From: an uncultured Lachnospiraceae bacterium | GTDB taxonomy: Bacteria; Bacillota; Clostridia; Lachnospirales; Lachnospiraceae | Assembly (NCBI GenBank): GCA_946623875.1 | Contig: CAMORO010000016.1 | Coordinates: 1-39,492, forward strand | DNA: 39,492 bases | Reading direction: 5' to 3' | Part shown: positions 1 to 39,492 of the stretch, one piece after another | Position numbering within the stretch: the first letter of the stretch is position 1 | How the letters are laid out: every line of letters begins with the position of its first letter | The notes under the pieces: generated by a model | The model's database searches: none | What the model was told of the DNA's origin: nothing | Seen by the model: only the letters and a program-made list of their open reading frames with translations | Program-made: the position numbers and the translations under genes

Positions 1-40
1 CTATTGCAGTTGTCTTTTTTACCAGTCTCTTTTTGATCAT
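1..40 (-). CDS. Start of an unknown protein (5' partial, runs off window)
   Basis: On the minus strand an ATG at position 40 opens a frame reading MIKKRLVKKTTAI before the window ends. An AAGGAGGA ribosome binding site lies at 49-56, an ideal distance upstream. The lysine- and arginine-rich start followed by small residues could be the n-region of a signal peptide, but 13 residues are too few to tell. It lies downstream of the TrmH-type methyltransferase on the same strand, separated by a likely terminator, so it is probably its own transcription unit. No function can be assigned. Confidence 0.6.
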   Translation of the reverse strand, partial: MIKKRLVKKTTAI

Positions 41-96
41 TATATTTTCCTCCTTGATCTTTTATTTGTGTTGGGATTTTTTATGAGCTCATTTGG

Positions 97-112
97 GGGT
101 AATCATTTACCC
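97..112. repeat. Palindrome GGGTAA-TCAT-TTACCC ahead of the partial gene
   Basis: This is a perfect 6-bp inverted repeat with a 4-base centre, about 57 bases upstream of the ATG at position 40. It is not followed by a T-run on either strand, so an operator is more likely than a terminator. No regulator can be named. Confidence 0.3.
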
Positions 113-187
113 TTCTGACATATATTACGGATGGGTTTTTCAAAAAATTGGGGTATTTAAAAAAAGAATAAAAAATACAACAAGGGA

Positions 188-205
188 AGGTCAAATAATT
201 GACCT
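188..205 (-). terminator. Probable terminator of the pfkA-methyltransferase unit
   Basis: The arms AGGTCAA and TTGACCT are separated by four bases. Reading on the minus strand, the hairpin is followed about 10 bases later by a T-rich stretch (TATTTTTTATTC). It lies about 50 bases past the stop of the methyltransferase gene. The delayed T-run makes it less than ideal. Confidence 0.45.
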
Positions 206-253
206 GTTCGGATATGAAATGATCAAGAACGGAGAATGTATCATAACAGAAAA

Positions 254-1120
254 CTACCCGTGACTCATACTAAACATACACAGTGCTGCGGCCACCGACG
301 CATTCAGGGATTCAACAAGACCCTTCATGGGTATCCTGATGAACTCATCTGCCAGCGCCGCCGTATGTTCACTCAGTCCCGAACCCTCATTGCCTATCAT
401 GATCGCTGTTCTGTTCCCGTATTTAATCTTATCGTAAGCTGTTCTGCCCTTAAGATGTGCGGCATATACCCTGACACCGACCTTCTTAAGAAGTTCAACA
501 TCTTCCTTAAGCTGTTTCGTATAGACGATCGGTACCCTGAAAACGGAGCCCATTGTCGCCCGTGTAACCTTGGGATTGTATACGTCCACTGTCCCCTCGC
601 TCGCAAGAACGAAATCAATCCCGGCAGCCTCCGCTGTCCTTATCATTGTTCCGAGATTCCCGGGATCCTGAATTTCTTCAAGGATAAGAACCTTTAGCGA
701 CATATCGTCGCCCACCCTTGTCAGATCATTAATATCATAGGTCTTACGCTCCACCACACAGATAATACCCTGCGGTGTCACAGTCTCGGCCATCTTTTTA
801 AAGACCTTGTTGCTGACCTCGGTATATCCTGTCTGATCAAGCCTTCTCCTGCACTTTTTCAGCAGATCCGATCCCGGATTCTTATCATCATATCTTGTCG
901 CAATGTTTGCCTTATCAAGCAGATCCTCGCTGATAAATACTTCCCTGATCCGCTTGGGAGGTGCCTCCGTATACATCTTGATGCCTTCAACTACAAAAGC
1001 ATTCTGATCTCTGCGTGCCTTGGCACTTGTAGACAACTGTATTATGTTTTTTATTTTTTCATTTGCCGGGCTTGTGATCATATCGTTAATATATATGGAT
1101 GGATTGAAACCTTGTTGCAT
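254..1120 (-). CDS. TrmH/SpoU-family 2'-O-ribose RNA methyltransferase
   Basis: About 288 residues. It is predicted to methylate a ribose 2'-OH in rRNA (or tRNA) using S-adenosylmethionine in the cytoplasm. The C-terminal half has the three SpoU motifs: the NLGTMIRTAEAAG stretch with the conserved Asn and Arg, IMIGNEGSGLS, and IPMKGLVESLNASVAAAL. These build the trefoil-knot cofactor site. The N-terminal ~110 residues look like the substrate-binding extension seen in RlmB-like members. The ATG at 1120 shares one base with the pfkA stop (TGATG), so translation is probably coupled. An ATG at 1081 is an alternative start because neither site has a good ribosome binding site. The family is certain; the target nucleotide is not. 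Confidence 0.9.
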   Translation of the reverse strand: MQQGFNPSIYINDMITSPANEKIKNIIQLSTSAKARRDQNAFVVEGIKMYTEAPPKRIREVFISEDLLDKANIATRYDDKNPGSDLLKKCRRRLDQTGYTEVSNKVFKKMAETVTPQGIICVVERKTYDINDLTRVGDDMSLKVLILEEIQDPGNLGTMIRTAEAAGIDFVLASEGTVDVYNPKVTRATMGSVFRVPIVYTKQLKEDVELLKKVGVRVYAAHLKGRTAYDKIKYGNRTAIMIGNEGSGLSEHTAALADEFIRIPMKGLVESLNASVAAALCMFSMSHG

Positions 1121-2094
1121 CAAATGCTGAGTGACTTCGTTACTTCGTATTCGTACTCGGGGATGTCCTTCTGCATTGCCAATGCCTCATCTATGTCGAA
1201 GTCAACATATTCGCCGTGCTTATATCCGACTACTCTCTTACTCTTGCCGGCACACAGAAGATCGGCTGCATAAGCTCCCATCATTGAACCGTAATACCTG
1301 TCCTTACAGGTGGGTGAACCTCCGCGCTGCATGTATCCTAAGATCGTAGCCCTTGTTTCAACACCTGTTGCAGCTTCGATCCTTCTTGCCATTGATGTAG
1401 AGTGACCGATACCCTCCGCATTGATGATAAGATGATGTGTCTTACCTCTCTTGCGGTTGTTGATGATGTTATTTATGATCTCCTGCTCCTTGAATTCATA
1501 TTTCTCCGGAAGCAGTATATCCTCCGCACCAGATGCAACGCCGCACCACAATGCGATATAACCGGCATTACGGCCCATAACCTCAATTATGGAACACCTC
1601 TCATGTGAGGATGATGTGTCCCTTACCTTGTCTATTGCTTCCATCGCAGTATTTACAGCAGTATCGAAACCTATGGTGTAATCTGTGCATGCAATGTCAA
1701 GATCTATGGTTCCCGGGATACCTATCGTATTGATCCCTCTTGCCGCAAGTGCCTGTGCACCCCTGTAGGATCCGTCACCGCCAATGACTACGAGACCGTC
1801 TATACCATGCTTCCTGCATATCTCAGCACCCTTGTCCTGTCCTTCGGGAGTCTTGAATTCCTCACATCTTGCAGTACGAAGGATGGTTCCGCCCTTCTGG
1901 ATGATGTCCGATACATCACGGGGGCTCATATCACTCATCTCCTCGTTGAGTAATCCCTGATATCCCTTCTGTATTCCTATCACCCGCTTGCCGTTGGCGA
2001 TAGACCTCCTGACAACGGCTCTTATCGCTGCATTCATACCCGGTGCATCTCCTCCGCTGGTCAGAACGGCGACTGTATTTATCTCCTTATCCAT
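1120..2094 (-). CDS. pfkA: ATP-dependent 6-phosphofructokinase
   Basis: 324 residues, the usual length of bacterial PfkA. It phosphorylates fructose-6-phosphate to fructose-1,6-bisphosphate, the committed step of glycolysis. Visible motifs are GGDAPGMN (14-21), GGDGS (105-109, with the Gly typical of ATP rather than pyrophosphate enzymes), the catalytic loop TIDLD (129-133), the MGRNAG segment and LGYMQRGGSP. The loop is odd: most PfkA proteins have TIDND, and here the Asn is Leu while both aspartates remain. The start is set by a GGAGGG ribosome binding site. The gene has its own promoter in the gap after dnaE and is translationally coupled to the methyltransferase gene downstream. Confidence 0.97.
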   Translation of the reverse strand: MDKEINTVAVLTSGGDAPGMNAAIRAVVRRSIANGKRVIGIQKGYQGLLNEEMSDMSPRDVSDIIQKGGTILRTARCEEFKTPEGQDKGAEICRKHGIDGLVVIGGDGSYRGAQALAARGINTIGIPGTIDLDIACTDYTIGFDTAVNTAMEAIDKVRDTSSSHERCSIIEVMGRNAGYIALWCGVASGAEDILLPEKYEFKEQEIINNIINNRKRGKTHHLIINAEGIGHSTSMARRIEAATGVETRATILGYMQRGGSPTCKDRYYGSMMGAYAADLLCAGKSKRVVGYKHGEYVDFDIDEALAMQKDIPEYEYEVTKSLSI

Positions 2095-2125
2095 ATCGGT
2101 CCCTCCAAAAATATAAATCTATTAA

Positions 2126-2154
2126 ATAGTACATCTTTTACGGATCTATTTCAA
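2126..2154 (-). promoter_or_regulatory. Promoter of pfkA
   Basis: On the minus strand, TTGAAA and TACTAT are spaced by 17 bases in the 97-base gap between dnaE and pfkA, with the start codon about 30 bases downstream. This is a good sigma-A match. Confidence 0.6.
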
Positions 2155-2191
2155 CGTTTATAAATCCTTTGCCTTGTTTGCATTCAGAAAG

Positions 2192-5100
2192 TCACACTAC
2201 CCGGATATTATCCTCTCCGCACAGGTCCTTCAGCTTTTTCGTGAGGATTTCATCCGCGCAGACACTCATATTCCTCGGAAACTGCTTCATCTGTTTTGTA
2301 TCTTCAAGATAAACCACCACCGTATCACTGCCGTCCGAGTCCTTAAGTATTTCGTTTATCATGCCTTCCTTTGCCGTGAAATCGCTCATCGTGGCCAGCC
2401 TTATCCACAGCTTCTTCGGCATCTTGTCAAACGGGATGATCCGGTCGCATATGACCTTTGCATCCTTATCCTCTTCAACCGAAGCCTTACCTTTAATGAA
2501 TATCTTACTGTTCTCATTAAGATATGCCGAATTCTTCTCGTAATCATTCGGCCAGACGATAACCTCAACTGTACCTAGCAGATCCTCCAGGCTTAAGAAT
2601 GCCATCATCTGCCCCTTCTTCGTGTACTTTACCGTCTTACTCTCAATAATACCACCGACTGTTACGCTTTCATTGTCCTTAACCCTGACAGATCCGGTTT
2701 CCTCATCATATACAAAATCAGTCGTCCTGTTGGTTATATGCTTCTTCCACAATGCTTCATCCGACTGCAGCGGATGTCCGCTTACGTAAATCCCAAGGAT
2801 CTCCTTTTCGAAGGAGAGAAGCTCGTCCTCATCATATTCACCAATATCGGGATACCTTAATTCGTATTCCTCCTTGTTCTCATCCGGCAGGATATCAAAC
2901 AAAGACATCTGTCCTTCCAGGTTGTTCTTTCTTTCCGTGGCGATATTGTCGATTATCTGTGAATACACGGCCATCTTCTGTTTTCTTGTACCCGGAAGCG
3001 AATCAAGAGCACCGGCTTTTATGAAGCTCTCGATCGTCCTCTTATTGGTTTCCTTGCCCGACAGTCTCTCTATGAAGCTCTTAAGGCTCTTATATCTGCC
3101 GTTTGCCTCCCTTTCGGCAACTATGGACTCAATGACAGGCCAGCCGACTCCCTTGATCGAAGCCAGACCGTAACGGATATCTCCTCCGGATACCGAGAAA
3201 CCGGCCACTCCTTCATTTATATCAGGGGGCAGGATCTTAATTCCCATCGACCTGCATGAATAGATATAATATGAAACCTTGTTAAAGTTATCTATCACGC
3301 TGGTCATCAGAGCTGCCATGAATTCAACGGGATGATAATATTTGAGCCAGGCAGTCTGATAAGCTACAAAGGCATACGCTGCCGCATGTGACTTATTGAA
3401 AGCATACTTGGCGAAATCCATCATCTCATCATAGATACGATTGGCCACCTGCTCCCTTATTCCCTTGGATACACAGCCGGGAACTCCTTCTTCACTGTTT
3501 CCGTATACAAAGTTGTGGCGCTCCTTCTCCATTACGGACTGCTTCTTCTTGGACATCGCCCTTCTTACAAGATCGCTTCTGCCCAGTGTATAACCGCCAA
3601 GATCACGAACTATCTGCATCACCTGTTCCTGATATACTATACACCCGTATGTAGGTGCAAGTATGGGCTCAAGCTGAGGACAGTCGTAAGTTATTTCCGA
3701 GGGATTGTTCTTACCCTTTATATACTGCGGTATGAAATCCATGGGGCCGGGTCTGTACAGAGATATACCGGCGATTATATCTTCCATCGACTGAGGTTTC
3801 AACTCCTTCATGAAGTTCTTCATTCCTCCGCTTTCAAGCTGGAATATACCGTCCGTCTTTCCGGTTCCGATGTAATCAAACACAGCCTTATCATTGTAAT
3901 CTATCTTATTTATGTCAATGCCTTTTCCGTCATTTGTGAGAGCCATCCTTGCGGCATCCTTTATGACGGTCAGATTCCGAAGACCTAAGAAATCCATCTT
4001 AAGAAGTCCCAACTCTTCAAGAGTGGTCATGACATACTGGGTGGTGATGGTTCCGTCAGCTCCTCTTGAAAGGGGAACGAACTCATCTGCCGCCTCCGGA
4101 CAGATAACAACACCGGCCGCATGCATTGAAGTATGTCTGGGCAGACCTTCAAGACGCATGCACATATCTATGAGCTTCTTCGCCTGATCGTCACCGTCAT
4201 AGAGCTGTTTGAATTCCTGTCCGTAATCAAGCGCCTTCTGAAGTGTAATGTTAAGTTCATTGGGAACAAGCTTTGCGACCATGTCACAGTAGGAATACGG
4301 CAGGTCCATGACTCTTCCCACATCCCTTATGACTCCCTTGGCCGCCATGGTACCGAAGGTGACTATCTGTACAACCTTCTCCTTGCCGTACTTTTTAACG
4401 ACATAATCAATAACCCTCTGACGTCCCTCCGGCTCAAAATCAATATCTATATCCGGCATGGTAACACGTTCCGGATTGAGGAAACGTTCAAAGAGCAGAT
4501 TGTATCTGATAGGCTCTATGTCCGTTATCTTAAGGCAGTAGGATACGATGCTTCCTGCCGCCGATCCTCTTCCGGGTCCCACGGCAACATCATGTGTCTT
4601 GGCATAGTTGATGAAATCCCACACTATCAGGAAATAATCGACAAACCCCATGCTGTTTATTGTATCAAGCTCATATTCGAGCCTCTTTACAAGATCTTCA
4701 CCATATCCAGGATAGCGTTCACCAAGCCCCTTATAACACAGCTCCTTAAGATATTCAAATGATGTATATCCCTCCGGCAGCGGGAACCTCGGCAGCTTGT
4801 ATGAACCGAATTCTATCTCCACATTACACCGGTCAGCTATTTTCTGAGTATTGTCAAGCGCTTCCTGTGCATAAGGGAACAGGGCTCGCATCTCGTCTTC
4901 CGACTTTACGTAATACTGACCGCCTTCATAGCGGAGCCTGTCCTCATCCTGAACCTTTTTCCCGGTCTGAATACACAGAAGGATATCATGACTCTGTGCA
5001 TCGGATGCGTATGTATAATGGCAGTCATTGGTAGCTACAAGCGGAATATTAAGCTCCTTACTCATCCTCATTAGATCGGCATTGACTATCCTCTGTTCCG

Positions 5101-5641
5101 GGATACCGTGATCCTGAAGTTCCAGAAAATAATTACCCTCCCCAAAGCAGTCAAGATGTTTAAGTGCGGATTCCTTCGCTTCCTCATACAATCCCTTGGC
5201 AAGCAGCCTCTGCACCTCTCCTGCAAGACAGGCTGAACAGCAGATAAGTCCCTCATGAAACTCACGCAGGACTTCCATATCGACACGCGGCCTGTAATAG
5301 AAGCCTTCAGTAAAACCTCTGCTTACGATCTTGCACAGATTGGCATAGCCCAAGTTATTCTCGGCAAGGAGGATAAGATGGTGATACCTGTCATCCCCAT
5401 GACTTGCTTCCTTATCAAAACGGCTCTCGGGAGCAACATATATCTCGCAGCCCAGTATCGGCTTGATACCCGCTTCCTTTGCCGCACGGTAGAAATCAAT
5501 GACGCCGTACATCACGCCATGATCCGTGATGGCTGCAGCATTCATGTTAAGCTCCTTAACCCTGGCCACATATTCCTTTATTTTATTTGAACCATCAAGG
5601 AGCGAGAACTCCGTGTGGGTATGAAGATGAACAAATGACAT
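2192..5641 (-). CDS. dnaE: DNA polymerase III subunit alpha
   Basis: 1149 residues, close to the usual ~1160. This is the replicative polymerase subunit DnaE. The N-terminal PHP domain starts with HLHTHTEFS (His6, His8 as metal ligands), then ITDHG (38-42) and ATNDCHY (203-209). The polymerase core has VGPGRGSAAGS (354-364), the catalytic pair in MPDIDIDFE (Asp397 and Asp399) and the third aspartate in LLKMDFLGLRNL (Asp550). A helix-hairpin-helix segment (ASIKGVGW) and an OB-fold (VGGIIESKTV onwards) occupy the C-terminal third. It lacks the exonuclease insertion of PolC. The order dnaE then pfkA is common in Firmicutes. The ribosome binding site AGGGAG lies in the arm of a hairpin (see that entry). 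Confidence 0.98.
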   Translation of the reverse strand: MSFVHLHTHTEFSLLDGSNKIKEYVARVKELNMNAAAITDHGVMYGVIDFYRAAKEAGIKPILGCEIYVAPESRFDKEASHGDDRYHHLILLAENNLGYANLCKIVSRGFTEGFYYRPRVDMEVLREFHEGLICCSACLAGEVQRLLAKGLYEEAKESALKHLDCFGEGNYFLELQDHGIPEQRIVNADLMRMSKELNIPLVATNDCHYTYASDAQSHDILLCIQTGKKVQDEDRLRYEGGQYYVKSEDEMRALFPYAQEALDNTQKIADRCNVEIEFGSYKLPRFPLPEGYTSFEYLKELCYKGLGERYPGYGEDLVKRLEYELDTINSMGFVDYFLIVWDFINYAKTHDVAVGPGRGSAAGSIVSYCLKITDIEPIRYNLLFERFLNPERVTMPDIDIDFEPEGRQRVIDYVVKKYGKEKVVQIVTFGTMAAKGVIRDVGRVMDLPYSYCDMVAKLVPNELNITLQKALDYGQEFKQLYDGDDQAKKLIDMCMRLEGLPRHTSMHAAGVVICPEAADEFVPLSRGADGTITTQYVMTTLEELGLLKMDFLGLRNLTVIKDAARMALTNDGKGIDINKIDYNDKAVFDYIGTGKTDGIFQLESGGMKNFMKELKPQSMEDIIAGISLYRPGPMDFIPQYIKGKNNPSEITYDCPQLEPILAPTYGCIVYQEQVMQIVRDLGGYTLGRSDLVRRAMSKKKQSVMEKERHNFVYGNSEEGVPGCVSKGIREQVANRIYDEMMDFAKYAFNKSHAAAYAFVAYQTAWLKYYHPVEFMAALMTSVIDNFNKVSYYIYSCRSMGIKILPPDINEGVAGFSVSGGDIRYGLASIKGVGWPVIESIVAEREANGRYKSLKSFIERLSGKETNKRTIESFIKAGALDSLPGTRKQKMAVYSQIIDNIATERKNNLEGQMSLFDILPDENKEEYELRYPDIGEYDEDELLSFEKEILGIYVSGHPLQSDEALWKKHITNRTTDFVYDEETGSVRVKDNESVTVGGIIESKTVKYTKKGQMMAFLSLEDLLGTVEVIVWPNDYEKNSAYLNENSKIFIKGKASVEEDKDAKVICDRIIPFDKMPKKLWIRLATMSDFTAKEGMINEILKDSDGSDTVVVYLEDTKQMKQFPRNMSVCADEILTKKLKDLCGEDNIRVV

Positions 5642-5649
5642 ACGATTCT

Positions 5650-5684
5650 CCCTGTGGAACAGGGCTTTAACAGGGAACAGTCCC
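5650..5684 (-). promoter_or_regulatory. dnaE leader hairpins overlapping the ribosome binding site
   Basis: CCCTGT-TCC-ACAGGG (5650-5664) can form a hairpin whose 3' arm contains part of the dnaE AGGGAG ribosome binding site. A second hairpin (AGGGA-CTGT-TCCCT, about 5680-5684 and inward) lies just upstream, and its TCCCTGT could instead pair with the ACAGGGA of the first. The structures could limit dnaE translation. This is inferred from pairing alone. Confidence 0.35.
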
Positions 5685-5874
5685 TATGTTTCACCTCGTC
5701 CCGAACAGTTACATCATAGCACAAATCTAAGGCAAACGAAACAAACAAATAGGACGTATCATGTATTATACACAATACGCCCTGTTATATGTAATTATTA
5801 GGAAACGAATTTATTTAATGCGTTTACTATAATAACTATGCACGGAATCAGATACGGGGAACTGTTCCCTGTCT
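5670..5874. repeat. REPIN-like inverted repeat pair between dnaE and metK
   Basis: Two copies of a ~15-base palindromic motif face each other: ACAGGGAACAGTCCC at 5670-5684 and GGGGAACTGTTCCCTGT ending near 5874. Each is itself a small hairpin, and together they bound a ~205-bp segment containing the dnaE promoter. The arrangement resembles REP doublets moved by RAYT transposases. No transposase is in the window, and chance similarity of two hairpins cannot be excluded. Confidence 0.4.
5713..5721 (-). promoter_or_regulatory. Candidate extended -10 promoter of dnaE
   Basis: TGCTATGAT on the minus strand is an extended -10 (TGn plus TATGAT) about 72 bases upstream of the dnaE start. The -35 region is poor, which fits the extended type. 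A second TATAAT lies about 50 bases further upstream. Confidence 0.4.
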
Positions 5875-5882
5875 CATCCTGT

Positions 5883-7064
5883 TTACAGATACTTCTTCAG
5901 TACATCCACCTTATTAAGTGCTTCCCACGGAAGATCAAGGTCATTGCGTCCGAAATGTCCGTATGCTGCCGTCTGCTTATAGATCGGACGGCGAAGATCG
6001 AGCATCTTGATTATGCCGGCCGGACGAAGGTCAAAGTTCTCACGTACTATTTCAACCAGCTTATCATCCTTAAGCTTCCCTGTTCCGAATGTATCTATCA
6101 TTATCGATGTGGGCTGCGCAACACCGATAGCATATGAAAGCTGGATCTCGCACTTGTCTGCAAGACCTGCTGCCACGATATTCTTGGCAACGTATCTTGC
6201 CGCATAAGCTGCACTTCTGTCAACCTTGGTGCAATCCTTACCCGAGAAAGCTCCACCACCGTGACGTGCATATCCGCCGTAGGTATCAACGATTATCTTA
6301 CGTCCCGTAAGACCCGCATCCCCATGAGGACCTCCGATCACAAACCTTCCCGTCGGATTGATGAAGAACTTGGTCTTATCATCAATGAGTTCCTTCGGAA
6401 GTACCGCATCAAAGACATACTTCTTGATATCGGCATGTATCTGCTCCTGGGTAACATCATCATCATGCTGTGTTGACAGAACTACAGCCTCAAGCCTTAA
6501 GGGCTTGCCATTCTCATCATACTCAACGGATACCTGGCTCTTTCCGTCCGGCCTTAAATACTTAAGTGTTCCGTCTTTACGTACTTCTGTAAGCTTCTTT
6601 GCCAGCTTGTGGGCAAGTGAGATGGGATAGGGCATATATTCCTCAGTCTCGTTGGTTGCATATCCGAACATCATACCCTGATCGCCCGCACCTGTATCAA
6701 GGTCATCGGTAAGAGAGCCCTCCTTCGCTTCAAGAGCCTTATCAACACCCATCGCGATGTCGCCGGACTGCTCATCTATCGCTACCAGAACCGCGCAGGT
6801 ATTTCCGTCGAAGCCGTACTCCGATTTCGTATATCCGATCTCCCTGACGGTATCGCGTACTACCTTCTGCATATCAACATAAGCCTTGGTTGTTATCTCA
6901 CCCGTAATGAGTACAAAACCCGTACAGCATGCCGTCTCGCATGCTACGCGGCTCATCGGATCCTGCGCCATGCAGGCATCCAGTATCGCATCCGAAATAG
7001 CGTCGCAAACCTTATCGGGATGTCCCTCTGTTACGGATTCGGAAGTAAATAAATATTTCTCCAT
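5883..7064 (-). CDS. metK: S-adenosylmethionine synthase
   Basis: 393 residues, the normal length. It makes S-adenosylmethionine from methionine and ATP. The diagnostic motifs are [12 protein letters not shown] (14-25, ATP binding), [12 protein letters not shown] in the middle and [13 protein letters not shown] (phosphate-binding loop). The start is fixed by an AAGGAGA ribosome binding site 6-7 bases upstream. It is a single-gene unit behind a SAM-I riboswitch and terminator, so its own product should switch it off. This is the textbook arrangement for metK in Firmicutes. Confidence 0.98.
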
Positions 7065-7157
7065 AGTTTCTCCTTTCTTAAACCTCTCTGTTTAGCCATA
7101 TCAACTGACTGTCCTGCCAAGTTTGTAATATTCGCAACGGCTGATGGATTGTTTCAC

Positions 7158-7182
7158 AAAAAAAATCCGCTGCCAGGCGGAT
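7158..7182 (-). terminator. Riboswitch expression-platform terminator of metK
   Basis: On the minus strand, ATCCGC-CTGGCA-GCGGAT is followed by eight T residues. It lies between the SAM-I aptamer and metK, where a SAM-bound aptamer would let it form and stop transcription. Confidence 0.9.
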
Positions 7183-7207
7183 CCGATTGTATCATAATAA
7201 CCAAATC

Positions 7208-7303
7208 CTCTTATTGCTCGATTACTCGCTCAGGTTGGCACCTTCCTTTCGGGGTTGCCGTGGCTTCACAGATCCTATGTATCTCCACCACTCTGAATAA
7301 GAG
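7208..7303 (-). ncRNA. SAM-I (S-box) riboswitch of metK
   Basis: Read on the minus strand, the closing P1 helix pairs CTCTTAT at the 5' end with ATAAGAG at the 3' end. Between them lie the conserved S-box pieces: GAGTGGTGGAG, CTGTGAAGCCACGGCAACC, GGTGCCAA and CCTGAGCGAG. It binds S-adenosylmethionine. The transcript would start about 2 bases upstream of P1, from the promoter at 7312-7341. The aptamer is followed by an intrinsic terminator and then metK, consistent with repression by transcription termination. Confidence 0.95.
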
Positions 7304-7311
7304 TTATGTAT

Positions 7312-7341
7312 ATTATAACTATGTATATGCCGTTTCGTCAA
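7312..7341 (-). promoter_or_regulatory. Promoter of the metK riboswitch transcript
   Basis: On the minus strand, TTGACG and TATAAT are spaced by 18 bases. The predicted start lies just before the riboswitch P1 helix. Confidence 0.75.
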
Positions 7342-7404
7342 TATACATAGTGAACGAATTTATACTCAATAACGCAGATCACTGCCTTTAATCGAAGCTC
7401 TGAA

Positions 7405-7425
7405 TTAGTTTACTTATTAAACGAA
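7405..7425. promoter_or_regulatory. XylR/ROK-type operator ahead of the repressor gene
   Basis: A 21-bp imperfect palindrome with half-sites TTAGTTTA and TAAACGAA (7 of 8 positions symmetric). It overlaps the -35 box (TTTACT, 7409-7414) of the repressor's promoter, implying autorepression. Nearly the same site occurs at 12431-12451 ahead of the beta-xylosidase gene. Firmicute XylR operators have the same TTAGTTT...AAACTAA style. Confidence 0.6.
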
Positions 7426-7437
7426 TTGCTGTATAAT
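7409..7437 (+). promoter_or_regulatory. Promoter of the ROK repressor gene
   Basis: TTTACT and TATAAT are spaced by 17 bases, with the predicted start near 7444, about 75 bases ahead of the start codon. The operator-like palindrome overlaps the -35 box. Confidence 0.55.
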
Positions 7438-7442
7438 ATTCT

Positions 7443-7481
7443 GTAACTGTTCATAACAGCACATGTATTTTTAATAGTTAC
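7443..7481. mobile_element. 39-bp derivative of the GTAACTATTC palindromic element
   Basis: It begins GTAACTGTTCATAACAGCAC and ends TTTTTAATAGTTAC. The first 20 bases differ from the outer end of the full element at 15168-15310 at only two positions, and the other end matches AATAGTTAC exactly. It looks like an internally deleted copy. No target duplication is visible. It would lie at the very 5' end of the repressor mRNA, 26 bases upstream of its ribosome binding site. Confidence 0.55.
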
Positions 7482-7517
7482 ATTATTTATCAGTAACAGT
7501 GTTCCTCGGAGGCATGT

Positions 7518-8678
7518 ATGGTTACCGGCAGCAAAGAAATGATAAGGGATATCAACTCACATCTGGTATTGGAAACCATCCTTAATGAAGGACCGATATC
7601 CCGTGCCTCAACAGCTTCCAAGCTCGGACTTACCAAGGCCACAATTTCCGCCATCGTTACGGATCTTATCGACAGGAATCTGGTGCGCGAGATCGGCTCG
7701 GATGATACCCAGCTCGGGCGCAAACCGATCCTGCTTGAATTCTGCAAGGAAAACGGACACATCCTGAGCATTGACCTTGGCGTTGATCATATAACAGCCT
7801 TTACTTCTGATCTCAAAGGAAACGACTGCGGTCTTAAGCAGTTCCTCAACAACTATACCCGCGACAATATAATTAACGGCCTTATATATATCATAAGTTC
7901 CCGTATAGAGCTGCTTCAGAATACTCCCTTCGGTGTTGTCGGTATCTCGATCGGTGTACACGGTGTTGTGAACAACAATGAGATAACCTTTGCTCCTTAT
8001 TATGACTATGTGGGACTTCCGATCGCCAAACGCCTGACGGAACACTTCGGTATTCCCGTGATCATCGAGAACGAGGCCAATCTGTCCATTATAGGCGAGA
8101 AATGTTTCTGCTACAATGTTCCAAATATGATAGGTGTCAGTGTCCATTCCGGTCTTGGTGTCGGGATCATCATTGATAATAAGCTGTACACAGGCTTTAA
8201 CGGAAATGCAGGAGAAATAGGTCATACAATAATAAATACGGACGGAAGGCCATGCCCCTGCGGTAACTGCGGATGTCTGGAGCAGTATGCTTCGGAACGC
8301 GCGATCCTCAATACCTACGCATCCCTAAAAAACTGCAGTAAGGTAAACATCGATGATTTCATGTCAGCATACAATTCGGGGGAGAAGCTCGCCAAAGACA
8401 TGGTTGATGAATTCATTAAATATATATCCATAGGGATCAACAATATCCTCAATATATTCAATCCGGATGTAATTGTCATCAATTCCAGCTTCACTATGTA
8501 CATACCGGAGCTTCATCTGCGTATAAAGGATCAGATAAAAAACCGGATGAACAAGTATTGTAACCTTGTTCCATCCGGTCTTCAGGATATTTCAATTCTT
8601 TTGGGAGGAGCCTGCCTCATCATCAGGAATTTTCTTGGCGTTACTTATCTGGCTCCCAACAGTGATTTCGTTGTCTGA
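7518..8678 (+). CDS. xylR: ROK-family transcriptional repressor, XylR-like
   Basis: 386 residues. The N-terminal winged helix (about 10-75: ISRASTASKLGLTKATISAIV) binds DNA. The rest is a ROK sugar-kinase-like sensor with the NEAN motif, GNAGEIGHT and the zinc-binding cluster CPCGNCGCLEQYASERA. The first phosphate loop (LSIDLGVDH) departs from the DxGxT consensus, which fits a repressor rather than a kinase. The GGAGG site at 7508-7512 sets the start. It converges on xylulokinase and shares operator-like sites with the xylosidase promoter, so xylose is the likely inducer. The XylR label is inferred from context. Confidence 0.88.
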   Translation: MVTGSKEMIRDINSHLVLETILNEGPISRASTASKLGLTKATISAIVTDLIDRNLVREIGSDDTQLGRKPILLEFCKENGHILSIDLGVDHITAFTSDLKGNDCGLKQFLNNYTRDNIINGLIYIISSRIELLQNTPFGVVGISIGVHGVVNNNEITFAPYYDYVGLPIAKRLTEHFGIPVIIENEANLSIIGEKCFCYNVPNMIGVSVHSGLGVGIIIDNKLYTGFNGNAGEIGHTIINTDGRPCPCGNCGCLEQYASERAILNTYASLKNCSKVNIDDFMSAYNSGEKLAKDMVDEFIKYISIGINNILNIFNPDVIVINSSFTMYIPELHLRIKDQIKNRMNKYCNLVPSGLQDISILLGGACLIIRNFLGVTYLAPNSDFVV

Positions 8679-8687
8679 CACCGTTTC

Positions 8688-10151
8688 TCAGAACAGCGGT
8701 TTCATCGTAGGATAGAGCTGCTTAAAGTACTGATACTTCTTCTCGTACTTAGCCGTAAGCTCTGCATCGGGCTTAACCACATCTACAACCTTGACCAGCT
8801 TGTCTGCCGCTTCCTCAACAGATGCATATTCACCACAGCCTACTGCCGCAAGGATCGCACCGCCGTATCCCGGTCCCTCTTCCGATTCGATAACTTCCAC
8901 GGGAATACCGAGAACATTGGCCATCATCTTCTTCCACAGTGGTGATTTGGCACCGCCGCCGCATATCTTCGTACTTTCTATCTTTATGCCCTGTGATCTT
9001 GCCACCTCGAAGGAATCGCGGATACCGAAGCATACGCCTTCAAGTACTGCCTGCGTCATGTCAGCCCTTGTCGAATCCATTGACATTCCTATAAATACGG
9101 CCCTTGCATCAGGATTGTTGTGAGGTGAACGCTCACCCATAAGGTAAGGCATGAAGAACACATTGTTCTCACCAAGCTTATCCTCTGTGATCGGTTCCTG
9201 CTCCTTTGCAAAATCAGTCGTACCGATGATATCCTCCATCCACCACTTATTACATGATGCTGCGGAAAGCATACATCCCATAAGATGGTAATGACCGTCA
9301 GAATGAGCGAAGGCATGGAGCGCATTCTTATCATCAACCGTAAATTCCTTACTGGAAATAAATATCGTTCCGCTGGTACCAAGAGAGATATTACATTTAC
9401 CGTCTCCGACCGTACCGGTTCCGACAGCCGCTGCGGCATTGTCACCGGCACCTGCGATTATCTTTACATCTTTGCTAAAGCCCAATTCATCAGCAAGCTC
9501 CGGCTTGATATTTCCCACTACCTCGTAGCTTTCGAATATCTTGGCAAGCTGTGACTCCTTAACGGAGCAGATTTCCATCATTTCCTTCGACCAGCATTTG
9601 TTCTTTACATCAAACAGAAGCATACCCGAAGCATCCGAAACATCCGTACAGTGAACTCCCGAGAGCTTGTAAGCGAGATAATCCTTCGGAAGCATTATCT
9701 TCTCTATCTTTGCAAAGTTCTCAGGTTCATTCTCCTTCATCCACAGGATCTTGGGAGCCGTAAAGCCTGCAAAAGCGATATTGGCTGTGTACTGAGACAG
9801 CTTGTCCTTACCTATGACATTGTTCAGATAGTCCGTTTCCTTGCCGGTACGTCCGTCATTCCACAGGATCGCGGGACGGATCACGTTATCATCCTTATCA
9901 AGTACTACAAGACCATGCATCTGACCGCCGAAGCTGATACCGGCGATCTGACTCTTATCGCACTCGCTTGTCAACTCCTTAAGTCCCGCATAAGACTGCT
10001 CCCACCAGTCCTCGGGCTTCTGCTCCGACCATCCCGGATGGGGGAAACTGAGCGGATACTCCTTTGATACGATCTTCTCGATCTTTCCGTTTCCATCCAT
10101 CAGAAGCATCTTAACCGCACTTGTACCAAGATCTACACCTATATATAACAT
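8688..10151 (-). CDS. xylB: Xylulokinase
   Basis: 487 residues, FGGY kinase family. It phosphorylates D-xylulose to xylulose-5-phosphate for entry into the pentose phosphate pathway. Motifs are VDLGTSAVK at the N-terminus, GISFGGQMHGLVVLD and RPAILWNDGRT (characteristic of XylB), GAGDNAAAAVG and LGTSGTIF, and GGGAKSPLWKKMMANVLG near the C-terminus. An AAGGAGG site precedes the ATG. It follows the GH3 gene by 60 bases without a visible terminator, so the two are probably one operon. No xylose isomerase gene is adjacent; only a 3' remnant occurs at 38875-39267. Confidence 0.95.
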   Translation of the reverse strand: MLYIGVDLGTSAVKMLLMDGNGKIEKIVSKEYPLSFPHPGWSEQKPEDWWEQSYAGLKELTSECDKSQIAGISFGGQMHGLVVLDKDDNVIRPAILWNDGRTGKETDYLNNVIGKDKLSQYTANIAFAGFTAPKILWMKENEPENFAKIEKIMLPKDYLAYKLSGVHCTDVSDASGMLLFDVKNKCWSKEMMEICSVKESQLAKIFESYEVVGNIKPELADELGFSKDVKIIAGAGDNAAAAVGTGTVGDGKCNISLGTSGTIFISSKEFTVDDKNALHAFAHSDGHYHLMGCMLSAASCNKWWMEDIIGTTDFAKEQEPITEDKLGENNVFFMPYLMGERSPHNNPDARAVFIGMSMDSTRADMTQAVLEGVCFGIRDSFEVARSQGIKIESTKICGGGAKSPLWKKMMANVLGIPVEVIESEEGPGYGGAILAAVGCGEYASVEEAADKLVKVVDVVKPDAELTAKYEKKYQYFKQLYPTMKPLF

Positions 10152-10211
10152 TTATATATCCTCCTTCTTACTGATCTTTCTGTTTTGTATTGACAGTTTT
10201 GTGTTTATCAG

Positions 10212-12353
10212 TTACAACTCCACTTCGACTTTGACCGGAGTTACGCCGCACAGAGATACACTGTGCTCATCCGGCTGGCTTACACCTGCATACAGTGTAA
10301 AGCTGTTGCTGTCAAGGACAAGTTCACCTTCATCGTTGTACTCCATGAACGCCTTGCCGGGGATCGAGAAGAAAAGTCCCACTTCCTCTCCCGGCTTAAC
10401 TGCCACTCTCTTAAATGCACATAAGCTGTGGTTCCTTACAGCGTAAGATGATTTGTTATCCTTTATGTATATCTGGACTACCTCCTCTATTGCAGTTGCG
10501 CTCTCATTGCGGACGGTTACCGTCAGATCGATCCCGGCTTTTTTAAGCCTTTCCGGATCCCCCGCAGCTTTCTTAAGCGCATCAACATTGATTTCGGCAT
10601 TCCTGATCGCCAGCTTACCGTATGTCAGTCCGAACCCGAAGGGATACTGCGCCTCATTTTCCATATATCTGTAGGTACGTCCCTTCATTGAATAATCGGT
10701 GAATTCGGGAAGCTCCTCAAGTGAATTGTATAAGGTTATCGGAAGCTTGCCTGACGGAGATTTCTTACCGAACAACAGGTTGGCAAAAGCCCTGCCTCCC
10801 TCAGCTCCGGGATACCATGCCTGGATAATGGCCTTGACATTGCTGGCATCTCTTGCGAACGAAAGATCCATCGCCGAACCGGTCATAACCGCTACGATCA
10901 CCGGCTTCCCGGTATCAATAACAGCCTTGGCAAGTATTCTCTGCGACTCGGGGAAGTTGAGATCCGGCTTATCACCCGAAGCATAGCTGTTACCCGTATC
11001 GCCTTCCTCGCCCTCAAGTGTTTCATCAAGACCGAGTACCAGAACAACTACATCCGAATGACCGGCAACAACTTTTGCCTCTGCCAGCCTGTCATTTTCA
11101 AAGGCGAGCGGTTCAACTCTGTCCTTATACAAATGGCATCCCTCTGAATACAGAACGTTAATGTTCGGTCCGGCCTCATCCTGTATACCTTCAAGTATAG
11201 TGGTATATCTCGAAGAAGTTCCGTGGTAATTGCCTATAAGCGCCACCCTGCTGTTGGCATCGGGTCCAATAACGCCTATTGTATTGACTCCGCCCTTGTT
11301 AAGGGGAAGAAAATCATCATTCTTAAGAAGTACCATCGACTTCTCAGCCACTTTCACGGCATATTCCCTGTGTTCACGGCACTCAACCTTTTCATAAGGT
11401 ATGTTGTCATATTCACAGGAATCGAAGAGTCCCAGCATAAACCGTGTCGTATACAGCCTTATGCATGCTCTTGTTATCTCCTCCTCTGTAACCAGTCCGT
11501 CATTATAAGCCTTCATTAAGTGAATGTATGTATTTCCACAGTTGACATCACAGCCCTTCTTAAGCGCCAGAGCCGCCGATTCCTCTATGGTCTTCGTAAC
11601 CATATGATGCTCATGAAAATCTCTTATAGCCCAGCAGTCCGAAACGAAATGACCTTCAAAGCCCCATTCACCACGCAGGATATTTTCCATAAGCTCGGTG
11701 TGTGCGCAGCACGGCTCACCATTTGTACGGTTATAGGCTCCCATGACTGCCTCAACATGCGCTTCCTTTACACATTCCTCAAAGGCCGGAAGATAGGTTT
11801 CCCTCATATCCTTTTTGGTAGCTTTGGCATCAAACTCATGCCTAATTGCCTCCGGACCGGAATGTACCGCAAAATGCTTGGCACAGGCCGCAGTTCTTAA
11901 ATACTCACCATCTCCCTGAAGACCCCTGATATAAGCCGCTCCAAGCTTAGATGTGAGGAACGGATCCTCTCCAAATGTCTCATGTCCACGTCCCCATCTG
12001 GGATCGCGGAAGATATTAACATTAGGCGACCACATGGTCAGTCCCTTATAAATATCCCTGTCTCCTTCTTCAGACACAGCATTGTACTTAGCCCTGGCTT
12101 CCGTTGAAACTATCTCTCCGACTTTCTCAATAATACTTTCATCGAAGGTTGCCGCCATGGCTATTGCCTGGGGAAATACAGTAGCCTGTCCCGATCTGGC
12201 AACACCATGGAGCGCCTCATTCCACCAGTTATACGCAGGAATGCTTAACCTGTCGATCGCAGGAGAATCATACCTGAGCTGACTGGCTCTCTCCTCTACG
12301 GTCATCATTTCAACCAGGGTTGTTGCTTTTTTTCTGGCTTCTTCTCTGTTCAT
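10212..12353 (-). CDS. GH3 beta-xylosidase-type glycoside hydrolase
   Basis: 713 residues. It probably removes xylose from xylo-oligosaccharides inside the cell, since there is no signal peptide. The N-terminal barrel carries YNWWNEALHGVAR (41-53) and ATVFPQAI (57-64), typical of GH3 xylan 1,4-beta-xylosidases, the KH pair at 159-160, and the nucleophile in FVSDCWAIRDF (Asp239). The alpha/beta domain follows (VLLKNDDFLPL, YPGAEGGRAFANLL), then a C-terminal fibronectin-III-like domain ending near 713. It is first in the operon with xylB, behind a promoter and a XylR-type operator. Arabinofuranosidase or beta-glucosidase activity cannot be ruled out from sequence alone. Confidence 0.92.
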   Translation of the reverse strand: MNREEARKKATTLVEMMTVEERASQLRYDSPAIDRLSIPAYNWWNEALHGVARSGQATVFPQAIAMAATFDESIIEKVGEIVSTEARAKYNAVSEEGDRDIYKGLTMWSPNVNIFRDPRWGRGHETFGEDPFLTSKLGAAYIRGLQGDGEYLRTAACAKHFAVHSGPEAIRHEFDAKATKKDMRETYLPAFEECVKEAHVEAVMGAYNRTNGEPCCAHTELMENILRGEWGFEGHFVSDCWAIRDFHEHHMVTKTIEESAALALKKGCDVNCGNTYIHLMKAYNDGLVTEEEITRACIRLYTTRFMLGLFDSCEYDNIPYEKVECREHREYAVKVAEKSMVLLKNDDFLPLNKGGVNTIGVIGPDANSRVALIGNYHGTSSRYTTILEGIQDEAGPNINVLYSEGCHLYKDRVEPLAFENDRLAEAKVVAGHSDVVVLVLGLDETLEGEEGDTGNSYASGDKPDLNFPESQRILAKAVIDTGKPVIVAVMTGSAMDLSFARDASNVKAIIQAWYPGAEGGRAFANLLFGKKSPSGKLPITLYNSLEELPEFTDYSMKGRTYRYMENEAQYPFGFGLTYGKLAIRNAEINVDALKKAAGDPERLKKAGIDLTVTVRNESATAIEEVVQIYIKDNKSSYAVRNHSLCAFKRVAVKPGEEVGLFFSIPGKAFMEYNDEGELVLDSNSFTLYAGVSQPDEHSVSLCGVTPVKVEVEL

Positions 12354-12397
12354 ATATACCCTCTGCTTTCTTAAAAACGAGTGCCGATATTACATCA

Positions 12398-12426
12398 ATT
12401 TTACCTCTTTTTCGTAAAGGATACAA
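12398..12426 (-). promoter_or_regulatory. Candidate promoter of the xylosidase-xylB operon
   Basis: On the minus strand, TTGTAT and TAAAAT are spaced by 17 bases, about 45 bases upstream of the ATG. The operator-like palindrome lies 4 bases upstream of the -35 box. The -35 match is only moderate. Confidence 0.4.
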
Positions 12427-12430
12427 GTAA

Positions 12431-12451
12431 TTAGTTTAATAAATGAACTTA
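12431..12451. promoter_or_regulatory. XylR/ROK-type operator ahead of the xylosidase gene
   Basis: 21 bp with half-sites TTAGTTTA and TGAACTTA. The first half is identical to the site at 7405-7425 and the overall length and spacing agree. The pair links the ROK regulator with the xylosidase-xylB operon. Confidence 0.55.
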
Positions 12452-12516
12452 TTATGTACAGCCCGCTCCCGTACTGCTTTCCGCTCGTGAACAAAACCGT
12501 AGCTGTTCTGAATATA

Positions 12517-12580
12517 TAAAAAAACACATTCCGGGTAAAGAAAGGATCTGATTGTTCCATCCTTTGCTTCACCCGGAATG
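12517..12580 (-). terminator. Strong terminator of the aquaporin gene
   Basis: The long arms CATTCCGGGTGAAGCAAAGG... and ...CCTTTCTTTACCCGGAATG pair over about 20 bases. They are followed on the minus strand by TGTTTTTTTATA. It lies about 45 bases past the aquaporin stop codon. Confidence 0.88.
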
Positions 12581-12623
12581 ATATGACAGTAACGTTTATT
12601 TCAGTCAACTACAGCATTTATGC

Positions 12624-13328
12624 TTAAGCCTCTGCATCCTTCTTAACATCATCTTCCTTCTCAAGGAACTTGTATACACAGGCTGCCAAAGCCGCACCTA
12701 CAAGAGGACCAACAATGAATACCCAGAGACTCGAAAGGGCATCACCGCCTGCGAAAATAGCGGGACCAAGGCTCCTTGCGGGGTTAACGCTGGTTCCCGT
12801 AAGACCTATACCGAGGATATGTACAAGTACAAGAGTAAAACCTATGATAAGTCCGCCAAAAGATCCATGGCCTGCCTTCTTGCTTGTTACACCGAGTATT
12901 GTCATAACAAAGATAAAGGTAAGGACGATCTCAACAAGAAGACCTGCTACCGAGCTGCCATGTACACCACCAAGACCATTTGATCCGTAGCCGCCTGTCA
13001 TATCGGCCACACCGCCGAGATTAAACACTGCTGCCAGCAAAGCAGTTCCAACGATCGAACCAAGACACTGCGATACCACATACCCTCCGAAATCACGTCC
13101 GGAAATACCGCCTGTCATAAATACTCCCAAAGATACTGCCGGATTGATATGACATCCCGAGATGTTACCTACGCAATATGCCATTCCCACAATAACAAGA
13201 CCGAATGCAAATGCCGTAAGCATGTATCCGCATCCGTAGCCGCTTTCACAGCCGACCAACATTGCGGTACCGCAGCCCATAAACACAAGCACACAGGTAC
13301 CAATAAACTCTGCCACGTATTTCTTCAT
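12624..13328 (-). CDS. Aquaporin (AqpZ-like water channel)
   Basis: 234 residues, the MIP family length, with six membrane segments. The two NPA boxes are GCHINPAVSLG (Asn62) and TSVNPARSLGPA (Asn182). The selectivity filter has His170 and Arg185 in the positions that mark water-specific AqpZ rather than glycerol facilitators, and the GlpF-type Asp after the second NPA is absent. It acts in the cytoplasmic membrane. The ATG has an AGGGAG site, and the gene is monocistronic with its own terminator. The charged C-terminal tail (EKEDDVKKDAEA) is cytoplasmic. Some bacterial homologues also pass small solutes, so strict water specificity is an inference. Confidence 0.93.
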   Translation of the reverse strand: MKKYVAEFIGTCVLVFMGCGTAMLVGCESGYGCGYMLTAFAFGLVIVGMAYCVGNISGCHINPAVSLGVFMTGGISGRDFGGYVVSQCLGSIVGTALLAAVFNLGGVADMTGGYGSNGLGGVHGSSVAGLLVEIVLTFIFVMTILGVTSKKAGHGSFGGLIIGFTLVLVHILGIGLTGTSVNPARSLGPAIFAGGDALSSLWVFIVGPLVGAALAACVYKFLEKEDDVKKDAEA

Positions 13329-13364
13329 CCTATAATCTCCCTTCTATAAAAACAGAATATATAC

Positions 13365-13396
13365 TTATAGGCGGGTCACTTCGGACTCGCCTATAA
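13365..13396. repeat. Leader hairpin upstream of the aquaporin gene
   Basis: TTATAGGCG (13365-13373) and CGCCTATAA (13388-13396) are perfect 9-bp arms, with a further GTC/GAC pairing inside the loop. It lies about 37 bases upstream of the aquaporin ATG, so it is either in its 5' leader or an operator. No T-run follows directly, so I do not call it a terminator. Confidence 0.45.
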
Positions 13397-13417
13397 AATA
13401 ATACCATATAACATGAG

Positions 13418-13474
13418 ACAGATACAATATATTTTTATAAAAATATATCTTTATACTATATATTGTATATCTGT
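13418..13474. repeat. 57-bp AT-rich inverted repeat
   Basis: ACAGATACAATATAT on the left matches the reverse complement of the right end except for a 2-base insertion. Inside it is a perfect 22-bp palindrome at 13427-13448 made only of A and T. It lies between the aquaporin gene and the RACE gene, next to the lone MITE end at 13492-13522. Confidence 0.55.
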
Positions 13475-13491
13475 AAAACAGTGAGTTTCAT

Positions 13492-13522
13492 AAGATATTT
13501 TGAGCCTGTTACGAATAGTTAC
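13492..13522. mobile_element. Lone end of the GTAACTATTC palindromic element
   Basis: On the minus strand it reads GTAACTATTCGTAACAGGC and continues TCAAAATA. This closely matches the first 25 bases of the element at 15168, with one base missing and one changed. The opposite end is not recognisable nearby, so this is probably a decayed copy. Confidence 0.5.
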
Positions 13523-13570
13523 CACAAAACAGAATACATCATAATAAAACTCAAAACCGGCTTCCCGGAT

Positions 13571-14980
13571 CTAAAACAGCATATGCTCGTAATACAGACC
13601 GGAGAATTCCTTAACATTACTTAAGGTTACCTCCTCACTGATCGCGATTATCTTCTCGATATCATCATCATTGAAGTGGGATCTGCCGTATTTGATCGCT
13701 CCCGCGAGTGACGAGTTACCTACTGTAACCACCTTTGACTGAAGCTCCTTCGGTATAAGCCCTATCGATACCGCACTCTGAACATCCAGTCCGTGTCCCA
13801 TCCCACCCGCAAGGTACAGCCTTTCGATATCCGATGCCATAACTCCGTAAGCTCTCATAAGAACCTCTATGCCTGCCCTGACCGCTGATTTGGCAAGCTG
13901 GAAATCCCTGATCTCCTTCTGATTTATCGTTACCGACTTACCGGACGAACCGATCCTGTAAGTATAGCCTTCATCGAAATACGGATCCTTCAACGCCCCG
14001 TTCTCATCAATAATACCGCTGTCCCGAAGATCGGCCATACACTTTATTACATCTGTTGCGGCATTAAGCCTTGTCCCTTCAAAAGCGGGCCCGGCAGCCG
14101 CCGATGCTGTAAGTATCCGGTCTTTGTTTCCGATCGCCATCTCACCGTTGGTTCCAAGATCAACAAACAGGTTGACACTGTCAGATTCATAAAACCCGCA
14201 GTAGTACAGTCCCGAAACAACATCACCGCCTATGAAAGCCGAAAGATTGGGAAGTATGGTCCATGGAAGTACACGACCGGAATCAAGCATCAGATTCTTC
14301 TTGAGCCAGCCGGTATAATACGGCCTGAACGGATAGTTGATCATCTCTTCGATAGGATACTTCATCATGAGATGGATCATGGTTGCATTACCTGCAACAA
14401 TGACATGGGCAGGCACTTTGGGAAATTCACTGATCAACGCGTTAATATCGTCAACCACACAGTCGCTCAGTTGCTCCGCATTTCCTTTTATCGCAGACTC
14501 ACTCCTTGATACTACATCTGCTCCGTAGCTGCATTGGGAATTGATCCTGCCGCCTTTATATATAACTTCACCGTTGCATACAAGTTCGGCCGCAATGGTG
14601 GTTGTTCCAATATCAATTGCCGCAAACGTCAGATCTTCAACGCCATCACAAGCAAGCGAAAAGGACATATCATCATCCGGAGCAGTTACAATGGATGTTT
14701 CACTCTCAGACATATCAAGTATTGTAACCCTAAGCTCATCCACATCATCCTTATCCGGTCTGACGAAACATGCAAGCCTGGCCCCCATCGCATTCTCCTC
14801 ATCCGTAAGGAGATACATCTCTTCATAGGAAGCCTCATTCATCTTCTGTTCATCAAGCATGATCCTGCATTTCCCGCAGGTATGGCGCCCGTTACAGAAC
14901 GCTCTGATCATAATACCCTGTCTTCTTAAAGCATCAAGTACCGTTTCGTCCTTTTTACAATTAATGGTATATTCCCTCAT
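13571..14980 (-). CDS. [2Fe-2S] ferredoxin-ASKHA protein, RACE-type (DUF4445)
   Basis: 469 residues from the ATG at 14980, which has a GGTGGGA site; a GTG three codons earlier lacks one. The N-terminus is a plant-type ferredoxin domain with Cys29, Cys35, Cys38 (CNGRHTCGKC) and Cys71 (RLACF). Next come a linker and a large ASKHA ATPase domain (AIDIGTTTIAAEL, VAGNATMIHLMM, VDLGTNGEMAIG, AAAGPAFEG, AGGMGHGLD). Family members such as RamA reductively reactivate corrinoid (B12) proteins using ATP. No corrinoid protein or methyltransferase is in the window, so the partner is unknown. It sits downstream of a membrane peptide and a CofE-like ligase on the same strand. Confidence 0.88.
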   Translation of the reverse strand: MREYTINCKKDETVLDALRRQGIMIRAFCNGRHTCGKCRIMLDEQKMNEASYEEMYLLTDEENAMGARLACFVRPDKDDVDELRVTILDMSESETSIVTAPDDDMSFSLACDGVEDLTFAAIDIGTTTIAAELVCNGEVIYKGGRINSQCSYGADVVSRSESAIKGNAEQLSDCVVDDINALISEFPKVPAHVIVAGNATMIHLMMKYPIEEMINYPFRPYYTGWLKKNLMLDSGRVLPWTILPNLSAFIGGDVVSGLYYCGFYESDSVNLFVDLGTNGEMAIGNKDRILTASAAAGPAFEGTRLNAATDVIKCMADLRDSGIIDENGALKDPYFDEGYTYRIGSSGKSVTINQKEIRDFQLAKSAVRAGIEVLMRAYGVMASDIERLYLAGGMGHGLDVQSAVSIGLIPKELQSKVVTVGNSSLAGAIKYGRSHFNDDDIEKIIAISEEVTLSNVKEFSGLYYEHMLF

Positions 14981-15032
14981 AAATCCCACCGTTTACGTAA
15001 AACACCGACTGCCTTCGACTGCCTGATCCTGT

Positions 15033-15143
15033 TTAATCTTCTATATCATCCTCGGCCGCTACCGCCGATATTACCGAAGTGACCGCCGAAACCACTACGG
15101 CAACAACTATCACTATAAATACAATCCCTACAAATAAAATCAT
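15033..15143 (-). CDS. Small single-span membrane protein (36 aa)
   Basis: From the ATG at 15143 with a GGAGG site 6 bases upstream, the product is 36 residues. It begins MILFVGIVFIVIVVAVVVSA, one strongly hydrophobic helix, and ends in an acidic tail (AAEDDIED). A longer frame starting at 15227 would begin inside the mobile element and lacks a ribosome binding site, so I reject that start. The gene lies 52 bases upstream of the RACE gene on the same strand. The element at 15168-15310 ends only 24 bases upstream of its ATG. Function is unknown. Confidence 0.6.
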   Translation of the reverse strand: MILFVGIVFIVIVVAVVVSAVTSVISAVAAEDDIED

Positions 15144-15159
15144 AGCCGACCTCCGTTTT

Positions 15160-15318
15160 ATATTTTTGTAACTATTCAGAACAGGCTCAAAATACTTCGT
15201 ATTTTTCGCTGCTTTGGATTCATCCAATACATAAATTTATAAAATATGCCCCTTACAAGCAAGCTTGACGGTTCATATTTTAAAATTTATGTGCTGTTCT
15301 GAATAGTTACATATTTTT
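15160..15318. mobile_element. MITE-like palindromic element with 8-bp target duplication
   Basis: The element spans 15168-15310 (143 bp). Its ends are perfect 17-bp terminal inverted repeats, GTAACTATTCAGAACAG on the left and its reverse complement on the right. It is flanked on both sides by the exact 8-bp repeat ATATTTTT (15160-15167 and 15311-15318), the signature of transposition. It encodes no transposase, so it must be moved in trans. It separates the CofE-like gene from the small membrane gene and probably replaced or reshaped the latter's promoter region. Confidence 0.85.
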
Positions 15319-15356
15319 AATATCAATCCCGCACCCCTCCGAAAAACGAGGAATGA

Positions 15357-16547
15357 TCAGTCCGTAAAATTGTCAAAATATCCCTGAATAAGTATGAACG
15401 GCGTTCCCTTATCACCCGATCCGCTGGTCAGGTCACACAGGGATCCGATAAGATCGGTAAGCTGTCTGGGGGTTGTACCCTGAGAAGCCATCTTGCCCTT
15501 AAGATCCTTATCCTTCTCTTTTATGCTCTTGGTAATGGCATCCTTAAGTTCCTGTCCGCTCAAATGCTTGAAATCATTGTCCGCAAGATATTTAAGCTTA
15601 AGCTCATTTGGTGTTCCCACAAGTCCGTCTGTAAAGGCAGGCGATACGACCGGATCGGCCAGTTCCCATATCTTGCCCTTGGGATCCTTAAACGCGCCAT
15701 CACCGTATACCATAACCTCAACATGTTTCCCTGTAAGTGAGAGCATCTGCTTCTGTATATCTTCAACAAGGCTCTGGCAGTCTCTCGGGAACAGCTTAAC
15801 CTTGTCTTCGGTTGATTTATTGGATCCCAGCAGCCCGTACTTCTCATTGTATCCGCTGTCACCGACCGGTGCATTTAATATATCATCAAGTCCCAGTACC
15901 GTCTTCGCTCCGGCATTTGCAAGCAGCCTCTTGGTCCTTGCCCTTGAATGTATGTCACAGGTTATAACACAGTCGGTATATTCAAGAACCGCCCTGGCCT
16001 GATTGGCAAATATGATCTCAATATCAGCACCGGCTTCACGGACTATATTTGAGTAATAATCAACATAATCAACACCTGTGAATTCATGCTTGTTATCGCC
16101 GAACAGCTCCCTGTATCTCTCAAGTGTCAGCACATCACTGTACGGATTGACACCCGCTTCATCCAACTGATCATATGTAAGAAGCGCATTTCCCACCTCA
16201 TCACTGGGATAACTCAGCATAAGCACGACCTTACGACAGCCCTTGGCGATACCCTTAAGGCATATTGCAAAACGGTTTCGTGATAGTATGGGAAATATCA
16301 CTCCCACAGTGCCGCCACCTGTTTTCTTGCGCACATCATCCGCTATATCGGCCACAGTAGCGTAATTACCCTGTGCCCTTGCAACTATCGATTCGGTCAG
16401 GGCTATTATATCCCTGTCTCTTATCTTGATATCCTCGCTCGCCGCAGCATCCATAACACTGCTGACCGCTATGTCCACAAGATCATCGCCCTGACGGATT
16501 ATGGGCCCTCTTATTCCTCTTGATACCGTTCCTATAAGTCTTTCCAT
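15357..16547 (-). CDS. CofE-like protein (F420-0:gamma-glutamyl ligase family)
   Basis: 396 residues from the ATG at 16547, preceded by AGAAGG; an upstream TTG lacks spacing for a ribosome binding site. In methanogens and actinobacteria CofE adds glutamates to coenzyme F420-0 using GTP. The N-terminal region (IGTVSRGIRGPIIRQGDDL, then DIIALTESIVARAQG) and the later VMVYGDGAFKDPKGKIWELADPVVSPAFTDG segment match the family. The protein is longer than the archaeal enzyme (~250), as is usual for the clostridial branch. No F420 biosynthesis gene is nearby and this kind of bacterium is not known to make F420, so the real substrate is open. It ends in a Asp-rich tail. Confidence 0.82.
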   Translation of the reverse strand: MERLIGTVSRGIRGPIIRQGDDLVDIAVSSVMDAAASEDIKIRDRDIIALTESIVARAQGNYATVADIADDVRKKTGGGTVGVIFPILSRNRFAICLKGIAKGCRKVVLMLSYPSDEVGNALLTYDQLDEAGVNPYSDVLTLERYRELFGDNKHEFTGVDYVDYYSNIVREAGADIEIIFANQARAVLEYTDCVITCDIHSRARTKRLLANAGAKTVLGLDDILNAPVGDSGYNEKYGLLGSNKSTEDKVKLFPRDCQSLVEDIQKQMLSLTGKHVEVMVYGDGAFKDPKGKIWELADPVVSPAFTDGLVGTPNELKLKYLADNDFKHLSGQELKDAITKSIKEKDKDLKGKMASQGTTPRQLTDLIGSLCDLTSGSGDKGTPFILIQGYFDNFTD

Positions 16548-16764
16548 TAATACTACCTTCTTCCCGTACAATACTTTTGTTATAAGACGACATTGCCGCT
16601 CTCTTGCAACACCCCATATAATTACACCGGTTTTAAACCGTCATTTCAATTATACATATAAGATAAATTGTTTACAAGGGCATTTACCGTATTTCACAAA
16701 AACTGTATACAATCCCCAAAACAAAGTGTATATAATATATGTATCAACTCACAGGAGGAATCTC

Positions 16765-17886
16765 ATGGACAGCAATCTCACTTATTTTAATATCAAAGAT
16801 ATAGGAAGCCTCAAGCTTCATGGAAGGATCGACAACTCGCTTGAAGTCGTACCCCTTCTTTCAAACGGACACGGTATAGAAGTTAATGTAACAGGCTCGC
16901 AACTGTGGGTCGAAGTCGAAGCGGATTACGACAATTACGAACCCTGGGTCGCCATCGAACTGAACGGTGAGCTTGTCAGCAGATTCATGGTGGATAAGGG
17001 TAAGCACTCCATTTGCCTTTTCAGGGGGATCGACCCTTCAAGAACAACCAGAGTCAGGTTCTACAGGGAAACTCAGGCCATGAGCGAGGACGAGAGGACT
17101 TCCGTTATAGTAAAAGGGCTGTGGGGAGACGGGAATTTCATGGCACCGCCCTATTACGATCATAAGCTTGAATTCATCGGTGACAGCATAAGTTCAGGTG
17201 AAGGCACTTACGGCGCGAAGTCGGATGAGGACTGGACTGCTTACTGCATGAGCTACAGCCATACATATATAAACCTGACCGGCAAGGCACTGAATGCCGA
17301 ATGCCGCGTTATATCGCAGGGCGGATGGGGCGTGTTCTGTGGCTGGGATAACGACAGGAGACATGTGATCGGTAAGCATTATGAACAGATATGCGGTCTT
17401 GCTTCCTATGGCGATACAAACAAAAAATACAACGTTGATAAACCGCATGATTTCACTTCATGGATACCCGATGCCGTGATCATAAACCTGGGAACAAATG
17501 ATGCATCAGGCTTTGATCAGCCCGCATTCAGGGATCCCGACACAGGAGAGGAATATAAGCTTGAAAAGGATGAAAACGGATTGTACTCAAAAGAAGATGC
17601 AATGCGTATATCCTTGGCTGCAGTCAACCTGCTTAAGCTTGTCCGAAAAAGAAATCCGGATTCACACATTGTATGGATATACGGAATGCTCGGATATGAT
17701 CTTGGACCCGTGCTTGCGGAAGCTTTCAACATTTATACCGCCGAAACGGGAGATTCCAACGTTAAGTTCATCATGCTCCCGGCAATAAACAGTGAAACCG
17801 TCGGCGCAAGAAACCATCCCGGAACAGAGTCACATAAGATCGCAGCCGGTATATTGACAGATCATCTTCGAAATGTTCTTGTATGA
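16765..17886 (+). CDS. SGNH/GDSL esterase, carbohydrate esterase family 2-like
   Basis: 373 residues from the ATG at 16765, set by an AGGAGGAA site. It probably removes acetyl groups from plant polysaccharide or oligosaccharide. The first ~125 residues form a beta-sandwich domain (RIDNSLEVVPLL, FRGIDPSRTTRVRFYR), then the SGNH domain: EFIGDSISSGEG (nucleophile Ser141), VISQGGWGV, INLGTND (Asn245) and the C-terminal NHPGTESH (His351). The usual Asp three residues before the catalytic His is absent (Ala348), as expected for the Ser-His dyad of CE2. No signal peptide is visible, so it would act in the cytoplasm on imported oligosaccharides. It is monocistronic and converges on truA. Confidence 0.85.
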   Translation: MDSNLTYFNIKDIGSLKLHGRIDNSLEVVPLLSNGHGIEVNVTGSQLWVEVEADYDNYEPWVAIELNGELVSRFMVDKGKHSICLFRGIDPSRTTRVRFYRETQAMSEDERTSVIVKGLWGDGNFMAPPYYDHKLEFIGDSISSGEGTYGAKSDEDWTAYCMSYSHTYINLTGKALNAECRVISQGGWGVFCGWDNDRRHVIGKHYEQICGLASYGDTNKKYNVDKPHDFTSWIPDAVIINLGTNDASGFDQPAFRDPDTGEEYKLEKDENGLYSKEDAMRISLAAVNLLKLVRKRNPDSHIVWIYGMLGYDLGPVLAEAFNIYTAETGDSNVKFIMLPAINSETVGARNHPGTESHKIAAGILTDHLRNVLV

Positions 17887-17887
17887 T

Positions 17888-17902
17888 GCTGTTATTAACA
17901 GC
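17888..17902. repeat. Hairpin between the convergent esterase and truA genes
   Basis: GCTGTTA-T-TAACAGC lies just past the esterase stop and 10 bases past the truA stop. It has no T-run, so it is only a weak terminator candidate for either strand. Confidence 0.3.
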
Positions 17903-17912
17903 TTATGCGTGT

Positions 17913-18653
17913 TCAGTAATCAACCTCCAACATGGTAAGCCCACAGGCCGGAGCAGTAGCTCCGGCTTCTCTTCTGTCCTTGATCTCAAGCAGCTCTTTC
18001 ATGCTTTCGGGAGTTCTTTTACCGGAACCAACCTCAAGAAGAGTTCCTGTCAATATCCTGACCATATATTGAAGGAAACCCGTTCCGTGATATGTAAAGG
18101 TTATATACGATCCTTTCCTGACGATATCGATCCTGTCAACCCTGCGTACGGTTGACTTTTTCATTCTCGGATTTGCACAGAAGCTGCGGAAATCATGTTC
18201 ACCGATCAGTATGGCCGCGGCCTCTTTCATCTTCTCAACGTCGGGCGTTTCTTCTATATAATATACATATTTCCTGTCAAAAACCGGTTTGATCCTCCCT
18301 GTAAAGCAGGTATATCTGTAGGTCTTCCCCACTGCATTGTATCTGCTGTGAAACCTGTCGGAAGCAACCCTTACCTCCTGTATGCATATATCATCGGGAA
18401 GATAGCGGTTCATATAATCCCTGATCCCCTCTGGCTGTAAATCCGTATCGATGAAAGCATTGGCGATCATTCCCTGTGCATGTACGCCCGCATCGGTCCT
18501 TCCTGCTCCGATAACCTCGATCTCCTCACCGGTCATACGTGACAGAACATTCTCTATCTTCCCCTGTATGGTCATATCCGTTGTCGGCTGATGCTCCCAT
18601 CCCTGATATCTGGTTCCGTCATATGCAATTCTGAATTTATAATTCTGTCTCAA
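17913..18653 (-). CDS. truA: tRNA pseudouridine synthase A
   Basis: 246 residues, the standard length. It converts uridines 38-40 of the tRNA anticodon stem to pseudouridine. The catalytic aspartate is in GAGRTDAGVHAQG (Asp54). Other family marks are AYDGTRYQGWE at the start, RYTCF, DFRSFC and the FLYQMVR-like stretch FLQYMVRILTGTLLEVG. The only in-frame start that gives the full domain is a TTG with AAGGGT about 10 bases upstream. It is the last gene of the run that begins with the hybrid kinase. Confidence 0.95.
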   Translation of the reverse strand: MRQNYKFRIAYDGTRYQGWEHQPTTDMTIQGKIENVLSRMTGEEIEVIGAGRTDAGVHAQGMIANAFIDTDLQPEGIRDYMNRYLPDDICIQEVRVASDRFHSRYNAVGKTYRYTCFTGRIKPVFDRKYVYYIEETPDVEKMKEAAAILIGEHDFRSFCANPRMKKSTVRRVDRIDIVRKGSYITFTYHGTGFLQYMVRILTGTLLEVGSGKRTPESMKELLEIKDRREAGATAPACGLTMLEVDY

Positions 18654-18702
18654 TTTCCATACCCTTCAGTGAGTCAGGGAGCTGTTCTGCCGACTCAATA
18701 AT

Positions 18703-19515
18703 TTAAAACGAATGACCGCCGGACGAGTGGCCTCCTCCGCCGCCACCGCCTCCGCCGCCGGAGCCTCCGGATCCGGAACTCCTGGGTGAATAAGTTCTTG
18801 TGGAATGAGTTTTCCTGACACCGGGATCTGTAAAGCTGTATCTGCTGTTGAGAGCGGCAAACACTTCACTGTCCAAAGGACCGGTCATCATTGATGCGGC
18901 TCTTGCTATGAAATAATTGATGATAAGGGCGATCAATACAGCAAGGCAGGCATTGGATATATACTTCATGGGCGCAGCTATCCTTTTGCCCTCCAGCACA
19001 TCTGATATCTCCGTGAATGCTTCTTTTGCACATTCGAAGTAATTACCCGCACTTGCCGACCGGTAAATGTTATCACCGATTATGTTCATGATACTGCCGG
19101 TCAGTTCATAATGGTATTGCCCTTCGCTGTAGAACCTGAGTTCACGGGTATCCATATCGATCAAAAACAGTATACCGCTCTCCTCCGGTATCAGCGAATC
19201 ATAGTAATTTCCGGCATAAGCCTCGGCATCATCGTATTTGTTATCATCGGTCGTGACAAGGATAACAAAGCCTTCCTGCGAACAGTCGGTCATATAGGGA
19301 ATAAGATCCCTTTCCTCATCATCCGTAAAAATATCTGCCGCATCATCAATAAGTATCTCGTATCCGCTGTCATCGTTTATATAGAGCTTATAGTTCTCCT
19401 CATCATCTTCAACACTGAAGGATACGGATTCGGATGCACATACGATAAGAGGAAACATAAATATCAGTATAATAGTCAGCAGTGCAGCCGCTTTTCTTTT
19501 CTTAAGCACGGTCAT
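18703..19515 (-). CDS. TPM-domain (YgcG-like) membrane-anchored protein
   Basis: 270 residues from the ATG at 19515 (GGGAGG site). An N-terminal hydrophobic segment (about 9-28) acts as a signal peptide or anchor. A TPM domain follows (DDAADIFTDDEERDLIPYM, GFVILVTTDD, GILFLIDMDTRELRFYSEG), facing outward. A second membrane helix (ISNACLAVLIALIINYFI) leads to a cytoplasmic tail ending in a long glycine run and SGGHSF, the usual ending of YgcG-like proteins. The family is often linked with LemA or envelope-stress functions and has been reported to have phosphatase activity in plants; the bacterial role is not settled. Its start overlaps the end of the zinc-ribbon gene by 14 bases, so the two are translationally coupled. 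Confidence 0.82.
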   Translation of the reverse strand: MTVLKKRKAAALLTIILIFMFPLIVCASESVSFSVEDDEENYKLYINDDSGYEILIDDAADIFTDDEERDLIPYMTDCSQEGFVILVTTDDNKYDDAEAYAGNYYDSLIPEESGILFLIDMDTRELRFYSEGQYHYELTGSIMNIIGDNIYRSASAGNYFECAKEAFTEISDVLEGKRIAAPMKYISNACLAVLIALIINYFIARAASMMTGPLDSEVFAALNSRYSFTDPGVRKTHSTRTYSPRSSGSGGSGGGGGGGGGGHSSGGHSF

Positions 19516-21031
19516 CGCCTCCCTTCCTGTCAAACTGAGGAAGTCTTCTTGTGGCCATGATATTATAATTTATCAGCGTATACCTGAAGCTGAAGCAGAA
19601 TACAACAGCATCAACAACACACAGCAGATAATACGGAATATCACTTACAGGCTGTATAAAGAAGGCAACCAGAACATTAACGGCAAGTATGGCAATGCCT
19701 GTCCACAGTACTATTTGTTCGGTACTTGTCATTGTCGCTTCGGGAACATTGGGTGGTTTTGGAAGTTCGTTACCGGCCGTGTTACCTTCGTTTCTTTTTT
19801 TGTTCCTCAACCTTTCCCTGTTACGGGCATGTACCAAACCTCTGTCATCTTCCCCGGTTTCTCTCTTCTTTATACTGCCTCTCTGGAAGGCATTGATAAT
19901 AAACACCAAAACAGTAAGAGTTGCCGCCAGAGCCAGCACAACCTTGGGTGTCAGCACAAGGAACATGTTCAGAAAAAGGAATATAATAACTGCTATTATA
20001 CCCGATCCTATCAGATATTTTTTAACATCTATCGGAAGATCCGCCGCAACCTTACCTGTCTGTCCGTTAACAGTGGCATAAGTTACCCTGTCTCCGTTTC
20101 TGTATGACAGAAACCACACGGGATACATGGAAGAATGTGCCTTAACCGTCTTGGAAGAAAAGGCTCTTCCCGGTGCATTGGGCCTGTTTTCAATCTTATC
20201 CTCCGCTATGGAATACTTGTGAAACTCGGCTGTTTCCTTCTTGATCCGCTCAATCGACCGGTCATATGCCATTCCTGCCGCGTCTTCCGCATAAAGGCTG
20301 CTGGCGACATCAGGCAGATCGGCATAATACCCGCTCATGTATGACGGCTGAAAAGGAACTCTCTTAGTCACATCAAAGGGTTTCAATGCCTCACTTATAT
20401 TGTCAGAAAAGGAGGATGAGGCATCATAGCTGAGTCCCTCATAGAATGCATCTATCTTACCGGTCAAAGCATAATGATCCGTTATAATGTAGTCACCGGA
20501 TCTGTGCGATCTCTCTCCCCTTAGATTTACGTTTCCTTTTTGTTCTACATCATAGGACCAGTAAGGCATATATATACCCCTGAAGCCGTCAATATACTCA
20601 CTGCTCTTGTATTCTTTCGGCAGAAACAATGCCTTCTTTACAACCCTGCTGTATGCTTCCTTGCAATCCTCCTTTGTAATGGAAAAGGGAATGATATACT
20701 CGGGACGTTTGCTTTTTGCGATCCTTGAGTGCAAAATTGTCGATGCACCGCAGAAGCTGCAGAAAGCAGCGGCAGTGTTTTCGTCAACGCTTGCAAGTTC
20801 TCCTCCGCACTGGGGACAGGTGAATACGGTTATCTTGTAGGTATCATCCTTTACTTCAGGGGTTTCATCGGTTGAACTTCCGTATTCCTGCGTGTTTATC
20901 TGGGTTTCCTGTGCATCCTTATCAGAGTCGAACTGATGGGGATCAAATTCGGATCCGCAGAAATCACAGGTAAGTTTCTGACTTTTGGGATTGAATTTCA
21001 GATTGGCTCCGCAGCTTGGACATACTATCAT
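19502..21031 (-). CDS. Zinc-ribbon membrane protein of unknown function
   Basis: 509 residues. Two zinc ribbons open the protein: CPSCGANLKF...CDFCGSEFD (about 4-27) and CPQCGGEL...CSFCGAST (about 73-96). A soluble middle region follows (YIIPFSITKEDCKEAYSRVV, YMPYWSYDVEQKG). The C-terminal third has two pairs of membrane helices (about 340-385 and 440-490) separated by a basic, charged loop. Proteins of this style are common in Clostridia next to TPM-domain proteins. The overlap with the TPM gene suggests the two products work together at the membrane. A GGAGACC ribosome binding site sits in the short gap after the kinase gene. Function is not known. Confidence 0.75.
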   Translation of the reverse strand: MIVCPSCGANLKFNPKSQKLTCDFCGSEFDPHQFDSDKDAQETQINTQEYGSSTDETPEVKDDTYKITVFTCPQCGGELASVDENTAAAFCSFCGASTILHSRIAKSKRPEYIIPFSITKEDCKEAYSRVVKKALFLPKEYKSSEYIDGFRGIYMPYWSYDVEQKGNVNLRGERSHRSGDYIITDHYALTGKIDAFYEGLSYDASSSFSDNISEALKPFDVTKRVPFQPSYMSGYYADLPDVASSLYAEDAAGMAYDRSIERIKKETAEFHKYSIAEDKIENRPNAPGRAFSSKTVKAHSSMYPVWFLSYRNGDRVTYATVNGQTGKVAADLPIDVKKYLIGSGIIAVIIFLFLNMFLVLTPKVVLALAATLTVLVFIINAFQRGSIKKRETGEDDRGLVHARNRERLRNKKRNEGNTAGNELPKPPNVPEATMTSTEQIVLWTGIAILAVNVLVAFFIQPVSDIPYYLLCVVDAVVFCFSFRYTLINYNIMATRRLPQFDRKGGDDRA

Positions 21032-21041
21032 AACGGTCTCC

Positions 21042-22835
21042 TTATTTATTGATCAGTTCCTTTGGCAGATATCTGACGATCATCCTTTCAAGATCTGCCC
21101 CTTGAACAGGCTTTGTAAGGTAATCATCGAATCCTGCATCAAGATATTCCTTCTGAGCTCCCTGAATGGCATTTGCCGTCAATGCTATCACGGGTGTATG
21201 CTCCACGGCATACTTTTCAAGCTTCTTGATCTCACGAAGTGTTTCGATACCATCCATCTCAGGCATCATATGATCCAGTAAAATGATATCATAATGATCA
21301 CTATTGTACTTCTCCAGACATTCTCTGCCACTCTCGGCTGTTACGATCTGTATCCTGGTATTCTTAAGCAGAAGCCTGACTATCTTAGAATTGACGGGCA
21401 CATCGTCAACAACCAGTATACGTGCATCCGGAGCCGTGAAGCTCTCCCTGTAGTTGATACCTGTTCTGGTCTTTTCATCAATACGTTCAGTCATTGCACC
21501 CAGCGGCTCGCCGGAAACAACCTTCTGGGGGATGGTAACAGTAAACACCGATCCCTTTCCCTTCTCACTTTCCACGTTTATGGAGCCCTTCATAAGATCC
21601 GTCAACTGTCTGGTTATCGCAAGCCCGAGACCTGTGCCCTCGATATTGCGGTTCTGTCTCTCATCGGCTCGTTTAAAGGATTCAAAAATCTCCTCAAGAC
21701 CTTCCTTTGATATTCCTCTTCCCGTATCGGCAACGCTTACAATAAGGTTTATTTCCTCATCATTCTTTTTATTGTAATCCACCTTAAAAGTGATCGAACC
21801 CGTATCGGTATACTTAACGGCATTGGTCAGAAGATTTGTGATTATCTGTCTTATTCTTATCTCATCACCAAAAAGCCCCGACGGAATATCTTTATTGTAA
21901 TCGAGATCAAGCGCAAGTCCCTTGTCCTTTGCTCTCATCTCGATCATACTGTAACAGTCATTAAGCAGGGAGTATAACCCATATTCCTCCGGGATTATCC
22001 TCATCTGTCCCGACTCTATCTTGGAAAAATCAAGAATATCATTTATAAGAGCCAACAGGGTATGTGAAGCGGATTCTATGCTCTGCGCGTAATTAATGAT
22101 ATCCCATTCACTGCTTTCCCTGAGGATCATTTCATCCATGCCGATCACCGCATTTATCGGAGTGCGGATCTCATGTGACATCCTCGCAAGGAAGGTAGTC
22201 TTGGCTTCATTGGCTTTCTCAAGGTTTAGATTGGCCTCGGTGAGCTCGCGTTCCTTCTGTTCAAGTTCCTTCCTCTTCTGTTCATATATCTTGCTCTGAA
22301 ACTTAAAGATGACGCCGAATACAAGAACAACTCCCGCTATAGCAAATATATAGTCAAAGTATTCCGCCTTCCTGTCGGACATCCTGCTTACCAGCTCGGG
22401 ATGATAATAATCCACCATGATAAGACCCGCACAGACAGCCACATTTCCCGCATAAAGTATTAACACCTGCCAGCCCCTTACAATAAGCCATGTGAACAGA
22501 GCACCCAGCATAAGCCACATAGGCATTGCCGATTCCTTACCCCCTTCGGCAAAAAACAGGATCGGCATCAGGAAATAATTACAGACCACGGAAAGCACCA
22601 CACCTGCCGCATTTGGTTTGTTCATGGCATTTGCAAGATACAGGGAAAAAAGAAAGCAAAATATAAGAAGAAGCAGGATCCAGTAGGTTCTTGCACCGGT
22701 ACCCACGATAAAATCGAATATCATGCACACTATCAGCGCAAAAACACCCACTGAAAGAATGATATTCATTAATCTGTGCTGTATTTCAAGCTCTTCCCTT
22801 ATAAGAAATTTAAAAAAGCTCTTAAATCTTTCCAT
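21042..22835 (-). CDS. Membrane hybrid histidine kinase with receiver domain
   Basis: 597 residues from the ATG at 22835 (AGGA site); a TTG two codons earlier is too close to that site. About six membrane helices fill the first ~180 residues with no large extracellular sensor. A coiled coil (KRKELEQKERELTEANLN) connects to the dimerisation domain with MSHEIRTPINA (phospho-acceptor His221). The ATPase domain follows (NLLTNAVKYTDTG, DTGRGIS, GTGLGLAI), then a fused receiver with phospho-acceptor Asp521 (DIILLDHMMPEMDG) and Lys in LTKP. No phosphotransfer protein or output regulator is adjacent. It is the first gene of the run with the zinc-ribbon, TPM and truA genes (gaps of about 10, -14 and 49 bases). 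Confidence 0.92.
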   Translation of the reverse strand: MERFKSFFKFLIREELEIQHRLMNIILSVGVFALIVCMIFDFIVGTGARTYWILLLLIFCFLFSLYLANAMNKPNAAGVVLSVVCNYFLMPILFFAEGGKESAMPMWLMLGALFTWLIVRGWQVLILYAGNVAVCAGLIMVDYYHPELVSRMSDRKAEYFDYIFAIAGVVLVFGVIFKFQSKIYEQKRKELEQKERELTEANLNLEKANEAKTTFLARMSHEIRTPINAVIGMDEMILRESSEWDIINYAQSIESASHTLLALINDILDFSKIESGQMRIIPEEYGLYSLLNDCYSMIEMRAKDKGLALDLDYNKDIPSGLFGDEIRIRQIITNLLTNAVKYTDTGSITFKVDYNKKNDEEINLIVSVADTGRGISKEGLEEIFESFKRADERQNRNIEGTGLGLAITRQLTDLMKGSINVESEKGKGSVFTVTIPQKVVSGEPLGAMTERIDEKTRTGINYRESFTAPDARILVVDDVPVNSKIVRLLLKNTRIQIVTAESGRECLEKYNSDHYDIILLDHMMPEMDGIETLREIKKLEKYAVEHTPVIALTANAIQGAQKEYLDAGFDDYLTKPVQGADLERMIVRYLPKELINK

Positions 22836-23002
22836 TCCCAATTCCTTTGATTATGAATGTATTCTGTACAGATACCGGCCTCAGCATAAGATCAAAGATA
22901 TTTTCGATAAAAAAAGTATAGCATGTATGTTATACTCTAACAAGAAGCGACTGAATCAGATATTGAAAATGTGCACCTCAAACACCATTAAAAGGAGACG
23001 AA

Positions 23003-23290
23003 ATGTCATATCCGGGCAGTTATTTTAAAAAAGCATTATCCGACATGGCATTTGATACAGCCTACGGAGATTCGATCAGACATCTTTATGACAGCGGCTA
23101 TTCGCCCGAAGACATACAGGCATATCTTGATACTCCTTCGCTGACTGTTGAAAAGATCAAAGAAGTATTACACAAATACGAAGAAACCCTCGACACAGAT
23201 AATGCATGTCATTATGAGTATGTCAAAGAATATGACTCATTCGGGCATTCCTCATTTGTCAGAAAACGTATCAATGATAAAAACGACTAA
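23003..23290 (+). CDS. Small conserved-looking protein, unknown (95 aa)
   Basis: 95 residues with an AAAGGAGA site 5 bases ahead of the ATG. The middle (YGDSIRHLYDSGYSPEDIQAYL) reads as a helix-turn-helix-like pair of helices, followed by an amphipathic helix (LTVEKIKEVLHKYEETL). I recall similar small proteins of unknown function in Lachnospiraceae, but cannot name a family. No signal peptide or membrane helix. Its stop codon overlaps the stop of the convergent K+ channel gene by 4 bases. A DNA- or protein-binding role is possible. Confidence 0.65.
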   Translation: MSYPGSYFKKALSDMAFDTAYGDSIRHLYDSGYSPEDIQAYLDTPSLTVEKIKEVLHKYEETLDTDNACHYEYVKEYDSFGHSSFVRKRINDKND

Positions 23291-24276
23291 TTAAGCGAAT
23301 TAACCGCAACAACAAGGATGTCGTCCTCTTTAAGCTTTAACTCCTCCGATGCTGCCAGCTTTTCTCCTTCACGGATGACCATTATGGGGATCATATCCGG
23401 GAGAAAGCCGATATCTTTTATCTTAAGGCCTGCAAGATCGCCATCTTTCCTGATCCTGGATGTGATATATTTAAGTCCGCTCTCTTCAAGAGGCTCCCCC
23501 ATGACCTTCATTTCAGTATACTGTTCAACAAATCCTGCCGAGATAATACCTGTCGGTATGGCTACCATACCAACACCGAGAAACGAAATTATGATAGCCA
23601 TTATCTTCCCGGCTACCGTGACCGGATATATATCCCCGTATCCGACCGTCAGCAGAGTGGAAACCGACCACCAGATACCCGAGAAGGCATTCCTGAACTG
23701 ATCCGGCTGTGCCTCATGCTCCAGACTGTACATGCACAGCGAAGAGGCTGTCATCAGGATAAGTATCATACACATGGAAGATATCAGTTGGTTTTTCTTC
23801 TCCTTTAATACAGAGGTTATCACATTAAACGCATCATACTGGGCATTTATCTTAAACAGCCTGAATATCCTGATCACCCGGAACATCCTGAATGCAACGG
23901 CTCCTCCCGGAAATATAAAAGGCAGGAAATACGGAACTATCGTGAACAGATCTATCAGTCCGTACACCGAAAACACAAACCTGAAACGCGCCCTTGCCCT
24001 GTCCGCGATCTCAGGATACAGATAATCAGCCGTCATAAGCCTTAATATGTACTCGATGATAAAGATTATTATCGTAATAAGTTCCAGAGAATCAAACAGT
24101 ACCGAATAAGCCTTAAGGCCGTCAAATGTCTGGGCCAGGGTTACGGCCAGATTTATTATGATAACGGCAACAATAAACCTGTCAAACATGGCGCTTGGCA
24201 CATCATCCCTGTTCCCTATCTCTATAATATTGAAGATCCTTCTCCTGATATCCTCTTTATTTCCAGTCTTTTTCAT
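23287..24276 (-). CDS. Voltage-gated-type potassium channel with C-terminal RCK-like domain
   Basis: 329 residues from the ATG at 24276; another ATG 12 codons upstream (24312) lacks a ribosome binding site. Six membrane helices: S1 (FIVAVIIINLAVTLAQ), S2-S3, an S4 with repeated arginines (FRMFRVIRIFRLFKI), S5, the pore with the selectivity filter TVGYGD, and S6 (IMAIIISFLGVGMVAIPTGI). The C-terminal ~70 residues (AGLKIKDIG, PIMVIREGEK, LKEDDILVVAV) resemble the TrkA-C/RCK-C ligand-binding fold, which usually gates K+ flux in response to a nucleotide or ion. It sits in the cytoplasmic membrane. A monocistronic unit converging on the small gene at 23003. Confidence 0.9.
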   Translation of the reverse strand: MKKTGNKEDIRRRIFNIIEIGNRDDVPSAMFDRFIVAVIIINLAVTLAQTFDGLKAYSVLFDSLELITIIIFIIEYILRLMTADYLYPEIADRARARFRFVFSVYGLIDLFTIVPYFLPFIFPGGAVAFRMFRVIRIFRLFKINAQYDAFNVITSVLKEKKNQLISSMCMILILMTASSLCMYSLEHEAQPDQFRNAFSGIWWSVSTLLTVGYGDIYPVTVAGKIMAIIISFLGVGMVAIPTGIISAGFVEQYTEMKVMGEPLEESGLKYITSRIRKDGDLAGLKIKDIGFLPDMIPIMVIREGEKLAASEELKLKEDDILVVAVNSLN

Positions 24277-24351
24277 ATGTTCTTTCCGCCTTCTGTAATA
24301 AGGGGTACGCATGTAGTGTATGTCATCCGGTTTTCATTTTCTTTATACAGC

Positions 24352-24385
24352 AAAAAATACCCCTTATGAATTATAAGAGGTATTT
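24352..24385 (-). terminator. Terminator of the OmpR regulator gene
   Basis: Arms AAATACCTCTTAT and ATAAGGGGTATTT pair almost perfectly on the minus strand and run into six T residues. The other strand is also T-rich (TTTT). It lies about 25 bases past the stop of the regulator gene. Confidence 0.85.
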
Positions 24386-24410
24386 TACCTGTTTTGCAAC
24401 TGTTACAATA

Positions 24411-25103
24411 TTAATCTGCCCTAAATCTGTACCCGACTCCCCAGATAGTCTCTATATATTTAGGATTTCCCGTATCCTCCTCTATTTTCTCGCGTATTTT
24501 TTTGATATGTACAGTCACCGTTGCATTGCCCCCGACAGATTCGAGATTCCATATATTTCTGAACAGTTCATCCTTTGAAAAAACACGATTGGGATTGCTT
24601 GCAAGAAACAAAAGAAGATCAAATTCCTTATTGGTAAACGGCTTCTCGATATTCTTAAGGAAGACACGTCTTGCGGTTTTGTCAATCTTAAGATCGCCCG
24701 ACTCAATTATATCATTAACGCTTTTCCTGCTGCCGATAAGCCTCCGGTATCTCATGATATGCGCATTTACTCTTGCGACCAGTTCCGGGGGGCTGAATGG
24801 TTTCACAATGTAATCCTCGGCTCCGAGTGTAAGCGCCTTTACCTTATCTATATCATCATTTCTTTCAGTTACAAATACAACCGGAATATCCTTTACCTTC
24901 AGTATTTCACTGCATATCGTAAAACCATCTGCGCCGGGAAGTTCAATATCCGTGATAACAAGGGCTATTTCCTCATTTAATGCAATTTCGATTCCCTTAA
25001 GACCATCCTGCTCTATGATCACATTTAAACCCGCAAGTTCAAGGTAACCCTTCTCCTGCTCGGTAATTTTACTGTCATTATCAATGATCAAAACTTCGCT
25101 CAA
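24411..25103 (-). CDS. OmpR/PhoB-family response regulator (orphan)
   Basis: 230 residues. The receiver domain has the acidic pocket (IIDND), phospho-acceptor Asp52 (LVITDIELPGADG), the Thr in VVFVTER and Lys in IVKPFSPPEL. The winged-helix output follows (about 130-230: FTNKEFDLLLFLASNPNRVF, VTVHIKKIREKIEEDTGNPKYI, WGVGYRF). The start is a TTG with a very strong GGAGGTGA site at ideal spacing, so the TTG is real. No histidine kinase gene is next to it; the nearest, the hybrid kinase at 21042, is separated by two other transcription units. Targets are unknown. Confidence 0.92.
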   Translation of the reverse strand: MSEVLIIDNDSKITEQEKGYLELAGLNVIIEQDGLKGIEIALNEEIALVITDIELPGADGFTICSEILKVKDIPVVFVTERNDDIDKVKALTLGAEDYIVKPFSPPELVARVNAHIMRYRRLIGSRKSVNDIIESGDLKIDKTARRVFLKNIEKPFTNKEFDLLLFLASNPNRVFSKDELFRNIWNLESVGGNATVTVHIKKIREKIEEDTGNPKYIETIWGVGYRFRAD

Positions 25104-25177
25104 TTACTTCACCTCCGGTTATGATTACTATTATACTTATAATAATCAATGTGTTCTTATTATTTACAGAAAATCAT

Positions 25178-25205
25178 TTGACTTACTGCCAATTTATACT
25201 ACAAT
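25178..25205 (+). promoter_or_regulatory. Promoter of the reverse rubrerythrin gene
   Basis: TTGACT and TACAAT are spaced by 16 bases, about 48 bases upstream of the ATG. No PerR-box-like palindrome is evident. Confidence 0.6.
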
Positions 25206-25253
25206 ATAAGTACCAGCTAATAAAAATTTACACATGATGAAAGGAGATATCAT

Positions 25254-25838
25254 ATGAAATTCGTATGTCAGGTATGTGGTTATGTTTACGAAGGCGATGC
25301 GCCTCCGGCTGAATGTCCGGTATGTCACGTTGGTTCCGATAAGTTCAAGGCTGTTGAAGGTGAACTCACCCTTGCTGCCGAGCATGAATACGGTATTTAT
25401 GCCAAGACCGTTAAGAACAACCCCGATATAACCGACGAAGACAAGAAGTACATTCTCGAGCAGTTAAAGAGCAATTTCACAGGTGAGTGTTCCGAGGTCG
25501 GAATGTATCTTTGCATGGCAAGGATCGCACACCGCGAAGGCTATCCTGAAATCGGCTTGTACTGGGAGAAGGCAGCTTACGAAGAAGCAGAACATGCTGC
25601 CAAATTCGCTGAACTCCTCGGTGAGGAGCTTGAGCCCAACATGAAGGCAACCACAAAGGATAACCTCAAATGGCGTGTGGACTGTGAATTCGGTGCAACC
25701 CAGGGTAAGACCGATCTCGCCAAGTGCGCTAAGAAGAACAATCTCGATGCCATCCATGATACAGTTCATGAAATGGCAAGAGACGAAGCCCGTCACGGTA
25801 AGGCTCTTAAGGGTCTTCTGGACAGATACTTTAAATAA
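25254..25838 (+). CDS. Reverse rubrerythrin (NADH peroxidase-type, rubredoxin domain first)
   Basis: 194 residues. The rubredoxin domain is at the N-terminus, with Cys5, Cys8, Cys21 and Cys24 ([10 protein letters not shown]...CPVC) binding iron. The four-helix ferritin-like domain follows, with di-iron ligands in [20 protein letters not shown] and [11 protein letters not shown]. This domain order is the reverse of classical rubrerythrin. Clostridial reverse rubrerythrins reduce hydrogen peroxide (and with partners, oxygen) using NADH-derived electrons in the cytoplasm. An AAAGGAGA site sets the start. It is monocistronic with its own promoter and terminator. The electron-donor partner is not in the window. 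Confidence 0.95.
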
Positions 25839-25854
25839 AAGATCCATCAGATAT

Positions 25855-25882
25855 CCGGGGTGCTTTAGCGCCCCGGGTTTTT
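25855..25882 (+). terminator. Terminator of the reverse rubrerythrin gene
   Basis: CCGGGGTGC and GCGCCCCGG form a GC-rich stem with a short TTTA loop, followed by GTTTTT. It lies 16 bases past the stop codon. Confidence 0.9.
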
Positions 25883-25917
25883 CCTGTCTTTTCCGGTTCT
25901 TCACATTTCCGAATCAT

Positions 25918-26706
25918 TTATTTCATCATCATGGAAGCAAGGGTTCTTTCCCCCCACGAGTATTGAGTCATGTATTCGCCCCTGAAGGCATTGACAGCAG
26001 CCGGATTACCGTTCAGGTATTCATAGTAATCGCAATCTATCTTAGCCGTATCAATACCGACCGCGCCGTATCTTCTTAACAGAATATCCCTGCACCTGTA
26101 CTCGGAAAGTGTTTTATTAAGGTCACTCATAAGATTCTGCAGATATGAGCCATGATCGATGTTATCGTCATTCTCCCACAGAGCTTCCTGTATCTCACCG
26201 TTAGTACACATTGTCCTTCTGTCGATAAGATACGCTGCAAGCTCCTTGGTCTTCGAGTAATGGAATTCAACCGTTTTCTCATCAACATACATTTCAAATG
26301 TACCAAACGCCTTGACTCTCACCCTGTTCCTGCCCTTTACTTCCACCGGATTCCTGAGGTTTTCAAGCTCCTCGCTAACCTTTGATGCGGTTATGGGCTT
26401 AAGAAGATATCCACTCGATCTTATATCCATAAAAGCTGTCTCGATATAGTCACTGTATCCTGTTGTAAATATGATATTGATCTTAGGATTTACCGTACTC
26501 TTAAGTTCCTTGGCAAGTTCAATACCGTTCATTCCAGGCATTTCAATATCAAGAAAGACCACATCGGGTATCATTTCCCGGGCTATTAAAATAGCCTCTT
26601 TCGAGCTCGTGCAACACTTTACCTCGGCTTCCGGGACCACAGAATGTATTGTCCTTCCAAGTGTCTCAAGAGATAACTTTTCATTGTCAACTGCTATGAT
26701 CTTCAC
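25918..26706 (-). CDS. Response regulator with SARP-like winged-helix output
   Basis: 262 residues. The receiver domain carries Asp53 (VVFLDIEMPGMNG), Thr in IIFTTGYS and Lys in LLKPIT. After a linker, a winged helix (RVRVKAFGTFEMYV, FHYSKTKELAAYLIDRR, LQNLMSDLNKTL) and a short C-terminal tail (DYYEYLNGNPAA to YSWGERTL) resemble SARP/BTAD-type regulators rather than LytTR or AraC outputs. The start is a GTG with AAGGAT upstream; the gene begins 14 bases after the kinase gene, so the two form a pair. Its targets are unknown. Confidence 0.85.
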   Translation of the reverse strand: MKIIAVDNEKLSLETLGRTIHSVVPEAEVKCCTSSKEAILIAREMIPDVVFLDIEMPGMNGIELAKELKSTVNPKINIIFTTGYSDYIETAFMDIRSSGYLLKPITASKVSEELENLRNPVEVKGRNRVRVKAFGTFEMYVDEKTVEFHYSKTKELAAYLIDRRTMCTNGEIQEALWENDDNIDHGSYLQNLMSDLNKTLSEYRCRDILLRRYGAVGIDTAKIDCDYYEYLNGNPAAVNAFRGEYMTQYSWGERTLASMMMK

Positions 26707-26720
26707 TAAAATATCCTTAC

Positions 26721-28049
26721 TTATCTATTGTTTTTTGGAATAATTATTGTTACTTCTGTTCCAGAATCCTTCTTAGAATCTATTAAGAGTTCACCGTTGC
26801 ACAGTTTCTCAAGTCTGTACCTCGAATTATCAATTCCAAGCCCCATGTTCCTGTTTTCCGCTCTCTCATGATCCCTGTCCTTATACGGTATATCGGAAGG
26901 ATCAAAACCAACACCTGTATCCTTTACCTTGATGACAAAGCTCTTATCATCTTCATAGGAGCTGATATAAACCGTTCCGCCGCCAACCTTTTTTTCAATG
27001 CCGTGTCTTACAGCATTCTCCACAAGAGTCTGAACGGTAAGAGGCGGTATCCTGCAATCCTGTGATCTGATGTCATATTCTATGCAAAGAGAGTCGGCAA
27101 ACCTTAACTTTTCGATCGTCAGATAATTCCTTACATGCTCAAGCTCCTGTTTAAAGCTTATCAGTCCGTCAGCCGGGTTTTTCCTGAAATTACCTCTTAA
27201 ATAATCCGCAAAGGTTGCTATTGCTTCCTTGGCTTTATCCACGGAAATATCACACAAAGAATAGATCGCATTAAGAGCATTGTATACAAAATGTGGACTT
27301 ATCTGGCTCATCATAATATCCACCCTTGCTCTTTCCAGTTCCTTTTCCTGTTTCTGCATAAGGATTTCACGGTGAAACTGTATATAGGTCTGTATAAGCA
27401 GCAGAGAGACCGTCAGCATTACAGGCATGACAAATACGTGTACAAAGGTATTTTTCAGCAAGCCTCCCAATACCGGCATTATAACGAAGACCAACATTAC
27501 CCTTTTTTCGTCAACCGAAAGGATCCTCCTCGCATCGTAAACCAGATACATAGCTGTCAGCATTACGACATATCCGTATATCATACCGACAAAACTGAGT
27601 ATACGCGGAACATACACATCCTTACCATCAGCGGCATGCAGCAGATATCCGGATATACCCAATACGATCCACATAAGTCCGCTCACCGCGCTCAGCAGAT
27701 CTACGATCCTGTGGGTCCACATGTACTGTTTATCCCATCTTTCCTCTATTATCATTTCAAGATAGTGAACAAATAATCCCAGTATCGTGAAATAACATGC
27801 ATTGCCTATTCCCACGGCAATACCTGTGATCCTGGACAATGCAGGATCCATCCCTGTTCCGCGGTATTTAATATAAACAGCATTTCCAAAAGAAAGCAAA
27901 AACAGCATGACCACGTCAAATATACCCATCAGCCTGATGATGGATGACGAACGTCTCCTGCTGCCCTTCCCGTAAAGCTTATTTACCGGTAACATAATGA
28001 GTACCGGAATAGCCATAAAAAAATCAAGATATACGTTAATCTCAGACAT
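26721..28049 (-). CDS. LytS/YesM-type membrane sensor histidine kinase
   Basis: 442 residues. About six or seven membrane helices (residues 10-220) are followed by a short coiled coil and the His_kinase motif QISPHFVYNALN (phospho-acceptor His253). The ATPase domain has LVENAVRHGIEKK, KDTGVGFDP and NMGLGIDNSRYRL. There is no large extracellular domain, so the ligand is probably sensed within the membrane. It is followed directly by its probable partner regulator. The ribosome binding site is weak (GGGGA about 14 bases upstream), so the start is less certain than others. Confidence 0.9.
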   Translation of the reverse strand: MSEINVYLDFFMAIPVLIMLPVNKLYGKGSRRRSSSIIRLMGIFDVVMLFLLSFGNAVYIKYRGTGMDPALSRITGIAVGIGNACYFTILGLFVHYLEMIIEERWDKQYMWTHRIVDLLSAVSGLMWIVLGISGYLLHAADGKDVYVPRILSFVGMIYGYVVMLTAMYLVYDARRILSVDEKRVMLVFVIMPVLGGLLKNTFVHVFVMPVMLTVSLLLIQTYIQFHREILMQKQEKELERARVDIMMSQISPHFVYNALNAIYSLCDISVDKAKEAIATFADYLRGNFRKNPADGLISFKQELEHVRNYLTIEKLRFADSLCIEYDIRSQDCRIPPLTVQTLVENAVRHGIEKKVGGGTVYISSYEDDKSFVIKVKDTGVGFDPSDIPYKDRDHERAENRNMGLGIDNSRYRLEKLCNGELLIDSKKDSGTEVTIIIPKNNR

Positions 28050-28103
28050 ACTGATCCATTAATCCCCAAAAGAGCCTCAAAGCTCACCTCATAAACTGAT
28101 TAA

Positions 28104-28112
28104 ATTATAACA
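28104..28112 (-). promoter_or_regulatory. Extended -10 promoter of the LytS-type kinase operon
   Basis: TGTTATAAT on the minus strand is a perfect extended -10, about 55 bases upstream of the kinase start. Confidence 0.5.
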
Positions 28113-28197
28113 CACGAACTGTCACTGAAATGTCACCAATCCCTCTCACAGGCAATAAGATAAAAACATTTCTCTTTTATCCTGTTTATGATATGAT

Positions 28198-28290
28198 GTA
28201 ACTATTCAGAGCCATGCACATAAAATACGGATCATGTTTACATGAAAGCCGGATTTTATGTATATGGCGAATGTGGTTCTGAATAGTTAC
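28198..28290. mobile_element. MITE-like palindromic element (second copy, 93 bp)
   Basis: The ends GTAACTATTCAGAGCCA and TGGTTCTGAATAGTTAC form a 17-bp inverted repeat with one mismatch. The first 13 bases are identical to the element at 15168-15310, and internal stretches (GCACATAAA near one end, TTTATGTAT near the other) are shared. Flanking 8-mers GATATGAT and AATATATT agree at only 5 positions, so any target duplication has decayed. It lies between a kinase operon and murG and ends 10 bases before the murG ribosome binding site. Its outer end plus flanking bases makes TACAAT, a possible -10 box for murG. Confidence 0.75.
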
Positions 28291-28315
28291 AATATATTCA
28301 GGGAGTTTCATATAA

Positions 28316-29401
28316 ATGAGCAAAAAGATCATACTGACAGGCGGCGGAACGGCAGGACATGTTACGCCCAATATCGCACTCATACCTGAACTTAAGAAGA
28401 TGGGATATGATATCAGATACATCGGATCATATGACGGGATCGAGAAATCCCTTATGGAGGATATCGGTATACCGTATCACGGTATCGCTTCAGGTAAGCT
28501 CAGGAGATACTTCTCATTAAAGAATTTTTCAGATCCGTTCAGGGTACTGAAGGGATTTTTCGAAGCCAACAGGCTTATACGGGAAATAAAGCCCGATATC
28601 ATCTTTTCAAAGGGAGGTTTTGTCGCAGTTCCCGTTGTTATAGCAGCCGGAAGGAATCATGTTCCGGCAATAATACACGAATCCGATATGACTCCGGGAC
28701 TTGCCAACAGGCTTTGTTTCAGATCCGCACGGAAAATATGCTGCAACTTCCCCGAAACAATGAAGCTGCTTCCCGCGGATAAGGCTGTTCTTTCAGGATC
28801 CCCGATAAGAGAGGAGCTTCTTAAGGGTGATGCTGATGCAGCGAGGGAATTTACAGGGTTTAAGGATGTTAAGCCGGTTATCATGGTAATGGGAGGAAGC
28901 CTCGGAGCCGCCAATGTCAACAAAGCGATACGTTCCATCCTTCCGAAGCTTCTTAACAGATACAATGTCATCCACCTGACCGGAAAGGGCAAAGGCGATG
29001 ACTCACTGAACGATACACAGGGTTACAGGCAGTATGAATATATAAAGGATGAGCTTAAGGATCTGTTCGCCCTTGCCGATATAGTGATATCAAGGGCCGG
29101 AGCCAACGCAATATGCGAACTGCTGGCACTTAAAAAGCCCAACCTCCTTATACCCCTGCCGTCAGCGAGCAGCCGCGGAGATCAGCTTCTGAACGCACAG
29201 TCGTTTAAGAAACAGGGGTATTCCATGGTTCTTACGGAGGATGAGCTTACGGATGATATTCTTCTGAAGATGATAGATGAGCTGTACGAAAACCGCAGCC
29301 GGTATATCAGATCAATGGAAGAAAGCAGCCAGAACAATGCAATAGAAACAATAACTTCACTTATAAATTCATTCAGTCAAAAACAGGGAGCATCATTATG
29401 A
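28316..29401 (+). CDS. murG: UDP-GlcNAc:lipid I N-acetylglucosaminyltransferase
   Basis: 361 residues. It transfers GlcNAc from UDP-GlcNAc to lipid I, making lipid II for peptidoglycan, at the inner face of the membrane. Motifs are ILTGGGTAGHVTPN (7-20), SKGGFVAVPVV, IIHESDMTPGLANRL (the HE.N patch), VMGGSLGAANVN and SRAGANAICELLALKKPNLLIPLP with the donor-binding Glu. A GGGAG site lies 10 bases ahead of the ATG. It stands alone, not in a division/cell-wall cluster. The 3' end of the gene overlaps the terminator of the convergent ABC transporter operon. Confidence 0.96.
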   Translation: MSKKIILTGGGTAGHVTPNIALIPELKKMGYDIRYIGSYDGIEKSLMEDIGIPYHGIASGKLRRYFSLKNFSDPFRVLKGFFEANRLIREIKPDIIFSKGGFVAVPVVIAAGRNHVPAIIHESDMTPGLANRLCFRSARKICCNFPETMKLLPADKAVLSGSPIREELLKGDADAAREFTGFKDVKPVIMVMGGSLGAANVNKAIRSILPKLLNRYNVIHLTGKGKGDDSLNDTQGYRQYEYIKDELKDLFALADIVISRAGANAICELLALKKPNLLIPLPSASSRGDQLLNAQSFKKQGYSMVLTEDELTDDILLKMIDELYENRSRYIRSMEESSQNNAIETITSLINSFSQKQGASL

Positions 29402-29408
29402 TGCTCCC
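29379..29408 (-). terminator. Terminator of the sugar ABC operon, inside the murG 3' end
   Basis: The 11-bp arms GGGAGCATCAT and ATGATGCTCCC around a single central base are followed on the minus strand by TGTTTTTG. The hairpin covers the last four codons and stop of murG on the opposite strand. On the plus strand there is no T-run, so it mainly serves the ABC operon. Confidence 0.75.
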
Positions 29409-29475
29409 CATTACTGTCTGTCTTATATTTTCTTTTATATTTTCGATCCTGCCGGTCATTCCGGGTTGATAACTC

Positions 29476-30441
29476 TTACTTGATAACCGTGAGATTCTCT
29501 CTGTCTGCAAACAGGGCAACAAAGATAAGGAATATGATACCCTGTATCAACTGCATCGTCTGTGTGGTAAGTCCCATCATGATCAGTCCGTTGTTAAGAA
29601 CTATATACAGCAATGAACCTACGATAACATTCTCGAACTTGACCTTGGCACCACCCGAAATAGGCATGCCGCCAAGTACCAGTGCTATAAGTATCTGAGT
29701 CTCAAGCTGATTACCTACATTGGCTGTTGCCGAGCCGTTCTTTACTATGTTTACGAAAGCGGCAAGGCCTGTGATGGCGCCTGCAAGCATATAGATGAGG
29801 AACTTCATCCTGTCAGTCCGAACACCTGCGAATTTGACAGCCTTTTCACCTGCACCTATAGCCTTAAGGTTTATACCGAACTTGGTGTAGCGGAAAGCCA
29901 CAAAGCTTATTATCAGCACAACCAGAGTGAGTCCCAGCTTAACCGGTGTGGTATCGTAATCATACACCTTCATACTGGCAGCAACCGGCGAATTGGACGC
30001 CATGTACTTGATAAATCCTCTGAAAAGGAACATCGTACATATTGTAACAACGAATGATTTGATCTTCCTGTTAACATAGAAGAAACCGTTAAACGCTCCT
30101 ATCAAAGCACCTGCCACTACACCGCCGATTACTGCAAGCAGCATATTTACACCTGACAGCTTGCAGACAACTATGGAAGCTATTCCCAGAATAGAACCCT
30201 GGGAGAAATCAAGTCCGCCCATAGACATTATGAAGAATACTCCCGTTGCCGAAATAAGAACAACATAAATCTGATTCAGGATAAGCTTACGGCTGTTCCA
30301 CATACTGCCCTTGGTCAGTATATTGAATATGAAACACACAGCTATCAGGCCGATGATGGGGAGTGATGCGCGGAGCATGTTACTACCGATCAGTTTCTTA
30401 AAAAAATTAGGTTTGTACTGGTTTGTTTCCTGATTTTCCAT
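29476..30441 (-). CDS. Sugar ABC transporter permease (RbsC-like), second
   Basis: 321 residues, RbsC/BPD-type permease with about eight to ten membrane helices. It forms the channel of a carbohydrate importer with the other permease of this operon. Family features are MGGLDFSQGSILGIASIV near residue 75, the FYVNRKIKSFVVTICTMFLFRG coupling region and VLGGMPISGGAKVKFENVIVG, where the EAA-like loop meets the ATPase. An AAGGAGG site sets the start. It begins 11 bases after the ATPase gene and is the last of the operon. The two permeases share an architecture but differ in sequence, so the channel is probably a heterodimer. Confidence 0.9.
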   Translation of the reverse strand: MENQETNQYKPNFFKKLIGSNMLRASLPIIGLIAVCFIFNILTKGSMWNSRKLILNQIYVVLISATGVFFIMSMGGLDFSQGSILGIASIVVCKLSGVNMLLAVIGGVVAGALIGAFNGFFYVNRKIKSFVVTICTMFLFRGFIKYMASNSPVAASMKVYDYDTTPVKLGLTLVVLIISFVAFRYTKFGINLKAIGAGEKAVKFAGVRTDRMKFLIYMLAGAITGLAAFVNIVKNGSATANVGNQLETQILIALVLGGMPISGGAKVKFENVIVGSLLYIVLNNGLIMMGLTTQTMQLIQGIIFLIFVALFADRENLTVIK

Positions 30442-30452
30442 TTCGTTCCTCC

Positions 30453-31952
30453 TTATACCATCTTAGCGATGAGGCTGTTCTCATTCAGATCTTTTTCACG
30501 ACTGAGCTCGCCGCTGATCATTCCGTCCTTCATGATAATGATCCTGTCACACATTCCGATCAGTTCCATAAGCTCTTCCGAAATCATTATGATCGACTTG
30601 CCTGCCTTACGCATACTGTCCATAAGCTGGTATATGTCCTGCTTGACACCTATATCAATTCCTCGTGTCGGACTGTCAAGAAGCAGTATATCCGAATCCT
30701 TGCCTATCCAGCGGGCAAGAACAACCTTCTGTTTATTACCGCCCGACAGAGCGGATACGAACTGCTCCACGCCCTGCATCTTGGTTGACATCTTCTTAGC
30801 ATAAGTAGCTGCAAATTCATTAAGTTTCTTATCGCTTAACAGATGTGCCTTATTGGCAAGATCGTCCAAAGACGGAAGGCAGATATTGTCTCTGATACTC
30901 TGGTTCATTACAAGGGATTCATTATCCCTGTCCTTGGATGTATATGCTATGCTGTGTGATATTGCAGTAGGTATATCGTTGATCTCTGTTCCGTCCGCAA
31001 GGGTTACCGATCCTTCCCTGTCGAAGGAAGCTCCGAAGCAGGCCTTTCCGATCTCATGCATTCCCGACTCCGACAAACCTCCGAAACCGAGAATCTCTCC
31101 CTTATGAAGCTCGAAGCTCACATCCTTGATAAGTCCCGGAACGGTAACATTCTTTACCTTCATAACAACTTCATCCGAGATCTTCTCACCGTAGTCAGCA
31201 CGATAATACCCTCCTGTGATATCCCTGCCGACCATCAGCTTCTTCAGACCGTCTTCGTCTATCTCCGAGCTGTTTACCGTATCTATATAGTCGCCATCCC
31301 TTAGGATCGTGATGGAGTCTGACATTTCAAGCACTTCCGGAAGATCGTGGGAAATGAATATAACCGTATTTCCTTCATCCCTTACCTTCTTCATCTGCTT
31401 ATACAGCTCATCTCTTCCCTCTCTGGAAAGAGCGGTCGTTGTCTCGTCAATAACAAGGATCTTCGGTTTGAAATAAGTAGCCTTGACTATCTCAACAAGC
31501 TTCCTGTCCTCGAAATTGTAATTCTCGATCATATTCGAGGGTTTAATACGGTCAAACCCATATTCCTTAAGAAGCTCTCCCGCCTTACGGTTCATTGCCG
31601 CGGTGTTTTTAATCCCGTACCTGACAAAGTTCTCTTCATGTCCAAGGAATATATTCTCTGCAACCGTCAGTCCATCCAATGTACCAAGCTCCTGAACAAT
31701 AATGGATATTCCCTCATTGTTGGCTTCAACCTGATTGGTGGGATGAACCTCCTTACCATCCAGTATGAACGTTCCATTATCCTTCTGATATATTCCTGCC
31801 AGTGAATTGGTAAGGGTAGACTTGCCTGAACCGTTCTCTCCGATCAGCGCACGTATCTCGCCTTTATTTATTTTAAATGAAACATCCTTAAGCGCTCTCG
31901 TAATACCGAAATTCTTACTGACATTCTTTACTTCCAATCTTACGTCATTCAT
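30453..31952 (-). CDS. Sugar ABC transporter ATPase, double-domain (RbsA/MglA type)
   Basis: 499 residues with two fused nucleotide-binding domains that power the importer. Domain 1 has Walker A GENGSGKST (38-46), Gln97, Walker B LVIDET with catalytic Glu170, and His202, but its signature is lost (NYNFEDR, 144-150, instead of LSxGQ). Domain 2 has a degenerate P-loop (GFGGLSESG, no Lys), an intact LSGGNKQ (402-408) and Walker B LLLDSPT, where Ser427 replaces the catalytic Glu. One composite site is therefore intact (domain 1 Walker motifs plus domain 2 signature) and the other is fully degenerate, more so than the usual RbsA proteins. An AGGAGGAGG site precedes the ATG. 14 bases separate it from the first permease. 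Confidence 0.93.
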   Translation of the reverse strand: MNDVRLEVKNVSKNFGITRALKDVSFKINKGEIRALIGENGSGKSTLTNSLAGIYQKDNGTFILDGKEVHPTNQVEANNEGISIIVQELGTLDGLTVAENIFLGHEENFVRYGIKNTAAMNRKAGELLKEYGFDRIKPSNMIENYNFEDRKLVEIVKATYFKPKILVIDETTTALSREGRDELYKQMKKVRDEGNTVIFISHDLPEVLEMSDSITILRDGDYIDTVNSSEIDEDGLKKLMVGRDITGGYYRADYGEKISDEVVMKVKNVTVPGLIKDVSFELHKGEILGFGGLSESGMHEIGKACFGASFDREGSVTLADGTEINDIPTAISHSIAYTSKDRDNESLVMNQSIRDNICLPSLDDLANKAHLLSDKKLNEFAATYAKKMSTKMQGVEQFVSALSGGNKQKVVLARWIGKDSDILLLDSPTRGIDIGVKQDIYQLMDSMRKAGKSIIMISEELMELIGMCDRIIIMKDGMISGELSREKDLNENSLIAKMV

Positions 31953-31966
31953 GATAGTCCTCCTCC

Positions 31967-32932
31967 TTACTTTACAATTTCGCCCTTGGCGACTTTGGTT
32001 GTAAGAGTTACGATGATAAGAAGGGCAAATCCGGTGATAACATCCTGGATCGCAGTAGGTGCTCCGAGAGCGATAAATCCGAAGAAAATGATGTTGATCA
32101 CAAACTCGCCGAGTATGATCGCCGGAAGCGGCATACCGTATTTCTTAAATGCCAGACCAAAGAAACAACCCATGGTGGGCACAAAATTCCGGCTCATTGA
32201 CGCCATACCCGTTACCGCTACCATCGAAGAACCGTAGCTTATGGTAAGGACTGCCATTATTCCGAGAAAAGCACCACTTATTATAAAAGCCAATACCTTG
32301 TATTTATTGACATTAATACCCATATTCTTTGCAACAAACTCATTGCTTCCTATTGCATAGGTATATGTACCTATCCTTGTATAATTCAGTAACAGATATG
32401 CTATTGCAAAAGCTATGGCTGCCAGGATTATATTGCCGGGCATCTGTCCGAAGGCCCTGAGGTTTGAAGGAAGCGTCTGCTCCACTCCGCCTGCAATATA
32501 GTTGGCAAGAGATTCATAGATAAGTGCAAGACCTGTCGTAACTATCATTGACGGGATACGCAGCTTAACATAGAAAACTCCGTTGAGCAAACCTACCAGA
32601 GCACCGGTCAGGATCGCTCCGACTACAAGTCCGAAATAGCTCAGCCCGAAACGGTTTGCGAAAACACATCCTACGATCGCTGACAGCATGATGTTTGCAC
32701 CTATGGAAAAGTCAAACATTCCCATAACCATGACAAAATAGAATCCGACTGCACCTACCGCTGCTAACAGTGATGCTTCAAAATAACTCATCATGTTTTT
32801 GGCTGAGCCGAAATTGTTCGGGGTTATTATCTTAAATATACCCCATGAAATTGCGACCAGAAGAAAAAGAAGCAGATAACCCATGACCTGGCCCGACATC
32901 TTTTTCCCGGTTGATTTATTTAATTCATTCAT
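31967..32932 (-). CDS. Sugar ABC transporter permease (RbsC-like), first
   Basis: 321 residues, about eight to ten membrane helices, BPD_transp_2 family. Recognisable stretches are GMFDFSIGANIMLSAIVG (about 70-88), NGVFYVKLRIPSMIVTTGLA and VPTMGCFFGLAFKKYGMPLP near the C-terminus. A GAGGTGA site sets the start. It lies downstream of the binding-protein gene behind a strong hairpin, so its expression should be lower than that of the binding protein. It pairs with the second permease at 29476. Confidence 0.9.
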   Translation of the reverse strand: MNELNKSTGKKMSGQVMGYLLLFLLVAISWGIFKIITPNNFGSAKNMMSYFEASLLAAVGAVGFYFVMVMGMFDFSIGANIMLSAIVGCVFANRFGLSYFGLVVGAILTGALVGLLNGVFYVKLRIPSMIVTTGLALIYESLANYIAGGVEQTLPSNLRAFGQMPGNIILAAIAFAIAYLLLNYTRIGTYTYAIGSNEFVAKNMGINVNKYKVLAFIISGAFLGIMAVLTISYGSSMVAVTGMASMSRNFVPTMGCFFGLAFKKYGMPLPAIILGEFVINIIFFGFIALGAPTAIQDVITGFALLIIVTLTTKVAKGEIVK

Positions 32933-32970
32933 ACCGTCACCTCTCAGACATTACTATACGGTTTTATGGC

Positions 32971-33007
32971 AAAAATAGGGCCGGTACCGTTATACAATAC
33001 CGGCCCT
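32971..33007 (-). terminator. Intra-operon attenuator after the binding-protein gene
   Basis: Arms AGGGCCGGTA and TACCGGCCCT (10 bp, perfect) are followed on the minus strand by ATTTTTG. It lies 11 bases after the binding-protein stop and 38 bases before the permease start. A leaky terminator here would give much more binding protein than membrane components. Confidence 0.8.
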
Positions 33008-33018
33008 CGTACTATTTA

Positions 33019-34239
33019 TTATTTACCGGATCTGGCTGCTGCATCTTCTATTGAAAGAGCTGCTGCCTTAGCCTTAAGACCTTCCATGTCAAGCTTGGAC
33101 ATCTCAACAAGCTCTTCATCTGTATAAGGAAGCTGATCTACGAAGTACTTCTCATAATCCTTGTAATCATCAGGTGAAGCAACATAGAGGTAAGGGAACT
33201 TGATATCTTCGAACTTGCCGCCGAAGCCGCTGTAATTACCCTTAACTGCATTGTATACTGCCATGAAAGCAAAGAGAGGATCGCAGTAATGTCCACCGGA
33301 CTCGCCTGCCATTGAACCGTTCTCAAGTCTCTCACCAAGGTCAGGTAAGAAGTCTGTTGAAACGATGTCGATATCATTTGTCTTGCCTGCACGCTCAACT
33401 GCTGCGATAGCACCCTGAAGAGGATCGCCGCCGCCACCTGCGGGGATAAGAGCATCAAGATCGGGATTTGCACTCATAAGAGCTTCTGCTGCCTTTGAAC
33501 CACCTTCTGAAGATGTTCCTGCATACTGAGGCTCCGAAAGAGTAGCCTGATCGTCAGGGTTCGCTGCGTTCCACTTCTCAACGCCTGCCTTGTAACCTTC
33601 CCATCTTCCAAGCCATGTAGCATCACCCTGCTCCCAGCCTATAAGACCGATGTTTCTGTCGCCCTTCTCAAGAAGGATGTTAACAAGCTTCTCGCCGTTC
33701 TCAGGCTCATTCTCATGAACTGCGCCTACATAATACTCTGAATCTACTGCTGCTTTGTAGATATCTGCACTTGTTTCCTGATTGATGATACGGAAGAACT
33801 GTGCAAGATATACGCCGTTGTCATTACATGTCTTGATAGCTGATGCCATCTCTGTATCTGATGAGTTACAGATTATGATACCCTGACATCCTGCTGCGCA
33901 GAGCTGCTCAACAGATGCGGTAACCTTCTCTGATACGTGTCCCTGGTCAACATACTGAACCTGAACTCCGAGTGCCTTGGCAGCTTCGTCAATGATCATC
34001 TTACACTGTGATCCGAGAACGTCTGTTGAACTCCAGATCGAAACACCGATCTTGATATCGCCGTCTGCTGCAGGTGCCGCATCTGCTGCGGGAGCTGCGT
34101 CTGCTGCCGGTGCCGCATCTGCTGCGGGAGCCGCATCTGCTGCCGGAGCTGCCGGAGCTGCCGGTGCTGCGCCACAGCCGGCAAGTGTTGAACCGATCAT
34201 TGCTGCACTAAGTAACAAGCCTAACAATCTCTTTTTCAT
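33019..34239 (-). CDS. Sugar-binding lipoprotein of the ABC importer
   Basis: 406 residues. A lipoprotein signal peptide ends with the lipobox LAGC, so Cys22 is lipidated and the protein sits on the outside of the membrane. Residues 24-59 are a repetitive Ala-Pro-Ala-Asp linker (AAPAAD repeated). The rest is a type 1 periplasmic-binding fold (IKIGVSIWSSTD; GCQGIIICNSSDTEMA; NIGLIGWEQGDATWLGRWEGYKAG; IPAGGGGDPLQGAIAAVERAG). The fold binds pentoses or hexoses in relatives such as RbsB, but I cannot name the ligand. An AGGAGG site sets the start. It is first in the operon, preceded by a 236-base gap with an inverted repeat. Confidence 0.9.
   Translation of the reverse strand: MKKRLLGLLLSAAMIGSTLAGCGAAPAAPAAPAADAAPAADAAPAADAAPAADAAPAADGDIKIGVSIWSSTDVLGSQCKMIIDEAAKALGVQVQYVDQGHVSEKVTASVEQLCAAGCQGIIICNSSDTEMASAIKTCNDNGVYLAQFFRIINQETSADIYKAAVDSEYYVGAVHENEPENGEKLVNILLEKGDRNIGLIGWEQGDATWLGRWEGYKAGVEKWNAANPDDQATLSEPQYAGTSSEGGSKAAEALMSANPDLDALIPAGGGGDPLQGAIAAVERAGKTNDIDIVSTDFLPDLGERLENGSMAGESGGHYCDPLFAFMAVYNAVKGNYSGFGGKFEDIKFPYLYVASPDDYKDYEKYFVDQLPYTDEELVEMSKLDMEGLKAKAAALSIEDAAARSGK
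34063..34170 (-). repeat. 18-bp tandem repeat encoding the AAPAAD linker
   Basis: Four or five 18-bp units encode Ala/Pro/Ala/Asp between the lipidated Cys and the sugar-binding domain. Third-position variants alternate (TGCCGGTGCC-type and TGCGGGAGC-type), so the true period looks like 36 bp. This suggests growth by duplication of a two-unit block. Confidence 0.75.
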
Positions 34240-34370
34240 AAGTCGTTATACCTCCTATAACATTCAATCTGACTCTCCGGTATGAACCCGTCGGCCCATC
34301 ATTACCGGAATACAATTTGTTGGTCAAAATGTGTTAGAGTACTCTTGACGATTAACATAGTACAGCTATT

Positions 34371-34411
34371 ATTACCAAAATCACATGTAATATTTTTTTC
34401 ATTTTGGTAAT
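34371..34411. promoter_or_regulatory. Inverted repeat upstream of the sugar ABC operon
   Basis: ATTACCAAAAT (34371-34381) and ATTTTGGTAAT (34401-34411) are perfect 11-bp arms 19 bases apart, about 130 bases upstream of the binding-protein ATG. A related TTGGTCAAAAT lies at 34319. It could be the site of the AraC-type regulator encoded just upstream, although such regulators more often use direct repeats. Confidence 0.45.
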
Positions 34412-34475
34412 ATTTTCTCTTTATGCAATTTCGTCATACTTTTGCGGAGGCGTTTTGTACAAAAGGCAAAAACTG

Positions 34476-35201
34476 TCATATCTCCCTTCGGTATTTGCTC
34501 GGGGAAATTCCCTCTACCTTTTTGAACACCTTGGTAAAATAGAAATAATCATTATAGCCCACGATCTCGGCTATCTCCTGAATGGATATGCTGTCATCCA
34601 TGAGAAGCTCCTTGGCACGCTGTATACGGAGGGATGCAACGTAATCCGAGAAATTCATATCAAGGCAGTCCTTTATCAACTTGCTCATATGTCCCGTGCT
34701 TACGTTGTATTTTTCCGCAAGGGATGTAAGGGAGATATCCTCTGTATAATGCTCTCTGATATCGGCGATCACATTATCGATCATACGGTCCGGGGAAGGC
34801 ATCTCTATTCTTTCTTCCTCACCCCCGTCTCCCATTTCCTTTGCTATTGCCGTCATAACCCTTGCAAGATCTTCTTCCTTTATCGGTTTAAGAAGATAAT
34901 CATACGCATGAAAATGTATTGCTTCCTGCGCGTATGTAAACTCGGCGAATCCCGTTATGATAACCACCCGCGATTCCGGAGACACCTTGGGGATCTCCTT
35001 AAGCAGATTAAGTCCCGACAGTCCGGGCATCCTGATATCGGCAAACACAACATCCGGTTTAAACATACCGATCTCTTCCCTGGCAGTCAGACCGTTATTG
35101 GCCGTACCCACCACCCATGAATCGATATCTATCCGCTCAAGCAGCTTTCTTAATCCGAGTGTTACCCACACTTCATCGTCCGCAATATATACATTCAGCA
35201 T
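34476..35201 (-). CDS. AraC-type response regulator (YesN-like)
   Basis: 241 residues. The receiver domain has Asp8/Asp9, phospho-acceptor Asp55 (VVFADIRMPGLSG), Thr in VVIITGF and Lys in LLKPIKEE. The C-terminal AraC domain has two helix-turn-helix units (TSLAEKYNVSTGHMSKLIKDCL and SIQEIAEIVGYNDYFYFTKVFK). An AAGGGG site sets the start. It follows its sensor kinase by 37 bases and lies directly upstream of the sugar ABC operon, which it most likely activates. Confidence 0.93.
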   Translation of the reverse strand: MLNVYIADDEVWVTLGLRKLLERIDIDSWVVGTANNGLTAREEIGMFKPDVVFADIRMPGLSGLNLLKEIPKVSPESRVVIITGFAEFTYAQEAIHFHAYDYLLKPIKEEDLARVMTAIAKEMGDGGEEERIEMPSPDRMIDNVIADIREHYTEDISLTSLAEKYNVSTGHMSKLIKDCLDMNFSDYVASLRIQRAKELLMDDSISIQEIAEIVGYNDYFYFTKVFKKVEGISPSKYRREI

Positions 35202-35238
35202 TTCGAACCCCTTTCCGTCGAAACCAGGGATCTGCTCC

Positions 35239-36927
35239 CTACGACTCTATTATATGATCGGGCACAGACAAACGTATGACCGTTCCCTTATCTACCACAC
35301 TGTTCACTTCAAAGGTATATTCATCACCGTAAAAAAGCCTTAAGCGCTGAAGAATATTGGATAATCCTATACCTCCCTCATCACCGGGAGATACAGCTTT
35401 GTTTCTTAATTTCTCAAGAGTCTCCTCATCCATTCCGCAGCCGTCATCTTCCACAACTATATCAACCTTGTTATTGTCACTGTTCCTTCCTATGCGGACC
35501 TTAACAAATCCCGGCTCCATCTTTCGCTCAAGCCCGTGAAAAACCGAATTCTCTACAAGCGGCTGCAGGAAAAATCTGATCATCGGAAGATCGAGAACTT
35601 CCTCTTCAACATTCGTGGATATACTGATCTTGCCCACGAAACGATAATCTATTATTCTGGCATACTTAGTGATATAGGAAACCTCATCCCTCACCGTTAC
35701 GATATTACTGGCCTTTACCGCATATCTGAAAATATCCGAAAGAGCCATGGCCATCTCCGCTATATCATCCTGATCGTTAATAAGAGCCATATCCCTCATG
35801 CAGGAAAGAGTATTGTACAAAAAATGCGGATTTATCTGATTTCGGTAAGCCAGTATTTCCATCTTCTGTTGGGCAAGCTCCGTCTCGTACAGACGTATCT
35901 TGCCATCCCTGATCTCACCTATCATCCTCTGATTCTCATCAAGCATATGATCGAGCTTGGCCGCCACAGTTCCGATCTCATCGGTTCTGTTGAAATTCAG
36001 CCTGCGATCCGGATGTTCGATCGAACTGTCAATGAACCTGTCTATGGCATGTATAGGTCTGGCCAACTGATAATATGAGAAGACAATGATCACCGAAAGC
36101 AGTATAAATATCAGGGCGAAGGCAAATACAACGAGCCTTCGTATGGCACTGCTTCCCGAAGTGTTGCCATCCACGGGCAGAGCTACCGAGATACGTATTC
36201 CGTTCTGCCAGTTTCCCTCTCTGTAAATATAGTCCCTGTCATATTTAAGCTCCTCCATGTCGACCTCAGGCGACATGCCCGCAAACGTATTGGTGGAAAG
36301 ATGCAGCTTGTTGGAATCACTGATAAGCATGGCTGCTTTATTGCCGTTAAGAATATTGTGAAGTGTACCGTCTATCTTCCATGGCTGTAAGATAAACACA
36401 CACATACCCATCTGTCCGGAATCACCGTTAACCGTATCATAGATAGGATAATAGAAGCCGTAATAGTAATTATCGTCGTCCGGGTAATAGATATCCGCGT
36501 TCATATCTTCTTCTTTTCGAAGATATGTCTGTTCCTTCGGCAGATCAACCGGTCTTCCGAGGGTTATTACGGGATTAAGATCATTGTCGAGTAAAACCGC
36601 CGATTCGATCTCACGGTTTTTGAGAGCAATACGGGTATAAACAGAAGATATCCGTGCTTCCATGACATCGTCCATTTCGTTAATGCGGGCATCTACCGTA
36701 AGGAAACGGCACAGGGTCTCTGCATTGTATTTAAGATTATCCTCGTATGAAGCCAGCGCGTTATCCGCCTGTTTCAACAGACTGTCCGCCAGAGCCTCGG
36801 CATAGCTGTGCGTAGTATCTCTTACATAACGGTACGAAATAAACAGCGTGACCGAAAGCACAAAAAAAATGGCAAGAATAATGTATACAAATTGCAGAAG
36901 CAGACTGTTGTGTATCTTCTGGATCAT
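35239..36927 (-). CDS. YesM-type sensor histidine kinase
   Basis: 562 residues. Membrane helix 1 (about 11-31), an extracellular sensor of ~225 residues (Cache-like, with YYPDDDNYYYGFYYPIYD), membrane helix 2 (about 262-287), then a HAMP domain (RPIHAIDRFIDSSIEHPD). The His_kinase motif is NQINPHFLYNTLS (His368), followed by the ATPase domain (LVENSVFHGLERK, EDDGCGMDEE, GGIGLSNILQRL). It probably senses an extracellular sugar, directly or through the binding protein, and phosphorylates the AraC-type regulator at 34476. Start set by AGGAAG upstream of the ATG. Confidence 0.93.
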   Translation of the reverse strand: MIQKIHNSLLLQFVYIILAIFFVLSVTLFISYRYVRDTTHSYAEALADSLLKQADNALASYEDNLKYNAETLCRFLTVDARINEMDDVMEARISSVYTRIALKNREIESAVLLDNDLNPVITLGRPVDLPKEQTYLRKEEDMNADIYYPDDDNYYYGFYYPIYDTVNGDSGQMGMCVFILQPWKIDGTLHNILNGNKAAMLISDSNKLHLSTNTFAGMSPEVDMEELKYDRDYIYREGNWQNGIRISVALPVDGNTSGSSAIRRLVVFAFALIFILLSVIIVFSYYQLARPIHAIDRFIDSSIEHPDRRLNFNRTDEIGTVAAKLDHMLDENQRMIGEIRDGKIRLYETELAQQKMEILAYRNQINPHFLYNTLSCMRDMALINDQDDIAEMAMALSDIFRYAVKASNIVTVRDEVSYITKYARIIDYRFVGKISISTNVEEEVLDLPMIRFFLQPLVENSVFHGLERKMEPGFVKVRIGRNSDNNKVDIVVEDDGCGMDEETLEKLRNKAVSPGDEGGIGLSNILQRLRLFYGDEYTFEVNSVVDKGTVIRLSVPDHIIES

Positions 36928-36982
36928 ATTCCGACTTCCTTAAATAAATGGTAAATAAACCCTTCAACTTTACATACCTGTT

Positions 36983-36991
36983 ATTGTAACA
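36983..36991 (-). promoter_or_regulatory. Candidate extended -10 promoter of the YesM-type kinase
   Basis: TGTTACAAT on the minus strand is an extended -10, about 55 bases upstream of the kinase start. The -35 region is weak. Confidence 0.35.
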
Positions 36992-37073
36992 CAAAAGCAG
37001 ACCCGTTTCACCTGCCTAAAGTATGTAACACAACCCGTTAACGTTTGCCGTATTAATGATTTATTACTGAAAC

Positions 37074-37082
37074 CGTGGTATA
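37074..37082 (+). promoter_or_regulatory. Extended -10 promoter of the 66-residue membrane gene
   Basis: TGGTATAAT is a full TGn extended -10, about 53 bases upstream of the start codon. No -35 box is clear. Confidence 0.5.
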
Positions 37083-37134
37083 ATTACTTACCCGGTTCCC
37101 GATACTATTTCTGCAGAAATCAAGGAGAATAACC

Positions 37135-37335
37135 ATGAATCTGAATTCCAAAAAAGCTTTCATCCTGAATATGATCACAACATTAATATGGCTTGCTGCC
37201 GGAATTGCTTCTGTGATCCTTCACGGAAAATACATTGAAATATGTTTCATTGCCTGTATACTCTTCGGATATCTTGCCGTAGATTCCTATAAAAAATGGA
37301 AAACCGAAGACAACAATACCGAAAAAAAACCATGA
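37135..37335 (+). CDS. Small two-helix membrane protein, unknown (66 aa)
   Basis: 66 residues with a CAAGGAG site ahead of the ATG. Two hydrophobic helices (about 10-28 and 33-49) are joined by a short turn with a His and Lys, and the C-terminus is charged (KKWKTEDNNTEKKP) and probably cytoplasmic. An extended -10 (TGGTATAAT, 37074-37082) precedes it. It converges on the MntP-ZIP gene. I do not recognise a family. Confidence 0.6.
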   Translation: MNLNSKKAFILNMITTLIWLAAGIASVILHGKYIEICFIACILFGYLAVDSYKKWKTEDNNTEKKP

Positions 37336-37376
37336 GGTAAGTCAGGAACCGTCACCACTCATTGCATCGATAATAG

Positions 37377-38750
37377 TTACGATAATCTTAAGAATATGAG
37401 CAACATCACTATAGCGAAGCCCGCGACAAACGCCATGGTCCCCTTGTCGTTGTCTTTATGGGAAGCAATATGCGGAATCTCTTCAATCGTAGTATAGATC
37501 AGTGCTCCGCCTGCTACTGCCATTATATACGGAAGTGAACCGGGAAACAGAACAATTATCACGACAGTAACTGCACCAAGAATCGGAATGGGAACACCCG
37601 ATACCACTCCCATAAAGAATGCCTTACCCTCTCCGGTACCTTGTTCTCTTATCGGAAATGACACGTAGATCGCCTCCGGAATATTTTGAAATGCGATCGC
37701 CATTGCCAGAACCACCGCTACCGATGAAGATATCCACTCTGTCTTCATAAAATTGGCCGCATAGATAGAACCGAGGGCAATACCTTCCGGAATATGATGG
37801 ATCACTTCCGTCAGCATTACCTTTATTTCGGGATTCAGTCTGCTTTTGGGACCTTCGGTTATTTCGGAATAGACATGTGTATGCGGGACGATCCTATCCA
37901 ATATGACCTGAAGTATCACTCCCGCAATGAAGCATATCGTCACCGGGATGATACCGTTTTCATTTTCTTTATTAAGTCCGTCTATAGACGGCTCAATCAT
38001 TCCCCAGACAGCAATTGATAACATGATACCCGAGCCGCTTCCGACCAGTATCATACGAATTTCATCGGAAATGCGGTTCTTTTTTGTATATATGAGCGCC
38101 GAGCCGAGAAGTGTTCCGATAAGAGGTATGAGCATCCCGAATATCGTCTCGTTATCGGACAGGGTCTGCGACCTGTCAAGATAGGTTATCAATGAACGAA
38201 AACCTATAAATATCAGTATCGTTCCTCCCATGATCTCGGCCCCGGACTTATATCGATCGCCGAAAACAGCGCCTATTTTAACACCTGCCGTGGAGATCAT
38301 AAAAGTGATGGATCCTATAATGATCACCGCCAGAACAACATTTATCAGAGATCCGGCTCCCAACACTTTAACGGGTACTGCAACAAAGGTGATGCCGACG
38401 GCCAGCGCATCGATACTGGTAGCCACCGCCATAATGAACATTGTCTTTATATCAAAACCCGGTGTTACCTCTTCATCCGGCGAAAGTGCTTCTCTTATCA
38501 TGTTGCCTCCGATAAGCGAAAGCAGTCCGAAAGCAACCCATGGAGCTATCATTGTTATATAATTCTCAAAACCGGATCCGATCATGTATCCGGCAAACGG
38601 CATGATCGCCTGAAATGCCCCAAACCAAATTCCGCATGCAAGATATTCGTTTTTTCTGACCTTCCCGGCTGCAAGTCCTTTACATACAGACACGGCAAAG
38701 GCATCCATTGCAAGACCTGTCGCCAATAACAGTATTTCAAATAATCCCAA
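37377..38750 (-). CDS. Fused MntP (Mn exporter) and ZIP/GufA metal transporter
   Basis: 457 residues in one uninterrupted frame. Residues 1-190 match MntP: six helices with AMDAFAVS (Asp16), the GGNMIREAL segment and ATSIDALAVG (Asp114). Residues 200-457 match a GufA/ZIP11-type ZIP transporter: eight helices with HHIPEGIALG (His318, His319, Glu322) and FQNIPEAIYVSFP (Asn356, Glu359), the two metal-binding helices. MntP proteins export Mn2+, while ZIP proteins usually move divalent metal toward the cytoplasm. The start is a TTG with AGGGGG upstream; an in-frame TAG directly before it excludes any longer start. No yybP-ykoY Mn2+ riboswitch is visible upstream. The domain assignments are secure; direction and metal of the fusion are inferred. 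Confidence 0.88.
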   Translation of the reverse strand: MGLFEILLLATGLAMDAFAVSVCKGLAAGKVRKNEYLACGIWFGAFQAIMPFAGYMIGSGFENYITMIAPWVAFGLLSLIGGNMIREALSPDEEVTPGFDIKTMFIMAVATSIDALAVGITFVAVPVKVLGAGSLINVVLAVIIIGSITFMISTAGVKIGAVFGDRYKSGAEIMGGTILIFIGFRSLITYLDRSQTLSDNETIFGMLIPLIGTLLGSALIYTKKNRISDEIRMILVGSGSGIMLSIAVWGMIEPSIDGLNKENENGIIPVTICFIAGVILQVILDRIVPHTHVYSEITEGPKSRLNPEIKVMLTEVIHHIPEGIALGSIYAANFMKTEWISSSVAVVLAMAIAFQNIPEAIYVSFPIREQGTGEGKAFFMGVVSGVPIPILGAVTVVIIVLFPGSLPYIMAVAGGALIYTTIEEIPHIASHKDNDKGTMAFVAGFAIVMLLIFLRLS

Positions 38751-38874
38751 CTATGATCCCCCTTTCAATCATGTTTGCGAAACAGAATGTTCTTTTCTCT
38801 GTCAACACAGATAATATTACCACAATCACCGGGCGCTGCATACACTTCCCTGCCCCTGAAAATCTGTCATTTTC

Positions 38875-39267
38875 GATGAATTCCCTTGCGATGTTTATGA
38901 TGCAACTATGGCTATGTATGAAATACTGAAGGCAGGAGGCCTCACCGGCGGTTTCAATTTCGATTCCAAGAACCGGCGTCCCAGCTACACCTACGAAGAT
39001 ATGTTCCATGCATTTATTCTGGGAATGGACACCTTTGCACTGGGTCTTATCAAGGCTGCAAAGATCATTGAAGACGGCAGGATCGATTCATTTGTCAAGG
39101 AAAGATACTCAAGCTACGATGAAGGTATAGGTAAGAAGATCCGTGAAGGCAGCACGAACCTTGAAGAACTTGCAAAATATGCATCTGATCTGAAAGCTCC
39201 CGCTCTTCCGGGATCTGGCAGGCAGGAATATCTTGAAGGTATAGTAAACAACATACTCTTTGAGTGA
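38875..39267 (+). pseudogene. xylA: 3' remnant of xylose isomerase
   Basis: The frame from 38875 (DEFPCDVYDATMAMYEIL...) to the stop at 39265-39267 encodes about the last 130 of ~440 residues of XylA. It includes GGFNFDSKNRR, EDMFHAFILGMDTFALGL and the RYSSYDEGIGKKI region. The normal upstream residues (LGWDTDEFP) break off at the DEFP, and a TGA stop lies in frame just upstream. The catalytic His, Lys and most metal ligands are missing, so this piece cannot be an isomerase by itself. An internal ATG (38908) could start a 119-residue peptide, but no ribosome binding site supports it. The xylB operon lies 26 kb away. Confidence 0.88.
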
Positions 39268-39312
39268 TATAATGTGTCAACCACGGCATCGGTCGTGTTG
39301 AACAGATCATGT

Positions 39313-39345
39313 AAAGCTCCCGAAGATATAGTTTCGGGAGCTTTT
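39313..39345. terminator. Bidirectional terminator after the xylA remnant
   Basis: The 11-bp arms AAGCTCCCGAA and TTCGGGAGCTT are perfect. The plus strand continues TTTT and the minus strand TTT. It lies between the remnant and the convergent partial gene at 39419. Confidence 0.85.
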
Positions 39346-39365
39346 ATGTTGACGATCCAACTCGA

Positions 39366-39379
39366 TTAGCATATGCTAA
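39366..39379. repeat. Perfect 14-bp palindrome TTAGCATATGCTAA
   Basis: Fully symmetric with no spacer, so it cannot form a usable RNA hairpin. It resembles a protein-binding site, though no promoter is evident next to it. Confidence 0.3.
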
Positions 39380-39418
39380 CCGGAATAATAACACCATTTG
39401 ATCATAATGTCAATACCG

Positions 39419-39492
39419 CTAAACAGGCTTTCTGGCAACACAATGCAGCCTGAAGAATCCCCTCTTTTCGCCGATCTCCAGTTTAAGGCCGG
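39419..39492 (-). CDS. 3' end of an unknown gene (possibly a methyltransferase)
   Basis: The minus-strand frame entering from the window edge reads GLKLEIGEKRGFFRLHCVAR then KPV and a TAG stop at 39419-39421. The RGFFRLHCVARKP ending is similar in style to the last beta strand of class I SAM-dependent methyltransferases. Only 24 residues are visible, so this is a guess. The bidirectional terminator at 39313-39345 lies downstream. Confidence 0.45.
   Translation of the reverse strand, partial: GLKLEIGEKRGFFRLHCVARKPV

Follow-up and report, generated by a model that had tools for sequence, protein, structure and literature searches.

What is the 143-bp segment with inverted ends that lies between two co-directional genes of an uncultured Lachnospiraceae bacterium, how did it come to be there, and does its body carry anything? 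The initial annotation of this DNA had described a MITE-like element of a mobile family, and the geometry that it gave is borne out. The 17-bp ends, GTAACTATTCAGAACAG and its exact reverse complement, bound 143 bp, ATATTTTT stands on both sides as an exact 8-bp duplication, and 24 bases (15144-15167) separate the element from the start codon (15141-15143) of a small membrane gene. Coordinates are those of the window, by which we mean the whole stretch of 39,492 nucleotides that was analyzed. The features of the element and its surroundings are as follows.

13571-14989, minus strand: downstream gene with 2Fe-2S and RACo ASKHA domains (domain scan)
15033-15143, minus strand: membrane ORF of 36 amino acids, present in the eight closest relatives read
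15160-15167, no strand: left copy of the target duplication ATATTTTT (flank comparison, empty site)
15168-15310, no strand: 143-bp IS66-type MITE (exact ends, many copies of equal length)
15168-15184, plus strand: left 17-bp terminal inverted repeat, whose first 15 bases are the right ends of several IS66-family elements
15176-15302, minus strand: Clostridiales-1-like cloverleaf (fold, RF01699 match, covariation)
15185-15209, minus strand: hairpin P4, with AAAAUACGAAGUAUUUU inside (fold, covariation)
15214-15227, minus strand: hairpin P3, UUGGAUGAAUCCAA (fold, covariation)
15228-15292, minus strand: long hairpin P2 with a GCUUGC apex (fold, covariation)
15294-15310, minus strand: right 17-bp terminal inverted repeat, exact reverse complement of the left end
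15311-15318, no strand: right copy of the target duplication ATATTTTT (flank comparison, empty site)
15357-16571, minus strand: upstream flanking gene of the F420-0:gamma-glutamyl ligase family (PF01996; Pfam match)

A mobile family and its empty site

The element has the features by which a MITE is recognized: it is shorter than 300 bp, contains no ORF, and has inverted ends, a target duplication and several copies. It sits between the PF01996 gene and the 36-amino-acid ORF, in AT-rich spacer DNA that was formerly a single site, with its Clostridiales-1-like strand in sense with the operon. The GGAGG of the small ORF lies outside the element and is intact. Its product, a conserved one-helix protein that begins MILFVGIVFIVIVVAVVVSAV and is encoded between the PF01996 and RACo-like genes, matched no Pfam family, and we found no promoter or terminator consensus in the window between 14990 and 15420. 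Elsewhere in the window, a SAM riboswitch (RF00162, 67.9 bits) occupies 7208-7303 on the minus strand, and a search of viral contigs with a nearby gene of the window (10212-12353) gave no match.

The search for further copies that the initial annotation had proposed found them in the genome itself and in 13 congeneric genomes. With up to three mismatches allowed, the 17-mer occurs at seven sites in the window, against a chance mean of 0.08, and at 191 sites across the 2.82-Mb draft, whereas the reversed pattern gives 15. Searched by BLAST with the flanked element, the genome gave at least 46 matches, fragments included, a lower bound because 40 of 139 candidates were scored. The element was matched in 14 of 61 genomes, its own included; all 14 belong to the genus (37 genomes) and none to the 24 genomes outside it. 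In two of the 13 matching congeneric genomes (of 36), G007 and G024, the match covers only 30-40 bases. The window copy has 100% identical counterparts in G012 and G026, and we therefore conclude that the family was active recently. The 17-mer with at most one mismatch was found in 14 of 200 genomes sampled across the family, at one to four sites each apart from the genome of the window, and viral contigs contained the exact 17-mer as 15 single sites. When ORFs of at least 80 amino acids were called by length, none of 55 copies lay inside one. The window also holds two relics, a stump of 39 bp that retains both ends (7443-7481) and a single eroded end with the subterminal sequence ATATTTTGAGC of the 143-bp family (13494-13522).

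Target duplications were examined in 52 copies with distinct flanks. In 35 of these the GTAAC ends are intact, with no more than one change in either, and in 17 they are eroded. An exact 8-bp duplication flanks 13 of the 35; at widths of 5-7 or 9-11 bp this set showed no exact direct repeat, and no exact duplication was seen at the 17 eroded copies. The flanks of the intact-end copies match on average at 5.94 of 8 positions, compared with 3.22 when the right flanks are permuted (0 of 20,000 permutations). Chance repeats or an assembly artefact are exceedingly improbable as an explanation: the draft is fragmented and several copies lie at contig ends, but the element recurs, differently flanked and with exact duplications, in 13 other genomes.

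An empty site was found as well. The upstream PF01996 gene, of 404 amino acids, is present in 30 of the 37 genomes of the genus, that of the window included. In the eight closest relatives read (L114-L121) this gene is followed by the 36-amino-acid ORF and the element is absent; the ORF was not seen in the stretch read at the other 21 PF01996-gene loci. The comparison is clear in G036, where ...AGTAATAT-AAAAGACGGAGG corresponds to ...AAAAATAT-element-AAAAATAT-AAAACGGAGG in the window, the target-like AGTAATAT differing from AAAAATAT in its letters. In the other seven relatives the element is likewise missing, but the spacers differ. Thus, the multiple copies, the exact duplications in 13 of 35 and the empty site in G036 support the mobile family that had been proposed: the 143-bp family is multi-copy and has been recently mobile in the genus.

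IS66-type ends and the source of the transposase

Ends that start with GTAA, together with an 8-bp duplication, pointed to IS66. We assembled 70 IS66 loci, 69 from a scan of genome contigs and one from viral contigs. End pairs were recognized in 30 of them with up to four mismatches allowed per end, so that a few of the 30 may be spurious; an exact 8-bp duplication accompanies 13 of these pairs. The right end is in many cases GTAACTATTCAGAACC, which is identical to the MITE over its 15 outer bases, whereas the left ends, mostly GTAACTGTTCAGCACCC or GTAACTATTCAGCACCC, agree with it less. The elements of this subgroup, of which Eubacterium plexicaudatum and Lachnospiraceae GAM79 carry examples, are about 1.8 kb long, encode one transposase and make 8-bp duplications; the two transposases that were scanned both match Pfam IS66 (PF03050). 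We take this single-transposase subgroup to be ISBst12-like. The ends and duplication length of the MITE are thus those of an IS66-family subgroup. Two further observations concern these elements. E. plexicaudatum has 12 subgroup loci (L145-L147, L149, L156-L159, L163, L166, L169 and L173), seven with exact 8-bp duplications, and could serve as a laboratory source of transposase. On a viral contig from IMG/VR (L212, 2651-4446) there is an IS66 element whose ends match and whose 8-bp duplication is exact.

An IS with matching ends, which the initial annotation had suggested looking for, therefore exists in other genomes, but none was found in the genome's own assembly, a fragmented draft that is 83% complete. 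The claim that the transposase lies elsewhere in the genome was accordingly not upheld: the sole IS66-domain match there has other ends, GTAAGCGTCTAA. Because the assembly is 83% complete, the absence of a parental IS66 is weak evidence. Three IS66 elements were considered as mobilizers and rejected, that of the genome itself (G000:C135, L010) for its GTAAGCGTCTAA ends, of the GTAAGCG type and with an 8-bp duplication TCTTTTTT, and those of G036:C143 and G031:C202 for their GTAAGCG ends. The L010 element has several ORFs, a small one of which (1026-1436) resembles an ORF beside the IS66 of G017.

Within the genus, IS66-domain loci are present in 11 of 37 genomes. One of these, a truncated copy in G017, carries the MITE-type end, GTAACTATTCAGAACCT, which begins 144 bp upstream of the first ORF; ends of this kind are also found in its closest relatives from other genera. 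Inward-facing pairs of the exact 15-base end, 1-4 kb apart on one contig, were not found in G012, G018, G023, G035 or G026. Nor did any IS66 element among the loci examined have the AG of the MITE at bases 16-17, and hence the exact 17-bp ends, and the subterminal sequences of the MITE and of the IS66 elements found differ. For these reasons none of the elements seen could have given rise to the MITE by simple deletion.

That no IS66 with exactly the MITE ends turned up, and that the MITE-rich genomes G026, G012 and G035 gave no IS66-domain match, would fit mobilization by some other transposase family that also makes 8-bp duplications. We consider this very unlikely, given that 15 contiguous bases are the right ends of the IS66 subgroup, that the duplication length is equal, and that the truncated IS66 in congeneric G017 carries the end. 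Rather, an IS66-type transposase acting in trans would cut at the GTAAC ends, and the excised element would be pasted into AT-rich intergenic DNA.

A cloverleaf body resembling Clostridiales-1 RNA

The statement that the element encodes nothing holds only where protein is concerned: its body is a strongly folded, covarying, RNA-like structure, a conserved body that the earlier reading missed. The two strands fold with energies of -51 or -56 kcal/mol, compared with averages near -20 and -23 for shuffled sequences (z about -10). In the fold, the two ends pair as the closing stem, and three hairpins complete the four-way junction. To align the 143-bp family we began with 57 matches, left out three for length (L244, L250 and L258), removed seven identical copies and, by hand, the tandem copy L234 at 1648, which gave 46 rows; 31 distinct copies were hand-picked for covariation. 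Among these 31, 97.8% of cells are paired and 20 of 48 pairs have changes on both sides. None of 500 shuffles reached any of five measures of covariation, and sliding the partners lowered pairing to 29-54%. In a count meant to tell an RNA from a DNA cruciform by G.U asymmetry, there were 73 G-T cells and 32 A-C cells, but a single constant column pair supplies 46 of the 73, and when it is left out the leaning reverses.

The window copy resembles the orphan RNA Clostridiales-1 (RF01699). Against the full model its minus strand scores 28.3 bits (E 2.1e-4), below the gathering score of 48, and ten further MITE loci searched together gave one match at E<=0.1 (L242, 33.4 bits, E 7.8e-4). The window element nonetheless has the four-way architecture and the conserved loops of RF01699. 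In the reciprocal direction, 45 RF01699 loci were searched with a model derived solely from the MITE, which gave 17 matches at E<=1, 16 of which fall at the RF01699 place and strand and one of which does not; 29 of the 45 loci had no match. Five of the 16 coinciding matches belong to a 136-bp family described below (L306-L310), and of the 40 canonical loci 11 were matched, five of them at E>0.01. Run on 25 other loci, the model picked up the window copy on each of its strands and a single place in L125 that RF01699 marks too; this locus had been retrieved for an unrelated purpose. At this place (L125 930-1053, in G028) the Clostridiales-1-like RNA lies just upstream of an orthologue of the PF01996 gene, in sense.

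A sister element of 136 bp, identical in G000, G009 and G035, has the IS66-type ends GTAACTATTCAGAGCCATG and GTAACTATTCAGAACCCC. It scores 59.1 bits against RF01699, and a decayed copy (L310) 56.1 bits, both above the cut-off of 48; three of its four intact copies (L306, L308 and L309, not L307) have exact 8-bp duplications. Clostridiales-1 RNA above the Rfam cut-off thus does sit between IS66-type ends. The window contains a derivative of this family.

28198-28290, plus strand: 93-bp deletion derivative of the 136-bp MITE family, with IS66-type ends (the 17-mer with 3 and 2 mismatches)

The flanks of the derivative agree in 5 of 8 positions, and RF01699 gave no match at 28198-28290. It lies just upstream of a gene that starts at 28316.

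If the segment were a plain IS66 MITE, its cloverleaf would be a side effect of the inverted repeats and of palindromes nested in them, and its likeness to Clostridiales-1 a case of convergence. Nearly equal folding of both strands is in keeping with this, as are the window score of 28.3 bits against a cut-off of 48, the nine of ten further loci without a match, and the lengths of P3 and P4, which are unlike those of RF01699. But the sister family, with the same end type, reaches 56-59 bits, the reciprocal model falls on RF01699 places, the GCUUGC apex and the AUGA and GCGAAGC loops are common to both, and paired changes have accumulated in insertions common to species (see below). We therefore regard a plain MITE as distinctly unlikely. 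The body of the element forms a four-way cloverleaf, either akin to Clostridiales-1 RNA or closely resembling it.

Insertions common to species bear on whether the fold is kept. In two pairs of copies, L242/L037 and L263/L269, both flanks are homologous up to or nearly to the element; in a third, L237/L038, the flanks are homologous but gapped; and in a fourth, L040/L272, the elements are identical. Between L242 and L037, 11 pairs have changed on both sides, compared with 3.5 expected (p 4e-7), and four are broken in one copy. The corresponding values are 5 and 1.0 (p 3e-4), with five broken, for L263/L269, and 10 and 2.5 (p 6e-8), with five broken, for L237/L038. These compensating changes argue that the fold is kept where a copy stays put, although exchange between copies within one genome may also account for the pairing.

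Taken together, these findings make it quite probable that the window element is a non-autonomous MITE with IS66-type ends, moved in trans, whose Clostridiales-1-like cloverleaf body possibly acts as an RNA. The fold might act in the stability or processing of a co-transcript or in protection of the element.

Clostridiales-1 as possible cargo and comparison with known elements

RF01699 is found in 30 of the 37 genomes of the genus and in none of 14 control genomes. Across the family it was detected in 215 of 397 sampled genomes (186 of 334 genera), in 177 genomes over the cut-off. We know of no role for this RNA, which Rfam files as an sRNA gene. The titles and abstracts of the (mainly non-subscription) literature searched contain no description of Clostridiales-1 as a transposon. 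In the part of Weinberg et al. (2010; PMC2864571) cited here, it is listed as a candidate RNA and marked 'n' in a column that apparently refers to cis-regulation.

The canonical copies of other genera have ends of their own. Twenty copies from four multi-copy genomes of four other genera, hand-picked as high-scoring, start with TGATACCAGGGTCAAAAGG or a close variant. Apart from L378 and other exceptions, these copies end about 30 bases beyond the Rfam model, where the inverted repeat reads ...TTTTGACCCCAACATCA. An exact duplication of 5 or 6 bp flanks 16 of the 20 (permutation mean 1.45, maximum 6 in 2000). In a second set of top-scoring loci, mostly from different genera (29 of 30, L363 being left out because it lies near a contig end; the tail of L355 is cut), an inverted repeat of at least 11 of 17 was present in 20 (3.5% on shuffled tails) and an exact 5-6-bp duplication, with one base of play, in 15 (3.4% against other loci). 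The Clostridiales-1 core thus lies between at least two kinds of transposon ends, those of the 136-bp IS66-type copies and those of the TGAT...GGGTCAAAA copies. A partner that could be autonomous, that is, a 1-4-kb pair of TGAT...GGGTCAAAA ends with at most one mismatch, was not found in G291, G450 or G400. In the genus of the window, a clear inverted repeat (at least 14 of 17) was present in only six of the 47 Clostridiales-1 loci tested, of 70 fetched, on which ground the copies there are probably often old or immobile. The target duplications at canonical copies are themselves AT-rich, and a TATAAT-like box directly precedes the 5' end of several (L276, L330 and L331).

Orientation bears on the possibility that we are dealing primarily with a host regulatory or processing RNA of 5' leaders and operon spacers, kept by host selection, whose mobility is incidental. 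Of 30 Clostridiales-1 loci of the genus, 23 entered the test, and 20 of these lie in sense upstream of a gene (p 0.0005), as such an RNA would; the fold retained in shared insertions is also in its favor. The mobile copies, on the other hand, have no sense bias, with 32 of 52 in sense for the 143-bp family (p 0.13) and 14 of 28 for canonical copies of other genera (29 of 30 loci tested), and the element is absent from the window site in the eight closest relatives read. Among eroded copies of the 143-bp family, 13 of 18 are in sense (p 0.10). On balance we think a primary host function unlikely, and we return to the MITE with an RNA-like body.

A broader reading, tentative and in our judgment somewhat less than an even prospect, is that Clostridiales-1 is a bacterial counterpart of a SINE: a structured RNA spreading as cargo, which two or more unrelated sets of ends would have captured (the IS66-type, which makes 8-bp duplications, and TGAT...GGGTCAAAA, which makes duplications of 5-6 bp), whose fold would drive its success and whose old in-sense leader copies hosts would have co-opted. 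High-scoring copies often lie within bounded, target-duplicated elements, which would alter both the annotation and the counting of the family, and a fold retained across two transposon end types and in shared insertions offers a handle on function. Whether a folded transcript is of benefit to a DNA transposon also becomes a question open to experiment.

Four known or newly described systems can be set beside the window element. IS66 insertion sequences of the ISBst12-like kind share its GTAACT[AG]TTCAG[AC]AC ends and 8-bp target duplications, whereas the MITE has no transposase, differs at bases 16-17 and subterminally, and has a folded RNA-like core as its body. RF01699 has the same closing stem, long GCUUGC-apex hairpin, AUGA hairpin and GCGAAGC hairpin, but the closing stem of the window copy is formed from IS66-type ends and not from TGATGCC/GGCATCA, its P3 and P4 differ in length, and its score is below the cut-off. 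MITEPsy1, in the part of its description cited here (PMC3189936), is likewise short and geneless, has inverted ends and is thought to be moved in trans; it differs in its length of 100 nt and its 4-nt duplications, and a structured RNA body does not figure in that part of the description. Finally, the canonical Clostridiales-1 MITE of other genera, described here, is about 200 bp long; like the window MITE it is non-autonomous, and it shares the RNA core, but it is bounded by TGAT...GGGTCAAAA ends and 5-6-bp duplications.
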